Below, piece by piece: positions 1 to 64,000 of a stretch of 64,000 nucleotides of DNA (the first letter of the stretch is position 1; the number at the start of each line of letters is the position of its first letter). The stretch covers positions 247,938-311,937 of the forward strand of contig NZ_VYGV01000015.1 in assembly GCF_013387465.1 (NCBI RefSeq), in the 5' to 3' direction. The DNA comes from Hydrogenophaga aromaticivorans (GTDB lineage: Bacteria; Pseudomonadota; Gammaproteobacteria; Burkholderiales; Burkholderiaceae_C). Under the pieces are notes generated by a model that worked only from the letters and a program-made list of their open reading frames with translations, made no database searches and had not been told where the DNA came from. Both the position numbers and the translations under genes were made by a program.

Positions 1-238
1 CGCTTGCTGGCCGGCCGGCCACGCAAGCACCGGCAAGGCGAAGACGCGGCAGCCTGAAACCCGGGGGCGTTCTCAGGGAGGTAGCGCGATCGCGTTACAG
101 GACTGAATCGGGAAAGAATGCAAAAGCAATACGGTGCAATTTTGCTCACTGTCGAAGGTGGGCTCGTGGTGCTGCGCACGTCACAAGTTGCGTAAAAAAT
201 CACGGCACAAGACCTGGTTTTCCGCCAAAGTGGCAGAG

Positions 239-604
239 ATGACCCGCAACACCCTCGCCCCACCCACACCGTCCTTGGTCAAGAAGCGTGCCTCTGGCCA
301 CAGGTTTTGGGCCATCTGCTGCCTGGGCCTGGGGTGGGTGGTGACTGCGCAAGCCCAGTCCAAAGACCCGGCTGCATTCCAGACCCAGGTTTGGGCGGCC
401 AGTTGCATGGCCTGCCACGGACCTGACGGTCGGGCCGAAGGTACGGGCCTGGCCATCGGCGGGCGTCCCGCCAAGGATCTGCTGGGCAAGCTGCTGGGCT
501 ACAAGAGTGGCCAGCTCAAGGGCACCATCATGCACCAGCACGCCAAAGGCTACAGCGACGAGGAGCTATCCCGCATCGCCGACCATTTTTCCGCACTCAA
601 ATGA
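239..604 (+). CDS. Monoheme cytochrome c, probable flavocytochrome c sulfide dehydrogenase heme subunit
   Basis: The protein has an N-terminal membrane/signal segment (WAICCLGLGWVVTAQAQ) followed by one CMACH heme c motif and a short class I cytochrome fold, so it should be a small periplasmic electron carrier. The next gene is the flavin subunit of sulfide dehydrogenase and starts inside this stop codon (ATGA overlap), which argues that the two proteins form a FccAB/SoxEF-type complex passing electrons from sulfide to cytochrome c. An upstream in-frame start at 134 exists, but the extra 35 residues look non-coding, so I chose ATG 239. The family assignment is sure; pairing with FccB is inferred from the overlap. 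Confidence 0.8.
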   Translation: MTRNTLAPPTPSLVKKRASGHRFWAICCLGLGWVVTAQAQSKDPAAFQTQVWAASCMACHGPDGRAEGTGLAIGGRPAKDLLGKLLGYKSGQLKGTIMHQHAKGYSDEELSRIADHFSALK

Positions 605-1878
605 GAGCTCCCGGCATGACCCAGCGACGTGCACTTCTCCAGGCCGGTCTGGCCGCGGCTTCAACACTGGCATCACCCTTTGTGGCTGCGCAAAGCGGTG
701 AACGGGTGGTCATCATCGGGGGTGGATTCGGGGGCGCCACAGCCGCGCGCTACTTGCACCGATTCAACCCCGCCCTGCAGATCACGCTGGTCGAACCCGC
801 CAGCGAGTTCGTCATGTGCCCGATGAGCAACCGCGTGATCCATGGTGGGCTGAGTCTGCGGGACATCTCGCGGCCCTACAGCCGCCTGGTCGCCCAGAGC
901 GGGCTGCGCTGGGTGCGGGCCCGGGCCGACGCGATCGACACCAGCCTGCGCGAGGTGCGCGTGGGGACCGAGAAGATTCCCTATGACCGGCTGATCGTGG
1001 CGCCAGGGGTTGACTACGTGTACGACGGCATCGACGGTTTGCAGACCGCGGCCCAGCAGGCGCGCGTGCCCCACGCCTGGAAGGCGGGCGAGCAGACCCA
1101 GCAGCTGCGCCAGATGCTGCAGGCGTTGCCCGACGGCGGTGTGGTGGCCATGACGGTGCCCAAGGTGCCCTACCGTTGCCCGCCTGGCCCCTATGAGCGG
1201 GCCAGCCTGATCGCCCATTTCCTGCAGACGCGCAAACCCGGTGCCAAGCTGCTGGTGTTTGATGCCAATCCGGAAATTCAGGCCAAGAAAGGCCTGTTTG
1301 AAGCGGTCTGGAAAAGCCGCTACGGCGCGCAGATCGAGTACGTGCCGAACGCCGACCTGAAAGCGGTGGACACCCAGAGCGGTACGCTCAGCTTCGATCT
1401 GCAGGGCAAGGTCAAGGCGCAGGTGATCAACGTGATTCCGCCACAGCGCGCCGGCGCCATTGCCCGCAGCAGCGGTCTGTCCAATGTGGGCGACCGCTGG
1501 TGCGGCGTGGACTTCCTGAGCTACGAGTCGACCGCCGCCAAGGGTGTTTACGTGCTCGGGGATTCGATCGCGGGTGCACCCGGCATGCCCAAGTCCGCGC
1601 ACATGGCCAACCAGGAAGCCAAAGTGTGCGCCGGGGCGATCGCTGCGCAGTCGTTGGGCATGCCTGTTCCGTCCCTGCCCATCATTGCCAACACCTGCTA
1701 CAGCTTCGTCTCGCAGTCGGAGGTGATTCACGTGGCCGCGGTGTACCGCTACGACAGCGCCAAGAAAACCATGGTGCCGGCCAAAGACGCGGGCGGACTG
1801 TCCGACCGCCCGACTGCCACGGAAGCGCTCTTCGCCATGGCCTGGGCGACCAACATTCTCAATGACACGCTGGGTTGA
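601..1878 (+). CDS. fccB: Sulfide dehydrogenase (flavocytochrome c) flavin subunit
   Basis: This is an FAD-dependent pyridine-nucleotide-disulfide-type oxidoreductase. A Tat-like leader (TQRRALLQAGLAAAS) precedes a Rossmann FAD motif, VVIIGGGFGGATAARYL, from about residue 36. Cys193 in PYRCPPGPYERAS and Cys366 in NTCYSF fit the redox-active cysteine pair of flavocytochrome c, which oxidises sulfide in the periplasm. At 425 aa it has the usual family length. ATG 601 overlaps the upstream cytochrome stop; ATG 616 is an alternative. It is followed by a bidirectional hairpin terminator, so the operon is two genes. A sulfide:quinone reductase is less likely because of the cytochrome partner. Confidence 0.87.
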   Translation: MRAPGMTQRRALLQAGLAAASTLASPFVAAQSGERVVIIGGGFGGATAARYLHRFNPALQITLVEPASEFVMCPMSNRVIHGGLSLRDISRPYSRLVAQSGLRWVRARADAIDTSLREVRVGTEKIPYDRLIVAPGVDYVYDGIDGLQTAAQQARVPHAWKAGEQTQQLRQMLQALPDGGVVAMTVPKVPYRCPPGPYERASLIAHFLQTRKPGAKLLVFDANPEIQAKKGLFEAVWKSRYGAQIEYVPNADLKAVDTQSGTLSFDLQGKVKAQVINVIPPQRAGAIARSSGLSNVGDRWCGVDFLSYESTAAKGVYVLGDSIAGAPGMPKSAHMANQEAKVCAGAIAAQSLGMPVPSLPIIANTCYSFVSQSEVIHVAAVYRYDSAKKTMVPAKDAGGLSDRPTATEALFAMAWATNILNDTLG

Positions 1879-1989
1879 CGTGCACAGGATCGATGGCGCG
1901 TTGGTACCCCATCATGGCTGAAGTGCCGCTGACGCATATCGGCCTCAGACCACCCTGACACAAGGCACGGTCTTCAACTTCTGCAGACG

Positions 1990-2028
1990 AAAAAAAAGCC
2001 ATTCGGGCAGGCCGAAGGGCTTTTTTTG
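1990..2028. terminator. Bidirectional intrinsic terminator
   Basis: An A-run, then AAAGCC-ATTCGG / CCGAAGGGCTTT with a 4-nt loop, then a T-run. It sits between the convergent fccB and RRM genes and can serve both strands. Confidence 0.8.
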
Positions 2029-2069
2029 AGCAACCCGGTCACAACAACCGGGCTGTAAGGGGTAAGCGA

Positions 2070-2477
2070 TCAGTAACCGCCGCGACCACCGCCACCGCCG
2101 CCATCACGACGACCACCGCCGCCGTAGGGGCTGCGGAAGCCGCCGCCGTCACCGCCGCCACCACCGAAGCCGCCGCCACCACCGCGGGGGCCGCCAAAGC
2201 CGCCGCCGCCGGTGCGGGGAGGACGGGCTTCCATCGGACGGGCTTCGTTGACCACCAGGCTACGACCGCCCAGGGACTGGCCGTTCATGCCTTCAACAGC
2301 AGCTTGCGCTTCTGCGTCGTTGCCCATTTCGACAAAGCCGAAGCCTTTCGAACGGCCGGTGTCACGTTCCATCATGACCTTGGCGCTGTTGACAGAGCCG
2401 TAGGCGCTGAAAGCTTGCTGCAGGTCTTCGTCACGCACGGTGTAGGGCAGGTTGCCCACGTACAGTTTGTTGCCCAT
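2070..2477 (-). CDS. RRM-type RNA-binding protein with Gly-rich tail
   Basis: A 135-aa protein with a single RNA recognition motif (RNP2-like KLYVGNLPY at residues 4-12, RNP1-like KGFGFVEM at about 45-52) followed by a tail rich in Gly, Arg and Phe (GGGGFGG, GGGRGGY repeats). Such cyanobacterial-Rbp-like proteins bind single-stranded RNA and are often cold-inducible. The start is ATG 2477 with AGGAGT upstream; the longer upstream frame reads through the leader. The tail codons are almost all GGN/GCC-rich and form a low-complexity stretch at 2076-2215. Partner RNAs cannot be told from sequence. Confidence 0.88.
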   Translation of the reverse strand: MGNKLYVGNLPYTVRDEDLQQAFSAYGSVNSAKVMMERDTGRSKGFGFVEMGNDAEAQAAVEGMNGQSLGGRSLVVNEARPMEARPPRTGGGGFGGPRGGGGGFGGGGGDGGGFRSPYGGGGRRDGGGGGGRGGY

Positions 2478-2736
2478 GGTTGGGACTCCTAATAACACTG
2501 AGAAAAATAGCGATGGAGCCCCGTTAGCACACAAAAACCTGTAGCACGCGAAACCAACCGATCACTTGTCAAGCGAGGCCTGATGGCTCTCGCGGAAGGA
2601 TTATGCGCTGAATGCCGCATGGATAGTGACAATTTTTCGGGCGCCTGAAAGCGTCCAATCCTGCGATGCAGATTCGCAACATTTCCTGAAACACGGGGTG
2701 TGCCGGCGGGGGCTGCCCGCTCGCAGCGCTTCAATT

Positions 2737-2742
2737 TATACT
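2737..2742 (+). promoter_or_regulatory. Candidate -10 box for the metX leader
   Basis: TATACT lies 7-8 nt before the first paired base of the SAM-II riboswitch, so a transcript starting about 2749 would begin with the aptamer. No good -35 hexamer is visible. Confidence 0.4.
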
Positions 2743-2748
2743 CGCCAG

Positions 2749-2803
2749 CAGCGCCGATTTGATCCAGATTGCGGGCGCTTAAGAAATGCCGCTAAAGGGG
2801 GGA
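2749..2803 (+). ncRNA. SAM-II riboswitch (metA/SAM-alpha motif) upstream of metX
   Basis: P1 is formed by AGCGCC (2750-2755) and GGCGCT (2774-2779). The loop reads GATTTGATCCAGATTGC, matching the conserved GAUUUnAnCCnnAUUGC core of SAM-II. It is followed by TTAAGAAATGCCGCTAAAGG, matching the conserved UAA...AAAUG...GCUAAAGG pseudoknot strand. This aptamer binds S-adenosylmethionine. Its place before a methionine-biosynthesis gene is the expected one. The call is by eye against the remembered consensus, not by a covariance model. Confidence 0.85.
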
Positions 2804-2805
2804 TT

Positions 2806-2845
2806 CCCGGTCTCGCTCTTGGCGGCACCGGGTTTTTTGTTTTTG
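2806..2845 (+). terminator. Intrinsic terminator acting as riboswitch expression platform
   Basis: CCCGGT (2806-2811) pairs with ACCGGG (2827-2832) and is followed at once by TTTTTTGTTTTT. It lies between the SAM-II aptamer and the metX start, so transcription can be stopped before metX when SAM is high. The segment GCGGC (2822-2826) could pair with GCCGC (2788-2792) in the aptamer's pseudoknot strand as an alternative fold. Confidence 0.72.
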
Positions 2846-2871
2846 GACCCTGCCCGGCAGGGGAAACCGCA

Positions 2872-4050
2872 GTGATCGTCACGCCCCAAACGTTCCGGTT
2901 CACCGAACCGCTGCCGCTCAAGAGTGGCGCCGTGCTGCCCGCCTACGAGCTGGTGGTGGAAACCTACGGCACGCTCAACGCCGACCGCTCCAACGCGGTG
3001 CTGGTGTGCCACGCCCTCAACGCCTCGCACCACGTCGCCGGCTGGCACGCCGACGCCGGCGGCCAGCCGCTGCCCCGCAGCGAAGGCTGGTGGCACAACA
3101 TGATCGGTCCCGGCAAGGCCGTGGACACCGACCGCTGGTTCGTCATCGGCGTCAACAACCTCGGCTCCTGCTTCGGCTCCACCGGCCCCACCCACACCAA
3201 CCCCGCCACCGGTCAGCCCTGGGGTGCGGACTTCCCCGTGGTCACGGTGGAAGACTGGGTCAACGCGCAGGCGCGCCTGCTCGACGTCATGGGTATCGAG
3301 CAACTGGCCGCCGTCATGGGCGGCAGCCTGGGCGGCATGCAGACACTGAGCTGGACGCTGCAGCACCCCGGGCGCGTGCGCCACGCCATCGTGGTCGCCA
3401 GCGCGCCCAACCTCACGGCCGAGAACATCGCCTTCAACGAGGTGGCGCGCCGCGCCATCGTCACCGACCCCGATTTCCATGGCGGCCACTACCTGCGCGA
3501 AGGCACGCTGCCCCGGCGTGGCTTGCGCATCGCCCGCATGATCGGCCACATCACGTACCTGAGCGACGACGTGATGAACGAAAAATTTGGTCGTTCGCTG
3601 CGCACCGCCAACGGGGAAGACCCGACCGAGACCGCCGAGCTGGCCTACCGCTACACCACGCAGGACGTGGAGTTCCAGATCGAAAGCTACTTGCGCTACC
3701 AGGGCGACAAGTTCAGCGAGTACTTCGACGCCAACACCTACCTGCTGATCACCCGTGCGCTCGACTATTTCGACCCCGCGCGCGAACACGGCGGCAGCCT
3801 GAGTGCCGCTTTGGCGCGCGCGAAAGCCCGGTTCCTGCTGGTGAGCTTCACCACCGACTGGCGTTTCTCGCCCACGCGCAGCCGCGAGATGGTCAAGGCC
3901 TTGCTGGAAAACGGGCGTGACGTGAGCTACGCCGAGATCGATGCGCCGCACGGCCACGACGCCTTCCTGCTCGACGATCCGCGTTACCACCAGGCGGTGC
4001 GGGCCTACTTCGAGCACACCGTTGGTCAGCTTTCGGGGGATCGGGCATGA
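2872..4050 (+). CDS. metX: Homoserine O-acyltransferase (acetyltransferase) MetX
   Basis: MetX transfers an acyl group to homoserine, the first committed step of methionine synthesis. The protein is an alpha/beta hydrolase with the nucleophile elbow GGSLGGMQ (Ser152) and the probable triad partners Asp329 (TDWRFSP) and His362 (HGHDAFL). I chose GTG 2872, preceded by AGGGGAA at 6-nt spacing; reading further upstream would translate the riboswitch and terminator. The 392-aa length is typical. It is coupled to metW by an ATGA overlap and controlled by the SAM-II leader. Acetyl versus succinyl donor specificity cannot be settled from sequence alone. Confidence 0.95.
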
Positions 4051-4628
4051 GCGAAAAAGCCATTCTGGAATCCATCGCCCGGCTGGTGCCGCCGGGCTCG
4101 CGCGTGCTCGACCTGGGTTGCGGCGACGGCGCCCTGCTGGCGCACCTGCAAGCCACGCGCGGCTGCAGCGGCTACGGCGTGGAGATCGACGATGCCAAGG
4201 TGCTGGCCTGCGTGAAGCGGGGTGTCAATGTGCTGCAGCTCAACCTCGAAGGCGGGTTGACCATGTTCAATGACGACGCCTTCGATGTGGTGCTGCAGAT
4301 CGACACGCTGCAACACCTGCGCAACGCCCAGACCATGCTGCTGGAGACCGCGCGCGTGGGCCGCCTGGGCATCGTGGCCTTCCCCAACTTCGCCCACTGG
4401 CCCAACCGGCTGGCGGTGTTGCAGGGCCACATGCCGGTGACCAAGCGCCTGCCCTACCAGTGGTACGACACGCCCAATATCCGCGTCGGTACCTACCGCG
4501 ACTTCGAGGTGCTCGCGCGGCGCAACGGCCTCACCATCGAAGACAGCTTCGGCCTGCACGAAGGCCACGAGGTCCGGACCCTGCCCAACCTGCTGGCCAG
4601 CACGGCGGTGTTCCGCTTCTCAAGCTGA
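4047..4628 (+). CDS. metW: Methionine biosynthesis protein MetW
   Basis: A 193-aa SAM-dependent methyltransferase-like protein with motif [10 protein letters not shown] at residues 20-28. MetW is the usual partner of MetX in beta- and gammaproteobacteria and is reported to activate or assist it; any methyl transfer is unproven. Its ATG overlaps the metX stop (ATGA), so it shares the SAM-II-controlled transcript. Its last 9 bases overlap the convergent transglutaminase-like gene. Confidence 0.93.
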
Positions 4629-5300
4629 GGCGCCGCCCGCTTCGCGCGCGGCGTCGGCCGCGAAGTCGCCAGGCGTTGCCGCGCTGGCGGCGAGCAGGCC
4701 AGGGTAGATCGCGGCGAATGTCGCTGTGATCTCGCCCAGCGGCAGGTCGTCAAAGCTGCCGCGCTCGGCCACGTACTCCATGTGCCGCTGGCCCGCGCGG
4801 TCGAACGGGTGGTAGAGCGAATCCTGCACGCCGTCGAACTCCAGCGGCAGCAGACCGAACTTCTCGCACAGTGACAGGTTGAACGCCGGTGTCGCCTTGC
4901 GCCAGCCGCCGTCGATCCAGAGCTCGGTGTAGCCGTGCCAGGCGAACACATCGGTCTGCATGGTCCGGCGCAGGCGTTCGGTGGACAAGTGGTTGCGCAC
5001 ATCGGCAAAACCGAGTCGCGCCGGGATGCCGGCCGCGCGCGCCACCGCCGCCAGGGCCACCGCCTTGGGCACACACCAGCCGCTGCCTAGGGCCAGCGCG
5101 GTGCTGGCTCTCATGCCGTGTTCGGACAGGTCGATGCGGTACGGGTCGTAGCGCAGCCCGTCGCGCACGCCCAGGTACAGCGCCACCGCGCGTTCGCGGT
5201 CGTTGCTGCCCTGCGCGTGCGTGCTCGCGAAGGCGACCACCTCGGGGTGGTCGCTGTCGATGCAGGGGGTGGCGGCCAGATGGGGGTTGTGCGCGTTCAT
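4620..5300 (-). CDS. Transglutaminase-like cysteine protease-fold protein
   Basis: A 226-aa protein of the transglutaminase-like superfamily. The probable catalytic Cys76 lies in GSGWCVPKA and His122 in AWHGYTELWID; the third residue expected downstream falls in KATPAFN and is not a clear Asp. No signal peptide is seen, so it should be cytoplasmic. Relatives act as peptidases or amidases; the substrate is unknown. Start ATG 5300 is the first one in frame. It is alone on its strand between metXW and the chemoreceptor array. Confidence 0.75.
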   Translation of the reverse strand: MNAHNPHLAATPCIDSDHPEVVAFASTHAQGSNDRERAVALYLGVRDGLRYDPYRIDLSEHGMRASTALALGSGWCVPKAVALAAVARAAGIPARLGFADVRNHLSTERLRRTMQTDVFAWHGYTELWIDGGWRKATPAFNLSLCEKFGLLPLEFDGVQDSLYHPFDRAGQRHMEYVAERGSFDDLPLGEITATFAAIYPGLLAASAATPGDFAADAAREAGGASA

Positions 5301-5363
5301 GGTGCGAAATTACCAGAGCGCCCACCGGCTGCGCGACACCTGCGAGACGCCCCTTCTAAAACC

Positions 5364-5407
5364 AAATAGTGCGAACAAGTTGGCACACGCACGCCTATTT
5401 CGCACTT
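5364..5407. repeat. Inverted repeat in the chemoreceptor-array upstream region
   Basis: AGTGCGAA (about 5369-5375) and TTCGCACT (5399-5406) form a perfect 8-bp inverted repeat spaced by about 20 nt. The 11-bp tandem TAGAACCAACG follows at 5432-5453. Both lie in the 276-bp gap between the divergent transglutaminase-like and first receptor genes and might be an operator. Nothing else is recognisable in the gap. Confidence 0.35.
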
Positions 5408-5576
5408 CATTGATGCGCGTTGGCGTCGATATAGAACCAACGTAGAACCAACGAGCGCTGTTTCTCCCGCGCTGGTGGGGGGAAAAAGTTTTCTGCTCAC
5501 GCCATTTCGGACTTTGCGCAGACCCGAAAGGGCCGCTGTTTCAAGCGCTAATTAATTCTAAGAAGGTCAAGACATC

Positions 5577-7331
5577 ATGAATCCAGGATTCACGTTCGGC
5601 ATTGCCCGCCGGCTTTACGCGGTCAGTATCGCCATTTCGTTGGCGCTCGCCGCTTTGGGCGTGTACGCGTACACCAGCCTGAACCAGGCCGCCGACCTGG
5701 CCGGTTTCACAGGAAGCACCCGTGTGCCGCAGCTCAACGCCGTGGCCGAGCTGGAGCTCAACGTGACCCAGGTCTCGCTGCAAATCCGCCACGCCATCCT
5801 GGCGCGCAATCCCCAGGAGCTGCAGGAGACCTTGGCGTACATCACCAACAAGCGCAAGCACATGGACGGGTTGTTCTCGACTTACGAGAAGCGTCTGTTT
5901 TCAGAAGAAGGCAAGGCGCATTTCGCCACCTTGCCGCCCCTGCTGGCTGGTTTCTGGAAGGTGGGTGAGGCCAACATCGCCCTGATCCAGGAGGGCAAGA
6001 AGGAAGAAGCCTTTGCCTACCTGGTGGACGTGACGATCCCCACGCGCAACCAGTTGCTCAAGGCCTTCAATGGCGGTGTCGAGATCCAGACCCAGGGACT
6101 GGGCAGCGACATCCAGAAGATCCAGCAAGGCGCGCTGACCACCGCCAATCTGATTGCCATTCTGGCGGCGGTCCTGCTGGTCGTGCTGATGGTGTTCTCG
6201 GCGTATGTGGCCTCGCTGTTGCGCCGCCGTGTGGCCCTCACCCAGGCCGTTGCCGAGCGGGTGCGCGATGGCGACCTGACCACATCGGTGAACGATGACG
6301 CACGCGACGAATTCACGCCCCTGCTGGCCGCGATGAAAGACATGCAGACTTCGCTCACCCGTGTGGTGACCGATGTGCGCCAGGGGGCTGACAGCGTGGC
6401 CACGGCCAGCGCGCAGATCGCCCAGGGCAATTCGGACCTCTCCAGCCGCACCGAGCAGCAGGCCTCGGCGCTGGAAGAAACCTCGGCCTCGATGGAGCAA
6501 ATGGGATCGACTGCCAGCCAGAACGCTGACAACGCGCGCCAGGCCAGCCAGCTCGCGGCCAGCGCCAGCACGGTGGCGGTACAGGGTGGCGAGGTGGTGG
6601 ATCAGGTCGTGCAGACCATGAAAGACATCAACGACAGCAGCAAGAAGATCAGCGACATCATCGGCGTGATCGACGGCATTGCGTTCCAGACCAACATCCT
6701 GGCGCTCAACGCCGCCGTGGAAGCGGCGCGCGCTGGTGAACAGGGCCGTGGCTTCGCGGTGGTGGCCGGCGAGGTGCGCAACCTGGCGCAGCGCAGCGCC
6801 GAGGCGGCGAAAGAAATCAAGGGACTGATCAACGCCAGTGTGGAGCGTGTGGATCAGGGCACGGCCCTGGTGGACCGCGCCGGCAGCACGATGCAGGAAA
6901 TCGTGACCTCGATCCGGCGCGTGACCGATATCGTGGGCGAGATCAGCAGCGCCAGCAGCGAGCAGAACGCGGGTGTGAACCAGGTCAGCCAAGCCGTGAG
7001 CCAGTTGGACCAGGCCACCCAGCAGAACGCCGCGCTGGTGGAAGAAAGTGCCGCTGCGGCTTCCAGCCTGCAGCAGCAGGCTCAGCAACTGGTGCAGGCG
7101 GTGGGTGTGTTCCGGCTCTCGGGCCACGTGACAGCGGCCCGCCCTGCGCCGGTGCCGGTGGCGGTGGCGAATCAGCCGGCGCGCGCCAAAGCCCGTCCCG
7201 CCCCGGTGCGTACCGCGTTCCGTCCGGCCGTCAAGACCCAGGCCACCGCCGCCGCTCCCTTGCAAGCCAGTGCGCCCAGACCCGTGGCCGTGCCCGCCGG
7301 CGGTGCGAGCGACGACTGGGAAAGTTTCTGA
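5577..7331 (+). CDS. Methyl-accepting chemotaxis protein 1 (CheR-tether type)
   Basis: A 584-aa inner-membrane chemoreceptor with TM1 at about residues 12-32, a periplasmic four-helix-bundle-type domain, TM2 at about 188-212, a HAMP linker and a cytoplasmic signalling domain with the highly conserved tip [20 protein letters not shown]. After a Pro/Ala-rich linker it ends in DWESF, the xWxxF pentapeptide that tethers CheR/CheB (as NWETF in E. coli Tsr). It is the first gene of the array and is followed after 25 nt by cheW. The ligand cannot be predicted. Confidence 0.92.
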
Positions 7332-7356
7332 TCCGCCGAACCGAAAGAGCCTCACC

Positions 7357-7887
7357 ATGGACATGCAGCACGAAGGCAGCCACATCGCGCGCCAGACCAG
7401 TGACCGCGCAGCCGCTGCCGCAGCGGCGAAGAAAGCCGAATTCCTGACCTTCCGCCTGGGCGCGGAGGAATACGGCATCGACATCCTGCGCGTGCAGGAG
7501 ATCCGCTCCTACGAAGAGCCCACGCGCATCGCCAATGCACCGGCGTTCATCAAGGGCGTGGTCAACCTGCGCGGCGTGATCGTGCCGGTGGTGGACCTGC
7601 GCACCAAGCTGGGCTGCGAAAAGGTGGAATACAACGGTTTCACGGTGGTGATCGTGCTCAACGTGCACGGTCGCGTGGTCGGTGCGGTGGTGGATTCGGT
7701 GTCCGACGTGCTGGAGCTCAGCAGCGAGCTGATCAAGCCCGCGCCCGAGATGAACACCACGGTGGACACCAGCTTCATCACCGGCATCGCCAGCGTGGGC
7801 GAGCGCATGCTGATCCTGATGGACATCGAGGCGCTGATGTCCAGCGCCGACATGGGCCTCATGGACACCTCCCAGAGCCTGCAGTGA
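7357..7887 (+). CDS. cheW: Chemotaxis coupling protein CheW
   Basis: The 176-aa protein has a CheW-like SH3 double-barrel domain ([21 protein letters not shown], then [17 protein letters not shown]) that couples receptors to the CheA kinase. An Ala/Lys-rich 30-residue N-terminal extension precedes the domain. ATG 7357 was chosen over the upstream in-frame start because the latter would read back into receptor 1. It is the only signalling gene besides receptors here; cheA, cheY, cheR and cheB lie outside the window. Confidence 0.94.
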
Positions 7888-8031
7888 GCGGCGGGTGCGA
7901 CCCATGAGCGGGGACATGGACAGTCGGCGCGCGCGGGCCAGTTGCATGGCCTTGCCCGCGCTGCGTCTGTCCGCCACGCGCCGGGGTCCTTTCTCCACGG
8001 CGGGCGACCGCAACACCACGGAATGGATTTC

Positions 8032-9786
8032 ATGAACTTCAACACCCGATTGATCCTTGCCTTTGTGGCGCCGGCGGTGCTGTTTGTCGCCAGCCTGGGT
8101 GGCAGTATCTGGGCCCTGGTGCAGACCCAGCAGGAGTTCGACCAGTACATCCAGACCGAGCAGGCCATGGCCAACAGCGTGCGCGAGATGTACGCCCAGG
8201 GGCTGCAGATGGGCCAGGCGTTGCGCAACATCGTGCTGGACCCTGCCAACCCCAAGGCCTACGACAACCTGCAGGCCGCGCGCTCGGCTTTTGACGACGC
8301 GCACCAGGCGACGCTGCAGTCGGCCCGGGGCACGCCGGTGGAACCGGCGCTGGCTTCTCTGGTCGCGCTGCGCGGCGCCCAGGCCCAGGCGCAGGACAAG
8401 GTGCTGGCGCTGGTCAAGACCGACGCCGCCCAGGCCATCGAGGTGCTCAACCGCGACGAAACACCGGCCTGGCGCAAGCTGCGAGCCGAACTGCTGGAAC
8501 TCCGGGATGCGTCCGGCCAGCTGTCGGTGCAGACCCACCAGAGCGTCAAGCAGAGCGCCGACCGCGCGCGCTGGCTGGCGATGGCGCTGGCCGCGCTGGC
8601 GATCGGGGTGGCGGTGGTGCTGGGCCTCGTGGTGCAGCGCACCCTGCGTCGCGAGATTGGCGGCGACCCGGCCGTGGCGCGCACCGCCCTGCGCCGCATT
8701 GCCGACGGCGACCTCACAGGCGCCATGCCGCCGGTGCGCGAACCGGCCAGCCTCATGGGCGCGCTGGCGGGCATGCAGTCGTCGCTGCGTGGGTTGGTGG
8801 CGCAGGTCCAGCAATCCAGTGCCGGCATCGAGACCGCCAGCCGGGAGATTGCCAGCGGCAACAACGACCTCGCGGCGCGCACCGAGCAGGCGGCGAGCAG
8901 CCTGCAGGAAACCGCGGCCAGCATGGAAGAGCTCAACAGCACCATGCGCCAGAGCGCCGACGCGGCGCGCCAGGCCAGCCAGATGGCCGTGGCCAATGCC
9001 GAGGTGGCCATCCGCGGCGGGCAGGTGGTGGGCCAGGTGGTCGCCACCATGGACGAGATCAACCACAGCAGCAAGAAGATCAACGACATCATCGGCGTGA
9101 TCGACGGCATCGCGTTCCAGACCAACATCCTGGCGCTCAACGCCGCGGTGGAAGCGGCGCGGGCCGGTGAGCAGGGCCGCGGCTTTGCCGTGGTGGCCGC
9201 TGAAGTGCGCAACCTCGCGCAGCGCAGCGCCGAAGCGGCGAAAGAAATCAAGGTGCTGATCGGCACCAGCGTGGACAAGGTGGAGGCGGGCAGCCGCCTG
9301 GTGGCCGAGGCCGGCAGCACGATCGGCGAGGTGGTGGCCAACGCGCAGCGCGTGGCCGACATCATTGGCGAGATCACCGCGGCCAGCGGTGAGCAGAGCA
9401 GCGGCATCGGCCAGGTCAACACCGCGGTGAACCAGCTTGACCAGATGACGCAGCAGAACGCGGCGCTGGTGGAAGAGAGCAGCGCCGCAGCCGAGAGCCT
9501 GAAAGACCAGGCCCAGCGCCTGGCGCAGGTGGTGCAGGTCTTCCGCATCGAGGGAGCCGGTGCGGCGGTGCCCGTGGCCGAAACCAGCAGGCCATCGGCC
9601 CCCGTGCGGGCCGAGCCCAGACTGGGCAAAACCCCTGCCGTGGCAGCGGCGCGCCCAACCGGACTTCCCCGCCCGCTGGCAGCGCCTGCGCCCAGGCGTC
9701 CTGCGCCGCTGTCACTCCCCGCAAGCCCCCAGCCCGTCAAGGTGAGTGCTTCTGCCGCGGCCGAAGGCGACTGGGAAAGCTTCTGA
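8032..9786 (+). CDS. Methyl-accepting chemotaxis protein 2 (CheR-tether type)
   Basis: A 584-aa receptor. TM1 ([19 protein letters not shown]) starts near residue 7; a periplasmic helical domain rich in Gln/Ala follows, then TM2 ([18 protein letters not shown]) at about 185-203, HAMP and the signalling hairpin. It ends in GDWESF, a CheR/CheB-binding pentapeptide. ATG 8032 (MNFNTRL) resembles the start of receptor 3; ATG 8023 is possible. Bases 8998-9425 are identical to 12552-12979 in receptor 4. Ligand unknown. Confidence 0.9.
8998..9425 (+). repeat. 428-bp perfect direct repeat, copy 1 (receptor 2 signalling domain)
   Basis: Line-by-line comparison shows no mismatch with 12552-12979 (offset 3554). 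Single mismatches bound it at 8997/12551 and 9426/12980, and near-identity continues on both sides. It covers the kinase-control tip and methylation helices. Confidence 0.93.
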
Positions 9787-9817
9787 ACGTGTTCCCCGCA
9801 ACCCAGGAAAAATAGCC

Positions 9818-11629
9818 ATGCGCTTCAACAACCTCAAAATCACCCAGCGCCTGGCCTTGGGATTTGGTGCGGTGCTGCTGCTGCTGTGCGCCCTCACCGG
9901 CGTGGCACTCAGCGGCCTGAACGCAGCCCGCGATGCCCATACCAATCTGAAAGCGATGGGTCAGCGTTCGGCGCTGGCCGACGAATGGGTGAGCCACACG
10001 CGGCTCAACATCAACCGCGTGATGGCCATGGCCAAGTCGGGCAACGACCCCCAGGTGGATGCCCATTTCAAGCCCCTGATCGCGCAGACCACCGACCGCA
10101 TCAATGGGCTGCAGAAAGCGCTGGAAGACAGCGTCGATTCGGAGCAGGGCAAGAACCTGCTGGGCGCGGTGGGCGAGCGCCGCAAGCAGTACATCGCGGT
10201 GCGCAAAGCCTACTTCGCGGCGCTGGCCGCCGCCGATCCCCAGGCCGAAGACCTTCTGCAAACCGGCCTGATCCCGGCGGTGGAGAGCTACATCGGGTCG
10301 ATGGAAAAGCTCCAGCAACACGAGCGTGAACTGGTCGAACTGGCGGACCAGGCGGCCGGGCAGGCGGTCAAAACCGAGATGCTCATCATCGGCCTGATGG
10401 CGGGCTTCGCGCTGGCGCTCGGCGCCGTGGTGGCCTGGTTGATCAGCCGGTCGGTCACGGTGCCGCTGTCCACGGCGGTGGAACTGGCCCGTGCCGTGGC
10501 CGGCGGTGACCTCACGCGCAGCGTGCAGGTGGACCGCCGCGACGAGCTGGGCGACCTGCTCGGTGCGCTGTCCACCATGAAAGACTCGCTGCAGAAGACG
10601 GTGCAGCAGGTGCGCAGCGCCACCGACAGCATCAACACCGCATCGGCAGAGATCGCCAGCGGCAACCAGGACCTGAGCGCGCGCACCGAACAGGCCGCGA
10701 GCAACCTGGAAGAAACCGCCGCCAGCATGGAAGAGCTCACCGCCACGGTGCGCCAGAGTGCCGACGCCGCGCGCCAGGCCAACCAGCTCGCCGCCAGCGC
10801 CTCCGAGATCGCCGTGCGCGGTGGTCAGGTCGTCAGCCAGGTGGTCACCACCATGGACGAGATCAACCACAGCAGCAAGAAGATCAGCGACATCATCGGC
10901 GTGATCGACGGCATCGCCTTCCAGACCAACATCCTGGCGCTCAACGCCGCGGTGGAAGCGGCGCGCGCTGGTGAACAGGGCCGTGGCTTCGCGGTGGTGG
11001 CCGGCGAGGTGCGCAACCTGGCGCAGCGCAGCGCCGAGGCGGCGAAAGAAATCAAGGGCCTCATCGGCGCCAGCGTGGACCGGGTCGAAACTGGATCCCG
11101 CCTGGTGGCCGACGCTGGTCAGACCATGAGCGAGATCGTGGGCTCGGTGCAGCGCGTCTCCGACATCATTGGTGAAATCACCGCCGCCTCGGGCGAGCAG
11201 AGCGACGGCATCGGCCAGGTCAACACCGCGGTGAACCAGCTCGACCAGATGACGCAGCAGAACGCCGCGCTGGTGGAAGAGAGCGCGGCCGCCGCCGAGA
11301 GCCTGAGGGACCAGGCCACGCGTCTGGCGCAGGTGGTGTCCGTGTTCCGCATCGATGGCAGCAGCGCGGCCGCGTTCACCCCAAAGGTGGTTCATCAGGC
11401 TGCGGCGCGCACCGCGCCCACTCCGGGCGCCCGGCCCGCCGCGAAAACGCTGCACACACCCGCCATCGCAGCACCCCGGGCAGCGCTCCAGCTCAAGCGC
11501 CCGGCGCCAGAGCGCGCCCCGACGCCCAGCGCCGGTGCGCCCACCGCGCCTGTCGCCAGGGCCGTTCCGGTCAAACCCGCCAAGGTCGCCGTGGCTGCGG
11601 GCGACGAGGGCGACTGGGAAAGCTTCTGA
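9818..11629 (+). CDS. Methyl-accepting chemotaxis protein 3 (CheR-tether type)
   Basis: A 603-aa receptor that starts [19 protein letters not shown] with AGGAAA upstream of ATG 9818. TM1 is at about residues 12-33, a four-helix-bundle ligand-binding domain follows, TM2 ([21 protein letters not shown]) is at about 189-209, then HAMP and the signalling domain. A long Ala/Pro linker leads to a terminal GDWESF CheR-binding peptide. It shares a roughly 95-bp identical stretch with receptor 1 (about 6725-6823 versus 10965-11060). Ligand unknown. Confidence 0.92.
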
Positions 11630-11681
11630 CGAAGCGACCGGACATCTCTCGCCGAAGCGCCCCCCTTTCTGAAAGCCCGCC

Positions 11682-13127
11682 ATGAACATTCACGCCCACC
11701 CCGCGCTGAAGGACACCGGCCATCCCCAGGCCCTGCTGGGCGACATGGTGATGCTCGCCGCCATCGCCCTGAGCGCGGCGGCGGCCGTGCTGATCGGGTT
11801 TCTCTACTACGAGCCGACGCTGGCCATCGTCGGCGCACTGGTCTTCCTGGGCCTGGGCGCCGCGGCCTACGCGCTCGGGCGCGGTACGCTGGGTTCGCGT
11901 CTGACGCTGGCCCTCGCCCTGGTGTCGCTGGTGGCCTTGCAGATCCAGCTGGCGCACGGCGAGCTGGAATACCACTTTGGTGTGTTCGTCACGCTGGCGT
12001 TGTTGCTGGTCTACCTCGACTGGCGGCCGATCGTTTTTGCGGCGGGGCTGTTTGCGGTGCACCACGTGCTGTTTGACCGCCTGCAGGCCGCAGGCCTGGG
12101 CTTTTACTGCACCACCGAAGCCAATTTCGCGCGTGTGCTGCTGCACGCGGCGTACGTGGTGATTCAGACCGGTCTGGAAGTGGTTCTCGCTGTCGGCATG
12201 GGTCGCACCGCCCGCGAGGGCGCCGAACTCACGCGCCTCGTGCGCTCGGTCAACCAGGCCGACGGCATTGCGCTGGACGTCAGCGCGCATGCGGTCAGCA
12301 CGCCGGGTGCGCGTGCGCTCCAGGATGCGCTGCAACGCATGCAGATCGTGGTGGCCTCGGTGCAGGCGTCGGCTGTGCACATCGAAGCCGCCAGCAGCGA
12401 GATCGCCAGCGGCAACAGCGACCTCTCGGCGCGCACCGAGCAGGCCGCGAGCAACCTGCAGGAAACCGCGGCCAGCATGGAAGAACTCAACAGCACCATG
12501 CGCCAGAGCGCCGACGCGGCGCGCCAGGCCAGCCAGATGGCCGTGGCCAACGCCGAGGTGGCCATCCGCGGCGGGCAGGTGGTGGGCCAGGTGGTCGCCA
12601 CCATGGACGAGATCAACCACAGCAGCAAGAAGATCAACGACATCATCGGCGTGATCGACGGCATCGCGTTCCAGACCAACATCCTGGCGCTCAACGCCGC
12701 GGTGGAAGCGGCGCGGGCCGGTGAGCAGGGCCGCGGCTTTGCCGTGGTGGCCGCTGAAGTGCGCAACCTCGCGCAGCGCAGCGCCGAAGCGGCGAAAGAA
12801 ATCAAGGTGCTGATCGGCACCAGCGTGGACAAGGTGGAGGCGGGCAGCCGCCTGGTGGCCGAGGCCGGCAGCACGATCGGCGAGGTGGTGGCCAACGCGC
12901 AGCGCGTGGCCGACATCATTGGCGAGATCACCGCGGCCAGCGGTGAGCAGAGCAGCGGCATCGGCCAGGTCAACACCGCAGTGAACCAGCTCGACCAGAT
13001 GACGCAGCAGAACGCTGCGCTGGTGGAAGAGAGCAGCGCCGCGGCCGGGAGCCTGAAGGACCAGGCCCAGCGCCTGACCCAGGCCGTACAGATTTTCAAG
13101 ATTGATCACGGATCCCGGGGATCCTGA
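11682..13127 (+). CDS. Methyl-accepting chemotaxis protein 4 with polytopic membrane input domain
   Basis: This 481-aa protein differs from its neighbours. The N-terminal 180 residues are a bundle of about six hydrophobic helices instead of a periplasmic domain, with conserved-looking His in [11 protein letters not shown] and VHHVLFDRL. No classical HAMP is obvious before the signalling domain. It lacks the WESF tail, ending KIDHGSRGS. The signalling region is almost identical in DNA to receptor 2. The membrane-embedded sensor could respond to a hydrophobic, redox or membrane cue, but this is inference; the histidines could bind metal or heme. Confidence 0.85.
12552..12979 (+). repeat. 428-bp perfect direct repeat, copy 2 (receptor 4 signalling domain)
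   Basis: Identical to 8998-9425. Such exact identity, including third codon positions, points to recent gene conversion or duplication rather than protein-level constraint. Confidence 0.93.
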
Positions 13128-13159
13128 TTCGGACTCATTTCAGTCATTCGGAGTTTTCC

Positions 13160-14725
13160 ATGTACTTGCAACCTTTGATGCGCCTGTTCTCAATCCGTGT
13201 GCGCATGCTCGGTGCCATCGGTGTGGTGCTGTTGCTGCTGGGCATCGTCGGCGGTGCGGGCCTGTGGGGCATGTCGCGCCAGTCCGCGGTGAGTCACGAG
13301 TTCGTGGGGCACGCGTTTGAGGAAACCCTCACGCTGTCGCGCCTGCGAGTTGCGCTGTCCGACATGAGCCGCCATGAAAAGGACATGGTCATCCAGTACG
13401 AGTCACCGGAACAGATGTCGCTGGCCAATCTGCAGTGGGAGAAGGCCCGCGAGGAGGTCAACAAGGAGATCGCACACATGATGCAAGGTGATGCGGACGA
13501 AGACAACGCCGTGCTACTGGAGATGCAGAAGCGGCTGAACGACTACGTGGCTGCGGTCGAACCCGTGGTGGCCCAGATCAAGAGCGGCGGCTATGACAGC
13601 GCCACCGTGGCCAACCGGATGCTGGGCCGGGCACACGATCAGTACGCCGCCTTGCTGGTCGACATGCAGAAGATTCAGGGCATCATCATGCAGGAGGCCG
13701 CCAGCCTGCAGCAGGAAGAGGCCTACATCAGCGGACAGACCACGCTGTGGTTCGGCGTTGCCTTGGCTCTGGCGGCGCTGGTGGTGGTGCCCTCGACGCT
13801 GGCCAACATGCAAAGCATCTGCCAGCCGCTGGACCAGGCCCAGCGTGTGGCCACCGCCATCATGCAGGGCGACCTGACCCAGACGATTTCCACGGTCGGC
13901 CGGGACGAACTCACCCAGCTCATGACCGCACTCGGGGGCATGCAGTCGGCGCTGGTGCGCATCGTCGGGGAAGTGCGCAGCAGCACGGACAGCATCGGCA
14001 CCGCCAGCGCGGAGATCGCCTCGGGCAACCAGGATTTGTCCACCCGCACCGAGCAGGCAGCGAGCAACCTGCAGCAGACCGCCAGCAGCCTGGAGCAGAT
14101 CAACGGCACGGTGCGCCAGAGCGCCGATGCCGCGCGCCAGGCCAGCGCGATGGCGGTGGCCAACGCCGAGGTGGCCGTGCGCGGTGGCCACGTCGTGGGC
14201 CAGGTGGTGTCGACCATGGATGAGATCAACCACAGCAGCAAGAAGATCAGCGACATCATCGGTGTGATCGACGGCATCGCCTTCCAGACCAACATCCTGG
14301 CGCTGAACGCGGCGGTGGAAGCCGCGCGTGCCGGTGAACAAGGCCGCGGCTTTGCGGTGGTGGCGGCTGAGGTGCGCAACCTGGCGCAGCGCAGCGCCGA
14401 AGCGGCGAAAGAAATCAAGGGACTGATCGGCACCAGCGTGGACAAGGTGGACGCCGGCACCCGGCTGGTGGCGGAGGCCGGCAGCACCATCAACGAGATC
14501 GTGGTCAATGCCGAGAAGATCTCGGCCTTCATCAGCGAAATCACCACGGCCGCCACCGAGCAATCGGCGGGCATTGGCCAGGTCAACACCGCGGTGGGTC
14601 AGCTCGACCAGATGACGCAGCAGAACGCCGCCCTGGTCGAACAGAGTGCCGCCGCCGCCGAAAGCCTGAAAGACCAGGCGACCCGCCTGGCCGAGGTGGT
14701 GCGGGTGTTCCGCCTGCAGGCTTGA
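13160..14725 (+). CDS. Methyl-accepting chemotaxis protein 5
   Basis: A 521-aa receptor: TM1 ([21 protein letters not shown]) at about residues 17-37, a periplasmic helical domain of the 4HB type, TM2 ([19 protein letters not shown]) at about 195-213, HAMP and the MCP signalling domain. It ends in FRLQA directly after the helical bundle, without linker or CheR tether, so it may depend on the tethered receptors for efficient methylation. GGAG lies 7 nt upstream of ATG 13160. Ligand unknown. Confidence 0.92.
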
Positions 14726-14756
14726 TCCGTTTTTTCTACCATCAACCGAACAATCC

Positions 14757-16334
14757 ATGTTGGACAACTTGAGCTTTCGCCAGAAGATCATCACGCTGGT
14801 GCTCTTTGCCGTCGTCGGCATCGCCGTCATCGCCACCCTGTCGGTTTTGCAGTCGCGCCGGCAGATCACCGAAGGTCTGCAGGGCCAGCTGGTCACCGGC
14901 GTGCAGTCGGCACACACCATCGTGGAGGGTTTTCGTGCCCAGGCTGCCGCCGGCAAGATGACCGAGGCCGAGGCCCAGAGCGCCGCCCAGGATGCCCTTC
15001 GCATGGCGCGCTACGGCGCCGAGGGCAAGGACTATTACTACATCTGGACCTTGGCGGGAGCTGGTGTGATGCACCCGCTCAAGCCCGAATGGTCGGGTCA
15101 GGACATGATCGGCAAGGTCAAGGACGGCAACGGTGTGGACATCATCGTGGCCTTGGTCGAGGGCCTGCGAAACAGCGGCAACGGACGCGCCTTTGTGCAG
15201 ACCAACTTTCCGCGTCCCGGCGGCACCGAGCCGGTTCCCAAGCTGCAGTACGTGATCCAGGTCGACGGCTGGAACTGGATGGTGGGTTCGGGTCTGTACA
15301 CGGACGACCTCGACGTGCAGGTGCGCCATGCGGTCCTCACCAACCTCGGGGTGGGTCTGGCGGCGCTGCTGATCATTGGCGGCATCGGCTGGACGACGTT
15401 GCGCAGTGTGACGCGCCAGATCGGTGGCGATCCGGTCGAGGCGGTGGCGGTGATGAAGGACGTGGCGAACGGCAATCTGGCCGTGGAGTTGCGCCACGCG
15501 CCCGCCGGCAGCCTGCTGGCGGTGCTGGGTGAGATGGTGTCGTCGCTGCGCCAGACGGTGGGTAAGGTGCGCAACGCCACCGACAGCATCACCACCGCGT
15601 CGGTGGAGATCGCCAGCGGCAACCAGGACCTCTCGGCCCGCACCGAACAGGCCGCGTCGAACCTGCAGCAGACGGCGGCCAGCATGGAAGAGCTCACCAG
15701 CACGGTGCGCCACAGCGCCGACGCCGCGCGCACCGCCAACCAGCTCGCCGAATCGGCCGCCAGCATCGCACGCCGCGGGGGCACCATGGTGGCCGAGGTG
15801 GTCACCACCATGGACCAGATCAACCAGAGCAGCCAGAAGATCAGCGAGATCATCGGCGTGATCGATGGCATTGCCTTTCAGACCAACATCCTGGCCTTGA
15901 ACGCCGCGGTGGAGGCGGCGCGTGCGGGTGAACAAGGGCGCGGTTTTGCGGTGGTGGCGGCCGAGGTGCGCAACCTGGCGCAGCGCAGTGCCGAAGCGGC
16001 GAAGGAAATCAAGACCCTGATCGGCACCAGCGTGGACAAGGTCGATGCCGGCACGCGCCTGGTGGCCGACGCCGGATCGACCATGGACGAGATCGTCGCC
16101 AGCGTGCAGCGGGTGACCGACATCATGGGCGAGATCAGTTCGGCCACGGCCGAGCAGAGCCAGGGCATCGCGCAGGTCAATGTGGCGGTGACGCAGCTCG
16201 ATCAGATGACGCAGCAGAACGCCGCGCTGGTGGAACAGAGTGCCGCGGCCGCGGAAAGCCTGAAAGACCAGGCGGCCAGTTTGACCCAGGTGGTCCGCGT
16301 GTTCCGGCTGGCTGGCGCGGCGGTGCCGGGCTGA
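14757..16334 (+). CDS. Methyl-accepting chemotaxis protein 6 with single-Cache domain
   Basis: A 525-aa receptor with TM1 at about residues 12-30 and a periplasmic single-Cache-type domain, shown by [32 protein letters not shown] and [18 protein letters not shown]2 ([19 protein letters not shown]) is at about 196-214, followed by HAMP and the signalling domain. sCache_2 receptors commonly sense small carboxylates or other organic acids; the ligand here is inference. No CheR tether is present. It is the last gene of the array, with 32 nt separating it from receptor 5. Confidence 0.92.
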
Positions 16335-16463
16335 GAAGCCGGGCGCACAAAACCCGTTCTCGAGAGGGCCGTGCGCTGCGATGGCCCTGCGACACGGCGC
16401 TGTGGCAGGCCTGCCTATACTTGTTGATCGTGGGCCGCTGGGCCCGGTCCGGAGATCAACACC

Positions 16464-17966
16464 ATGAACGCCCGCTTGCCCCAACCGCTGCCCCCGCTGG
16501 ACCCTTTGGCCTTGCAGGCCCAGGTCGACACCGCCTGGACGCAGCGCATCGTGCCCGAGCTGGTGCGTTACATCGAGGTGCCGGCCAAGTCGCCCATGTT
16601 CGATCCCGAGTGGGCCCGGAACGGTCTGCTCGAACGCGTGTTGCAGAGCGCGGCCGACTGGGTGCGCGCGCAAGCCGTCGTTGGCCTCACACTGGAGATC
16701 GTGCGGCTCAACGATGCCAACGGTGTGCCGCGCACGCCGGTGCTGTTTTTCGAAGTGCCGGCCAGTGCCGGAAAAGACGGCACGCCAGCACCTGCCTCCG
16801 GCCAGACCGTGCTGATGTACGGCCACCTCGACAAACAACCCGAGTTCACCGGCTGGCGCAGCGACCTCGGCCCCTGGACACCGAAGATCGATGACGGCAA
16901 GCTCTACGGCCGCGGCGGTGCCGACGACGGCTACGCGGTCTACGCCAGCATCGCTGCGGTGCAGGCACTCAAGGACCAGGGCGTGGCGCACCCGCGCATC
17001 GTCGGCCTGATCGAAACCTGCGAAGAAAGTGGCTCGGCCGATCTGCTCCCCTATGTGGACGCGCTGCGCACCCGGCTGGGCGACGTGGGCCTGGTGATCT
17101 GTCTGGACAGCGGCGCCGGCAACTACGACCAGCTCTGGCTCACCACCAGCCTGCGCGGCATGGCCAGCGGTGTGCTGAAGGTGGAGATCCTCACCGAAGG
17201 CATCCACTCCGGTGACGCTTCGGGCCTTGTGCCGTCGAGCTTTCGCATCATGCGGCAGGTGCTGGACCGTCTGGAAGACAGCGCCACCGGTCGGCTGTTG
17301 CCCGCGAGCTTTCATTGCGAAGTGCCCGCCGAACGGCTGGCGCAGGCGCAGGCCACCGCCGCCATCCTGGGCGACGAGCTCTACAAACGTTTTCCCTGGG
17401 CGCACCACGACTGCGGTGGCTCCAGCGTGTTCGCCCTGCCCACCACCACCGACCCGGTGGAGGCTTTGCTCAACCGCACCTGGCGGCCCACGCTCAGCGT
17501 GACCGGCGCCGACGGTTTTCCCACGCTGCAGAACGCCGGCAACGTGCTGCGGCCCTACACCGCGTTCAAGCTCAGCCTGCGCCTGCCGCCGCTGGTGGAC
17601 GCGCCCGCCGCCGTGCAGCAGCTCAAGGCCCTGCTGGAAGACAACGCGCCCTACCAGGCGCGCGTCACTTTCGATGGCGAAGGCGCGGCCACCGGCTGGA
17701 ACGCGCCCAGCACCGCGCCGTGGTTCGAAGACGCGCTGCAGGGCGCCTCGCAGGCCCACTTCGGCGCCGCCTGCGGCACCATCGGCCAGGGCGGCACCAT
17801 CCCGCTGATGAACATGCTCAGCCAGGGCTTTCCCCGGGCGCAGATGATGGTCTGCGGCGTGCTCGGACCCAAGAGCAACGCGCACGGCCCCAACGAGTTC
17901 CTGCACCTCGACTACGCACGCCGCCTCACGGCCGCGGTGGCGCAGGTCATGGCCCGCATGCCTTGA
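16464..17966 (+). CDS. M20-family metallopeptidase (dipeptidase-like)
   Basis: A 500-aa zinc peptidase of the M20/ArgE-DapE family. Visible ligand motifs are YGHLDKQPE (metal His), RGGADDGYAVY (bridging Asp) and ETCEESGS (catalytic and metal Glu). No signal peptide is present, so it is cytoplasmic and probably cleaves dipeptides or acylated amino acids. GGAG lies 9 nt before ATG 16464. The alpha/beta hydrolase follows 31 nt downstream on the same strand. The exact substrate is not predictable. Confidence 0.88.
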   Translation: MNARLPQPLPPLDPLALQAQVDTAWTQRIVPELVRYIEVPAKSPMFDPEWARNGLLERVLQSAADWVRAQAVVGLTLEIVRLNDANGVPRTPVLFFEVPASAGKDGTPAPASGQTVLMYGHLDKQPEFTGWRSDLGPWTPKIDDGKLYGRGGADDGYAVYASIAAVQALKDQGVAHPRIVGLIETCEESGSADLLPYVDALRTRLGDVGLVICLDSGAGNYDQLWLTTSLRGMASGVLKVEILTEGIHSGDASGLVPSSFRIMRQVLDRLEDSATGRLLPASFHCEVPAERLAQAQATAAILGDELYKRFPWAHHDCGGSSVFALPTTTDPVEALLNRTWRPTLSVTGADGFPTLQNAGNVLRPYTAFKLSLRLPPLVDAPAAVQQLKALLEDNAPYQARVTFDGEGAATGWNAPSTAPWFEDALQGASQAHFGAACGTIGQGGTIPLMNMLSQGFPRAQMMVCGVLGPKSNAHGPNEFLHLDYARRLTAAVAQVMARMP

Positions 17967-17997
17967 GCTCTTGTTCAATTCCGAAGCTGCTGGCCCC

Positions 17998-18849
17998 ATG
18001 TCCGATACCACCCAAGCCCCGTTCACGCTGCGCGACGGACTGAACCTCGCCCTCTACGACTGGCCCCTGCCTTTGCGCATGCGCCCGCGGGCGGTGGTGC
18101 TCATCGTGCACGGCCTGGGCGAACACGCCTGGCGCTACGACGCGCTCGCCCAACGGCTCAACGACTGGGGCTTTTGCGTGCGCGCCTACGACCAGCGAGG
18201 CCATGGCGAGTCCGGCGGCGCGCAGGGTGTTTTGCCCGACGACGATGCGCTGCTGACCGACCTGTCCGAGGTGCTGGACGACACCCGCCGCCACCTCGCC
18301 AACCCCTGGGCCTGTCCGCTGATCCTCTTCGGGCACAGCATGGGCGGTCTGGTGGCCGCCACCTTCGTGCACCGCAACCTGGCGCCGGTGGACGGGCTGG
18401 TGCTGTCGTCGCCCGCGCTGGACGCGGGCATCGGCCCGCTGCAGAAGTGGCTCGTGCGGCTGTTGTACCGCTGGGCGCCCAACCTCGCGCTGTCCAACGG
18501 ACTCGATGCGCGCCAGATATCGCACGATGCCGATGTGGTGCAGGCCTACCAGCAGGACAGTCTGGTGCACGACCGCATCTCGGCGCGGCTGGCGTATTTC
18601 ATCGACAGCAACGGCCCGTCCGTGGTGGCCGCGGCGCCCCACTGGCGCGTGCCCACCTTGCTGATGTACGCGGGCGCGGACCGTCTGGTGCGACCCGAAG
18701 GCAGCCGCGCGTTTGCCGCCGTGGCGCCGCGCGAACTGGTGACCAGCCAGTGCCTGGATGGCCAGTTCCACGAGATCTTCAACGAGGCAGATCCGTCGAG
18801 GGCTTACGCAGCGCTGAAAACCTGGCTCGATCTGCAGGCGCCAGCCTGA
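17998..18849 (+). CDS. Alpha/beta hydrolase, monoacylglycerol-lipase / S33 type
   Basis: A 283-aa serine hydrolase with oxyanion motif HGLGEHAWRY and nucleophile elbow GHSMGG; a C-terminal His (GQFHEIFNEA) completes a plausible triad with an Asp in AGADRLV. It resembles lysophospholipase/monoacylglycerol lipases. I chose ATG 17998; a TTG at 17971 is in frame but less likely. It follows the M20 peptidase closely and is ended by a hairpin at 18864. Confidence 0.85.
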   Translation: MSDTTQAPFTLRDGLNLALYDWPLPLRMRPRAVVLIVHGLGEHAWRYDALAQRLNDWGFCVRAYDQRGHGESGGAQGVLPDDDALLTDLSEVLDDTRRHLANPWACPLILFGHSMGGLVAATFVHRNLAPVDGLVLSSPALDAGIGPLQKWLVRLLYRWAPNLALSNGLDARQISHDADVVQAYQQDSLVHDRISARLAYFIDSNGPSVVAAAPHWRVPTLLMYAGADRLVRPEGSRAFAAVAPRELVTSQCLDGQFHEIFNEADPSRAYAALKTWLDLQAPA

Positions 18850-18863
18850 GACGCCCGCCAACA

Positions 18864-18888
18864 AAACGGCCTGCGAAGAGGCCGTTTC
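18864..18888. terminator. Hairpin between convergent genes
   Basis: AAACGGCCT (18865-18873) and AGGCCGTTT (18879-18887) flank a 5-nt loop between the hydrolase and the DUF937-type gene. The T-run is short, so strength is uncertain. Confidence 0.6.
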
Positions 18889-18906
18889 AGTTGGGGTCGA
18901 GCGGGC

Positions 18907-19389
18907 TTATTTGCGCATCAGGCCGCCGAGCATGCCCATCAGGTCACCCGCATCCATGCCGCCGCGACCCTGACCTCCACCCAGCAGCGCGCCCAGGCCT
19001 CCCAAGCCGTTGTCGGCCGGCAGCTGGCCCTGTGGCGTGAGCTGGTCGATCAGGCCGGGCAGCAGGTCGGCCAGGGTGCCGGCGGCCTGCTGCTGGTTGC
19101 CGCCGAACTGCCTGGCGATCATGCCCATCAGGTCCGGGCCCAGTGCGCCACCCAGTGCGTCGGGCGAGACGGGCTGGTTGGCGCCCGTGCCCACCCACGA
19201 TTGCGCCGCGTCGCCCAGACCGCCCTGCTGCAGCTTGGCCAGGATGCCCGAGAGGCCGCCGCCGTTGTTCATCAGCGCAGCGACGATGCCCATGAGCACC
19301 TGCGGATCCAGACCACCCGTGCCTGCTTGCGTCTGACCACCTTGCCCGCCACCGAGCGCCGCGCCCACCAGTGAATCCAACAGTCCCAT
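18907..19389 (-). CDS. DUF937 / YidB-like protein
   Basis: A 160-aa Gly/Leu-rich protein that begins MGLLDSLVGAALGG and contains repeated LGGLGALLGG-like helices, as in the YidB/DUF937 family. The function of the family is not known. GGAGGTG stands ideally before ATG 19389. No membrane segment or signal peptide is evident. It lies between a convergent hydrolase and the co-directional MFS gene, with no obvious functional link. Confidence 0.8.
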   Translation of the reverse strand: MGLLDSLVGAALGGGQGGQTQAGTGGLDPQVLMGIVAALMNNGGGLSGILAKLQQGGLGDAAQSWVGTGANQPVSPDALGGALGPDLMGMIARQFGGNQQQAAGTLADLLPGLIDQLTPQGQLPADNGLGGLGALLGGGQGRGGMDAGDLMGMLGGLMRK

Positions 19390-19514
19390 GGGACACCTCC
19401 ACAAAAAAGAGATCGATGATGACGGGTGCATGTGTCATCAAGCACACCAGAGGCAACGCCCTCCAGCACACACCGGAGAACCGGCGCGGCCCCCTGGGAA
19501 GCCCGCGCAGCGGG

Positions 19515-20690
19515 TCAAGCGGGATTGTGGGCTTGCCGGCGGACCCACGCAAGCCACGCCAGCGCCAGTCCGGTGAGGGCCACGGGCACCAGTGAGCCCA
19601 CGTTCAGCCACAGCCAGCCCTGCGTGGTGACCAGTGCGCCGGAGGCGAACGACGTGAGGGCCATGGTGGCGAAAACAAAAAAGTTGATGGCGGCCTGTGC
19701 GCGGTCTTTTTCCTCAGGCCTGTAGGCTTGCAGCGACAGTGTGGTGCTGCCGGTGAAGAGGAAGTTCCAGCCCACGCCGAGCAGGAACAGCGCGATCAGG
19801 AACTGGTGCAGGTTCACGCCCGTGAGCGCCACGGCGATGCAGGCGATGTTGAGCACGACGCCCACGCCCATGATGGTGAGCGTGCCGAAGCGCTTGATCA
19901 GGTGGCCGGTGAAGAAGCCTGGCGCGAACATGCCGATCACGTGCCATTCGAGCACCAGCGCGGCGTCGTCGAACGGAAAACCGCAGACCTGCATGGCCAG
20001 CGGGGTGGCCGCCATCAGCAGGTTCATCACGCCGTAGCCCAGCGCGGCGCCGGCGGTGGCCACGATGAAAACCGGCTGTTTCATGATCTGGCGCAGCGGT
20101 CGGCCGGTGTCGGCATTGGCCTTCCTGGGCGGCAGCGGCGGGAACTTCAGGAAGGCCATGATGGCCATCGAGATCAGCGCCACCAGCGCCAGAGCCAGGT
20201 AGGCGCCTGCGAAAGGCACCTCGAACAGGTTGCGCGTGCGGCTCGCCAGGTTGGGGCCGAGCACCGCGCCCACCAGACCACCCGCCAGCACCAAAGAGAC
20301 CGCCTTTTCGCGGTAATCCGGGGCGGCCAGTTCGGCGGCGGCAAAACGGTAGAGCTGGCCGTTGGCGCTGTAGTAACCGGCGATCACGGTGGCGGTCACC
20401 AGCAGCCAGAAGTTTTTGTCGAACGCTGCCCAGGCACACAGCAGCACCGAAGCCAGCGCCACCAGCAGCCCGATCTGGAACGAGCCCTTGCGGCCGAATG
20501 CGCTCTGGGTGCGCGCCACCAGCGGCGTGGACAAGGCCCCGCCCACCACGTAGCCCATGACGGGCAAGGTGGCCATCCAGCCCAGCGGCGCGAGCGAGAG
20601 GCCGACCAGGCCGTTGATGGCGATGAAGACCACGTTGTTGGTCAGGAACAGGCCTTGCGCGGCGGCCAGGAGCCAGAGGTTTTTGTTCAT
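19515..20690 (-). CDS. MFS transporter
   Basis: A 391-aa major facilitator with about 12 hydrophobic segments (for example LFLTNNVVFIAINGLVGLSL and FLIALFLLGVGWNFLFTGS). It has a short 12-TM architecture like exporters of the YfcJ/arabinose-efflux type; the substrate is unknown. I chose ATG 20690; a TTG at 20708 would add six residues. The sequence just after its stop (19440-19514) looks like a decayed copy of the 3' repeat described elsewhere. Confidence 0.85.
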   Translation of the reverse strand: MNKNLWLLAAAQGLFLTNNVVFIAINGLVGLSLAPLGWMATLPVMGYVVGGALSTPLVARTQSAFGRKGSFQIGLLVALASVLLCAWAAFDKNFWLLVTATVIAGYYSANGQLYRFAAAELAAPDYREKAVSLVLAGGLVGAVLGPNLASRTRNLFEVPFAGAYLALALVALISMAIMAFLKFPPLPPRKANADTGRPLRQIMKQPVFIVATAGAALGYGVMNLLMAATPLAMQVCGFPFDDAALVLEWHVIGMFAPGFFTGHLIKRFGTLTIMGVGVVLNIACIAVALTGVNLHQFLIALFLLGVGWNFLFTGSTTLSLQAYRPEEKDRAQAAINFFVFATMALTSFASGALVTTQGWLWLNVGSLVPVALTGLALAWLAWVRRQAHNPA

Positions 20691-20813
20691 AAGGGGCTGT
20701 TTATACAAGGCCGCGCTCGCGCCCGGGGTCGCAGAGCCGACGGTATAGTGCCAAGGACAGGCCTCGGGCCGCTCACACCATCCGCCAAGACACCGCTCAA
20801 CTCAGGAGGAGCC

Positions 20814-21164
20814 ATGAACACCACCGCTGAACCGAAGGCCGCCGACGCCAACAAAACCCTCACGACGGTAATCTATGCGCTGTACGCGTCGTCGCTGCTG
20901 CTCGGCATCACCTGCCTGGTGGCCATCGTGATGAACTATGTGAAGAAGGACGACGTGGCCGGCACCTACCTGGAAAGCCATTTCCGCTGGCAGATCCGCA
21001 CCTTCTGGTTCGCGCTGCTCTGGAGCGTGATCGGCGTGCTCACGCTGTTTCTGGTGGTGGGCGCCTTTGTCCTGCTGGGCAACCTGATCTGGTTCATTTA
21101 CCGCATCGTCAAGGGCTGGCTCTACCTCAACGATGGCAAGGCCATGTACGCCACCACCGCCTGA
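20814..21164 (+). CDS. Small DUF4870-like membrane protein
   Basis: A 116-aa protein with three hydrophobic helices (VIYALYASSLLLGITCLVAIV, FWFALLWSVIGVLTLFLVVGA, VLLGNLIWFIYRIV). The motif YLESHFRWQIRTFW is typical of the DUF4870-like family of unknown function. An excellent AGGAGGA ribosome site precedes ATG 20814. It is probably an inner-membrane protein. Divergent from the MFS gene. Confidence 0.82.
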   Translation: MNTTAEPKAADANKTLTTVIYALYASSLLLGITCLVAIVMNYVKKDDVAGTYLESHFRWQIRTFWFALLWSVIGVLTLFLVVGAFVLLGNLIWFIYRIVKGWLYLNDGKAMYATTA

Positions 21165-21272
21165 AGCGCACCGGCGCAGCGTCAGGCCCGCGCGGCGGTG
21201 GCCGCACGCAGCACGCGCTGCCGGGCCATTCCTGCGGCAAGATCGCGCCACCACCGTTTGCGGAGAGCGTGC

Positions 21273-22283
21273 ATGACATCCAACAAAGCTTGGGGGCTGG
21301 CCCTCGCTCTGTTGATCCTGGGCGCCGGGCTGGCGCCACCGCCGGCCAGCGCGCAGGAGCGCCCCGAGCGCCCACGCCTGCGCGACTGGCTGCAGCAGCG
21401 CCAGGACCGGGCGCCGCAACCGGCCGCGCCGGTGCCGATCACCCGGCCCGGTGAGCACCGCTTCAGCCTGCGCCACGGAGGCCTGACGCGCGAGTACCGC
21501 GTGCACGTGCCGGCGCGCTACGACCCGGCGATACCGATGCCGATGGTGCTGTCCTTCCATGGGGGCGGTGGCAACATGGACATCCAGGCCGACGACCGCT
21601 ATTACGGGCTGGTCTCGCACGCCGAGCAGGCGGGTTACGTGGTGGTGTTTCCCAACGGCACCAGCCGCCTGCGCTCGGGCAAGCTGGCCACCTGGAACGC
21701 CGGCCTGTGCTGTGGCCAGGCGCGCGACCGGCAGGTCGATGACGTGGGCTTCGTGCGCGCCGTCGTGGCCGATCTGCGCCAGCGCCTGAACATCGACCCG
21801 GGGCGCATCTTTGCCCAGGGCATGTCCAACGGCGGCATGCTCTCGTACCGGCTGGCCTGCGAGATGGCCGACACCTTCAAGGCCATCGCCTCCGTGGCCG
21901 GCACCGACGGCACGCCGGCCTGCGCGCCCTCTGCGCCCGTGTCGGTGCTGCACATCCACGCGCTCGACGACGACCGGGTTCTCTTCAATGGCGGTTCGGG
22001 CAGCGCCTCCGACACCCACGCGGACTTCGTGTCGGTGCCCGACACGGTGGCCAGATGGGCCCGACTCAATGGCTGCGAGGCTGCGCCACGGCGTGTGCTG
22101 GAGGTGCCGGGAGCGTGGTGTGAAACCCGTTCATCCTGCCGGGGCGGCGCCGAGGTGAAACTGTGCGTGACCGAGACCGGCGGCCACTCCTGGCCCGGTG
22201 GGCGCAAGGTGCGCGGCGAGCAGCCGGGCGCCAGCGCGATCTCGGCCAACGAACTGATCTGGGACTTCTTCAGCCGGCGCTGA
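21273..22283 (+). CDS. Secreted PHB-depolymerase / feruloyl-esterase-type hydrolase
   Basis: A 336-aa exported esterase. The signal peptide ends near PPASAQE. It has the oxyanion motif SFHGGGGNM, nucleophile elbow GMSNGGM, Asp in HALDDDRV and His in TGGHSWPGG, matching the LpqC/poly(3-hydroxybutyrate) depolymerase family; Cys pairs (GLCCG) are typical of this group. It may cleave extracellular polyester or aryl esters. GGAGAG precedes ATG 21273. It overlaps the convergent rsmE by 14 bp. Confidence 0.85.
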   Translation: MTSNKAWGLALALLILGAGLAPPPASAQERPERPRLRDWLQQRQDRAPQPAAPVPITRPGEHRFSLRHGGLTREYRVHVPARYDPAIPMPMVLSFHGGGGNMDIQADDRYYGLVSHAEQAGYVVVFPNGTSRLRSGKLATWNAGLCCGQARDRQVDDVGFVRAVVADLRQRLNIDPGRIFAQGMSNGGMLSYRLACEMADTFKAIASVAGTDGTPACAPSAPVSVLHIHALDDDRVLFNGGSGSASDTHADFVSVPDTVARWARLNGCEAAPRRVLEVPGAWCETRSSCRGGAEVKLCVTETGGHSWPGGRKVRGEQPGASAISANELIWDFFSRR

Positions 22284-22998
22284 GCGCCAGCACCAGCGCC
22301 GCCAGCGCCGCGGTTTCGGCGCGCAGCACGCGAGGCCCGAGGGTGACCGGCACGAAACCGGCCGCGCGCGCCTGCGCGTCTTCGCTGGCCGACAGGCCGC
22401 CTTCGGGGCCGCTGAGGAAAAGCACCCCGGCGTCGGCGGGGGCATCGCCCAGCACCTCGGTCAGGGGGCGGGTGCCGGGCGCGAGCGAGAGCACGCAGCG
22501 CAGCGCGGCCACGTCGGCCGACGCCGGAAGCCAAGCCGCCAGATCGGCCACCGGCTTCACGGCGGGCACCCGGTTGCCGCCGCACTGTTCGCAGGCGGCG
22601 ATGGCCACCGACTGCCAGTGCGCCTGTTTCTTGGTGGCGCGCTCGCCGGCCAGGCGCAGCACGCTGTGGGCGGTGTGCAGGGGCTGGATGCTGACCACGC
22701 CGAGTTCGGCGGCTTTTTCCACCAGCCAGTCCATGCGGTCGTTGGCGGGCATGCCCACAGCCAGGTGCACGCGGCGGCCGGCTTCGCGTTCCACCGGCGC
22801 GTGGTGGTCGATGCGCACGGCCACATCGGAGCGACCCATGCGCAGGATGGTGGCGCTGTATTCGCCGCCTTCGCCGTTGAACAGCGTGATGACGCCACCG
22901 GGTTGCAGGCGCAGCACCTGGACGTGGCGCGCTGCGGCGGGTGGCAGCTCCAGGTCGGTACCGAGGGTGAGCGGGACGGGACAGTGAAAGCGCGGCAT
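22270..22998 (-). CDS. rsmE: 16S rRNA (uracil-1498-N3)-methyltransferase RsmE
   Basis: A 242-aa SPOUT-class methyltransferase. An N-terminal PUA-like domain (ELPPAAARHVQVLRLQPG) is followed by the knotted SAM-binding domain with LSGPEGGLSASED and LGPRVLRAETAAL, both signatures of RsmE. It modifies U1498 in the decoding site of 16S rRNA. The start follows the amgK stop by 10 nt on the same strand, so the two may be co-transcribed. Confidence 0.95.
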   Translation of the reverse strand: MPRFHCPVPLTLGTDLELPPAAARHVQVLRLQPGGVITLFNGEGGEYSATILRMGRSDVAVRIDHHAPVEREAGRRVHLAVGMPANDRMDWLVEKAAELGVVSIQPLHTAHSVLRLAGERATKKQAHWQSVAIAACEQCGGNRVPAVKPVADLAAWLPASADVAALRCVLSLAPGTRPLTEVLGDAPADAGVLFLSGPEGGLSASEDAQARAAGFVPVTLGPRVLRAETAALAALVLALSAG

Positions 22999-23008
22999 GT
23001 GGTGTCGC

Positions 23009-24100
23009 TCAGACCCGCCCGAAGGCGTAGCCCGAAGCGGCCTCGAAGCCTTCGATCTTGTCGATCAGTTGCAGGAAGGGTCCGAGCTCTCGGTAGCGGT
23101 GCGTGGTGTTGCGGATGTAGTGGATGAAGCGTGGCGCGTCGGCCAGGTACTTCGGCTTGCCGTCGCGCAGCGTGAGGCGCGCGAAGATGCCGGCCACCTT
23201 CAGGTGGCGCTGCAGGCCCATCCATTCCACCGCGCGGTAGAAGGCGCCGAAATCGCTGTGCCAGTCTTCGAAGTCCATCAGGCCGGCCTTGCGGGCCTTT
23301 TCCCAGTAGCGCACGGTGACGTCTATGACGAAGTCTTCTTCCCAGCTCAGGAAGGCGTCGCGCATCAGGCTGGCCACGTCGTAGGTGATGGGGCCGTAGA
23401 CCGCGTCCTGGAAATCGAGCACACCGAGTTGCTGAGCGGGCGTGGTGCCGGGCCGGGTCGGCATCATCAGATTCCGGGGCATGAAGTCGCGGTGCACGTA
23501 GACGCTGGGCGCGGCCAGATTGCGCTGGACGATGCTGTCGAAGGCCTTGCTCAGGGTTTCGGCGTCCTTGCCCTGCAGCGTGGTCTGGCGGTGCTGGGCC
23601 AGGTACCAGTCGGGGAACAGCTGCAGCTCGCGGCGCAGCAGCGGCTCGTCGTAGGGTGGCAGCACACCGGGTTTCGAGGCCAGCTGCCAGGCCAGCAGGC
23701 TGTCGAGTGCGGCCATGTAGTGGGCGTGGTTGGCTTGCGGCTGGTCCGGGTTGATCACGTCCAGCAAGGTCTGGTGGCCCAGGTCACTCAGCAGCATGAA
23801 ACCCTGCGGCTCGTCCCAGGCCAGTACATCGGGCACCAGCAAGCCGGCCTCGCGCATCAGCGCAGCCACCTGCACAAAGGGTCGGCAGTTTTCATGTGCC
23901 GGTGGCGCATCCATGATGATGAGGCTGTCGCCGCTCAGGCCGTCGAGCCGCAGGTAGCGGCGGAAGCTGGCGTCAGCGGAAGCCGGGCGCAGCGTGGCCT
24001 CCAGCAGGCCGTGCTGGCGGGCCAGGGGACGCAGCCAGGCTGTGAAAGCGGCTTCGCGTTGCGGGTCCGTCCACGCAACGGCGTTTGTGATGGGGGGCAT
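23009..24100 (-). CDS. amgK: Sugar kinase AmgK (N-acetylmuramate/GlcNAc anomeric kinase)
   Basis: A 363-aa aminoglycoside-phosphotransferase-fold kinase with the catalytic loop HRDFMPRNLMM and metal motif LDFQDAVYGP. It is divergent from lptD, which is the usual place of amgK; in pseudomonads amgK is followed by murU, and MurU is encoded about 27 kb away in this window. AmgK phosphorylates MurNAc at C1 for direct recycling into UDP-MurNAc, bypassing de novo synthesis. The start is uncertain: ATG 24100 and ATG 24160 are both in frame and neither has a good ribosome site. Confidence 0.85.
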   Translation of the reverse strand: MPPITNAVAWTDPQREAAFTAWLRPLARQHGLLEATLRPASADASFRRYLRLDGLSGDSLIIMDAPPAHENCRPFVQVAALMREAGLLVPDVLAWDEPQGFMLLSDLGHQTLLDVINPDQPQANHAHYMAALDSLLAWQLASKPGVLPPYDEPLLRRELQLFPDWYLAQHRQTTLQGKDAETLSKAFDSIVQRNLAAPSVYVHRDFMPRNLMMPTRPGTTPAQQLGVLDFQDAVYGPITYDVASLMRDAFLSWEEDFVIDVTVRYWEKARKAGLMDFEDWHSDFGAFYRAVEWMGLQRHLKVAGIFARLTLRDGKPKYLADAPRFIHYIRNTTHRYRELGPFLQLIDKIEGFEAASGYAFGRV

Positions 24101-24224
24101 GTCTGGGGAGGGTGTTGGAGGGGGCGTCAGCGACGGTCGCCGGGGCGGGGCAACAGGCATAGGATAATCGCCGCAGATTCTACAAATCCATCGCGCCGCC
24201 GACCTGGTTCCGGGCGGGCGTTTC

Positions 24225-26747
24225 GTGGTTCCGCCGACCTGTTGCAGCGGTGCCGAGTTCCTACAGCATTCAGAGTCGGCCGTTTTGCCACACACCGCCT
24301 TGAAACCTGCTCACAACCCCTTCCCAGCGTCTTCCCGCACCACGCGTGCAGCGAGCGGCGCCTGTCCCGAACCGACCCGCCTGGCATGGGCGGTGCAGGG
24401 CGCCATTGCGGCGCTGGCGCTGGGAGCTGGCGCCGTGCCGGCACCGGTTTGGGCGCAGGATGCCGATGCCGGGGAATCGGTGCGACTCAAACCCGGCGCC
24501 ATGTTGCAGGAGACGCTGCCGCCGGAAACGAGCAAACAGCTGCCGACCTTCGTGTGGGGTGAGCGCATGCAAGGCAAGACCGACGATGTCACCGTGCTGG
24601 AGGGCGAGGTGGAGCTCCGGCGCCACGACACGGTCATTCGTGCGGATCGGGTCGAATTCGATCAGCGCACGAATGAGGCGCTCGCCACGGGCCATGTCCT
24701 GATCAACCGCAACGGCGACCGCTTCCAGGGCCCCGAGCTGCAGATGAACGTGGAGACCTACAAGGGCCATTTTTCGGAACCCACCTACCAGTTGTTGAAG
24801 AACCAGGCCAGCGGCGACGCCAGCCGCATCGATTTCCTGGACAGGAACACGATGGTGGTGCACGACGGGCGCTATTCCACCTGCGAGCGCCCGCCGGGCA
24901 GCCGCTGGATGCCGGACTGGCTGGTGCGGGCCACCAGCATCGAACTGGACACGGTAGAGGACGTGGGTACCGCCAAGGGCGGTGTGCTGGAGTTCAAGGG
25001 CGTGCCCATCCTGGCTGCGCCCTATTTCACGTTCCCGCTGTCGGACAAGCGCAAGTCGGGTGTCTTGCCGCCGAGCATGGCCATCGACAACCAGAGCGGC
25101 GTGCAGCTGACAGCGCCCTACTACCTCAACCTAGCGCCCAACATGGACGCCACGCTCGCGCCGTCCCTGATGACGAAGCGGGGTGTGGACCTGGCCGGTG
25201 AGTTCCGCTACCTGCAGCCGAGTTACACGGGACGGCTGCGCGCAGCGTTCATGCCGTCGGACCGGCTGCGCGACGAAGACCGCTGGGCGTACTCGCTGCA
25301 GCACAGTCAGCGACTGACAGCCAATGTTGGTGGCGGAAGCCCGATCAGCCTGCGTGCGAACCTGAACCGCGTGGGCGATGACAACTACTGGCGCGACTTT
25401 CCCCGCTCGATCACTTCCCTGACCTCGCGTCTTCTGCGGAACGAAGCTGATTTGGGCTGGGTTCGCGGCCCCTGGTCGGTGAATGCCGGGGTCTACCAAT
25501 GGCAGTCCTTGCAGGATGTGAGCGCGCCCTTCACCCCGCCCTATGATCGGCTGCCATCGCTGGCTTTGAACTATCAGAAGTACGACCAGACGCTGCTGGG
25601 GTCGCCCGGATGGGACATGTCGGTGCAGACCAATTTCACCCGCTTCCAGCGCTCCATTCTGTCCACGGCCGGAGAAGTCAAATCCGGGGGGGATCGATCT
25701 CTGGCGGTGGCAGAGATCACCCGTCGCTGGCAGTCCCCCGGCTGGTTTGTGCAGCCGCGTGCGCGCCTGCATGCGACCCAGTACCAGTTTGACAATGCCA
25801 CAGGGGTTCCCACATCGGCCTCGCGGGCGGTGCCCACCGTCAGCCTGGACAGTGGTCTGGTGTTCGAACGACCGGCCGCCTACTTCGGGCGCCAGTACAC
25901 CCAGACGCTGGAGCCCCGGGCGTTCTTCACTTGGACACCCTTCCGTGACCAGACGGGCCTGCCCAACTTCGACTCTGGTGCACGGGACTTCAACCTGGCG
26001 ACCATGTTTTCAGAGAACGCCTACAACGGGAACGACCGCATTTCGGACACCCGGGCGGTGACCCTGGGGGTCAACTCCCGGCTGCTCGACGCCGACAATG
26101 GCGCCGAGGTGATTCGACTGGGCATGGCCCAGCGCGTGCTGCTCGAGGACCAGAATGTCACTTTGCCGGGCGGTGTCCCGGTGACCGAGCGGGTGAGCAA
26201 CATGCTACTGGCCGCCCGTGTTCAGTGGGATCCCCTGTGGTCGTTTGATACGAACCTGCAGTACAACCCCAAGAGCGGGGAGAGCGTGAGGACCACCATG
26301 GGTGGTCGTTACACGCCGGGGCCCTTCAGGGTGCTCAGCGCCGCCTATCGCATCCAGCGCGGCGTCAGCGAGCAGATTGATCTCGGCTGGCAATGGCCCA
26401 TCGCCGACCTGTGGGGGGGTGCCTCGACGCGTGTGCCGGGGCGCGCGCTGGGGCCAGGCCAGTGGTATACCGTTGGGCGCATGAACTACAGCATGCCGGA
26501 TCGCAAGATCATCGACCTCGTGGCCGGATTTGAATACGATGCCGGTTGCTGGCTGGGGCGCGTCGTGTTGTCCCGTCTGCAGCAAAGCAGGACCACGGCC
26601 AACCAGAGCATTTTGTTCCAGCTCGAGTTTTCCGGCTTCTCCCGTGTTGGCGCGAGCTCGCTTCAGACCCTGCAGGGCAACGTACCGAAATACCAGTACC
26701 TGCGTGAAGAGATCGTCCCGCCAAGCCGTTTCCAGCAGTACGACTGA
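24225..26747 (+). CDS. lptD: LPS-assembly protein LptD
   Basis: Outer-membrane beta-barrel that inserts lipopolysaccharide into the outer leaflet together with LptE. After a signal peptide (ending near PVWAQDADA) comes the OstA/LptA-like N-terminal domain (VTVLEGEVELRRHDTVIRADRVEF), then the OstA C-terminal barrel. The length of 840 aa is normal. The start is uncertain: GTG 24225 opens the frame, and a TTG at 24285 would remove 20 poorly conserved-looking residues. It heads lptD-surA-rsmA; SurA is the chaperone that folds LptD. Confidence 0.93.
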   Translation: MVPPTCCSGAEFLQHSESAVLPHTALKPAHNPFPASSRTTRAASGACPEPTRLAWAVQGAIAALALGAGAVPAPVWAQDADAGESVRLKPGAMLQETLPPETSKQLPTFVWGERMQGKTDDVTVLEGEVELRRHDTVIRADRVEFDQRTNEALATGHVLINRNGDRFQGPELQMNVETYKGHFSEPTYQLLKNQASGDASRIDFLDRNTMVVHDGRYSTCERPPGSRWMPDWLVRATSIELDTVEDVGTAKGGVLEFKGVPILAAPYFTFPLSDKRKSGVLPPSMAIDNQSGVQLTAPYYLNLAPNMDATLAPSLMTKRGVDLAGEFRYLQPSYTGRLRAAFMPSDRLRDEDRWAYSLQHSQRLTANVGGGSPISLRANLNRVGDDNYWRDFPRSITSLTSRLLRNEADLGWVRGPWSVNAGVYQWQSLQDVSAPFTPPYDRLPSLALNYQKYDQTLLGSPGWDMSVQTNFTRFQRSILSTAGEVKSGGDRSLAVAEITRRWQSPGWFVQPRARLHATQYQFDNATGVPTSASRAVPTVSLDSGLVFERPAAYFGRQYTQTLEPRAFFTWTPFRDQTGLPNFDSGARDFNLATMFSENAYNGNDRISDTRAVTLGVNSRLLDADNGAEVIRLGMAQRVLLEDQNVTLPGGVPVTERVSNMLLAARVQWDPLWSFDTNLQYNPKSGESVRTTMGGRYTPGPFRVLSAAYRIQRGVSEQIDLGWQWPIADLWGGASTRVPGRALGPGQWYTVGRMNYSMPDRKIIDLVAGFEYDAGCWLGRVVLSRLQQSRTTANQSILFQLEFSGFSRVGASSLQTLQGNVPKYQYLREEIVPPSRFQQYD

Positions 26748-26762
26748 TCCATATTGACCCTC

Positions 26763-28136
26763 ATGACCGAAAATGCCCGCCCGCGCTCCTTGCCTGCTTT
26801 GTTGTGTGGGCTGGCACTGTTCGCGCTGAACCCTGTTTCCGCCCAGTCCTTGCGGTTGAGCAGCGAGCTTGCTCAGGCAAGCATCAAACAGCCGTCCGTG
26901 GCCACGCGCACGGTGGACTACATCGTTGCGCTGGTCAATTCCGAGCCGGTGACCAACAACGACGTGCGGCAACGCCTGATGCGTGTCGAACAACAGTACG
27001 CCCAACGTGGCGTCGCGCTACCGCCGCGGGAGGAGCTGGCGCGCCTCGTGCTGGAACAGCTGGTGGCCGAGCGGGCCCAGCAACAGGAGGCGACTGAGTT
27101 GGGGCTGCGTGTGGACGAGGCGTCCCTCGCCCAGGCCGAGCAGTCGATCGCCGCCCAGAACCAGCTCAGCGTGGAAGAGTTTCGCCAGCGTGTGGCCGCC
27201 GAAGGCATGGACATCAACCGCCTGCGCAACGAACTGCGGGGCCAGCTGTTGCTGCAACGCGTGCGCGAACGCGAAGTGGAACTTCGGGTGAAGGTGAGCG
27301 AATCCGACATCGACGCATTCATCCGGGAGCAGGGCGCCAACAACCCCGACGCCCTGGAATTGAGTCTGGCGCATGTGCTGGTTCAGGTGCCCGATACGGC
27401 CAGTGCTGCGCGCATCGCCGAGCTGCAGGCCCGGGCCCAGAGCGTGGCCGATCGCGCGCGCGCAGGTGGTGACTTTGCTGCGCTGGCGCGGGAATTTTCC
27501 GATGCGCCTGAGGGCACCAGCGGCGGTGAATTTGGCTGGCGTCCGGTGTCCCGGTTGCCTGAGCTGTTCGTCGAGTCAACCCGTTCGCTGACCGCAGGGG
27601 GTATCGCAGGGCCGGTGCGCAGCGCGGCGGGATTTCATGTGCTCAAGCTGATCGACAAGCGTCAGGGCGTTTCGCCCGCATTCACCGTCACCCAGACCCG
27701 CGCGCGCCACATCCTGTTGCGCACAGGGCCCCAGCTCAGCCAGGCCGATGCGGTCGCCCGACTCAATCGGTACAGGCAGCAGGTGGCCAGCGGACAGGCC
27801 AGTTTTGAGGCCTTGGCGCGCGAGCACAGCCAGGACGGTTCGGCCCGCCAGGGGGGCGATCTGGGCTGGACCAACCCGGGGCAATTTGTCCCCGAGTTTG
27901 AAGAAGCGATGGACAAGCTGCGACCCGGCGAGATGTCGCCGCCGCTGGTTTCGCGTTTCGGCGTGCACCTCATCCGGGTCGATGAGCGCCGCGATACCGC
28001 CATGAGCGAGCGCGAGCAGCGGGAAGTGGCCCGCGCCCGGTTGCGGGATCAGAAAGCCCAGTCGGTGCTGCTGAGCTGGTCACAAGACGTCCGCGCACGC
28101 GCTTTCGTGGAATACCGCGAAGATCCGCGGCCCTGA
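26763..28136 (+). CDS. surA: Periplasmic chaperone / peptidyl-prolyl isomerase SurA
   Basis: The 457-aa precursor has a signal peptide (LPALLCGLALFALNPVSAQ), the SurA N-terminal helical domain (VDYIVALVNSEPVTNNDV) and two parvulin domains (about residues 200-290 and 310-410, the second with ARHILLRTG and LAREHSQDGSA). It escorts outer-membrane proteins such as LptD through the periplasm. ATG 26763 was preferred over the TTG at 26754. It sits 15 nt after lptD and 21 nt before rsmA; the pdxA gene found between them in E. coli is absent. Confidence 0.95.
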   Translation: MTENARPRSLPALLCGLALFALNPVSAQSLRLSSELAQASIKQPSVATRTVDYIVALVNSEPVTNNDVRQRLMRVEQQYAQRGVALPPREELARLVLEQLVAERAQQQEATELGLRVDEASLAQAEQSIAAQNQLSVEEFRQRVAAEGMDINRLRNELRGQLLLQRVREREVELRVKVSESDIDAFIREQGANNPDALELSLAHVLVQVPDTASAARIAELQARAQSVADRARAGGDFAALAREFSDAPEGTSGGEFGWRPVSRLPELFVESTRSLTAGGIAGPVRSAAGFHVLKLIDKRQGVSPAFTVTQTRARHILLRTGPQLSQADAVARLNRYRQQVASGQASFEALAREHSQDGSARQGGDLGWTNPGQFVPEFEEAMDKLRPGEMSPPLVSRFGVHLIRVDERRDTAMSEREQREVARARLRDQKAQSVLLSWSQDVRARAFVEYREDPRP

Positions 28137-28157
28137 TCGCGGACCGTTGCAGTCTTC

Positions 28158-28958
28158 ATGAAACACATTGCGCGCAAGCGCTTTGGTCAGCACTTCCTGA
28201 CCGACCAGGGCATCATCGATGCCATCGTGCGCGAGATTGCGCCCTTGCCGGGCGATCACATGGTCGAGATCGGACCGGGGTTGGCAGCGCTCACGCAACC
28301 CCTGGTCGAGCGCCTGGGCCACTTGACGGTCATTGAGCTGGATCGTGATCTGGCCCTGCGCTTGCGTGCCCATCCGCAGTTGACGGTGGTCGAATCCGAT
28401 GTGCTGAAGGTGGACTTCACGGCGTTGGCACATGAACTGTGTTCGGCGCCGGGGAGCGCATCAGAGCCGCGGCAGGTGGATCGTGTCGGGGTTCGGGTGG
28501 TGGGCAACCTGCCCTACAACATCTCCACGCCTATCCTGTTCCACCTGCTGGACCATGTGGCGGTGATTCAGGACCAGCATTTCATGCTGCAGAAGGAAGT
28601 GATCGACCGCATGGTGGCCCGACCGGCCACGGCGGACTACAGCCGCCTGTCCGTCATGCTGCAGTGGCGCTACGCGATGGACAACGTGCTGTTCGTGCCC
28701 CCCGAGAGCTTCGATCCACCGCCGCGCGTGGACAGCGCCATCGTGCGCATGGTCCCGCTGGCACAACCGCCGGCCATCGACATCAAGTTGTACGGCGAAC
28801 TGGTGCAAACCGCCTTCAGCCAGCGGCGAAAGATCTTGCGCAACACGCTCGGCAAGTGGCTGGAAGCCCGCGACTTTGCCGGCACGTTCGACCTGCAGCG
28901 CCGCGCTGAAGAAGTGCCGGTGCAGGAGTACGTGGCGCTCGCCCAGGCTGTTCAATAG
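28158..28958 (+). CDS. rsmA: 16S rRNA (adenine-1518/1519-N6)-dimethyltransferase RsmA (KsgA)
   Basis: A 266-aa Rossmann methyltransferase that starts with the family signature [11 protein letters not shown]. It has SAM motif [11 protein letters not shown] and the catalytic NLPYNIS motif. It dimethylates two adenines of helix 45 in 16S rRNA, a late step of 30S assembly. Third gene of the lptD-surA-rsmA unit and closed by a strong terminator. Confidence 0.96.
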
Positions 28959-28974
28959 AAAACACGCAGGCATG

Positions 28975-29005
28975 AAAAAGCCGCTGCGATGCAGCGGCTT
29001 TTTTC
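28975..29005 (+). terminator. Strong intrinsic terminator after rsmA
   Basis: AAAAAGCCGCTGC (28975-28987), loop GAT, then GCAGCGGCTTTTT: a GC-rich stem flanked by A- and T-runs. Confidence 0.9.
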
Positions 29006-29012
29006 CTTCCAG

Positions 29013-29090
29013 GGCACCGCGGAACCGGCTTTGCCGGGCCGCCAGTGCCGCCCCCTTGAGGGGGTGACGCCGAAGGCGGCGCGGGGGTGG
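29013..29090 (-). repeat. 3'-UTR hairpin repeat, copy 1 (after barstar-family gene)
   Basis: On the minus strand it begins about 10 nt after the stop at 29101. It reads CCCCCGCGCC-GCCTTCGGCG, then CCCCCTCAAGGGGG, then GGCAC...GGCCCGGCAAAGCCGG...GTGCC: three consecutive hairpins, no T-run. Confidence 0.85.
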
Positions 29091-29100
29091 TCCAGTCAGG

Positions 29101-29643
29101 TCAGGCCGCAGCCAGCCAATACCCGGCGTTGAACGGGCTGCTCATGCGCAGCGCCATCGGGCTCACGTCCAGGAGCTTGTCGGTTGGCATCGGCTCTTCG
29201 TTTTCCACCTCGATCGGTGCTTCGCCTTTGGACGCGCGAGCGACCGAGAAGGAATAGAAGCAGCGGAACGGGATCTTGCGGTCGCTCCAGTAGTCGGCGG
29301 TGTCGCGGAAGATGTCGAGCAGTTGCTCGCGCGCTTCTTTGTCGAACTTGGCATGGGCCGGAATGTGCTCCAGCACGACAATGAAACCGGTCTGCGGACC
29401 CGACTTGTGGACCAGATCGGTCATGCAGTCGTAGAGCGCATCGAAGTTCTTGCCGAAGTGCGACGGCAGGGTGTACTGCGCCGCGATCAACTCCAGCACA
29501 TCCTGCTTGCTCTGGGCTTTGGCCAGGTTGGCGTACAGAAAGTGATGACCCAACTGCTCGGCCGCAGCCTGCAGGTCTTTCACGCCATAAGCGCGAATCG
29601 ACTGAACGATATTGGGTTTTACGTTACGAAGTGGCGTGTCCAT
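29101..29643 (-). CDS. Barstar-family ribonuclease inhibitor
   Basis: A 180-aa protein with the barstar core (DVLELIAAQYTLPSHFGKNF then DALYDCMTDL), which matches the helix and loop by which barstar blocks barnase-type RNases. It is about twice the length of classic barstar, with an extra C-terminal half (IPFRCFYSFSVARASKG) seen in proteobacterial relatives. ATG 29643 was chosen; the upstream frame overlaps the RNase gene. It lies 54 nt downstream of a secreted RNase Sa-like gene on the same strand and so probably protects the cytoplasm from that enzyme before export. Confidence 0.85.
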   Translation of the reverse strand: MDTPLRNVKPNIVQSIRAYGVKDLQAAAEQLGHHFLYANLAKAQSKQDVLELIAAQYTLPSHFGKNFDALYDCMTDLVHKSGPQTGFIVVLEHIPAHAKFDKEAREQLLDIFRDTADYWSDRKIPFRCFYSFSVARASKGEAPIEVENEEPMPTDKLLDVSPMALRMSSPFNAGYWLAAA

Positions 29644-29696
29644 CTCCGCGTCTCTTTCTAAAGTCAAAGTTAAAAATCTGCTCACTGCGCTCCGGA

Positions 29697-30110
29697 TCAC
29701 TGCACGATCAGCCTGAAGCTGCTGTAGTGATCCTCGGTGTAATAACAACCATCAGGTGCCCGGGGTTTCAGCCCTCCACACACGATCCGCCTTGCCCCCC
29801 GGTGGTTCAAACCCGGAGTGGGCACGGTGTATTCGCGGTAGTAACCTCGCTTCTGACCCGGCAGCAACCGCTCCCGGTTGCCAAACACGGTGCCGTCTTT
29901 CTCATACCGGAAAGGACCACCCTGCCGAATCTGCGACATCACCTCCTGGCCCTGCACGGGCAGACCCGAATACGCCACGGAGGCGACGGCCGAACCTGGA
30001 AGGCTGCTGAACGCGGGTGATCGGGCTTGCACCACAAAGGTGCTGATGGCCACCAGCAGGGCGGCCGATACCGCCCAATTCCTCGTCCACCGGATCCGAT
30101 CCAGACCCAT
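29697..30110 (-). CDS. Secreted guanyl-specific ribonuclease, RNase Sa/barnase type
   Basis: A 137-aa precursor with a signal/anchor segment (WAVSAALLVAISTFVVQARS) and an RNase Sa-like domain. The triad is visible as Glu93 in YYREYTVPTPG, Arg107/108 in GARRIV, and His128 in YTEDHYSSF. It carries FRYEKDGTVFGNRE, typical of the family. Two Cys (111, 122) may form a disulfide. The GGGA ribosome site favours ATG 30110. With the adjacent barstar it makes an enzyme-inhibitor pair; the role could be extracellular RNA scavenging or antagonism of competitors. Confidence 0.87.
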   Translation of the reverse strand: MGLDRIRWTRNWAVSAALLVAISTFVVQARSPAFSSLPGSAVASVAYSGLPVQGQEVMSQIRQGGPFRYEKDGTVFGNRERLLPGQKRGYYREYTVPTPGLNHRGARRIVCGGLKPRAPDGCYYTEDHYSSFRLIVQ

Positions 30111-30152
30111 GAAATCCCTGCTCCTGATGTGATCAACCCGCCTCCGGCACTC

Positions 30153-30197
30153 CGACAAGACAGGTCTTGTGGAGGTGTTGACGGGGCGGGTTAACCC
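30153..30197. repeat. Two palindromes upstream of the RNase gene
   Basis: ACAAGAC-AG-GTCTTGT (30155-30170) and GGGTTAACCC (30188-30197) lie in the 209-bp gap between maeB and the RNase gene, at positions suited to operators. Nothing else is recognisable in that gap. Confidence 0.35.
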
Positions 30198-30319
30198 TGT
30201 GATTCAAGGCTGGTAGTGTGCCCGAAGCGTTACAAAATTGCAAGCGATTGCTGAATAAACAGGCAATCTGCAGTGGCAAAAATGTGTGGAAAAGTTAGCG
30301 CTTGCTTTTTCCCAAGGGA

Positions 30320-32623
30320 TCAGCGGGAAACGTTCGCCTCGGCAACGGTGAGGGCCGTCATGTTCACGATCCGGCGCACGGTGGCGCTGGCTGTGAGAAT
30401 GTGCACAGGTTTGGCCACACCGAGCAACATGGGGCCGATGGCGATGTTGCCGCCTGCCGCGGTCTTGAGCAGGTTGTAGGCGATGTTGGCGGCATCGATG
30501 TTGGGGCAGACCAGCAGGTTGGCGTCGCCCTTGAGGGCCGAGCGCGGCATGATCGAAAGCCGTGCATCGGCGTCCAACGCCACATCCCCGTGCATTTCGC
30601 CGTCAACCTCCAGCCATGGTGCATTCGTTTGCAGGATGGACAGGGTCTCGCGCATCTTGAGGGCGCTGGGCTGGTTGCTGGAGCCGAAGTTGGAGTGCGA
30701 GAGCAGCGCGGCCTTGGGCGTGATGCCGAAGCGCATCATCTTGCGAGCGGCCATTTTGGTGATCTCGGCCAGCTGCTGGGCCGTGGGGTCGTAGTTGATG
30801 TGGGTGTCCACCAGGAACACCTGGCGGCCTGGCAGCATGAGCGCGTTCATGGCGGCGTAGCAGTTCGCACCTTCGCGCTTGCCGATCACCTGGTCGATGT
30901 AGTCCAGGTGGAGTTGGGTGTTGCCCCAGGTGCCGCAGATCACGCCGTCCACGTCGCCGCGACGCAGCAGCATGGAACTGATCAGGGTCAGGCGGCGGCG
31001 CATCTCGATCTTGGCGAGTTGCTCGGTCACACCGCGGCGTTCCATGATCTGGTGGTAGGTCTGCCAGAGTTCGCGGTAGCGGTGGTCCTGCTCGACGTTG
31101 ACGACGTCGTAGTCCAGGCCTTCCTTCAGGCGCAGGCCGAATTTTTCGATGCGCTCGGCGATCATGGCCGGGCGGCCGATCAGTGTCGGGCGGGCGAGGC
31201 CTTCGTCGACCACGATCTGGCAGGCGCGCAGCACGCGTTCTTCTTCGCCCTCGGCATAGGCCACACGCTTCTTCGCGGCGGTCTTGGCCGCGGCGTAGAT
31301 CGGCTTCATGATGGTGCCCGAGGCGAACACGAAGCTCTGCAGGCGCTGGCGGTAGGCGTCCATGTCGGCGATCGGGCGCAGCGCCACACCGCTGTCGGCG
31401 GCGGCCTGGGCCACGGCCGGTGCGATCTTCATCATCAGCCGCGGGTCGAAGGGTTTCGGAATCAGGTATTCAGGGCCGAACATCAGCTGTTCGCCTGCGT
31501 AAGCCGCTGCGATCACGTCGCTCTGCTCGGCCTGCGCCAGTTCGGCGATCGCGTGCACCGCCGCGATCTCCATCTCGTCGGTGATGGTGGAGGCGCCGGC
31601 GTCCAGCGCACCACGGAAGATGTAGGGAAAACACAGGACGTTGTTGACCTGGTTCGGGTAGTCGGAGCGACCGGTGGCCATGATGGCGTCGTCGCGCACG
31701 CTTTTCACGTCTTCTGGCGTGATCTCGGGGTTCGGGTTCGCCAGCGCAAAGACCAATGGCTTGGGCGCCATCCTGGCCACCATGTCTTTCTTCAGCACGC
31801 CGCCGGCCGACAGGCCGAGAAACACGTCGGCGCCTTCGATGGCTTCGGAGAGCGTGCGCTGGGCCGTCTTCTGGGCAAACTGGATCTTGTCCTCGTCCAT
31901 CAGCTCGGTGCGGCCCTCGTACACCACACCCGCCAGGTCGGTCACCCAGATGTTTTCACGGGGGATACCGAGCTTGACCAGCAAGCCCAGACAGGCCAGG
32001 GCCGCAGCGCCTGCGCCCGAGGTCACCAGCTTGATCTTTTTCGGGTCTTTGCCAGCGACTTTCAGGCCGTTGAAGATGGCGGAACCCACCACGATGGCGG
32101 TGCCGTGCTGGTCGTCGTGGAAGACCGGGATCTTCATGCGCTCGCGCAGCTTGCGCTCGACGTAGAAGCAGTCCGGCGCCTTGATGTCTTCGAGGTTGAT
32201 GCCGCCGAAGGTGGGTTCCAGCGACGCGATGATCTCGACCAGTTTGTCCGGGTCTTTTTCGTTGATCTCGATGTCGAACACGTCGATGCCCGAGAACTTC
32301 TTGAACAGCACACCCTTGCCTTCCATCACCGGCTTGGCGGCCAGCGGGCCGATGTCGCCCAGGCCCAGCACGGCCGTGCCATTGGTGATGACGGCGACCA
32401 GGTTGCCGCGGCTGGTGTACTTGAACGCGTTGTTCGGGTCGGCGACGATTTCTTCGCAGGGCGCGGCGACACCGGGCGAGTAGGCCAGGGCGAGATCGCG
32501 CTGGTTGGTCAGCTGCTTGGTGGCGGCAATGGCCACTTTGCCAGGGGTGGGGAACTCGTGGTATTCGAGCGCGGCGCGCTTGAGCTCGGCACGCTTGTTG
32601 TCCTGGCTGTTTTCCGTGGTCAT
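30320..32623 (-). CDS. maeB: NADP-dependent malic enzyme MaeB (malic enzyme-PTA fusion)
   Basis: A 767-aa enzyme that decarboxylates malate to pyruvate with NADP. The N-terminal malic domain ([34 protein letters not shown]-like region), a Rossmann domain ([16 protein letters not shown]) and a C-terminal phosphotransacetylase-like regulatory domain from about residue 430 ([17 protein letters not shown]) are all present. This fusion is the standard proteobacterial MaeB; the PTA part is usually catalytically inactive and binds acetyl-CoA. AGGAGA precedes ATG 32623. Confidence 0.95.
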
Positions 32624-32705
32624 GGCCTTGTCTCCTGTTGGGTTCTCATCTTGCAATGTGAAAGCGAATTGCGCATTCTAAATGTGCGACCCCGAAATGC
32701 CCAGT

Positions 32706-32717
32706 CCGCAATATTGC
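32706..32717. promoter_or_regulatory. Palindrome upstream of maeB, possible operator
   Basis: CGCAATATTGCG is a perfect 12-bp palindrome 83 bp before the maeB start; a related GCGAATTGCGC lies at about 32664. The regulator is unknown. Confidence 0.3.
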
Positions 32718-32858
32718 GTAGCGGGTCAATCTGGCGTGACATTTTCAGATGGAATGGCCCGGCGCGGCGCAGAACCGTGCGGCCGGACAGGCGTCAAGCA
32801 CGGGCGGAATGTTGCGCCGAATCGGGTTGCGCGCCGCGGGCGCGCGGAGAAACGGTCT

Positions 32859-33098
32859 TTAGACCGGGGCCAGTTGCAGCGTCCCTCGGGCCAGCTGCTG
32901 CCGCAGTTCGTCGATTTTGAGGTGCGCGGTGGGCTGACCCGACCGGCATTCTGACCACACCAAACGCGCGCAGCTCTCGCACTTGCCGCACTGCGTGGCC
33001 ACCCCGAGCTCCAGCTGGATGTCGTCAAAGGCCATGCCCGAACGTGCTGCACGGGCAATGGTCTGGTCACTGACGCGGTGGCAAACACAAACGATCAT
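32859..33098 (-). CDS. bfd: Bacterioferritin-associated ferredoxin Bfd
   Basis: A 79-aa [2Fe-2S] protein with the ligands CVC (Cys4, Cys6) and CGKC (Cys37, Cys40) and the helical Fer2_BFD fold. It reduces ferric iron inside bacterioferritin so that it can be released under iron starvation. It lies directly downstream of bfr on the same strand but has its own Fur-box-like sequence in the 144-bp gap, consistent with iron-repressed synthesis. Confidence 0.93.
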   Translation of the reverse strand: MIVCVCHRVSDQTIARAARSGMAFDDIQLELGVATQCGKCESCARLVWSECRSGQPTAHLKIDELRQQLARGTLQLAPV

Positions 33099-33129
33099 GG
33101 CAGGTGGTTCCTGGAAGGGATGGGCCTAC

Positions 33130-33150
33130 AAATGATAATTGATCGTATTC
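33130..33150 (-). promoter_or_regulatory. Fur box upstream of bfd
   Basis: AATGATAATTGATCGTATTC resembles the GATAATGATAATCATTATC Fur consensus and is 32-52 bp before the bfd start, at promoter distance. Confidence 0.7.
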
Positions 33151-33242
33151 AATTCGGAGAATAACCCGGATGATTTGTGGGGTATCCCGGTTTGCGCCGG
33201 AACACCCCATGCCTGCACGAGGTCTTCGGACGGGTCGCCCGC

Positions 33243-33719
33243 TCAGCTGGGCTCGCCCATCTGGCTCTGCAGGTAGTTGGGCAGGCCGACCTTGTCGATG
33301 AGGTCGATCTGGGTTTCGAGAAAGTCGATGTGTTCCTCGGTGTCGTCCAGGATCTTCTGCAGCAGGTCACGCGAGACGTAGTCGTGCACGCTCTCGCAGT
33401 GGGCCATGCCGTCCTTGATGGTGGTCTGGGCACCGCGTTCGAGCGCCAGGTCGCTGGCCAGCATCTCGGGCACGTTCTCGCCAATGTTCAGCTTGCCCAG
33501 ATCCTGCAGGTTGGGCAGGCCATCGAGCACGAAGATGCGGTCCATGAGCCAGTCGGCGTGTTTCATCTCGCCGATGGACTCCGAATACTCCTTCTTGGCC
33601 AGCTTGTCGAATCCCCAGTGCTTGAGCATGCGGTAGTGCACGAAATACTGGTTGATGGCGGTGAGTTCGTTCTTCAGCTGCGCCTGCAGATGGCTGATGG
33701 CCTGGGGGTCGCCTTTCAT
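33243..33719 (-). CDS. bfr: Bacterioferritin Bfr
   Basis: A 158-aa ferritin-like subunit that stores iron in a 24-mer shell. Ferroxidase ligands appear in LKNELTAINQY (Glu near 17), ESIGEMKHADWLMDR (Glu/His near 50-53, with the heme-ligand Met52) and DTEEHIDFLE (Glu/His near 126-129). ATG 33719 with AAAGGAA upstream was chosen. A Fur-box-like sequence lies about 100 bp upstream and faces the divergent operon as well. Bfd is encoded downstream. Confidence 0.95.
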   Translation of the reverse strand: MKGDPQAISHLQAQLKNELTAINQYFVHYRMLKHWGFDKLAKKEYSESIGEMKHADWLMDRIFVLDGLPNLQDLGKLNIGENVPEMLASDLALERGAQTTIKDGMAHCESVHDYVSRDLLQKILDDTEEHIDFLETQIDLIDKVGLPNYLQSQMGEPS

Positions 33720-33815
33720 GAGGGGGTTCCTTTCTGGGTGGACTTTGGGTTGGGGCAAAAAACCATTGTCGTCATTCGACCGCCTTTGCGACGGTGGCCG
33801 TATGGTTTACTTTAC

Positions 33816-33835
33816 AAATGCGAATCATTCTCATA
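33816..33835. promoter_or_regulatory. Fur box between bfr and the divergent coupled operon
   Basis: AAATGCGAATCATTCTCATA is a near-ideal Fur box, 65 bp before the + strand operon start at 33900 and about 97 bp before bfr. It could control either or both. Confidence 0.8.
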
Positions 33836-33899
33836 TGATTTGATATCGAACTCGAAGGCTGTGGAATCCCGACACGCCCTTCCCATCACGGAGAAGCCC

Positions 33900-34226
33900 A
33901 TGCACCCACCTGGCAACGAAGCCCGAGACCCGGACGAAGACGGCGTCCATCTGCCTTCCGTCGAGGCCCTGACGGCCGGTACGCTGGCGCTCATGACCGG
34001 CTACGCTCAAGCTGCGGCGGACTGCCCGAATCGCAGCCTGATGGCGCGAAAACTGGTTTCCAACCTGTTCTTCCTGTCCGGGCACCCCCACGTCTCGCCG
34101 CTCATGCGGAACATGCTGGCCAACCTGCGCACGCGCTGGCAGCTGGCCGCAGAAGCCGCGCCAATGGCGGGCCCGGACCGGCAGCCCTCGCCGTTGTGGC
34201 ATGCCGCACCGGTCAACGTGCAATGA
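33900..34226 (+). CDS. Conserved-looking small protein of unknown function, first gene of Fur-box operon
   Basis: A 108-aa protein with a helical central part (SVEALTAGTLALMTGYAQAA, then MARKLVSNLFFLSGHPHVSP). It has no signal peptide and no domain I recognise; the residues look constrained and codon use is normal for the genome. ATG 33900 has GGAG about 7 nt upstream. Its stop overlaps the next start (ATGA), the first of three such overlaps in this operon. The Fur box 65 bp upstream implies expression under iron starvation. Confidence 0.75.
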   Translation: MHPPGNEARDPDEDGVHLPSVEALTAGTLALMTGYAQAAADCPNRSLMARKLVSNLFFLSGHPHVSPLMRNMLANLRTRWQLAAEAAPMAGPDRQPSPLWHAAPVNVQ

Positions 34227-34639
34227 GCCGCGCGAGCGCCCTGCGGGCGACCGAGATCAAGGCCTTCGTGCCGGCCAGGGACTTTGCGCTGTCCCGGCGC
34301 TTTTTCGCCGATCTGGGCTTCACCGAGTGCTCCGTGGGTGGCGGGGTCGCATCCTTCAGCGTCGACGGCTGTGCCTTCCTGCTGCAGGATTTCTACGAGA
34401 AGGCGCTGGCGGAAAACCTGGTCATGCATGTGCTGGTGCCGGATGTGGGCGCCTGGCGCGCGCATGTGGAGGCGCAGGACCTGGCCGGGCGTTACGGCGC
34501 ACGCCTCACACCGTTGGTGCAACAGCCCTGGGGCATCACCGAGTTCGTGCTCATCGATCCCTCCGGTGTGTGCTGGCACATCGGCCAGAACACGCCGGAC
34601 TTCCCGCCCACGGGACGCCTGCCTGACAACCCCCCATGA
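34223..34639 (+). CDS. VOC-superfamily (glyoxalase/bleomycin-resistance-like) protein
   Basis: A 138-aa protein of the vicinal oxygen chelate fold: VPARDFALSRRFFADLGFTE at the start, LVMHVLVPDVGAWRAHV in the middle, and EFVLIDPSGVCWHIGQ at the C-terminus. The usual metal ligand pattern (His/Glu) is incomplete, so it may bind a ligand rather than catalyse. Start and stop both overlap neighbours as ATGA, giving translational coupling inside a putatively Fur-controlled operon. Confidence 0.82.
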   Translation: MSRASALRATEIKAFVPARDFALSRRFFADLGFTECSVGGGVASFSVDGCAFLLQDFYEKALAENLVMHVLVPDVGAWRAHVEAQDLAGRYGARLTPLVQQPWGITEFVLIDPSGVCWHIGQNTPDFPPTGRLPDNPP

Positions 34640-35134
34640 CCGCCCACCCCGCCCATGAACCGCATGTCGTCACCCCCTCCGTGCGCGAACGCCTGGCGCA
34701 GATGCGTGCCGAAAAGGCCCTCGCTCACCGCCTGGGCTGGCTCGGGGCGGGCAAGCGTTGGGTGGCGTTTGCGTTGGCGGGGTGCGCCTGCGGATGCGGG
34801 AACGTCCCGGGCCGACGCGCTGGCCGACGCGCGGCCCACCGCTGAAGCCGCTCTGCCTCGCGGGGACGTGCCCATTCACGGCTGCGCCACCAGGGCGCTG
34901 CACGCCAGCTTGCGCCAGGCCATCCTGTGGCCGCTGCGCACCGGGGTGTCCGGTGGGCAGCCGCTGCACGCGCACCGTTTGCCCGCTGAAGCGCCGGCCC
35001 TGCAGCCCTGGGGGGCGTGGGCGTTTGCCTTCGCGGATATCGACGGCCACGTGATCCATTGTGTGGACTGGGCCGAGCGGCAACCGTCGCCAGACGCGGC
35101 CCATGCCAACCCCCGCACAGGGAGAACCGGATGA
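34636..35134 (+). pseudogene. Probable single gene split by a frameshift (unknown function)
   Basis: ATG 34636 overlaps the upstream stop as ATGA and encodes a convincing N-terminus (SVRERLAQMRAEKALAHRLG), but this frame ends at 34845. A second frame carries the rest (CATRALHASLRQAILWPLRT, then GAWAFAFADIDGHVIHCVDW) and stops at 35134, where the next gene starts as ATGA. Both ends thus fit one gene of about 166 codons whose frame changes between about 34770 and 34830. This may be a true mutation, a sequencing error in a G-rich stretch, or less likely programmed frameshifting. ATG 34655 has no ribosome site. Function unknown. Confidence 0.6.
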
Positions 35135-35568
35135 CCCAGCACAGCAGCACGGTGGTGCAACAGGCGACCTGCAACGAGTGGACCATGGCGCGGGAACTGG
35201 CGCAGGAACACGGGGTGCTGATGCGCCAGATCGGCGGTCTTCAAAGCCGCTGCACCGAGCTGCTGCGGTCTTCGTCCAGCCGCGTCGCTGCGCTGGAAGG
35301 CGAGAACCTGCGTCTGCGCGCCGAGCTGGTGCTGCTGCGCACCAGCGTGTTCTGGGGGTTGGGGGCGGCCACCGTGCTGCGCCGCCGATCACCGGCGGTG
35401 AGGTCGCGGCCACCGGTGGAGGCCGGCGCCCGGGAGGCCCAGGCGGTGATCTGCCAGACCGGCTGCGTGGGCCATGCCCACCCCTGGCTGGACGCGGAGG
35501 GCCAGTGCCGGCGCAGCGGTCAGGCCTGCGACCGGGTGGGTGACGATGCGGAGGCCCTGCGTTCCTGA
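35131..35568 (+). CDS. DUF2325-like small Cys-rich protein with coiled coil
   Basis: A 145-aa protein. Residues about 15-70 (ARELAQEHGVLMRQIGGLQS and onward) are predicted coiled coil; the C-terminus has AVICQTGCVGHAHPWLD followed by two more Cys. The full DUF2325 protein at 46476 has the parallel VICQVGCISH with later Cys, so I read this as a reduced relative. AGGGAGA precedes ATG 35131, which overlaps the previous stop. Last gene of the coupled operon; a thiol or metal function is inference. Confidence 0.65.
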   Translation: MTQHSSTVVQQATCNEWTMARELAQEHGVLMRQIGGLQSRCTELLRSSSSRVAALEGENLRLRAELVLLRTSVFWGLGAATVLRRRSPAVRSRPPVEAGAREAQAVICQTGCVGHAHPWLDAEGQCRRSGQACDRVGDDAEALRS

Positions 35569-35580
35569 GCGGCCGGTGCT

Positions 35581-36678
35581 TCAACCCGCCATCAGCACCC
35601 AGTGGTTTTCGATTTGCAGGGCCAGCGTGTCGCGGTCCGGAGCGCGCGTGTGCAAAGGCTCTGCGCCATCGGTGCCATCGGTGGCACCGTGCAACAACCC
35701 GACCTGCCCCCGGCTGCTGGCGAGCCACCACTGTTGGCGGTCCGAGGCCAGCGCGTAGGCCTCGACATGTTCGATGGCTTGGCGCCATCGGCCCTGCGCA
35801 CCAAAAAGAGCCAGCTGGTTGACACGCGGACAGCTGACGGCAAAGCCGCCGCGCGGCAGGGCGCAGATGTCGCCCCCGTAGCCGGCCATTGCGGGCTGTC
35901 CCTCGGCCGCCCGCAGCGTGCGCCCGTCCCACACCGCCAGCACGGGGGCGGCCCGCCGCGCCGCTTGGTCGGGGTGTTCGGCCTGCAGCGCGATGCCCAG
36001 CGTGCCGCTGACCGGGTCCCAGGCCAGGTGGCGGATGCTCAGGTGTGGATCGTCCAGGCGCCATTGCCCGAGCAGCTCGCCGCTGGCAGGGTGCAGCGCC
36101 ACCAGCGATGCGTCCATGCGGCCGCGTTCGCGTTTGCTGCGCCCGGTTTCGGGCAAGGTGGGGATGCCGCCGTTGGCCACCATCAGCGTGCCCGCGGGCA
36201 GCCCGCCCACGGCCTGCGGCAGGGCCAGCAATTCGTGCGGGTCCATGCCGTGCGTGGCCCACTCGCCGGTCTTGTCCAGCGATGCCGCGTCGCGCACGCC
36301 CAGCCGGCCCTGTGCGGTGTCGAGGTCGGTCTCGGTGGTCCAGAGCGTGGCGCCGTCGGCGCTGGTGATCACGTGGCCGTTGAAGCGGCGGTCGCCGTCG
36401 ATCCAGTGCCACTGCGCTTTGGCCTGACCGGGTCGCCAGCGCAGCAGCCAGTCGCCGGGGCGGCGCGCCACGGCCAGCACGCTGCCGCCCGCCTCGGCCC
36501 ACAGCCCGTGCGCGCGCGTCGGCACGACCAGCGAACACTGCACCGACCATTGGCTGTCGTCCGCCGACAGCAGACCGATGCGCTGCTCTTGATCCTGTTG
36601 CCAGGCGGCGAGCAGGGTGGTTCGGTGCTGCCGCGCAGCCCATGCCGACGGCAAAGCCATGCTGCCCGCCCAAAGCAT
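35581..36678 (-). CDS. DUF1513 beta-propeller-like protein of the imelysin operon
   Basis: A 365-aa protein (from ATG 36678) with repeated blade-like strands and an N-terminal signal (MLWAGSMALPSAWAA). DUF1513 genes regularly follow imelysin and di-heme oxidoreductase genes in iron-uptake operons, as here. The start is doubtful: the frame is open to ATG 36813 with GGGA ahead of it, which would translate through the repeat at 36710-36790 and include a Tat-like ARRHVMLWAGS. A GTG at 36681 is another choice. Probably periplasmic; biochemical role unknown. Confidence 0.82.
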   Translation of the reverse strand: MLWAGSMALPSAWAARQHRTTLLAAWQQDQEQRIGLLSADDSQWSVQCSLVVPTRAHGLWAEAGGSVLAVARRPGDWLLRWRPGQAKAQWHWIDGDRRFNGHVITSADGATLWTTETDLDTAQGRLGVRDAASLDKTGEWATHGMDPHELLALPQAVGGLPAGTLMVANGGIPTLPETGRSKRERGRMDASLVALHPASGELLGQWRLDDPHLSIRHLAWDPVSGTLGIALQAEHPDQAARRAAPVLAVWDGRTLRAAEGQPAMAGYGGDICALPRGGFAVSCPRVNQLALFGAQGRWRQAIEHVEAYALASDRQQWWLASSRGQVGLLHGATDGTDGAEPLHTRAPDRDTLALQIENHWVLMAG

Positions 36679-36709
36679 CACATGGCGGCGTGCGATGCCT
36701 TCACCCAGC

Positions 36710-36790
36710 GGCCACCGCGGAACCGGCTTTGCCGGGCCGCTGGTGGCGTCCCCCCTCAGGGGGGAAGACGCCGGAGGCGGCGCAGGGGGT
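36710..36790 (-). repeat. 3'-UTR hairpin repeat, copy 2 (after second imelysin gene)
   Basis: Begins about 7 nt after the stop at 36797. It contains GCCGCCTCCGGCGTC, CCCCCCTGAGGGGGG and GGCCCGGCAAAGCCGG within a GGCCACC/GGTGGC outer pairing. It lies inside the iron operon, before DUF1513. Confidence 0.87.
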
Positions 36791-36796
36791 CTCTTT

Positions 36797-37876
36797 CTAA
36801 TCACCGTCCGCATCGGAAAATCCCAGCGGCACGTCCAGCGCCGAAGCGACCTCGCCCTGGTAGAGCGTGGTCACCGTTTTCATGGTCCTCGAGAGCGCCA
36901 TGAGTTCGCGTTCGCCCGGCTGCGCCGGCAAACCCGCCACAGCGGCCGAGACGGCGTCCAGTGCCTGCCCCCAGCGCCCGGCCAGCGCGATGTGGCCCTT
37001 GCCCATCAGCAGGGCCTCGATCGGGATCAGCGCCTGGCCGGGTGGTGGGGGCTCGGTGCGTTGCGCTGGCTGCAGCTGGGCCTGAGCGTTCAACGCCTGC
37101 CACTGGGTGCGCCATTCGGCGAGGTTGTCGGCCATGCGCTGGCGGGCAAAGGCCGGCCGATGCCCTTGGCCGGCGGTCTTGGCACGCTGCAGCGGCTGCT
37201 CGATCTCGATCCAGCGCAGGCGCTCCAGGCCGCCGAGCCACTGGTTGATCCATTCCGCGAAGGCGCCGCGGGCGGCGTCTTCGTCGGCGGTCCAGTCGCG
37301 GGCCGCCAGGGCATCGAAGCCCTCGCGCAGGGCGCGGGCCTCGGCTTCGATGCCTTCGGCGATCAGCACGAGGTAGGGGCAGTGGTTGTCGGAGGGCTGG
37401 CCAGCCAACAGCCGCTCCATGCCCGGAAAGCCCTTGGCCGGGGTACCGATGCGCTCCATGTCGGCGAGCGTTTTCGGCGCGCGCGCCAGGGCCTTGTCCA
37501 GCAGGGCCGGCCGTGCGGGCCAGAAGTCGATCTGGCGCTGCGAGCGCCGCTCGATCACCGGGCCGAGGCCGGGGGTGGCGAGGGCTTGCCAGGCCAGCAG
37601 GGCCTGGCGCCAGGCGTCCAGCAGCGGGGCTGGCGTGGCTGGGCCGGCGCAGTGGGTCCGGGCTGCCACGCTCAGGGCTTGCGCCGCGGTCTCGAAAGTG
37701 CGCGCCAGGGGTGGCAGGTGCAGACCGTACAGGCCTTGCAGGGCCTGCTCGCCGCTGTAGTAGGGGAAGGCCACCGGGCCGCTGGTCTGGGCCCACACGG
37801 GGGTGGCTGGCAGCACCGCGCCAGCGGCCAGCGCCGCCAGCAGCCGGCGCCGCGTCAGTTTGTCTGAGGGCTTCAT
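36797..37876 (-). CDS. Imelysin-family protein (second copy)
   Basis: A 359-aa exported protein with a Tat-type leader (DKLTRRRLLAALAAGAVLPA, cleaved near VWAQ) and imelysin-peptidase-like helices (LDAWRQALLAWQALATPG; PAKGFPGMERLLAG). It lacks the clean GxHxxE of the first copy. Proteins of this class take part in iron uptake at the cell surface or periplasm. ATG 37876 overlaps the di-heme oxidoreductase stop by one base (TGATG arrangement), so the two are coupled. Confidence 0.87.
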   Translation of the reverse strand: MKPSDKLTRRRLLAALAAGAVLPATPVWAQTSGPVAFPYYSGEQALQGLYGLHLPPLARTFETAAQALSVAARTHCAGPATPAPLLDAWRQALLAWQALATPGLGPVIERRSQRQIDFWPARPALLDKALARAPKTLADMERIGTPAKGFPGMERLLAGQPSDNHCPYLVLIAEGIEAEARALREGFDALAARDWTADEDAARGAFAEWINQWLGGLERLRWIEIEQPLQRAKTAGQGHRPAFARQRMADNLAEWRTQWQALNAQAQLQPAQRTEPPPPGQALIPIEALLMGKGHIALAGRWGQALDAVSAAVAGLPAQPGERELMALSRTMKTVTTLYQGEVASALDVPLGFSDADGD

Positions 37877-39381
37877 CAAAGCGACTCGACAAACTTCACG
37901 AGCGCTGCGCGGTCGCGGGCGTTGAACTTGAGCACCTGGTCCTTGGCCGCCTGCGCCTCGCCACCATGCCAGAGCACGGCTTCTAGCACGCCGTTGGCGC
38001 GGCCGTCGTGCAGCAGGCGCTGGTGGCCGTTGACGTCCTTGAACAGGCCGATGCCCCACAGCGGTGGCGTCTTCCATTGCCGGCCGTTGGCGAGGAAATC
38101 GGGTCGGCCGTCGGCCAGCGCTTCGCCCATGTCGTGCAGCAGCAGGTCGGTGTAGGGCCAGATGCGCTGGCCGCTGATGCGGGCGCTGGTCAAGCGGGGG
38201 AACAAGGTGTTGCCGGTGGTGTAGCTGGGCCGGTGGCAGGTGGCGCACTGTGCCTGCGCGAACAGCGCCTGGCCGCGCAGCACCTGCGGGTTGTCGGGCT
38301 GGCGGCGCGCGGCCGGGGCCAGGGTCGCGGTGTAGAAGACCACCTGGCTCAGCGTTTCGTCGTCGATCTCGGGCACCTGCGCCGTGGCCTGGGCGGACGG
38401 GATCAGGCCGTCGTGGCCGCTGCGCTTGCCGCCGCCGTGCGGGGCGGCCTGGCAATCCTTCTGCGCGGCGGTGCAGGCCTCCTGCCAGAACACGCTGGTG
38501 GTGATGCCCATGTCGCCGTTGAAGGCGCCCGCGCTCTGGTGCGCGATGCTGCCGGTGTTGGCCTTCCAGCCGAAGCGGCCGATGACTTCTTTCTGCGCGA
38601 AGGCGTCCCACACGCGGTTGGGCTGGCCCTTGATGGGGCCGGGCGCCGCGGCCTGGTCGCGCGCGTTGGCCAGGATCTCGCTCTCGGGAATGGCTTCGAT
38701 CAGGCCCAGTCCGGCCAGGTGCGGCGCGATGCGCGGGCTGAGCATCACGCCCGGGCTCATCGGTCCATAGCCCAGCTGGGTGAGTTGGTAGTGCGGCTTC
38801 TGCAGGGTGTAGCGCGTGCCATCGGCAAAGCGGCCGCGGACCGGCGTGCTGCGGATTTCAACCTGGCCCTCGGGCTTGACGCCCTGGATGCCGGCGTTGT
38901 TGAACTGGTCGCCGTAGGTCGGGTCGGGCACCACACCCGCGTGCGGGGCGGGCGTGCCGGGCTTGGAAAGGCGGATCAGCAGCGCGACGGTGTTCTCCGG
39001 CTCGGGGCCCAGGGTGCGCTTCCAGTCCGGCGGTGCACCGCGGCCGTCCATCACGTGGCAGCCGGCGCAGGAGCGTGCGATGAAGTGCGGGCCCAGGCCG
39101 TCGCGCGCGGTGGTGGAGGCGGGCGCTTCGACCCAGTTGCGTTTGAAGAACGAGTTGCCGATCACGAAGCGGGTGCGCTCCGGATCGTCCAGGTTGGCGT
39201 GCGGGAACGAGAAGGCGTTGCGGCCGGTGGCGAAGACCGTGGCCTGGCCGCCCGTGCGTTCGCCCAGCGGGTCCGGGTCGGTTTCCGCGGTGGTGGGTCC
39301 GTGCAGGGCGAACACCGCCGAACCGGCGGCGATCGCCCCCATGGCTAGCGCGGTGCGCGTGGCTGTGGGAAAAGTGGACAT
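37876..39381 (-). CDS. Di-heme c oxidoreductase (DUF1111, 'thiol oxidoreductase')
   Basis: A 501-aa periplasmic protein with a signal peptide (RTALAMGAIAAGSAVFALHG) and two heme c sites, CAGCH at residues 105-109 and CATCH at about 380. The DUF1111 di-heme family is related to MauG/cytochrome c peroxidases and is a constant partner of imelysins, where it may change the iron redox state during uptake. ATG 39381 was chosen; the frame is open into the upstream repeat to 39537. Upstream is the first imelysin, downstream the second. Confidence 0.88.
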   Translation of the reverse strand: MSTFPTATRTALAMGAIAAGSAVFALHGPTTAETDPDPLGERTGGQATVFATGRNAFSFPHANLDDPERTRFVIGNSFFKRNWVEAPASTTARDGLGPHFIARSCAGCHVMDGRGAPPDWKRTLGPEPENTVALLIRLSKPGTPAPHAGVVPDPTYGDQFNNAGIQGVKPEGQVEIRSTPVRGRFADGTRYTLQKPHYQLTQLGYGPMSPGVMLSPRIAPHLAGLGLIEAIPESEILANARDQAAAPGPIKGQPNRVWDAFAQKEVIGRFGWKANTGSIAHQSAGAFNGDMGITTSVFWQEACTAAQKDCQAAPHGGGKRSGHDGLIPSAQATAQVPEIDDETLSQVVFYTATLAPAARRQPDNPQVLRGQALFAQAQCATCHRPSYTTGNTLFPRLTSARISGQRIWPYTDLLLHDMGEALADGRPDFLANGRQWKTPPLWGIGLFKDVNGHQRLLHDGRANGVLEAVLWHGGEAQAAKDQVLKFNARDRAALVKFVESL

Positions 39382-39434
39382 GGCGAAGAAGTCCGAAAAA
39401 TGCAGACTGGCTGCAGAAGGAGGGGCGTTTTCAT

Positions 39435-39518
39435 GGATGCCGTGGAACTGGCTTTGCCAGGCCACAGGCATCGCCCCCTTGAGGGGGTGACGCGCCGCAG
39501 GCGCGGCGCGAGGGTGGG
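39435..39518 (-). repeat. 3'-UTR hairpin repeat, copy 3 (after first imelysin gene)
   Basis: Starts about 9 nt after the stop at 39527. It contains GCGCCGCGCCTGCGGCGCG, CCCCCTCAAGGGGG and GGCCTGGCAAAGCCAG within GGATGCC/GGCATCC outer arms. Compensating changes in the arms (GATGCC instead of GGCACC, both sides) support real pairing. Confidence 0.87.
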
Positions 39519-39526
39519 CCGTTGAT

Positions 39527-40726
39527 TCAGGGTTCAACCAGCGTCAGCTTGGCGATGCCGACGGCGGAAGCGGACTCCACCAGCAGCTTGGACTGTTCGA
39601 CCAGGCTGGCGATGGTCTTCTCGACGGCCGGGCGGCCGGCCGAGCCCTTGAAGATGGCGCGGTCGAACGGCGCAGGAATGGCTTCGGCGCCACTCACCGA
39701 TCCAGCGATCTGGGCCGTGGTCTTCTCGGCCAGAGCCGGGTTTTTGGCGGCCACCAGGTCGCGCACGCCCGGCCCTTCCAGCTGGCTGCCGTCGCGCTTC
39801 TGGTACTGGCCCAGCCACACGTTCTGGATGCCCTTGGCGTTGGTCACCACGTCGCGGTGCGTGTTGTCGGAGAAGCAGGAGTGTTCGTCTTCCTGGTCCT
39901 GCGAGTTCAGCGCCACTTCCATGCGTTCGCCGGAAAGCTCACCGCGCGAGAGCGAACCCAGGCCGACGATGATCTTGCGCACCGATTCCTTGCCACCCTT
40001 CTCGAACCTGGCGCGGTAGTTCTTCGCGTTCGGCTCCCAGGCCTTGACCATGGCCGACAGGTCGTCGACCAGCAGCTCGGTGGCGGTGCTCAGGTACTGG
40101 GCGCGGCGCTCGGCGTTTTCGCCCTTGCCTTTCACGTAGTCTTCAAAAGAGCGCTGGCCCGGGCCGGCCTCGCTCACGTCCTGGCCCCAGAGCAGGAACT
40201 CGATGGCGTGCCAGCCGGCGCTGATGTTCTCTTCACCGCCGCGCTCGTTGGCCTTGGTCAGCGCGGCCTTGGTGATCTTGAACTTGGGGTTGTTGACCAT
40301 GCCGGCCTTGGGTTTGCCCGTCACGAAGTCCACATAGGCCTCGTCCAGCGGCCAGGCGTTGATCTGGCCTTCGGGGCCGTTGGCGTCGTCGATCGGGCCG
40401 CCGTAGAAACGGAAGGCCTCGGTCTGTCCGTAGAACTCGCGCGCGTCCAGCCAGGCCTTGCGCGCCTTGTTCAGGCCTTCGGCCGAAGGGGCGGCGATGA
40501 AGGCGGCGATGGTGGCCTGCAGGTCCTTGGCCGCGGCCAGGGTGTCGGCGTAGTTGGCGTGCACCAGCGCGGCGTAGTGCGTGGCCACCGCCTTGTGGTC
40601 CACCGCGGCTGCGGCGGCTGCGGCGGCCGTGGTGGCCATGGGCGTGGCGGCGTGGGCGGGCAGGCTGGCGAACAGCGTGCTGGCGGTCAGGGTGGCCATC
40701 GCCAGGGTCAGGGCTCGCAGTTGCAT
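39527..40726 (-). CDS. Imelysin-family iron-regulated protein (first copy)
   Basis: A 399-aa precursor with a signal peptide (ALTLAMATLTASTLFASLPA, cleaved near AHAA) and the imelysin GxHxxE motif, GWHAIE at residues 171-176, proposed to bind iron. The length and the CFSDNTHRD motif fit the IrpA/IcmP subfamily. A Fur box lies directly upstream. It leads the imelysin / di-heme / imelysin / DUF1513 gene set, although the repeat after its stop may reduce or process read-through. Confidence 0.93.
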   Translation of the reverse strand: MQLRALTLAMATLTASTLFASLPAHAATPMATTAAAAAAAAVDHKAVATHYAALVHANYADTLAAAKDLQATIAAFIAAPSAEGLNKARKAWLDAREFYGQTEAFRFYGGPIDDANGPEGQINAWPLDEAYVDFVTGKPKAGMVNNPKFKITKAALTKANERGGEENISAGWHAIEFLLWGQDVSEAGPGQRSFEDYVKGKGENAERRAQYLSTATELLVDDLSAMVKAWEPNAKNYRARFEKGGKESVRKIIVGLGSLSRGELSGERMEVALNSQDQEDEHSCFSDNTHRDVVTNAKGIQNVWLGQYQKRDGSQLEGPGVRDLVAAKNPALAEKTTAQIAGSVSGAEAIPAPFDRAIFKGSAGRPAVEKTIASLVEQSKLLVESASAVGIAKLTLVEP

Positions 40727-40746
40727 GAAAACTCCTTCGGTAAAGT

Positions 40747-40767
40747 TAATGAGAACGATTCTAGTTT
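40747..40767 (-). promoter_or_regulatory. Fur box upstream of the imelysin operon
   Basis: TAATGAGAACGATTCTAGTTT (minus strand AACTAGAATCGTTCTCATT) matches the Fur consensus and is 22-42 bp before the start at 40726. Confidence 0.78.
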
Positions 40768-40813
40768 AGTTTATTGCCCGAGTGGCGTCTCCCTGAAGTT
40801 GGCTTGATGCAAA

Positions 40814-41149
40814 TCAAGCGGATGGGGAAGTCGGCCCGGACAGACCCACCCCGGAAACCGGTGAAGGCCGGGCTTGCCAGGCGTTCAGGACGGCGGATGA
40901 CGGCCGGTAGCACGGGTGGCGCCCGTGTGTGCCGGCGGGCAGCAGCAAGCCGGCGTAGCTCAGTGTCTGCAGCATGCGGTACACGGTGCTGTAGGCCATC
41001 GGCACACCGCGCCGGGTCAGGCCGGCGTAGACCTCGGCGCCGGTGCTCGCCTGGTCACCGGCCAGGCAGAACTGGCTCAGCACCTCCAGGCGGCTGAAAG
41101 TCTGGCGCAGACCGGCGGCCTGCAGCGGGACCGCAAGGGGGTGGTGCAT
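40814..41149 (-). CDS. Fur-family DNA-binding domain protein, truncated form
   Basis: A 111-aa protein. Residues about 12-75 match the Fur winged helix (AGLRQTFSRLEVLSQF; AEVYAGLTRRGVPMAYSTVY). The Fur dimerisation and metal-binding domain (HHDH, CxxC motifs) is missing; the last 40 residues are Pro/Ser-rich without homology I can see. Only 87 bp separate it from the Fur box and the imelysin gene, so there is no room for a lost C-terminus downstream. Last gene of the TonB-receptor operon, 6 nt after DUF3325. It might compete with Fur or be a degraded regulator. Confidence 0.7.
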   Translation of the reverse strand: MHHPLAVPLQAAGLRQTFSRLEVLSQFCLAGDQASTGAEVYAGLTRRGVPMAYSTVYRMLQTLSYAGLLLPAGTHGRHPCYRPSSAVLNAWQARPSPVSGVGLSGPTSPSA

Positions 41150-41155
41150 GGGCCG

Positions 41156-41467
41156 TCAGCCGATGGCCAGCGCGCGCAGCCAGCGCGGCCGCCAGCTCAG
41201 GGTCAGGGCCACGGCCACCGCGCTGCCGGCCATCAGCATGATCCAGACCAGCGCGGCCATGGAGGGCCGGTCGGCCATCAGACAGGCCAGCAGCGAGAGC
41301 AGCAGCGCCAGCGCGCCCAGGCCGCGCAGCAGCTGGCGGGTGCGGGGGGCTTGTGAGGCCGGCCGGTGCATCACCTGGCCCCAGTGCACCTCCATCGCCA
41401 GGGCCAGCCAGGCCATGCCGCTCAGCGACAGCGCGGTGGCGGCGATCAGCCAGGACAGCTCAGACAT
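41156..41467 (-). CDS. DUF3325 small membrane protein
   Basis: A 103-aa protein with three hydrophobic helices (LSWLIAATALSLSGMAWLAL, LLRGLGALALLLSLLACLMA, MAALVWIMLMAGSAVAVALT), matching DUF3325. It is found with DUF3649 and PepSY-TM proteins next to siderophore receptors, as here, and probably forms part of a membrane complex for iron release or transport. It overlaps the PepSY gene by 8 bp. Confidence 0.83.
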   Translation of the reverse strand: MSELSWLIAATALSLSGMAWLALAMEVHWGQVMHRPASQAPRTRQLLRGLGALALLLSLLACLMADRPSMAALVWIMLMAGSAVAVALTLSWRPRWLRALAIG

Positions 41468-43178
41468 GGGCCACCTCCGCTGCGCTGTCGCTGCTGTTCG
41501 TATCCGCCTGGGCGGGCGTCGGGCACTGTGCTTGTTCGCGCCGGGTCAGCAGGCGCGCCACTGCGACGGCGATGCCGGCGCTGACCAGCAGACTCAGGTC
41601 CACACCCGCCACCGCCCAGTAGGTGTCGGTGAACACCGTCTTGACCAGGTGGTCGCCGGTGGTGAGCCCGTTGAGCAGCACCGCCGCCACCGCCAGCGCC
41701 GCGATGGTCCAGCACTGCTCGCGCCAGGCCGGGTTCAAGCGCGCCTGCGCCACCGGCGCGCTGCGCACGAAAGCGTGCAGCATCGCCAGCGCCCAGACGC
41801 CGAAGAAGGCGGTCATTTCCCAGTCGCCCTTGCCCGCCAGATCGGCCGGCAGCAGCCGGTTGGCCACCAGCATGCCGGTGGCGGCGATCACCATGCCAGT
41901 GACGGTGGTCACGGCCAGCGCGTCGGCCACCCGGCTACCCTGGCCACCGGTTTTGGCGTGCTGCCGCTTGCGTTTCTCGACGAAGAAGATGAAACCGGTC
42001 GCGATGCACACGCAGCCCAGCAGGCCGCCCAGCACATAGAGCCAGCGCAGCAGCCAGTGTTCGAAGTGCTGCAGGTGCAGGCCGGTCAGGAACTCGTTGA
42101 CCTCAGAGACGGGGCTGCGCGGCGGATCTTCAAACAGCAGCTCGCCGGTGCTGCCTTTGAAGTGGATGCCCTCGCCCACCAGGGCCACGCGGTCGCTGCC
42201 GGCGCGGTAGACGCTGACGTAGCTGTTGGTATCGCCCACGTGGTGCACCATGAGAAAACCCACTTCGCCGGCCATGTCGCGCCCGGCCCAGCGCTGCTTG
42301 GCCTGCGCCACCATGGCGTCCACCGAGGCCAGCGGCGCCGGCACACCGGCCGCCTGGTGCGGCAGCCCCGTTTCTGCGGCCTCCACCACCTCGTGCTGGT
42401 CGTGCAAGCCCTTGAGCTGGAACTGCGAGACCGGCAGGAAGTAGAAGGCACCGAAGATCACCAGGCCGGTGAAGGCGAAGAAGAAGTGGAACGGCAGCGC
42501 CACCACACCGGTCAGGTTGTGCAGGTCCAGCGCGCTGCGCTGGGTGTGCTTCTTCGGCCGGAAAGTGAAGAACTCGCGGAAGACCTTGCGGTGCATCACG
42601 ACGCCCGAGACCAGCGCGGCCAGCATCACCAGCGCGGCCAGGCCGACGATGAAGATGCCGAGGTTCATCCACGGCCAGTTCAGGCTGTAGTGCATGGGGT
42701 AGAACCACTCGCTGCCGATCTTGAGCTGGTCGGCGCGCACGGCGGCACCGCTGCGTGGATCGATAGTCGCGTTGCCGTGGATGTGGTTGTGGCCATCCGG
42801 GTCCTTGGCGAGCGGCACCTTGAAGCCCACGCCCATGCTCAGCACCGGGTCGCGGTGTGTGGTGTAGGCCCAGTATTCGTCGGCGGGCAGTTCGATCCGT
42901 GGCGTCAGCGGCCCCTTGGCCGGGTCGTGCAGCAGGGGCATGTTGGCCGCGTAGTCGGCTTCGTCGGGCTCGATCTTCTGCAGCGCCGGCAGCAGCACCT
43001 GGTCGAACGAGGGCATGGGCTGCGGGTCGAAGCGCGTGTCGGGCAACGCCCAGCGGTCGAACTCGCGGTCGAACACCGAGAGCGAGCCGAAGAAGAACAC
43101 CACGATGAGCACGAAGCCGATCACCAGGCCGAACCAGGTGTGCAGCCAGGTCATGGACTGGCGGAAGTTCTGGAACAT
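41460..43178 (-). CDS. PepSY-associated TM protein (iron-regulated membrane protein, PiuB/FegB-like)
   Basis: A 572-aa inner-membrane protein that starts HTWFGLVIGFVLIVVFFFGS after about 12 residues. It has a large periplasmic part with PepSY-type segments, and further TM helices near ALVMLAALVSGVVMHRKVF, VALPFHFFFAFTGLVIFGAF and the C-terminal LLVSAGIAVAVARLL. Members reduce ferri-siderophores or assist iron import in the inner membrane. AAAGGA precedes ATG 43178. It is flanked by DUF3649 and DUF3325 in the receptor operon. Confidence 0.88.
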   Translation of the reverse strand: MFQNFRQSMTWLHTWFGLVIGFVLIVVFFFGSLSVFDREFDRWALPDTRFDPQPMPSFDQVLLPALQKIEPDEADYAANMPLLHDPAKGPLTPRIELPADEYWAYTTHRDPVLSMGVGFKVPLAKDPDGHNHIHGNATIDPRSGAAVRADQLKIGSEWFYPMHYSLNWPWMNLGIFIVGLAALVMLAALVSGVVMHRKVFREFFTFRPKKHTQRSALDLHNLTGVVALPFHFFFAFTGLVIFGAFYFLPVSQFQLKGLHDQHEVVEAAETGLPHQAAGVPAPLASVDAMVAQAKQRWAGRDMAGEVGFLMVHHVGDTNSYVSVYRAGSDRVALVGEGIHFKGSTGELLFEDPPRSPVSEVNEFLTGLHLQHFEHWLLRWLYVLGGLLGCVCIATGFIFFVEKRKRQHAKTGGQGSRVADALAVTTVTGMVIAATGMLVANRLLPADLAGKGDWEMTAFFGVWALAMLHAFVRSAPVAQARLNPAWREQCWTIAALAVAAVLLNGLTTGDHLVKTVFTDTYWAVAGVDLSLLVSAGIAVAVARLLTRREQAQCPTPAQADTNSSDSAAEVAHV

Positions 43179-43189
43179 GGGATGTCCTT

Positions 43190-43489
43190 TCAGGCGAGGA
43201 TGGCGCGCTGGATGGCCCAGGCGGCGGTGAACAGCAGCGCTGCGCCGCCGGCCAGCACGGTCCACACGTGGAGCAGGCTGGTGGCTGTGAACGACCACAG
43301 GAACAGGCCGAGGAACAGCAGGAAGGCGAGCATGAGCACGCCCGTCTCGGCGTCGTGGTACTCGACGCCCAGGCCCACCAGCGCGGCGACGCCGGCGGCC
43401 GCGAAGCCCCAGGTGAAGGCGTAGCCGCCGAAGACGCCGGCGGCGACCCGGGCGGTGATGGCGGGCCAGCGCAGGGTGTGGTGTTTCAT
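43190..43489 (-). CDS. DUF3649 small membrane protein
   Basis: A 99-aa protein with three membrane helices (GYAFTWGFAAAGVAALVGLG, GVLMLAFLLFLGLFLWSFTA, LLHVWTVLAGGAALLFTAAW), typical of DUF3649, a family tied to siderophore-uptake loci. AGGAAC precedes ATG 43489. It lies 25 nt after the receptor and 11 nt before the PepSY gene, so the operon is continuous. Confidence 0.83.
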   Translation of the reverse strand: MKHHTLRWPAITARVAAGVFGGYAFTWGFAAAGVAALVGLGVEYHDAETGVLMLAFLLFLGLFLWSFTATSLLHVWTVLAGGAALLFTAAWAIQRAILA

Positions 43490-43514
43490 TCGGTGTTCCT
43501 CGCGTTCGCCACCC

Positions 43515-45626
43515 TCACAGCTGGTATTCCAGCGTGAGCGCCGCGGTGCGGGGCGCGCCGTAGATGGCACCGTACTGGACGGTCTTCAGGTACTTCTTGT
43601 CGAGCAGGTTGTTGACGTTCAGGCGCAAGGTGGCTGCCTTGGACAGTTCATAGGCCGCGAACGCATCGACCAGCACATGGGCATCCTGTCGTGCGCCGCC
43701 GTTCTTCGAAACGTCGGACTGCCAGCGCACACCCGAGCCCACCCGCAGCTGGGGCAGCGTCGCCACGCGTGTGTCGGCGCGCAGCTTCAGCGTGCGCCGT
43801 GGCACCCATTCGTAGATGTCCTTGCCATCCGGTCCCTTCAGGTTGAGCGTGGTGAATCCGATGGTGAGCCGGGTGTCCGCGCCGACGTGGCCGGTGGCCT
43901 CGATCTCGAAGCCCTTGGCCTTCACGTCCTTCGGTTCGAAGTAGTACTGCTGGGCCACGGCGTCGAAACCAGCCTGGGTGGCCAGGCCCTTTTGCTCGGC
44001 GGTGAAGACGGCGAAGGTGGTCAGCAGCTTGCGGTTCAACCATTCGGCCTTGACACCGACCTCGGCGTTGATGCCCTTCATCGGTGCCAGGAAGGCGCCG
44101 TTGACCATGCGCTGGTCCTGCGCCTGGAAGATGTCGGAGTACGAAGCGTAGGCCAGCGCGTCGGGCGTGATGTCGTAGGTCGCGCCGATGTAGGGACTGG
44201 CCTTTTGGGTCGTTTCGTTTTCGAGGTTGACGCCGCCACCGTAGATCGAGGTGCCGTCGCGCTGGAGGCTGATGGCGTTGACGCCGACGATGCCCTTGAG
44301 CTTGTCGGTCAGCGCCAGGCGGCTGGCGGCGTACAGGCGGGTGATGTTCTGGTCGCCTTCCGAGGCGACGGACTTCGCCCCCCAGGCAGGTTCGGCAAAC
44401 ACGTTGCCCGCATAGGGGAACGCTGGCAGCACCGGGAAGCTGTCGACGGCGTAAGCCTCGGTCAGGGTCTCCTGCCTGGAATGACTCAGCCCGAACACCG
44501 CATCGTGCTGTCGGTCGAAAGCGTTGAAGCGGCCTGTGAGGTTGACATCGAGGATGTCGCTGCTGGACTTGCTCTCGCTGCGGTACGGCCAGCCGATCAG
44601 GCCGGTGTTGTCGTCGTTGAGGTGGCCGGTGAACGAGTAGGCGTAGAAGAGCTTGGTGGCGCTGGAGCCTTCTGTGTGGTTGTAGCTGACCTTGGCTTCC
44701 CAGTCGGGGGACAGCATGTGTGCGTACTCCACGAAGGCGTTGTGCGTGCGGGTGTCCCAGCGCGTCCAGTCCTGTGCGGTCGAGGCCGACACGTCAAATT
44801 CGGCCAGCGTGCCATCGGCATAGGGCAGCGTCAGCGAGCCCCACATGGGCGAACGCTGCTGGGCATCCTGGTAGGTCAGGCCCAGGGTCAGCACGCCGTC
44901 GAGACCGATCTGCCCTTCGACGATGCCGGAGATGGCGGTGCGCTGGTTGCTCAGCCCACGCAGGTAGGAATCCTTGTCGTCCTGGGCCACCACCAGGCGG
45001 CCGGCCCACTGGCCATCCTGGGTCAGCACCTTGTTGTAGTCCAGGGCCGCGCGCTTGAGACCGTAGGACCCGACGGAGAACAGGGCCTCGCCGCCGTCCT
45101 TGTTGGTGGGCCGCTTGCGCACGTAGTTGATGGTGCCCGAGGCGTTGCCGACGCCGGTGAGCAGACCGTTGGCGCCGCGGATCAATTCGATCTTGTCGTA
45201 CAGGTAGGTGTCCTGCTGGCCGACGACGAGACCCCAGTCGTTGGTCATGCCCAGGCCGTCGATCTGGGTCAGCATGACCTCGAAGCCGCGTGCGTTGTAG
45301 TTTGTGCGGTTGGTCTCCCACTCTTCGACGTTGAGGCCGGTGCCGTAGCGCAGCGCGTCGTTGCTGTCGGTGGTGCCTAAGTCGCGCAAGGTTTCCTTGT
45401 CGATCGTGCTGATCGATTGCGGCGTGTCCTTGACTTCCATGGGCAGGTTGGTGGCGCCTTTGGAGACGCGGTTTTCGCGCTTGGTCTTGATCACGACGGT
45501 GGCCAGTTCCGGCGCCTCCGCGGCAGCGGTGGTCGTGGATTGGGCATGGGCCGGGAGGGTGATGAGGCCGCTGGCGAGCAGGGCTGCGGCAAGGCCGACG
45601 GGGTGGTGGTGGAGTATTTGGATCAT
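43515..45626 (-). CDS. TonB-dependent siderophore receptor
   Basis: An outer-membrane receptor of about 703 aa. A signal peptide (GLAAALLASGLITLPAHAQS) is followed by a plug domain with KDTPQSISTIDKETLRDLG, typical of the ferri-siderophore FhuA/FpvA/FoxA group, and a 22-strand barrel that ends TAALTLEYQL with a terminal aromatic/hydrophobic pattern. TonB-box-like residues are near ATVVIKT. ATG 45626 is chosen; GTG 45641 would add five residues. Two Fur boxes lie upstream. The siderophore (hydroxamate, catecholate or other) cannot be decided. Confidence 0.93.
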   Translation of the reverse strand: MIQILHHHPVGLAAALLASGLITLPAHAQSTTTAAAEAPELATVVIKTKRENRVSKGATNLPMEVKDTPQSISTIDKETLRDLGTTDSNDALRYGTGLNVEEWETNRTNYNARGFEVMLTQIDGLGMTNDWGLVVGQQDTYLYDKIELIRGANGLLTGVGNASGTINYVRKRPTNKDGGEALFSVGSYGLKRAALDYNKVLTQDGQWAGRLVVAQDDKDSYLRGLSNQRTAISGIVEGQIGLDGVLTLGLTYQDAQQRSPMWGSLTLPYADGTLAEFDVSASTAQDWTRWDTRTHNAFVEYAHMLSPDWEAKVSYNHTEGSSATKLFYAYSFTGHLNDDNTGLIGWPYRSESKSSSDILDVNLTGRFNAFDRQHDAVFGLSHSRQETLTEAYAVDSFPVLPAFPYAGNVFAEPAWGAKSVASEGDQNITRLYAASRLALTDKLKGIVGVNAISLQRDGTSIYGGGVNLENETTQKASPYIGATYDITPDALAYASYSDIFQAQDQRMVNGAFLAPMKGINAEVGVKAEWLNRKLLTTFAVFTAEQKGLATQAGFDAVAQQYYFEPKDVKAKGFEIEATGHVGADTRLTIGFTTLNLKGPDGKDIYEWVPRRTLKLRADTRVATLPQLRVGSGVRWQSDVSKNGGARQDAHVLVDAFAAYELSKAATLRLNVNNLLDKKYLKTVQYGAIYGAPRTAALTLEYQL

Positions 45627-45751
45627 CACAAGAGACAGCACGTGTCTTCACTGGAAAGGAAGGGTTTGGCTGGCTCTTGACGGCAGGTAGGCAACAGAAC
45701 GCCCCGTCGGGACGGGGCGCGCGCTGGGCCGGTCAATGGCGGGCTGGAGTC

Positions 45752-45772
45752 AAATGATAACAATTATCAATA
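45752..45772 (-). promoter_or_regulatory. Fur box upstream of the TonB receptor
   Basis: AAATGATAACAATTATCAAT, a near-perfect palindromic Fur box about 125 bp before the receptor start. Apart from this, its partner at 45912 and A/T-rich promoter-like DNA, I see nothing else in the 349-bp divergent gap. Confidence 0.82.
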
Positions 45773-45911
45773 AGATTGTGAACACATTTTTGTTCTGTCG
45801 ATCCGCTCCATCCTGCCGGATGCGATCCGAATTTCCAGAGTGTTTGAAAGCGGTTTGTTGACCTTTATCAAGCAGAACACGCCAAAGCCGTTCATCGATA
45901 TCTTGCGTTTT

Positions 45912-45932
45912 AAATAAGAATAGTTATCATTT
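45912..45932 (+). promoter_or_regulatory. Fur box upstream of the DUF2325 gene pair
   Basis: AAATAAGAATAGTTATCATTT matches Fur consensus and is 44 bp before ATG 45976. Each divergent transcript has its own box. Confidence 0.78.
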
Positions 45933-45975
45933 AAAAACTGGCGATCGGCCAGTGATGCACTTCCAGGGGGTTCTC

Positions 45976-46467
45976 ATGTCACAGCCATCCGTTGATACCG
46001 GCCAGAGTGGGTATTTCGTTCCGCTCGCGGCCATGCCGGGCTGGACGCAGGCCATGCAACAGGCGTCGAGAGCCCATCGTCTGGGCCAGGTTTTTCAGGC
46101 GATGGGCTTCTACCACGAGGCACTGGGCCTCGCGCGGGACCAGCTGGAAGCGGGGCGCACCGACAGCGAGGACGCCTGCCTGGCGGCGCTGGTGAGCAGC
46201 AGCCTGTGTCTGTCGGGGCTGCAGCTGGAGCTGGGCTGCCGTTCGCAGGCCGCGGCGGCGATCGCCGACGCACACACCACGCTGGTGCGGCTGATCCTGG
46301 GCCAGCCGGGCGCCAGCGCCTGGCGCAAGGCCGCCGTCTGGCACAGCCGCGACACACACGATGCCCTGGTGAACCACTGGCAGGCGCACGGGCCCGATCC
46401 CGTGATCGAGCGGGCCTTGCGCGCGGGCTGCCTGGTGATGAACGCCGCCGCGGGCCCGGTTCACTGA
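45976..46467 (+). CDS. Unknown helical protein, Fur-box operon, upstream of DUF2325 gene
   Basis: A 163-aa protein, almost all helix (HRLGQVFQAMGFYHEALGLA suggests a TPR-like repeat), with no signal peptide. I do not recognise a named family. AGGGGG stands before ATG 45976 and a Fur box is 44 bp upstream. It is followed 8 nt later by the DUF2325 gene, so both are likely induced by iron limitation with the receptor on the other strand. The arrangement echoes the small-protein operon at 33.9-35.6 kb. Confidence 0.75.
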   Translation: MSQPSVDTGQSGYFVPLAAMPGWTQAMQQASRAHRLGQVFQAMGFYHEALGLARDQLEAGRTDSEDACLAALVSSSLCLSGLQLELGCRSQAAAAIADAHTTLVRLILGQPGASAWRKAAVWHSRDTHDALVNHWQAHGPDPVIERALRAGCLVMNAAAGPVH

Positions 46468-46475
46468 AGCGCGCC

Positions 46476-47759
46476 ATGTGCCTGAACCGCAAGCCCCCCT
46501 CGGAAACCGGGTTCCTGGGCGATCTCGTGAGCCGCTATGCCCTGCCAGCCGGCGGGCAGGCGCCGTCAGGGCGTGAAACCACAGGGCCCGAGCGGCGAAG
46601 TTCCGCGCGGCGCAAGCTGTGGGAACTCGGCAACCACGCGGCCTGCCCGGTCACGGGCGTGTGCCTGCGCCTGCCCGAGTTGCACAAACTGGCGCGAAAG
46701 GCCGGCCTGGCCCTGGAGGGCTGCACGGAATACGAGATGCACATCGCCCTGGTGAGCGAATGCCGCCGGCGCACGCCGCTGGCCGAGATGGTGCAGCGCG
46801 AGCTGGACCAGCGCCACGGGCTGTGTGTCCGACAGTCGTTGCGGCTGAAGTCCCCCGAAGCGCTGGCCCGGTGGTGGGACCAGAGTTGCATGGGCATGGA
46901 TTGGGCGGGTGTGTTCTGGGCAGTGCTGACGCATGCGCGCTGCACCCCCGAACTCGAATTTGCCGTGCTGGGCCAGGTGCACATGCTGCAGCACCAGGTG
47001 GGCATGGCCGCGCGGGTGGACCAGACCCGCCTGCAGTCGCTGGTGCAGGAGAACCAGAAGCTGGGCGACGCGCTGCTGCTCGTGCAGCAGCGGCTGCAGA
47101 CCACGGTGCAGGAGCAGGCGCAACGCAACGCCTTGCACGAGGCCGAACACATGCGCCTGCGCGCCGAATGCATCCGCGCTGAGACCGCTCAGGAGCAGGC
47201 GCTGGCGCAACTGGCCGATCTGAAGCGGCACAGCCCGGACCTGCCGCTGCGGCAGCGACTGGTCGAAGACAACCGGCAACTGCTGGAACACAACCAGCAA
47301 CTGCGCCGGGCGCTGAATCAGGCGAGTCTGTCGGCGGCGCAGCCGGTGCCGGCCTGCTCTGTGGAGCCTGCACGGGACACCCGCCAGGCGCTTCAGGACG
47401 AAGGCCTGTCCATGCTCGACCGCGCCGTGTTGTGTGTGGGCGGGCGCACGCGGGTGATCCCCGTCTACCGGGAGCTGATCGAAGACAAGGGCGCGCGTTT
47501 TCTGCACCACGACGGCGGTGAGGAGGACAAGGCCGGGCAGCTGGGGCCGATGCTGCAGTCGGCCGATCTGGTGATCTGCCAGGTGGGCTGCATCAGCCAC
47601 AACGCTTACTGGCGCGTGAAGGAACACTGCAAGCGCCACGGCAAGCCCTGCCTGTTCGTGGAAACGCCCAGCCGCTCGGCGCTGGAGCGGGTGCTCTGTG
47701 GCTACAGCGAGCCGGTGCGGGCCGTGCCGCGCAACGTTCAGACGGACCCGGCGGTCTGA
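46476..47759 (+). CDS. DUF2325-domain protein
   Basis: A 427-aa protein. The N-terminal part contains Cys (HAACPVTGVCLRLPELHKLA), the middle (about residues 175-290) is a long Gln-rich coiled coil (ARVDQTRLQSLVQENQKLGD and onward), and the C-terminal 110 residues are DUF2325 (VLCVGGRTRVIPVYRELIED, LVICQVGCISHNAYWRVKEH, CKRHGKPCLFVET). DUF2325 has no established function; conserved Cys/His suggest metal or redox chemistry. It is cytoplasmic and probably Fur-regulated together with the preceding gene. Confidence 0.85.
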   Translation: MCLNRKPPSETGFLGDLVSRYALPAGGQAPSGRETTGPERRSSARRKLWELGNHAACPVTGVCLRLPELHKLARKAGLALEGCTEYEMHIALVSECRRRTPLAEMVQRELDQRHGLCVRQSLRLKSPEALARWWDQSCMGMDWAGVFWAVLTHARCTPELEFAVLGQVHMLQHQVGMAARVDQTRLQSLVQENQKLGDALLLVQQRLQTTVQEQAQRNALHEAEHMRLRAECIRAETAQEQALAQLADLKRHSPDLPLRQRLVEDNRQLLEHNQQLRRALNQASLSAAQPVPACSVEPARDTRQALQDEGLSMLDRAVLCVGGRTRVIPVYRELIEDKGARFLHHDGGEEDKAGQLGPMLQSADLVICQVGCISHNAYWRVKEHCKRHGKPCLFVETPSRSALERVLCGYSEPVRAVPRNVQTDPAV

Positions 47760-47774
47760 GGGCGCGCGCGGACC

Positions 47775-48734
47775 TCAGTCCGCCGGCTGGATCTGCACCT
47801 GCGGCAGCAGGCGCTGCACATCCTCGGGGCTGCACAGGCCGGTGCCGATCGAGAGCAGCGTGGCGGAACCGGCGGCGACGCCGAGCGCAAAGGCTTCCTG
47901 CAAAGGTTGGTGCTGCTGCAGCGCGGCCACCATGCCACCCACGAAGCTGTCGCCCGCGCCGACCGCGCTGGCCACGGGGATGTCCAGCGGTGCGGCGCGC
48001 CAGCTCGCGTCGCGCGTGACCAGCAGGGCGCCCAGGTGGCCCAGCGTCAGTGCCACGACTTCGGTCATGCCACGTTGGATCAGCTGGCGGGCCGCGCCCA
48101 GCCACTGTTCTGGGGCCTCCAGCGCCTCACCGCTGAGTTCGGCGAGTTCGCGCAGGTTGGGCTTGAAGAGGTACACGCCCTCGGCCAGCGCGGCGGCCAG
48201 CGCCGGCCCCGAGGTGTCGAGCACCAGGCGCGCTCCGCGCTCGCGGCACAGGCGCGCCAGCCGCGCATAGAAATCCACCGGCGCGCCGGGCGGCAGGCTG
48301 CCGCTGGCGACCAGCAGGTCGGGGAATTCGGGCAGCTGTTCCAGATGGCTCAGACAGGCCTGCCATTCGCCTTCGGTCAGGTGCGGGCCGGGCATGACGA
48401 AGCGGAACTCGGCGCCGGTGCTGTGTTCGTGCACCGTGAAACTGACGCGCGTTTCGTCGGCGATCGGCAGGAACACGCTGGGGATGCCCTCTTCGCGCAT
48501 GCGCGTCTCCAGCCAGTGGCCGGCCGAACCGCCGGTGGGACACAGCGACGTGCATTCGCCGCCCAGGCGGGTGAGCACGCGCGCCACGTTGATGCCGCCG
48601 CCGCCCGCGTCGTGCAGCGTGTCGCCGCAACGCAGCTTGTGCGTGGGCACCACGCGCTCGGTTTCGGTCGCCAGGTCGACCGAGGGGTTCATCGTCAGGC
48701 AGAGGACGCGCAGTTGGGCTTCTTGTGTGTTCAT
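47775..48734 (-). CDS. PfkB-family hexose kinase (1-phosphofructokinase-like)
   Basis: A 319-aa ribokinase-fold kinase starting LRVLCLTMNPSVDLATETE, with DAGGGGINVARVLTRLGGE for sugar binding and the catalytic SAVGAGDSFVGGMV. The pattern is closest to 1-phosphofructokinase / 6-phosphofructokinase-2 (PfkB) enzymes, which phosphorylate fructose-1-P, fructose-6-P or tagatose-6-P. No PTS or sugar genes are adjacent, so the substrate is open. ATG 48734 is the natural start. Confidence 0.87.
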   Translation of the reverse strand: MNTQEAQLRVLCLTMNPSVDLATETERVVPTHKLRCGDTLHDAGGGGINVARVLTRLGGECTSLCPTGGSAGHWLETRMREEGIPSVFLPIADETRVSFTVHEHSTGAEFRFVMPGPHLTEGEWQACLSHLEQLPEFPDLLVASGSLPPGAPVDFYARLARLCRERGARLVLDTSGPALAAALAEGVYLFKPNLRELAELSGEALEAPEQWLGAARQLIQRGMTEVVALTLGHLGALLVTRDASWRAAPLDIPVASAVGAGDSFVGGMVAALQQHQPLQEAFALGVAAGSATLLSIGTGLCSPEDVQRLLPQVQIQPAD

Positions 48735-48775
48735 GCTGGGGTTCTACCCGAAAACCATGACGCCCGATCGGTGGA

Positions 48776-49351
48776 TCAACGCAGGTGTTTCAGGCGTTTG
48801 GCGGCGAACGCCTCGCTGACCCGCAGGCCACGGGTGCCCGGCACCAGCTGGAAGGCCTCACCCGCTTGGATGGTGCCGGTCCGCACCACGGCAAGGTAAA
48901 AGCCGGAACACAGCCGCTCCATCATGAGCCGACCCGCCTGGTTCAGCCCCATGACGGCGTTGAACTTGAAGCAGGGCTCGCGCGGCGCGGTCACGCGCAG
49001 CACGCAACCAGGAAAGTGCAGCTCGTCGCCGATCCAGACCTCGTGCTCCAGCAGGCCTTCGATGCCGAGGTTCTCGCCCATGAAGCCGGGCGGCAGCGCT
49101 TCGTCGAACAGGCTCACGCCGGCATCCCGGCGCTGCGCCTGCCAGAACGGGAGGTGTTCCACCGGATAGGCGTAGACCGCTTTGCCGAGCCCGCCGTGAA
49201 CACTCGGGTCGGCCTGCTCGTCGCCGGCCAGGCCCAGCGGACCCACGGCCACCGGGCCGCTGACCGGCGCTTTGCCGATGGCCGAAAGCACGCTGCGTGT
49301 ACCGATCCGCAGGGGACGGGCGTTGCCGGTGTTGACGCTCAGGACACGCAT
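48776..49351 (-). CDS. MOSC-domain protein (YiiM-like)
   Basis: A 191-aa protein of the MOSC family with LAGDEQADPSVHGGLGKAVY, GFMGENLGIEG and the conserved Cys in PREPCFKFNAVMG. MOSC proteins handle sulfur carried on a Cys, often in molybdenum-cofactor enzymes; YiiM-like members act on N-hydroxylated compounds. It starts 26 nt after the pepP stop on the same strand, so the two are probably co-transcribed. Confidence 0.88.
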   Translation of the reverse strand: MRVLSVNTGNARPLRIGTRSVLSAIGKAPVSGPVAVGPLGLAGDEQADPSVHGGLGKAVYAYPVEHLPFWQAQRRDAGVSLFDEALPPGFMGENLGIEGLLEHEVWIGDELHFPGCVLRVTAPREPCFKFNAVMGLNQAGRLMMERLCSGFYLAVVRTGTIQAGEAFQLVPGTRGLRVSEAFAAKRLKHLR

Positions 49352-49377
49352 CGTTGACGAAGTCGCCGCGACGAGCG

Positions 49378-50775
49378 TCAGCCGCGCATCAGCGCTTCGA
49401 TCTCGTCGGCCTGCACCGGCACGCCGCGGCTGATGAGTTCGCAGCCGGTGGCGGTGACGATGGCGTCGTCTTCGATGCGGATGCCGATGTTCCAGAAGTG
49501 TTCCGGCACGCCCTCGCCCGGGCGCACGTACAGCCCGGGCTCGATGGTGAGGACCATGCCGGGCTGGAGGATGCGGCTGGGGCGGTCCTTGATGAGCTCG
49601 CCCGAGAGCGGGTCCTTGCGTTCGTTGACGGTACCGATCTCCGACGGTTCCACGTAGCCGCCGCAGTCGTGCACGTCCATGCCCAGCCAGTGGCCGGTGC
49701 GGTGCATGTAGAACGGAAAGTAGCTGCGGTTGGTGATCACGTCCTGCGCGCTGCCCACCTTGTTCTTGTCGAGCAGGCCGACGTCGAGCAGGCCCTGCGC
49801 CAGCACGGCGACCGTGGCTTCGTGCGGGTCGGTGAAACGCGCGCCGGCTTTCGTCGCCGTCACCGCCGCTTCCTGCGAGGCCAGCACCAGGTCGTACAGC
49901 GTGCGCTGCGGGCCGGTGAAGCTGCCGTTGGCGGGGAAGGTGCGGGTGATGTCGCTGGCGTAGCCGTCGAGCTCGCAGCCGGCGTCGATCAGCACCAGCT
50001 CGCCGCTGCGGATGGGCGCGGTGTCGGCGCGGTAATGCAGGATGCAGGCGTTGGCGCCGGCGGCGACGATGCTGCCGTAGGCCGGGTACTGCGAGCCCTG
50101 CTGGCGGAACTCGTGCAGCAGCTCGGCGTCGAGGTGGTACTCGCGCACGTCCTGGCCCGCACGCAGCATGGCGGCGCAGCGCTGCATGGCGCGGATGTGG
50201 GCACGCGCGCTGATCTGCGCGGCGCGGCGCATCACGTCCTGTTCGTGCGCATCCTTGGTCAGGCGCATCTCGTCCAGCAGGGCGCAGAGGTCGCGCTGCG
50301 ACTCGGGGCACAGGGCGCCGTAGCGCACGCGGGCACGCACCGGCTGCAGCCACTGATTGACGCGGCTCTCCAGCCCCTCGTGGGTGGCAAACGGGTACCA
50401 GACCACGCTGCGGTTTTCCAGCAGCCGGGGCAGGCGCTGGTCGAGTTCGGCCACGGAAAACGCGGCCTGCACGCCGAGCGCGTCGGGCGCGGCGTCCGGG
50501 CCCAGCCGCAGGCCGTCCCAGATCTCGCGCTCGGCGTCTTTCGGGTTGCAAAACAGCGTGCTCTCGCCTTCGGCGGTGATCACCAGCCAAGCCTTGGGTT
50601 CGGTGAAGCCGGTCAGGTAATAGAAGTAGCTGTCGTGCCGGAACAGGAAGTCGCTGTCGCGGTTGCGCTGCTGCTCGGGCGCGGTGGGCACGATGGCGAT
50701 GCCACCGGGGCCGAGCTGGGCAGCGAGCTGCGCGCGGCGTTGGGTGTAGAGGGCGTGGGAGGTGTGTGCGTCCAT
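49378..50775 (-). CDS. pepP: Xaa-Pro aminopeptidase PepP
   Basis: A 465-aa M24B metallopeptidase that removes an N-terminal residue before proline. The creatinase-like N-terminal domain carries SDFLFRHDSYFYYLTGF; the metal ligands are Asp/Asp in IDAGCELDGYASDITRTF, His in HRTGHWLGMDVHD, Glu in LTIEPGLYV and Glu in GIRIEDDA. GGAGAATG precedes ATG 50775; the longer frame to 50910 would read the upstream repeat. It is downstream of murU with copy 4 of the repeat between them. Confidence 0.94.
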   Translation of the reverse strand: MDAHTSHALYTQRRAQLAAQLGPGGIAIVPTAPEQQRNRDSDFLFRHDSYFYYLTGFTEPKAWLVITAEGESTLFCNPKDAEREIWDGLRLGPDAAPDALGVQAAFSVAELDQRLPRLLENRSVVWYPFATHEGLESRVNQWLQPVRARVRYGALCPESQRDLCALLDEMRLTKDAHEQDVMRRAAQISARAHIRAMQRCAAMLRAGQDVREYHLDAELLHEFRQQGSQYPAYGSIVAAGANACILHYRADTAPIRSGELVLIDAGCELDGYASDITRTFPANGSFTGPQRTLYDLVLASQEAAVTATKAGARFTDPHEATVAVLAQGLLDVGLLDKNKVGSAQDVITNRSYFPFYMHRTGHWLGMDVHDCGGYVEPSEIGTVNERKDPLSGELIKDRPSRILQPGMVLTIEPGLYVRPGEGVPEHFWNIGIRIEDDAIVTATGCELISRGVPVQADEIEALMRG

Positions 50776-50839
50776 GGACGCATTCTCCGTGTTTTGCAAC
50801 GACCCCGCAGTGCCACTGTCCGGCGCGCAGTTCAACCAA

Positions 50840-50932
50840 GGATGCGGTGGAACCGGCTTCGACGGGACGAAGAGGCATCGGCTCCGACGATGACGCGGCC
50901 TGCAAGGCACGCCGCAGGCGGCGCGGGGGGAG
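50840..50932 (-). repeat. 3'-UTR hairpin repeat, copy 4 (after murU; diverged)
   Basis: Begins about 10 nt after the stop at 50942 with CTCCCCCCGCGCC-GCCTGCGGCG. The middle hairpin is replaced by a TGCCTTGCAGGC-type one, and the distal part keeps GAAGCCGGTTCCACC. It is the most degenerate copy but has the same position and sense. Confidence 0.7.
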
Positions 50933-50941
50933 CCGATTGCT

Positions 50942-51694
50942 TCAGCCCAGTTCTTTCAGGCGCTCGGGTGTGCCGACATCGGTCCAGGGGCCGGTGTAGA
51001 GCTCGGCGCTCACGAGCCCGGCGTCCATGGCCTGGCGCAGCAGCGGCGCCAGAGGTGCGGCGGTGCCCTGCGGGTTGCCGGGGATGGTTTCGCACCACGG
51101 GGCTTCAAACAGCGCGCGGCGGTACAGGCCGATGGTGCTGTAGGTGTGTTTCTGGTCGGCCTGGTTCAGCGCCCGGCCGTCGGCGGCCAGGCCGAAGTCG
51201 CCTTGGGGGTTGTGCGCCGGGTTGGGCACCAGCCAGATATGCGCCAGCAGGCCGCTGGCGCTGAAGCGGTCCACGCTGGCCTGGGTGAAGGGAAAGCCGG
51301 GCACGTAGACGTCGCCCGCCAGCACCCAGAACACCTCGCCCAGCAGCGGCAGCGCGCGCGAAATACCACCCGCGGTTTCGAGCGCGTAGCCGAAGTCCTG
51401 GCCTTCGTGTGAAAACGCAACCTCGGCGCCCGGGTGGGCTTGTGGCCAGTCGGCGAACTCCTGCTCGATCTGCTCGCCCAGCCAGGCGGTGTTGACCACC
51501 AGTCGGGAGAAGCCACCCTGGTGCAGCGCTTCCATCTCCCACTGCATCAGCGGCTTGCCCTGCACCCGCAGCAAAGGCTTGGGTGTCACGTCGGTCAGCG
51601 GGCGCATGCGCATGCCGCGCCCGGCGGCCAGGATCATGGCGGGGATGGTGGCTTTCGCGGTGGTGTGGGGCAAGGTCACGTCTGCATTATTCAC
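50942..51694 (-). CDS. murU: N-acetylmuramate-1-phosphate uridylyltransferase MurU
   Basis: A 250-aa nucleotidyltransferase with AMILAAGRGMRMRPLTDVTP (GxGxRxxPLT), KPLLRVQGKPLM and FWVLAGDVYVPGF. It converts MurNAc-alpha-1-P to UDP-MurNAc. Together with AmgK (23.0-24.1 kb) it completes the recycling route that avoids MurA, which in pseudomonads lowers fosfomycin sensitivity. The GTG start at 51694 is provisional; GTG 51679 and ATG 51637 are also in frame. A glucose-1-P thymidylyltransferase is the alternative but fits the length less well. Confidence 0.83.
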   Translation of the reverse strand: MNNADVTLPHTTAKATIPAMILAAGRGMRMRPLTDVTPKPLLRVQGKPLMQWEMEALHQGGFSRLVVNTAWLGEQIEQEFADWPQAHPGAEVAFSHEGQDFGYALETAGGISRALPLLGEVFWVLAGDVYVPGFPFTQASVDRFSASGLLAHIWLVPNPAHNPQGDFGLAADGRALNQADQKHTYSTIGLYRRALFEAPWCETIPGNPQGTAAPLAPLLRQAMDAGLVSAELYTGPWTDVGTPERLKELG

Positions 51695-51780
51695 GAGCCG
51701 CCAGGGCCGGACGGGCGGCCCGATAAAATCTCGGGTTTGGCGCCCTGGGCGCTGTCATCCCACCTCACCACGGTTCATCC

Positions 51781-54919
<3,139 letters not shown>

Positions 54920-54923
54920 GGCA

Positions 54924-55003
54924 CCTCCTGCGCCGCTTCGTAGCTTCCCCCGGAAGGGGCCGCACCCGGTGGCCCGGCGGAGCCGGCTCTACGGGTGCCC
55001 TGG
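54924..55003 (+). repeat. 3'-UTR hairpin repeat, copy 5 (after gap; only plus-strand copy)
   Basis: Read in the plus sense: CCTGCGCCGCTTCG, TTCCCCCGGAAGGGG, then CGCACCCGGTGGCCCGGCGGAGCCGG...GGGTGCCC. It is on the opposite DNA strand from the other six copies, but so is its host gene, so the sense relation to the gene is the same. Confidence 0.82.
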
Positions 55004-55046
55004 AATGAAAAAAAGCCGCTGTGAAAACAGCGGCTTTTTTTCATTC
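55003..55046. terminator. Bidirectional terminator with 20-bp perfect arms and GAAA loop
   Basis: Arms 55003-55022 and 55027-55046 are perfectly complementary around a GAAA tetraloop, with A7 and T7 runs. It ends gap on one strand and the SPOR gene on the other; the SPOR stop codon (55041-55043) lies inside the arm. Confidence 0.93.
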
Positions 55047-55799
55047 GCAGGGCTGGAGTCTTTTGCCCGCGAGAGCAGCGCCGAGGCCACTCACAGCGTT
55101 GCGCTGCGCTTCGGTGGCGGCGGGCAGGCGCAGGACAAAGTTGGTGCCTTCGGGCCGCTCCACCGCCACGCGCGCGGTGCGCACGCCCTTTTTGCTCAGG
55201 TCCTGCAGGGCCTGTTCGGCCGAGGCTTCGCTGGAGAAGGTGCCCAGCGCCAGACCGCGTCCGAGTGCTGGCACCGTGACTTCCCGGAATTCGATCTTGA
55301 TGTCGCGCAGTTCGGTCTTTTTGCGCGCCATCTGCTCGTCGTTGTAGCGTCCCATGTAGACAATCCAGCGGCCTCCGCTGAGAACTTCGTTGAGCCGCCA
55401 GGCGCCGTCGGGCAGGCCCAGTTGTTGCAGGGCACTGCGCAACACATCGGCCTGGGCTGGCGAGTAGATGGCGGCTTGCCAACAAGCGGTGGCGGGCGTG
55501 TTGTCGGTCTGGGGCTTGGCAGGGACTTCGGGGGCCGCAACCGTGGTCGCTGCCATTGCCTCTGGCGCTGGAGCGGGTGGTGTTGGGGGCGCCGCCGTCG
55601 GTGCCGTGGCGTTCGATGGCGCCTCGGCCGGCCGGGGGGCGTTGAGCAGGCGCAAGCCCTCGGGCTTGATCTGGGATCGCAACCGCTCGGGCTCGGACTG
55701 CACCACCGGTTTCAGGCCCAGGGCGCCCAGGTACCCTTGGGTCCAGGCGAAATAGCCCGCGTTGGCCAGCACCAGCAACCAGATCACCACCCTCAACAT
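55041..55799 (-). CDS. SPOR-domain membrane-anchored protein
   Basis: A 252-aa protein with an N-terminal membrane anchor (VVIWLLVLANAGYFAWTQG), a Pro/Ala-rich periplasmic linker (residues about 55-95) and a C-terminal SPOR-like domain (VPALGRGLALGTFSSEASAE, then QALQDLSKKGVRTARV). SPOR domains bind denuded septal peptidoglycan, so a cell-division or envelope role is likely. It overlaps the birA stop by 7 bp, and its own stop codon falls within the terminator stem. Confidence 0.82.
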   Translation of the reverse strand: MLRVVIWLLVLANAGYFAWTQGYLGALGLKPVVQSEPERLRSQIKPEGLRLLNAPRPAEAPSNATAPTAAPPTPPAPAPEAMAATTVAAPEVPAKPQTDNTPATACWQAAIYSPAQADVLRSALQQLGLPDGAWRLNEVLSGGRWIVYMGRYNDEQMARKKTELRDIKIEFREVTVPALGRGLALGTFSSEASAEQALQDLSKKGVRTARVAVERPEGTNFVLRLPAATEAQRNAVSGLGAALAGKRLQPCE

Positions 55800-56605
55800 G
55801 GCCGCACACTCACTTCCGAACTGGTGACCGCCTGCATGCCCTGGTCGGTCTGAACCAGCAAGGCCCCTTGCGGGCTCACACCACAGGCGGTTCCCTGGGT
55901 GCCGTCGGACAGGCGCACACTTTGCCCCTGGAGCGCATCGCGCCGGGCGAAACGCTCGGCAAAGGCGGTGAAGCCTTGCGACTCAAAGGCCTGGATGTCG
56001 CGCACCAGCGCGGGCGCCACCCGTGCCAGCGCCTCGCCCGCGGTCAGGCCCACCAGCACCTCGGACAAGCCGGCGGGCGCCATGGCGGGCAGCAGCGCGT
56101 CCGGGCTGGCCAGGGCGCTCACGGCCGCGGCTTCGGGGCGGGCGATGTTGATGCCCACGCCCACCACGACCAAGCGCGGGTGTGTGGCAGCGCTGCCGAC
56201 CGATGTGCCGTTGCTGGCGGTTTCCACCAGGATGCCACCGAGCTTGCGCTGGTGCAGCCAGAGGTCGTTGGGCCACTTGAGCCGCACATCCGGGTGCAGG
56301 CTCTCGGCCAGGCTCACGCCGACCGCCAGAGACAGGCCGGACCAGTCGGCCGGCGCCAGCGGCAGCGCGAGCGAAAAGGTGAGCGACTGGCCGGCCTTGC
56401 TGTGCCAGCCCTTGCCCAGACGACCGCGCCCGGCGGTCTGCTCGTCGGCCGCCAGCAGCACCGGCTCCATCAACCCGGCGCGCGCGCGGCGCATGAGCTC
56501 GCTGCTGGTGGAGTCGATGCTGGGCAGCACCTCGACCGTGAAACCCGGCAGATCGGGCACGACCGCCTGCCAGACGGCCTCGACGTGGGCGAGCAGGTCA
56601 GACAT
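55793..56605 (-). CDS. birA: Biotin-[acetyl-CoA-carboxylase] ligase BirA
   Basis: A 270-aa class I biotin protein ligase without the N-terminal repressor helix-turn-helix of E. coli BirA. The biotin/ATP site is seen in QTAGRGRLGKGWHSKAGQSL, VRLKWPNDLWLHQRKLGGIL and VVGVGINI. It attaches biotin to the carboxyl-carrier protein of acetyl-CoA carboxylase. ATG 56605 was preferred to the frame opening at 56644. Downstream of the SET gene and its 3' repeat, and overlapping the SPOR gene. Confidence 0.93.
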   Translation of the reverse strand: MSDLLAHVEAVWQAVVPDLPGFTVEVLPSIDSTSSELMRRARAGLMEPVLLAADEQTAGRGRLGKGWHSKAGQSLTFSLALPLAPADWSGLSLAVGVSLAESLHPDVRLKWPNDLWLHQRKLGGILVETASNGTSVGSAATHPRLVVVGVGINIARPEAAAVSALASPDALLPAMAPAGLSEVLVGLTAGEALARVAPALVRDIQAFESQGFTAFAERFARRDALQGQSVRLSDGTQGTACGVSPQGALLVQTDQGMQAVTSSEVSVRPC

Positions 56606-56631
56606 GGTCGGAGAGGCGCGCCTGCAGCCCA

Positions 56632-56707
56632 GAACACCGCGCAACCGGCTTTGCCGGGGCGCTGGTGTTGTCCCCTTGGGGGGAAGACGCGAAGCGGCGC
56701 AGGGGGG
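56632..56707 (-). repeat. 3'-UTR hairpin repeat, copy 6 (abuts the SET gene stop)
   Basis: Begins immediately after the stop codon at 56708-56710: CCCCCCTGCGCCGCTTCGCG, TTCCCCCCAAGGGGA, then ACACCAGCGCCCCGGCAAAGCCGG...GCGGTGT. Confidence 0.86.
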
Positions 56708-57253
56708 TCATCCCAGTTTCGTGGCACGGCCACCGCGCTTCGGCGCCAGCAGCGTGCCGCGGCAGTTCTTGGCGCCGCACCAGCAGGGGTACTCGGCCTT
56801 GAGCTTCGGGGTGTAGGGCTCGTCGATCACCAGGCCGTAGTCGTAGAACAGCTCTTCGCCCGCGGCGATGTTGCGCTGGGCGCGGATGAAGACCCGGCCG
56901 TCGTCCACCTCGGCTTCGCAGTTGGGGTTGCAGCTGTGGTTGATCCAGCGCGAGGAGTTGCCGCCCACCTTGGCGTCGATGACGTGGCCTTCATCGATGT
57001 GGAAATAGAAGGTGTGGTTCGGATCGCTGGGGTCGTGGGGGTGGCGCCTGAGCGCCTCGTCCCAGCTGATGATCTCGCCCACGTATTCAATCAGGGTCTC
57101 ACCTTCGGCCAGATCCACGACGGCGTAGACGCCCTTGCCGTGCACGCCGGAGCGCCGCGTCTGGATGCGCCGGCTGCTGGCAGCGGGCGTTTTGGTGGCG
57201 GAAGCGGCGCGCGTCTGGCGGGGGCTTTTTGCGAAACCTGCGGTTTTCGTCAC
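56708..57253 (-). CDS. SET-domain protein-lysine methyltransferase
   Basis: A 181-aa protein: a Lys/Arg/Ala-rich basic N-terminus (residues 1-30), a SET domain with SGVHGKGVYAVVDLAEGE, the SAM/catalytic NHSCNPNC at 105-112 and Tyr in FYDYG (137-139), and a post-SET zinc motif CWCGAKNC (Cys157, 159, 164). All core catalytic elements are intact. The start is GTG 57253. Eukaryotic homologues methylate histone lysines; bacterial targets are mostly unknown. It is divergent from a topoisomerase with a histone-H1-like tail, an attractive substrate (inference). Confidence 0.88.
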   Translation of the reverse strand: MTKTAGFAKSPRQTRAASATKTPAASSRRIQTRRSGVHGKGVYAVVDLAEGETLIEYVGEIISWDEALRRHPHDPSDPNHTFYFHIDEGHVIDAKVGGNSSRWINHSCNPNCEAEVDDGRVFIRAQRNIAAGEELFYDYGLVIDEPYTPKLKAEYPCWCGAKNCRGTLLAPKRGGRATKLG

Positions 57254-57286
57254 GGCCGGAATTTTTGGTAAGGTTGATTCATGCAG

Positions 57287-57335
57287 GTGCGCGCGTGTGT
57301 GTGCGTACCCATGTGTGCGCGTGCATGCGCGCGTG
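57287..57335. other. Alternating purine-pyrimidine (Z-DNA-prone) tract in a divergent promoter
   Basis: 57287-57308 is 22 nt of unbroken purine-pyrimidine alternation (GT, GC and GTAC steps). After CC, 57311-57335 is another 25 nt of perfect alternation. It occupies half of the 98-bp gap between the SET gene and topB. Confidence 0.85.
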
Positions 57336-57351
57336 AAAGCTGATTGTAGAG

Positions 57352-60324
57352 ATGAAAACTGCTGAAGGTTTCGCCAAAACCCTGGTCATTGCCGAGAAGC
57401 CATCCGTGGCCCAGGACATCGTGCGAGCGCTCACCCCGGTGGCGGGCAAGTTCGACAAGCACGATGACCACTTCGAGAGTGACACCTACGTCGTCACTTC
57501 CGCCGTGGGCCACCTGGTGGAGATCGCCGCGCCCGAAGAGTTCGACGTCAAACGTGGCAAGTGGAGCTTCGCCCACCTGCCGGTGCTGCCGCCCTACTTT
57601 GAACTCAAGCCGATCGACAAGACCAAGTCGCGCCTGTCGGCGGTGGTGCGCCTGGCCAAGCGCAAGGACGTGACGAAACTCATCAACGCCTGTGACGCGG
57701 GCCGCGAGGGCGAGCTGATCTTCCGGCTGATCGAACAGTACGCCGGTGGCCTGAAGGGCGGCTCGTACCAGACGCTGGGCAAGCCGGTGCAGCGCCTGTG
57801 GCTGCAATCCATGACGCCGGCGGCCATCCGCGACGGTTTTGAACACCTGCGCAGCGATGCACAGATGCAGGGACTGGCCGACGCCGCGCGCAGCCGTTCC
57901 GAGGCCGACTGGATGGTCGGCATCAACGGCACGCGCGCCATGACCGCGTTCAACTCGCGCGACGGCGGCTTTTTCCTCACCACGGTCGGCCGGGTGCAGA
58001 CGCCCACGCTGTCCATCGTGGTCGAGCGCGAAGAAAAGATCCGCGCCCACCGCAGCCGCGACTACTGGGAAATCCACGCGGCCTTCCTGGCCGAGGCCGG
58101 CGAGTACCCGGGCAAGTGGTTCGACCCCGCGTTCAAGAAGCCCACCGGCGATGACGCCGACCTGGAGCAGCGCGCCGACCGCGTCTGGAGCCAGCGCGAA
58201 GCCCAGGCGATCGCCGATGCGGTGCGCGGCAAGGCCGCCAGCGTCAAGGAAGAGAGCAAACCCACCACGCAGGCCAGCGGCCTGCTGTACGACCTGACCA
58301 GCCTGCAGCGCGAGGCCAACGGCCGCTTCGGCTTCTCGGCCAAGACCACGCTGCAGCTGGCGCAAAGCCTGTACGAGCGCCACAAGGCCCTGACCTACCC
58401 GCGGACCGACTCGCGCGCCCTGCCCGAGGACTATTTGCCCACGGTGAAGCAGACCTTCGAGATGCTGGCCGGCAGCGGCATGAAGCACCTGGCGCCGCAC
58501 GCGCGCACCGCGCTCGACGGCGGCTACATCCGCCCGAGCAAGCGCATCTTCGACAACAGCAAGGTGTCGGACCACTTCGCCATCATCCCCACGCTGCAGG
58601 CGCCGCACGGGCTGAGCGAAGCCGAGCAGAAGCTGTACGACCTGGTGGTTCGCCGCTTCCTGGCGGTGTTCTTCCCCAGCGCCGAATTCATGGTCACGAC
58701 CCGCATCACGAGTGTGGTCAATCACCACTTCAAGACCGAAGGCAAGGTGCTGGTCAAGCCGGGCTGGATGGCGGTCTATGGCAAGGAAGCCGCCGAAGAC
58801 GTGGTGGATGCCAAAGAGGGCGACAAGGGGCAGAACCTGGTGCCGGTGCGCGAAGGCGAGACCGTGCGCACCGAATCGGTGGAGACCAAAGGCCTGAAGA
58901 CCAAGCCACCCGCACGCTATTCGGAAGCCACCCTGCTGGGCGCCATGGAAGGCGCCGGCAAGCTGGTGGATGACGACGAGCTGCGCGAAGCGATGCAGGA
59001 AAAAGGCCTGGGCACGCCTGCCACGCGCGCGGCCATCATCGAAGGCCTGCTGACCGAGAAGTACATGTTCCGCGAAGGCCGCGAGATCATCCCCACGGCC
59101 AAGGCCTTCCAGCTCATGACACTGCTGCGAGGCCTGGGCGTGGAAGAACTCTCCAAGCCCGAGCTCACCGGCGAGTGGGAATACAAGCTGGCGCAGATGG
59201 AGCACGGCAAGCTCAGCCGCGCCGCCTTCATGGGCGAGATCGCCGCCATGACCGAGCGCATGGTGAAGAAGGCCAAGGAATACGACCGCGACACCATCCC
59301 CGGCAACTACGCCACCCTGCAAACGCCCTGCCCCAACTGCGGCGGCGTGGTGAAAGAAAACTACCGCCGCTACGGCTGCACCGGCACCGACGGCAACAGC
59401 GAGGGCTGCGGCTTCTCGTTCGGCAAGTCGCCGGCCGGTCGCACCTTCGAGCCCGAAGAGGCCGAACAGCTGCTGGCGACCAAAAAGATCGGCCCGCTGG
59501 AAGGCTTCCGCTCCAAGGCGGGCTGGCCCTTCGTGGCCGAGATCGTCATCAAGTTCAACGAAGAAGAGAAGAACTGGAAACTCGAATTCGACTTCGGTGA
59601 CGACAAGAAAAACGAAGAGACCGGTGAGCTGGTCGATTTCACCGGCAGCGAATCGCTCGGCGCCTGCCCCAAGTGTGGCGGAGCGGTGCACGAACACGGC
59701 GCCAACTACGTCTGCGAGAAGTCGGTGCCGACGATGGCGCAGGCCACACCGACTTGCGACTTCAAGAGCGGCAAGATCATCCTGCAGCAGCCGGTGGCGC
59801 GCGAGCAGATGAGCAAGTTGCTGGAAACCGGCAAGACCGACCTGCTCGACAAGTTCGTCTCCATGCGCACGCGCCGTGCGTTCAAGGCCTTCCTGGCCTG
59901 GGACAAGGAAGCGGGCAAGGTGAACTTCGAGTTCGCACCGTCCAAGTTCCCGCCGCGCAAGACCGCGGCCGGCGCACCCGTGCGCGCGGCGGCTGGCAAA
60001 GCCGCCCCGGCCAAGAAGGCCGCGCCTGCGAAGAAAGCCGCAGCCAATAAGGCGCCCGCGGTCAAAACGCCCAAGGCGCCGCGCAAGACCACTGCCGCGA
60101 GCGGCAAGCAGCCCAGCGCGGCGCTGGCCGCGGTGATCGGTGCCGATGCCGTGTCGCGCCCCGAAGCGGTGAAGAAGCTGTGGGACTACATCAAGGCCAA
60201 CGGTCTGCAGGACGCGGCCAACAAGCGCAACATCAACGCCGACGCCAAGCTGGAACCGGTGTTCGGCAAGCCGCAGGTGACCATGTTTGAAATCGCCGGC
60301 GTGCTGGGCAAACACCTCAGCTGA
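57352..60324 (+). CDS. topB: DNA topoisomerase III with histone-H1-like tail and SWIB domain
   Basis: A 990-aa type IA topoisomerase that relaxes or decatenates DNA. Toprim domain (LVIAEKPSVAQDIVRAL; DAGREGELIFRLIEQY), catalytic Tyr349 in LTYPRTDSRALP, then zinc-ribbon-like repeats (CPNCGGVVKE, CPKCGGAVHEH). Residues about 875-925 form a basic tail with AKKAA/APAKK repeats like histone H1 or bacterial HC proteins, and about 925-990 a SWIB/MDM2 domain (SRPEAVKKLWDYIKANGLQD, KPQVTMFEIAGVLGKHL). E. coli TopB (about 650 aa) lacks both additions. ATG 57352 follows GTAGAG closely. Confidence 0.93.
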   Translation: MKTAEGFAKTLVIAEKPSVAQDIVRALTPVAGKFDKHDDHFESDTYVVTSAVGHLVEIAAPEEFDVKRGKWSFAHLPVLPPYFELKPIDKTKSRLSAVVRLAKRKDVTKLINACDAGREGELIFRLIEQYAGGLKGGSYQTLGKPVQRLWLQSMTPAAIRDGFEHLRSDAQMQGLADAARSRSEADWMVGINGTRAMTAFNSRDGGFFLTTVGRVQTPTLSIVVEREEKIRAHRSRDYWEIHAAFLAEAGEYPGKWFDPAFKKPTGDDADLEQRADRVWSQREAQAIADAVRGKAASVKEESKPTTQASGLLYDLTSLQREANGRFGFSAKTTLQLAQSLYERHKALTYPRTDSRALPEDYLPTVKQTFEMLAGSGMKHLAPHARTALDGGYIRPSKRIFDNSKVSDHFAIIPTLQAPHGLSEAEQKLYDLVVRRFLAVFFPSAEFMVTTRITSVVNHHFKTEGKVLVKPGWMAVYGKEAAEDVVDAKEGDKGQNLVPVREGETVRTESVETKGLKTKPPARYSEATLLGAMEGAGKLVDDDELREAMQEKGLGTPATRAAIIEGLLTEKYMFREGREIIPTAKAFQLMTLLRGLGVEELSKPELTGEWEYKLAQMEHGKLSRAAFMGEIAAMTERMVKKAKEYDRDTIPGNYATLQTPCPNCGGVVKENYRRYGCTGTDGNSEGCGFSFGKSPAGRTFEPEEAEQLLATKKIGPLEGFRSKAGWPFVAEIVIKFNEEEKNWKLEFDFGDDKKNEETGELVDFTGSESLGACPKCGGAVHEHGANYVCEKSVPTMAQATPTCDFKSGKIILQQPVAREQMSKLLETGKTDLLDKFVSMRTRRAFKAFLAWDKEAGKVNFEFAPSKFPPRKTAAGAPVRAAAGKAAPAKKAAPAKKAAANKAPAVKTPKAPRKTTAASGKQPSAALAAVIGADAVSRPEAVKKLWDYIKANGLQDAANKRNINADAKLEPVFGKPQVTMFEIAGVLGKHLS

Positions 60325-60342
60325 TTCAGGAGACAACACACC

Positions 60343-60999
60343 ATGAGTCTCAAACTTTATTTCGCCCCCGGCGCCTGCTCGTTCGTGCCGCACAGCATGC
60401 TGGAACTCTCGGGTGCGCCATTCGAACCCGCCAGCGTCAAGCTGCACAAGGGCGAGCAGCGCTCGGCTGAGTATCTGGCGCTCAACCCGCGCGGCCAGGT
60501 GCCGGTGCTGGTGGACGACGGCGAGGTGGTCACCCAGATCGTGTCCATCCTGTTGCACCTGGATGCGAAGTTTCCACAGGCCGGCATCCTGCCCGCGTCG
60601 GGGCTGGCGCGCACGCGTGCGCTGTCCACGCTGGCCTGGATGAACAACACGGTGCACCCCACCTTCACCCATGTGTTCATGCCGCAGAAGTTCACCGAGG
60701 ACGAAGGCGCGCAGAAGGTCATTCGTGCGTTCGCCGCGAACAGCTACCGGGGTCTGCTGGGCGAGATCGAGGTGCTCGCGGCCCAGGCTTCACCCTGGCT
60801 CACGGGCGAGAAGCCGGGCGCGCTCGACGCCTACGCGCTGACCCTGCTGCGTTGGGGCGGTTACGCGGGCATCGATCCCACCACCTTCCCCTCCACCTGG
60901 GCGCTGGCCCAGCGGTTCGCGGCACTGCCGGCCGTGGCGCGCGCGGTGGAGCGCGAGAAGCTGCAGCTCAACGTGTACCAGCCGGCCATGGCGGCCTGA
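60343..60999 (+). CDS. Glutathione S-transferase family protein
   Basis: A 218-aa cytosolic GST. The thioredoxin-like N-domain has LYFAPGACSFVPHSMLELSG, where Cys12/Ser13 fit the beta-class active site, and NPRGQVPVLVDDGEVVTQ, with cis-Pro and glutathione contacts; the C-domain is helical. It follows topB by 18 nt on the same strand, with AGGAG upstream, but a functional link is not evident. The substrate is unknown. Confidence 0.9.
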   Translation: MSLKLYFAPGACSFVPHSMLELSGAPFEPASVKLHKGEQRSAEYLALNPRGQVPVLVDDGEVVTQIVSILLHLDAKFPQAGILPASGLARTRALSTLAWMNNTVHPTFTHVFMPQKFTEDEGAQKVIRAFAANSYRGLLGEIEVLAAQASPWLTGEKPGALDAYALTLLRWGGYAGIDPTTFPSTWALAQRFAALPAVARAVEREKLQLNVYQPAMAA

Positions 61000-61024
61000 A
61001 TTTCCGCGGCCGCGTCGCCGGGCC

Positions 61025-62500
61025 TCAGTCCTTGTCCGGGGACTTGCGGGGCGCAAAACGCACCGACGCGCGCAGACCCCGGTGGGTACGGTCCGGCTGG
61101 GCGTCCTCCATGGACACCACGGCGCCGTGTTGCTGGGCGATCTCGTGCACGATGGCCAGGCCCAGGCCCGAGCCATCGACGTTGGTGCCCAGCGCGCGGT
61201 AGAACGGCTGCAGCACGAGTTCGCGCTCGTTTTCCGGGATGCCCGGGCCGTTGTCCTCGACCTGCAGGATCATCACGCCGCTGAAGCGGTCCAGCAGCAC
61301 GCGCGCCGTGACCACGCCATCCCGGCCGGAGTAGTTGATGGCGTTGTCCACCAGATTGCGCGTCATCTCCTGCAGCAGGGTCGGATTGCCTTCCATCAGG
61401 CAATCCGCCGGCATCTCTTCGGGCCCTTCGTAACCCAGGTCGATCCCGTGCTCCAGCGCCCGTGGCACGGAGTCCTGCACGACCCCCTTCACGAGCCGTG
61501 CGAGGTCGATGCGCGCCGTCGGCAACGTGCGGCCGGTGGTTTCGGCGCGGGCGAGTGACAGCAGCTGGTTGACGGTGTGGGTGGCGCGGGTGCTGGAGCG
61601 CGCGATCTGCTGCAGCGAGCCGCGGATTTCCTGCGGATCGCTCTCGCGTTGCGCCAGCTCGGCCTGCATGCGCAGCCCCGCCAGCGGCGTCTTGAGCTGG
61701 TGGGCCGCGTCGGCCAGGAAGCGTTTCTGCGTGCTCAGCGAGGTCTTCAGCCGCGTCAGCAGGTCGTTGATGGACGAGACCAGCGGCGCCACTTCCTGGG
61801 GAATGAACGACTCTTCGATCGGACTCAGGTCGTCGGGCTTGCGCGCGCGGATGCGCTGCTCCAGTTCGTTGAGCGGGCGGATGCCGCGCACCAGCGCCAT
61901 CCACACCAGCAGCACCGCCAGCGGCAGGATCACGAACTGCGGCACCATCACACCCTTGATGATCTCGGTGGCCAGTGTGGAGCGTTTGCCCTTGGTTTCG
62001 GCCACCTGCATCAGCACCAGGCGTTTGGGGTCCTGGTTGCGCGAGAGCCATGCGTAGGCCACACGCACTTCATCGCCGCGCACGATGTCGTCGCGCAGCA
62101 TCACCCGCCCCGGTTCGGGGGTTTCGTTGTCCTGCGGCAGGGGAAAGTCGCCCTCGCCACTGATGAGCTCGCCGCGGGGGTCCAGCACCTGGTAGTAGAC
62201 GAGGTCGCTGTCGTCGGCGCGCAGCAGGTCGCGCGCCTGCGGCGTCAGGTTGAAGCTCACCTTTTCGTTCTGGTTCACCACAAACTGCGTGAGCGCCTGC
62301 AGGTTGAACTCCAGCGCACGGTCAAACGGCTTGCTGGCAATGCCCTGCGCCACGAACCAGGTCAGCGCCAGCGACAGCGGCCACAGCAGCAGCAGCGGCG
62401 TGAGCATCCAGTCCAGGATCTCGCCAAACAGGCTGCGTTGCTCGCGCTGGAACAGCCCGAACGACATCTGGCCGTTGTCGTGCTTTTTGGGATCGGACAT
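61025..62500 (-). CDS. Sensor histidine kinase (TctE-like)
   Basis: A 491-aa kinase. TM1 (TPLLLLWPLSLALTWFVAQG) is at about residues 33-52, followed by a periplasmic 2CSK_N-type sensor domain, TM2 (PQFVILPLAVLLVWMALVRG) at about 178-197, HAMP, the H-box DAAHQLKTPLAG (phospho-acceptor His267) and an ATPase domain with NLVDNAINYSG and GSGLGLAIVHEIAQQHG. It pairs with the response regulator upstream. The architecture is like TctE, a citrate/tricarboxylate sensor, but no tct transport genes are nearby. Confidence 0.92.
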   Translation of the reverse strand: MSDPKKHDNGQMSFGLFQREQRSLFGEILDWMLTPLLLLWPLSLALTWFVAQGIASKPFDRALEFNLQALTQFVVNQNEKVSFNLTPQARDLLRADDSDLVYYQVLDPRGELISGEGDFPLPQDNETPEPGRVMLRDDIVRGDEVRVAYAWLSRNQDPKRLVLMQVAETKGKRSTLATEIIKGVMVPQFVILPLAVLLVWMALVRGIRPLNELEQRIRARKPDDLSPIEESFIPQEVAPLVSSINDLLTRLKTSLSTQKRFLADAAHQLKTPLAGLRMQAELAQRESDPQEIRGSLQQIARSSTRATHTVNQLLSLARAETTGRTLPTARIDLARLVKGVVQDSVPRALEHGIDLGYEGPEEMPADCLMEGNPTLLQEMTRNLVDNAINYSGRDGVVTARVLLDRFSGVMILQVEDNGPGIPENERELVLQPFYRALGTNVDGSGLGLAIVHEIAQQHGAVVSMEDAQPDRTHRGLRASVRFAPRKSPDKD

Positions 62501-62552
62501 GTCAGCTGCGGCGGTTTATCGCAAACTTGTCCGGAGCGACGGGTTCCAACCC

Positions 62553-62634
62553 AGAGCACTGTGGAGCCGGCTTTGCCGGGCCACCAGTGCTGCCCCCTGG
62601 GGGGGTGACGGGCTGCAAGCCCGGCGCGGGGGGA
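62553..62634 (-). repeat. 3'-UTR hairpin repeat, copy 7 (after the response regulator)
   Basis: Begins 4-5 nt after the stop at 62639: CTCCCCCCGCGCC-GGGCTTGCAGCCCG, ACCCCCCCAGGGGG, then AGCACTGGTGGCCCGGCAAAGCCGG...CAGTGCT. It separates regulator and kinase genes within an operon. Confidence 0.86.
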
Positions 62635-62638
62635 GCCT

Positions 62639-63313
62639 TCATCCAGGGATCTTTTCAAGGCAGTAACCCAGGCCGCGCACCGTGGCGATGCGGATCGGGC
62701 CCTTCTCGATCTTCTTGCGCAGGCGGTGGATGTAGACCTCGATGGCGTTGTTGCTCACCTCTTCGCCCCACTCGCACAGGCGCTCGACCAGCTGGTCCTT
62801 GCTCACCAGCCGCCCGGCGCGCTGCAGCAGCACTTCGAGCAGGCCGAGTTCGCGCGCCGAGAGTTCGACCATCTTGCCGTCGATGGTGGCCACGCGGCCG
62901 GCCTGGTCGTACACCAGCGGGCCGTGTTTGATGGTGGAGCTGGCGCCGCCCATACCACGGCGCGTGAGGGCGCGCACGCGCGCTTCGAGTTCCTGCAGCG
63001 AAAACGGTTTGGCCATGTAGTCGTCGGCGCCGTAGTCCAGACCCTTGACGCGTTCCTCGATGCTGTCGGCCGCGGTCAGGATCAGCACCGGCAGCGCCGA
63101 ACCGCGCGAGCGCAGGCGTTTGAGCACCTCCAGACCATGCATTTTCGGCAGGCCCAGATCCAGGATCAGCAGGTCAAACTCGTTGTTGGTCATCAGCGCG
63201 GCGTCGGCTTCGCTGCCGCTGGCCACGTGGTCGACGGCCGCGCCGGCCGCGCGAAGACTGCGCAGCAGACCATCGGCCAGAACCTGGTCGTCTTCGGCAA
63301 TCAGGATGCGCAT
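62639..63313 (-). CDS. OmpR-family response regulator (TctD-like)
   Basis: A 224-aa regulator with a receiver domain (MRILIAEDDQVLADGLLRSL; phospho-acceptor Asp52 in LLILDLGLP; Lys in YMAKPFS) and a C-terminal winged helix (SNNAIEVYIHRLRKKIEKG, TVRGLGYCLEK). AAAGGAAA precedes ATG 63313. It precedes its kinase by 138 bp, most of it taken by a 3' repeat. Target genes are not apparent in the window. Confidence 0.94.
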   Translation of the reverse strand: MRILIAEDDQVLADGLLRSLRAAGAAVDHVASGSEADAALMTNNEFDLLILDLGLPKMHGLEVLKRLRSRGSALPVLILTAADSIEERVKGLDYGADDYMAKPFSLQELEARVRALTRRGMGGASSTIKHGPLVYDQAGRVATIDGKMVELSARELGLLEVLLQRAGRLVSKDQLVERLCEWGEEVSNNAIEVYIHRLRKKIEKGPIRIATVRGLGYCLEKIPG

Positions 63314-63482
63314 GCGGGTTTCCTTTGCGGCCGGTCGGGCGGCCTGTTGTGGGGGCACTGTCAGCCGCACAACCGGCTGGCGGCGGCATGGTCTCCTCGA
63401 CCATTTTAGGCCTCGCCAGCGGGGTCGGTTGCGGGAGAAACCCCCGACTCATGGGACGCGAGAGCGCGCGCCAAGCGGCCGT

Positions 63483-63968
63483 TCAGGTGCCGTACGCCTC
63501 CAGCCCCAGCGCCACCACGGTGGCCACCTCGGCGCCGACCTGGGCGCGAAACTCCGCCTCGGCCTGTGCCACCGCCTGGCGAAACGCTTCCAGCCAGAGC
63601 AGGCCGGTTTCGGTGAACACGATGCGGCGTGCGCGCGCATCCAGCGGATCGGGTTCGCGCCGCACCAGGCCCCAGGCCTCGCACTGTGTCACCAGATCAC
63701 CCATGGCCTGCTTGCTCATGCCGGCCTGCCGGGCGAGCTCGGTCAGGCGCGAGCCCTTGAGCGCCAGATGGCGCGTGATGTGGATGTGGGCCGCACCCAC
63801 CTGCGCGCGCGCGGCGAGGTTGGAGAGCGCCAGCGGCACAGCCGCGTCGCGCGCCATCAGATCGAGCACGCGTTCGTCAAAACGGCGCAAGGCGAGACCC
63901 ATCAGACGGCCCAGGTGGCCGGAGCGCCAGCGGTCGTCGCCAGCCGCCAAGGGGAGTCCTTCGTTCAT
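63483..63968 (-). CDS. MarR-family transcriptional regulator
   Basis: A 161-aa winged-helix repressor: GSRLTELARQAGMSKQAMGD is the DNA-recognition helix pair and VRREPDPLDARARRIVFTET the wing. MarR proteins usually answer to aromatic or oxidant ligands. Its own target is often divergent and would lie beyond the window's right end. The 169-bp gap to the response regulator holds no other feature I can see. Confidence 0.88.
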   Translation of the reverse strand: MNEGLPLAAGDDRWRSGHLGRLMGLALRRFDERVLDLMARDAAVPLALSNLAARAQVGAAHIHITRHLALKGSRLTELARQAGMSKQAMGDLVTQCEAWGLVRREPDPLDARARRIVFTETGLLWLEAFRQAVAQAEAEFRAQVGAEVATVVALGLEAYGT

Positions 63969-64000
63969 CGGTTCAGCCAGTCGGAGGAGGTGTCTTTTAG

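Follow-up and report, generated by a model that had tools for sequence, protein, structure and literature searches.

A SET methyltransferase gene facing topB across a family-wide divergent block, with the H1-like tails of SWIB proteins as candidate substrates

Our analysis of a 64,000-nucleotide window of the Hydrogenophaga aromaticivorans genome (contig NZ_VYGV01000015.1, positions 247,938 to 311,937) reveals a predicted SET/post-SET protein lysine methyltransferase within a birA-SET/topB block that recurs across the family Burkholderiaceae_C (Table 1). In the mechanism we propose, SET would be an active enzyme encoded in a block whose two arms diverge from a single short gap, and inside the bacterium it would target lysines in the tails, H1-like and rich in K, A and P, of SWIB-type nucleoid proteins, with topoisomerase III (TopB) as one possible member of that set. 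We advance this reading tentatively, giving it somewhat less than an even chance, and weigh it below against the alternatives.

Table 1. Features of the birA-SET/topB block, in window positions
Feature	Position	Strand	Remarks
SPOR-domain protein, next gene of the block	55041..55799	-	Pfam SPOR, E 8.6e-7
birA-like biotin protein ligase	55793..56644	-	downstream of SET on the same strand; Pfam BPL_LplA_LipB and BPL_C
SET/post-SET protein lysine methyltransferase, predicted	56708..57253	-	181 aa, GTG start; Pfam SET, invariant residues
Alternating purine-pyrimidine, Z-DNA-prone tract	57287..57335	.	two runs, 22 and 26 bp long, within the upstream gap shared by SET and topB
ATTGTA block (TACAAT on the - strand)	57343..57348	.	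right of the tract; candidate promoter element
topB, DNA topoisomerase III with C-terminal K-rich linker and SWIB	57352..60324	+	990 aa; NCBIfam NF011313, Pfam domains
K/A/P-rich linker, TopB residues 871-920	59962..60111	+	densest Lys stretch among window open frames
K-A-P-R-K motif, TopB residues 908-912, ahead of SWIB	60073..60087	+	possible site of methylation or of SPKK-like DNA binding
SWIB/MDM2 domain of TopB, residues 921-989	60112..60318	+	Pfam PF02201, E 1.1e-25

By sequence, SET is intact over its SET and post-SET parts, as a sequence-only reading of this DNA had proposed, and it is strongly constrained. Its SET domain (PF00856, residues 39-140) scores 87.5 bits against a Pfam cut-off of 22.4 (E 9.7e-25), and the catalytic and zinc residues N105, H106, C108 and Y139, with the post-SET cysteines C157, C159 and C164, are present here and invariant, all seven, in 150/150 aligned SET proteins. 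These features predict methyl transfer to lysine. Position 137 is Tyr in 134 of the aligned proteins and Phe in 16, which we take to be a mixed product-specificity switch. The nearest solved relatives by both sequence and fold are the SET domains of MLL/COMPASS; the AlphaFold model (mean pLDDT 76, good over the SET domain and poor at the N-terminus) has MLL1 as its top Foldseek match (E 6e-12) and was kept out of substrate inference. Among the matches listed, SET occurs in at least 187 of 200 family genomes, and the window's own genome holds a single SET and a standalone SWIB protein.

The sequence-only reading had placed SET opposite the topoisomerase gene, correctly: the two diverge from a 98-bp gap, and the conservation of this arrangement, which that reading had suggested checking, extends across the family. 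Our survey covered 149 SET regions, one per genome, with the window's own excluded and 37 other SET-bearing genomes left out. In 143 of them topB stands head to head with SET, and four of the remaining six are contig ends, leaving 143 of 145 testable loci with the pairing. birA adjoins SET in every one of the 143 divergent loci, and the SPOR gene is found in 73 of 143 short loci and 74 of 80 named loci. The block is family-wide, and SET is apparently vertically inherited. As birA is linked to SET just as tightly as topB is, adjacency fails to single out TopB. This equal linkage fits a reading that we consider quite possible, if short of an even chance, in which the substrate of SET lies elsewhere, among ribosomal or translation proteins for instance, and the proximity of SET to topB and birA reflects a stable block order in the family. 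It is also favored by seven SET-less loci in which birA faces topB directly, the topB tail and promoter tract often being retained. However, gene order becomes unstable past topB, with GST in only 9 of 129 loci with room for it, and in other families 8 of the 28 SET-bearing genomes with topB over the cut-off carry the two genes no more than 20 kb apart, against about 0.25 expected (a count read from match position lists; one of the eight, G031, qualifies only on the assumption of a circular single contig).

The gap itself carries a conserved signal. Across 138 loci, 125 of 128 alternating purine-pyrimidine runs of at least 16 bp fall in the SET-topB gap, which makes up 2.5% of the sequence, and such a run is present in 91 of the 138 gaps compared with 7% of dinucleotide shuffles. 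The runs differ in sequence and length between loci, yet their alternation is conserved, with 51% of steps CG/GC and 43% of the CA/TG type. In the named loci we counted 93 runs in 15 kb of gap and 13 in 753 kb of non-gap sequence (eight more, left unplaced, lie in six named loci where topB gave no usable match), so that gap density would exceed that of other non-coding DNA some 35-fold even if all 13 non-gap runs lay there, with non-coding DNA taken as a tenth. An intergenic control by greedy ORF calling was discarded because the high GC content here leads it to long antisense frames, one of 1140 aa opposite topB among them, so that the SET-topB gap itself goes unrecognised. We also rejected the tract as a coding N-terminal extension of SET, since the aligned-start gaps of three near relatives (L066, L068 and L069) are 96, 97 and 98 bp, lengths that are not multiples of three apart. 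The ATTGTA block, a possible promoter element, lies near topB in 106 of 143 loci against a background of 0.15 per kb; a scan of the SET-topB gap for sigma-70-like promoters found none.

Among six SET-less lineages, the tract stays with topB in three and is absent in two, and its persistence with topB suggests that it is probably a topology-responsive promoter element. We infer from its composition that the tract may adopt Z-DNA and regulate transcription, in which case the gap probably couples transcription of topB, and with it SET and birA, to local negative supercoiling, a target of topoisomerase III. A hairpin, a transcription-factor array or another protein-binding site in place of a Z-DNA element is a plausible alternative that we place toward one in three, a reading favored by weak extra self-complementarity: DNA folding of the window's tract scores z -1.6, the tract contains imperfect inverted arms, and over 134 loci shuffles that keep the alternation give slightly poorer folds (median z -0.65 and -0.9). 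Against this, the extra folding is small and the alternation extreme, run sequence and length turn over, and a hairpin does not need alternation. The broader proposal, that a Z-DNA supercoil sensor jointly controls a SWIB-tailed topoisomerase III and a SET enzyme modifying the H1-like tails of SWIB proteins, that topoisomerase included, we regard as unlikely.

TopB is a plain member of the topoisomerase III family NF011313/PRK14724, matching the NCBIfam model from position 2 to 988 of 988, SWIB end included (1959.9 bits, cut-off 1088). Its Pfam domains run Toprim, Topoisom_bac and two Toprim_Crpt stretches, followed by the K/A/P-rich linker and SWIB (89.6 bits, cut-off 25). The SWIB domain was overlooked in the sequence-only reading, and the lysine stretch is a linker into it. 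That reading had also called the TopB tail the most histone-like lysine-rich sequence in the window; with 10 Lys in 50 aa it does have the highest lysine density of any window open frame, but it is surpassed in the genome by the standalone SWIB protein (L002), which has an (APAKK)n tail and 22 Lys in 69 aa. SWIB is fused to TopB in 80 of 149 family tails read, and 54 of these 80 linkers carry a K-x-P-R-K/A motif, compared with a mean of 1.4 and a maximum of 5 in composition shuffles. P-R-K occurs in 1 of 70 non-fused TopB tails; among the 44 SWIB heads read, a single one has P-R-K/A, and it is itself a fused TopB (L386). The motif looks like a roughly fixed lysine site peculiar to SWIB-fused TopB linkers. 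The window's version presumably resembles histone H3 residues 14-18 and SPKK motifs.

The standalone SWIB protein, its tail being far more H1-like, seems from sequence the better candidate substrate. In the reading we favor it would be the prime target, with the TopB linker and its K-x-P-R-K site second, and tail methylation would tune DNA affinity and would not act as a developmental-state switch. Chlamydial HC2 was rejected as an alternative substrate, PF07382 having 0 matches in the window's genome.

We looked for dependence of the lysine tails on SET and found none for TopB, whose tails mostly persist without the enzyme. The SET-less family set comprised 13 genomes, with the topB stretch in 11 (G355 is a fragment), and 8 of these 11 sequences retain 6-12 Lys; outside the family, where we searched 40 of 72 SET-bearing and 38 SET-less genomes, obtained 54 with topB over the cut-off and read tails from 22 and 18, at least three Lys are present in 18/18 SET-less tails. 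Raw family comparisons that ignore kinship do differ: TopB tail K/(K+R) is 0.87 with SET and 0.70 without (p 8e-5; the aberrant G387, L172, dropped), and SWIB tails have a median of 9 KK doublets in 29 SET-bearing genomes versus 1 in 12 SET-less ones (p 3e-4). The SWIB-tail sample consisted of the window and 30 SET-bearing genomes, picked so that each had one SWIB match and the genera differed; the doublet test omitted L367 and L386, L367 was retained in the independent-pair and contingent-model tests, and the L187 tail was unreadable. Strong as these associations are in raw form, kinship control on the TopB tree shrinks them to three uninformative independent pairs on supported branches, of which 0.5 are concordant on average and the rest show no difference. 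Under a contingent-loss model the SWIB tail reaches p 0.003, yet mere genome size reaches p 0.001 and explains the pattern equally well. SET-bearing near relatives of the SET-less genomes are also KK-poor in the SWIB tail (one KK in G349, G400 and G320, two in G366), and strongly KK-rich SWIB tails occur in SET-less genomes outside the family, including L038, L045, L048 and L062.

This loss of association under kinship control also fits methylation of some other protein, a reading against which the co-occurrence of SET and SWIB across the order can be set: among 300 genomes, SWIB is present in 63 of 81 with SET and 49 of 219 without (p 2.7e-18), or 36 of 48 versus 17 of 86 by genus (p 4e-10), kinship being ignored in both counts; 18 of the 81 have SET and no SWIB. 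The sequence-only reading had proposed that the TopB tail is the specific substrate of the SET enzyme encoded opposite, as a chromatin-type switch, and had looked to co-occurrence of SET and tail across genomes. The divergent pairing, the motif peculiar to SWIB-fused TopB and the higher lysine share where SET is present speak for that proposal, but our data do not support it as stated, and we consider it improbable: SET is equally linked to topB lacking the SWIB fusion (61 of 139 SET-bearing tails are non-fused, the non-fused tails having lengths of 8-91, median 14), birA is linked as closely, tails mostly outlast SET, the genome offers a better candidate, and only three independent pairs exist. 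That SET is secreted to act on eukaryotic histones, the effector role reported for LegAS4/RomA and, in PMC3980110, for BtSET of B. thailandensis, is very improbable: its sole NCBIfam match is the type IV effector AnkI/LegAS4, but at 40.5 bits it falls far under the equivalog cut-off of 550, a SET is present in nearly all family genomes, the gene is fixed in one chromosomal block, and Hydrogenophaga, Polaromonas and Rhodoferax records are among its named relatives.

The closest known parallel is the chlamydial trio of NUE/CT737 (SET), CT460 (SWIB) and CT643 (topoisomerase I-SWIB), with Hc1/Hc2; the same three parts occur here in one genome. In this case, however, the topoisomerase is of type III, SET is divergently linked to its gene, our PF07382 search yields no HC2 family match, and it is SWIB itself that carries the H1-like tail. 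Chlamydia had been invoked as a precedent in which a SET protein methylates histone-like proteins; this is contested, as NUE failed to methylate Hc1 in the section consulted of PMC2904774, which itself cites an earlier positive report. A chromatin-modifying complex has already been proposed from the co-occurrence of SET, SWIB and topoisomerase-SWIB in a Waddlia paper (PMC6426960, in extract). Plant plastid SWIB-4 resembles the standalone protein here in being small and in joining SWIB to a histone-H1-type motif. It reportedly compacts nucleoids and replaces H-NS in E. coli; its DNA binding is regulated by phosphorylation, and the extract of PMC4154389 mentions no SET partner. Among prokaryotic SET proteins, Go1-SET of Methanosarcina mazei has the DNA-associated MC1-alpha among its substrates (PMC3980110, table). 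Go1-SET differs from the window's SET in being archaeal and in its substrate, as far as that table goes. We know of no linkage of Go1-SET to a topoisomerase.

If SET does act on the H1-like tails of SWIB proteins, Burkholderiales that grow outside a host would own a working SET/SWIB/topoisomerase chromatin system open to gene deletion, and the dispute in Chlamydia over whether a bacterial SET enzyme modifies the cell's own DNA-packing proteins would become testable. Alternation kept ahead of a topoisomerase gene throughout a family, while the underlying sequence drifts, would argue strongly, as a natural example, for Z-DNA as a supercoil sensor in bacteria. Should the joint switch prove true, it would constitute a bacterial feedback circuit between DNA topology and chromatin-type protein methylation across a family of mostly free-living bacteria.

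SET, a SET/post-SET lysine methyltransferase gene, and topB, encoding DNA topoisomerase III, are transcribed apart from a shared 98-bp gap, and this anatomy is real and conserved. Across a family survey of 200 genomes from 141 genera, SET was present in 187, SWIB in 198 and a topoisomerase-family match in 199 (192 above the cut-off), and when the best SET locus was fetched from each of 149 family genomes, the divergon that the sequence-only reading had described was borne out, 143 of them having SET and topB head to head. Of the six exceptions, four fall at contig ends; the two real ones have SET away from a contig end without a divergent topB, namely L207 (genome G376), where the biotin protein ligase-like gene birA still adjoins SET, and L225 (G432), whose SET is 54% identical to that of the window and may be a paralogue. 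Of 80 loci from named records, 75 show the head-to-head pair; SET starts <230 bp from a contig edge in four of the others, and in the fifth, L096, the ~500 bp upstream of SET lack topB. Because birA adjoins SET in all 143 divergent family loci while the gene beyond topB varies (a GST in 9 of 129), the conserved unit is the birA-SET/topB block, and the linkage supports birA as strongly as topB. Both SWIB-fused and plain topB are paired with SET, with 78 fused and 61 non-fused among the SET-bearing tails. Many family genomes hold two to four SET matches (four in G390), paralogues counted together. A 1140-aa open frame antisense to topB (window 57250-60672, minus strand), a result of GC-rich codon use, misled ORF-based gene calling.

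Features of the birA-SET/topB block and of the standalone SWIB locus in the same genome
Feature	Position	Strand or location	Description
SET	56708-57253	minus	complete SET domain and post-SET cysteine cluster
topB	57352-60324	plus	topoisomerase III, NF011313 type
TopB Lys-rich linker	residues 871-920		joins Toprim_Crpt repeats to SWIB domain
TopB SWIB domain	residues 921-989		missed by the sequence-only reading
Standalone SWIB protein	L002 1495-1980	minus	H1-like (APAKK)n head of 69 residues, 22 of them Lys
Alternating purine-pyrimidine tract, Z-DNA-prone	57287-57335	SET-topB gap	kept family-wide, sequence turns over

The SET protein is closest, among solved structures, to MLL/COMPASS enzymes in both sequence and predicted fold. 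It is 77-90% identical to the proteins of named Hydrogenophaga loci, and N105, H106, C108, Y139, C157, C159 and C164 are invariant among 150 proteins (the 149 family loci and the window), a pattern suggesting an active enzyme under selection. Its proposed substrate was a histone-like TopB tail. That stretch is the Lys-densest over all open frames of the window, but it is a linker preceding a SWIB domain, and genome-wide it is outdone by the head of a standalone SWIB protein, the most histone-like among the proteins examined in the window genome. A search of that genome returned one SET and two SWIB stretches and did not find HC2. The Chlamydia precedent, in which a SET protein methylates HC proteins, is weaker than had been assumed, as PMC2904774 describes NUE methylating itself and mammalian histones, not Hc1, and discusses an opposite earlier report obtained with truncated Hc1.

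Co-occurrence of SET with the TopB tail, the check suggested in the sequence-only reading, was uninformative on substrate: nearly everything co-occurs in the family, and the tail mostly stays without SET. In seven SET-less family loci (L164, L165, L167-L171) SET is gone and birA faces topB. The tail retains 6-12 Lys in 8 of 11 SET-less family sequences; one of the other three is aberrant and two, from one genus, are Lys-free with Arg in place of Lys (L170 and L171, genus code g157). Among genomes fetched outside the family, at least three Lys occur in the TopB tail of 18/18 SET-less vs 21/22 SET-bearing genomes. K/(K+R) in the TopB tail is 0.70 in SET-less and 0.87 in SET-bearing sequences (raw p 8e-5; by lineage 0.003), and standalone SWIB tails shift more, from a median of 9 KK doublets with SET to 1 without it; none of the six SET-less SWIB tails of at least 30 residues has at least three KK. 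No independent tail-SET association was found on the TopB tree, where three supported pairs gave a mean of half a concordant pair. A contingent model, in which SET is lost at a rate tied to a KK-poor SWIB tail, beats independence (p 0.003), but a model based on small genome size does so too (p 0.001). KK-rich SWIB tails without SET exist in other families. In L187 (G336), a SET-less locus, an internal TAG interrupts the standalone SWIB frame and the head is unreadable.

The one point in favour of TopB is a K-x-P-R-K/A motif, common to 54 of 80 fused TopB linkers (shuffled maximum 5), with its P-R ~11-19 residues ahead of the SWIB core. PRK occurs in 1 of 70 plain TopB tails and PR[KA] in 1 of 44 SWIB heads read, that head being a fused TopB; one of two SET-less fused TopBs keeps the motif and the other lacks it. 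The motif could be methylated, or could bind DNA in the manner of SPKK motifs. That SET acts on the TopB tail is possible, but the case is not specific to TopB; the H1-like SWIB tails offer a better substrate hypothesis than TopB alone.

Beyond the family SET is rarer: of 300 genomes from the order Burkholderiales, 81 carry it, 9 of those in the family. When SET loci of other families were fetched (22 in all), L010 alone had the N-terminal half of TopB matched within the 1.5-kb flank; match positions place its two genes tail to tail. At L322 (G005), outside the family, SET and topB are tail to tail, with matched stretches 115 bp apart. Of 28 SET-bearing genomes of other families whose topB scores above the cut-off, 8 have SET <=20 kb from topB by match positions (G005, G031, G058, G098, G138, G141, G207 and G217, six family codes; G031 counts only if its single contig is circular), against ~0.25 genome expected by chance. 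SET and topB were probably neighbours before they came to lie head to head. Over the order, SWIB is found in 63 of 81 SET-bearing vs 49 of 219 SET-less genomes (kinship ignored), in agreement with an earlier remark in PMC6426960 that SWIB often co-occurs with SET. The best-matching papers on SWIB with Burkholderia and topoisomerase, or on topB/topoisomerase III with SET, showed nothing relevant.

The DNA between SET and topB is the most unexpected feature here. The window gap contains alternating purine-pyrimidine runs of 22 and 26 bp; over 138 family loci the longest run has a median of 19.5 bp, and 91 gaps contain a run of at least 16 bp, vs 7% of dinucleotide shuffles. Such runs are concentrated in the gaps, which hold 125 of 128 (gaps with 15 bp each side make up 20 kb of 808 kb, the remainder mostly coding), and in the named loci they occur in 70 of 74 gaps, with 13 elsewhere in 753 kb. 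Steps over the family are 51% CG/GC and 43% CA/TG-type, and since sequences and lengths vary freely, the alternation itself is what is conserved. Beyond it the tract is slightly self-complementary, and a conserved GGATTGTAG block follows (ATTGTA in 106 of 143 loci). Outside the family, the 29 loci read have no run of at least 16 bp at SET or topB, and the best-matching papers that link Z-DNA to topoisomerase promoters, to divergent promoters or to Burkholderiales describe no such tract. Among SET-less family genomes the tract persists in L166, L168, L169, L170 and L171 (three genus codes), is interrupted in L167 and is missing in L164/L165 and L172. Of the six SET-less lineages whose upstream DNA was readable, three keep it, so that even where SET is gone it can accompany the promoter of topB (or birA). 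We consider the chances evenly balanced that the tract serves as a Z-DNA-prone, supercoil-responsive promoter element.
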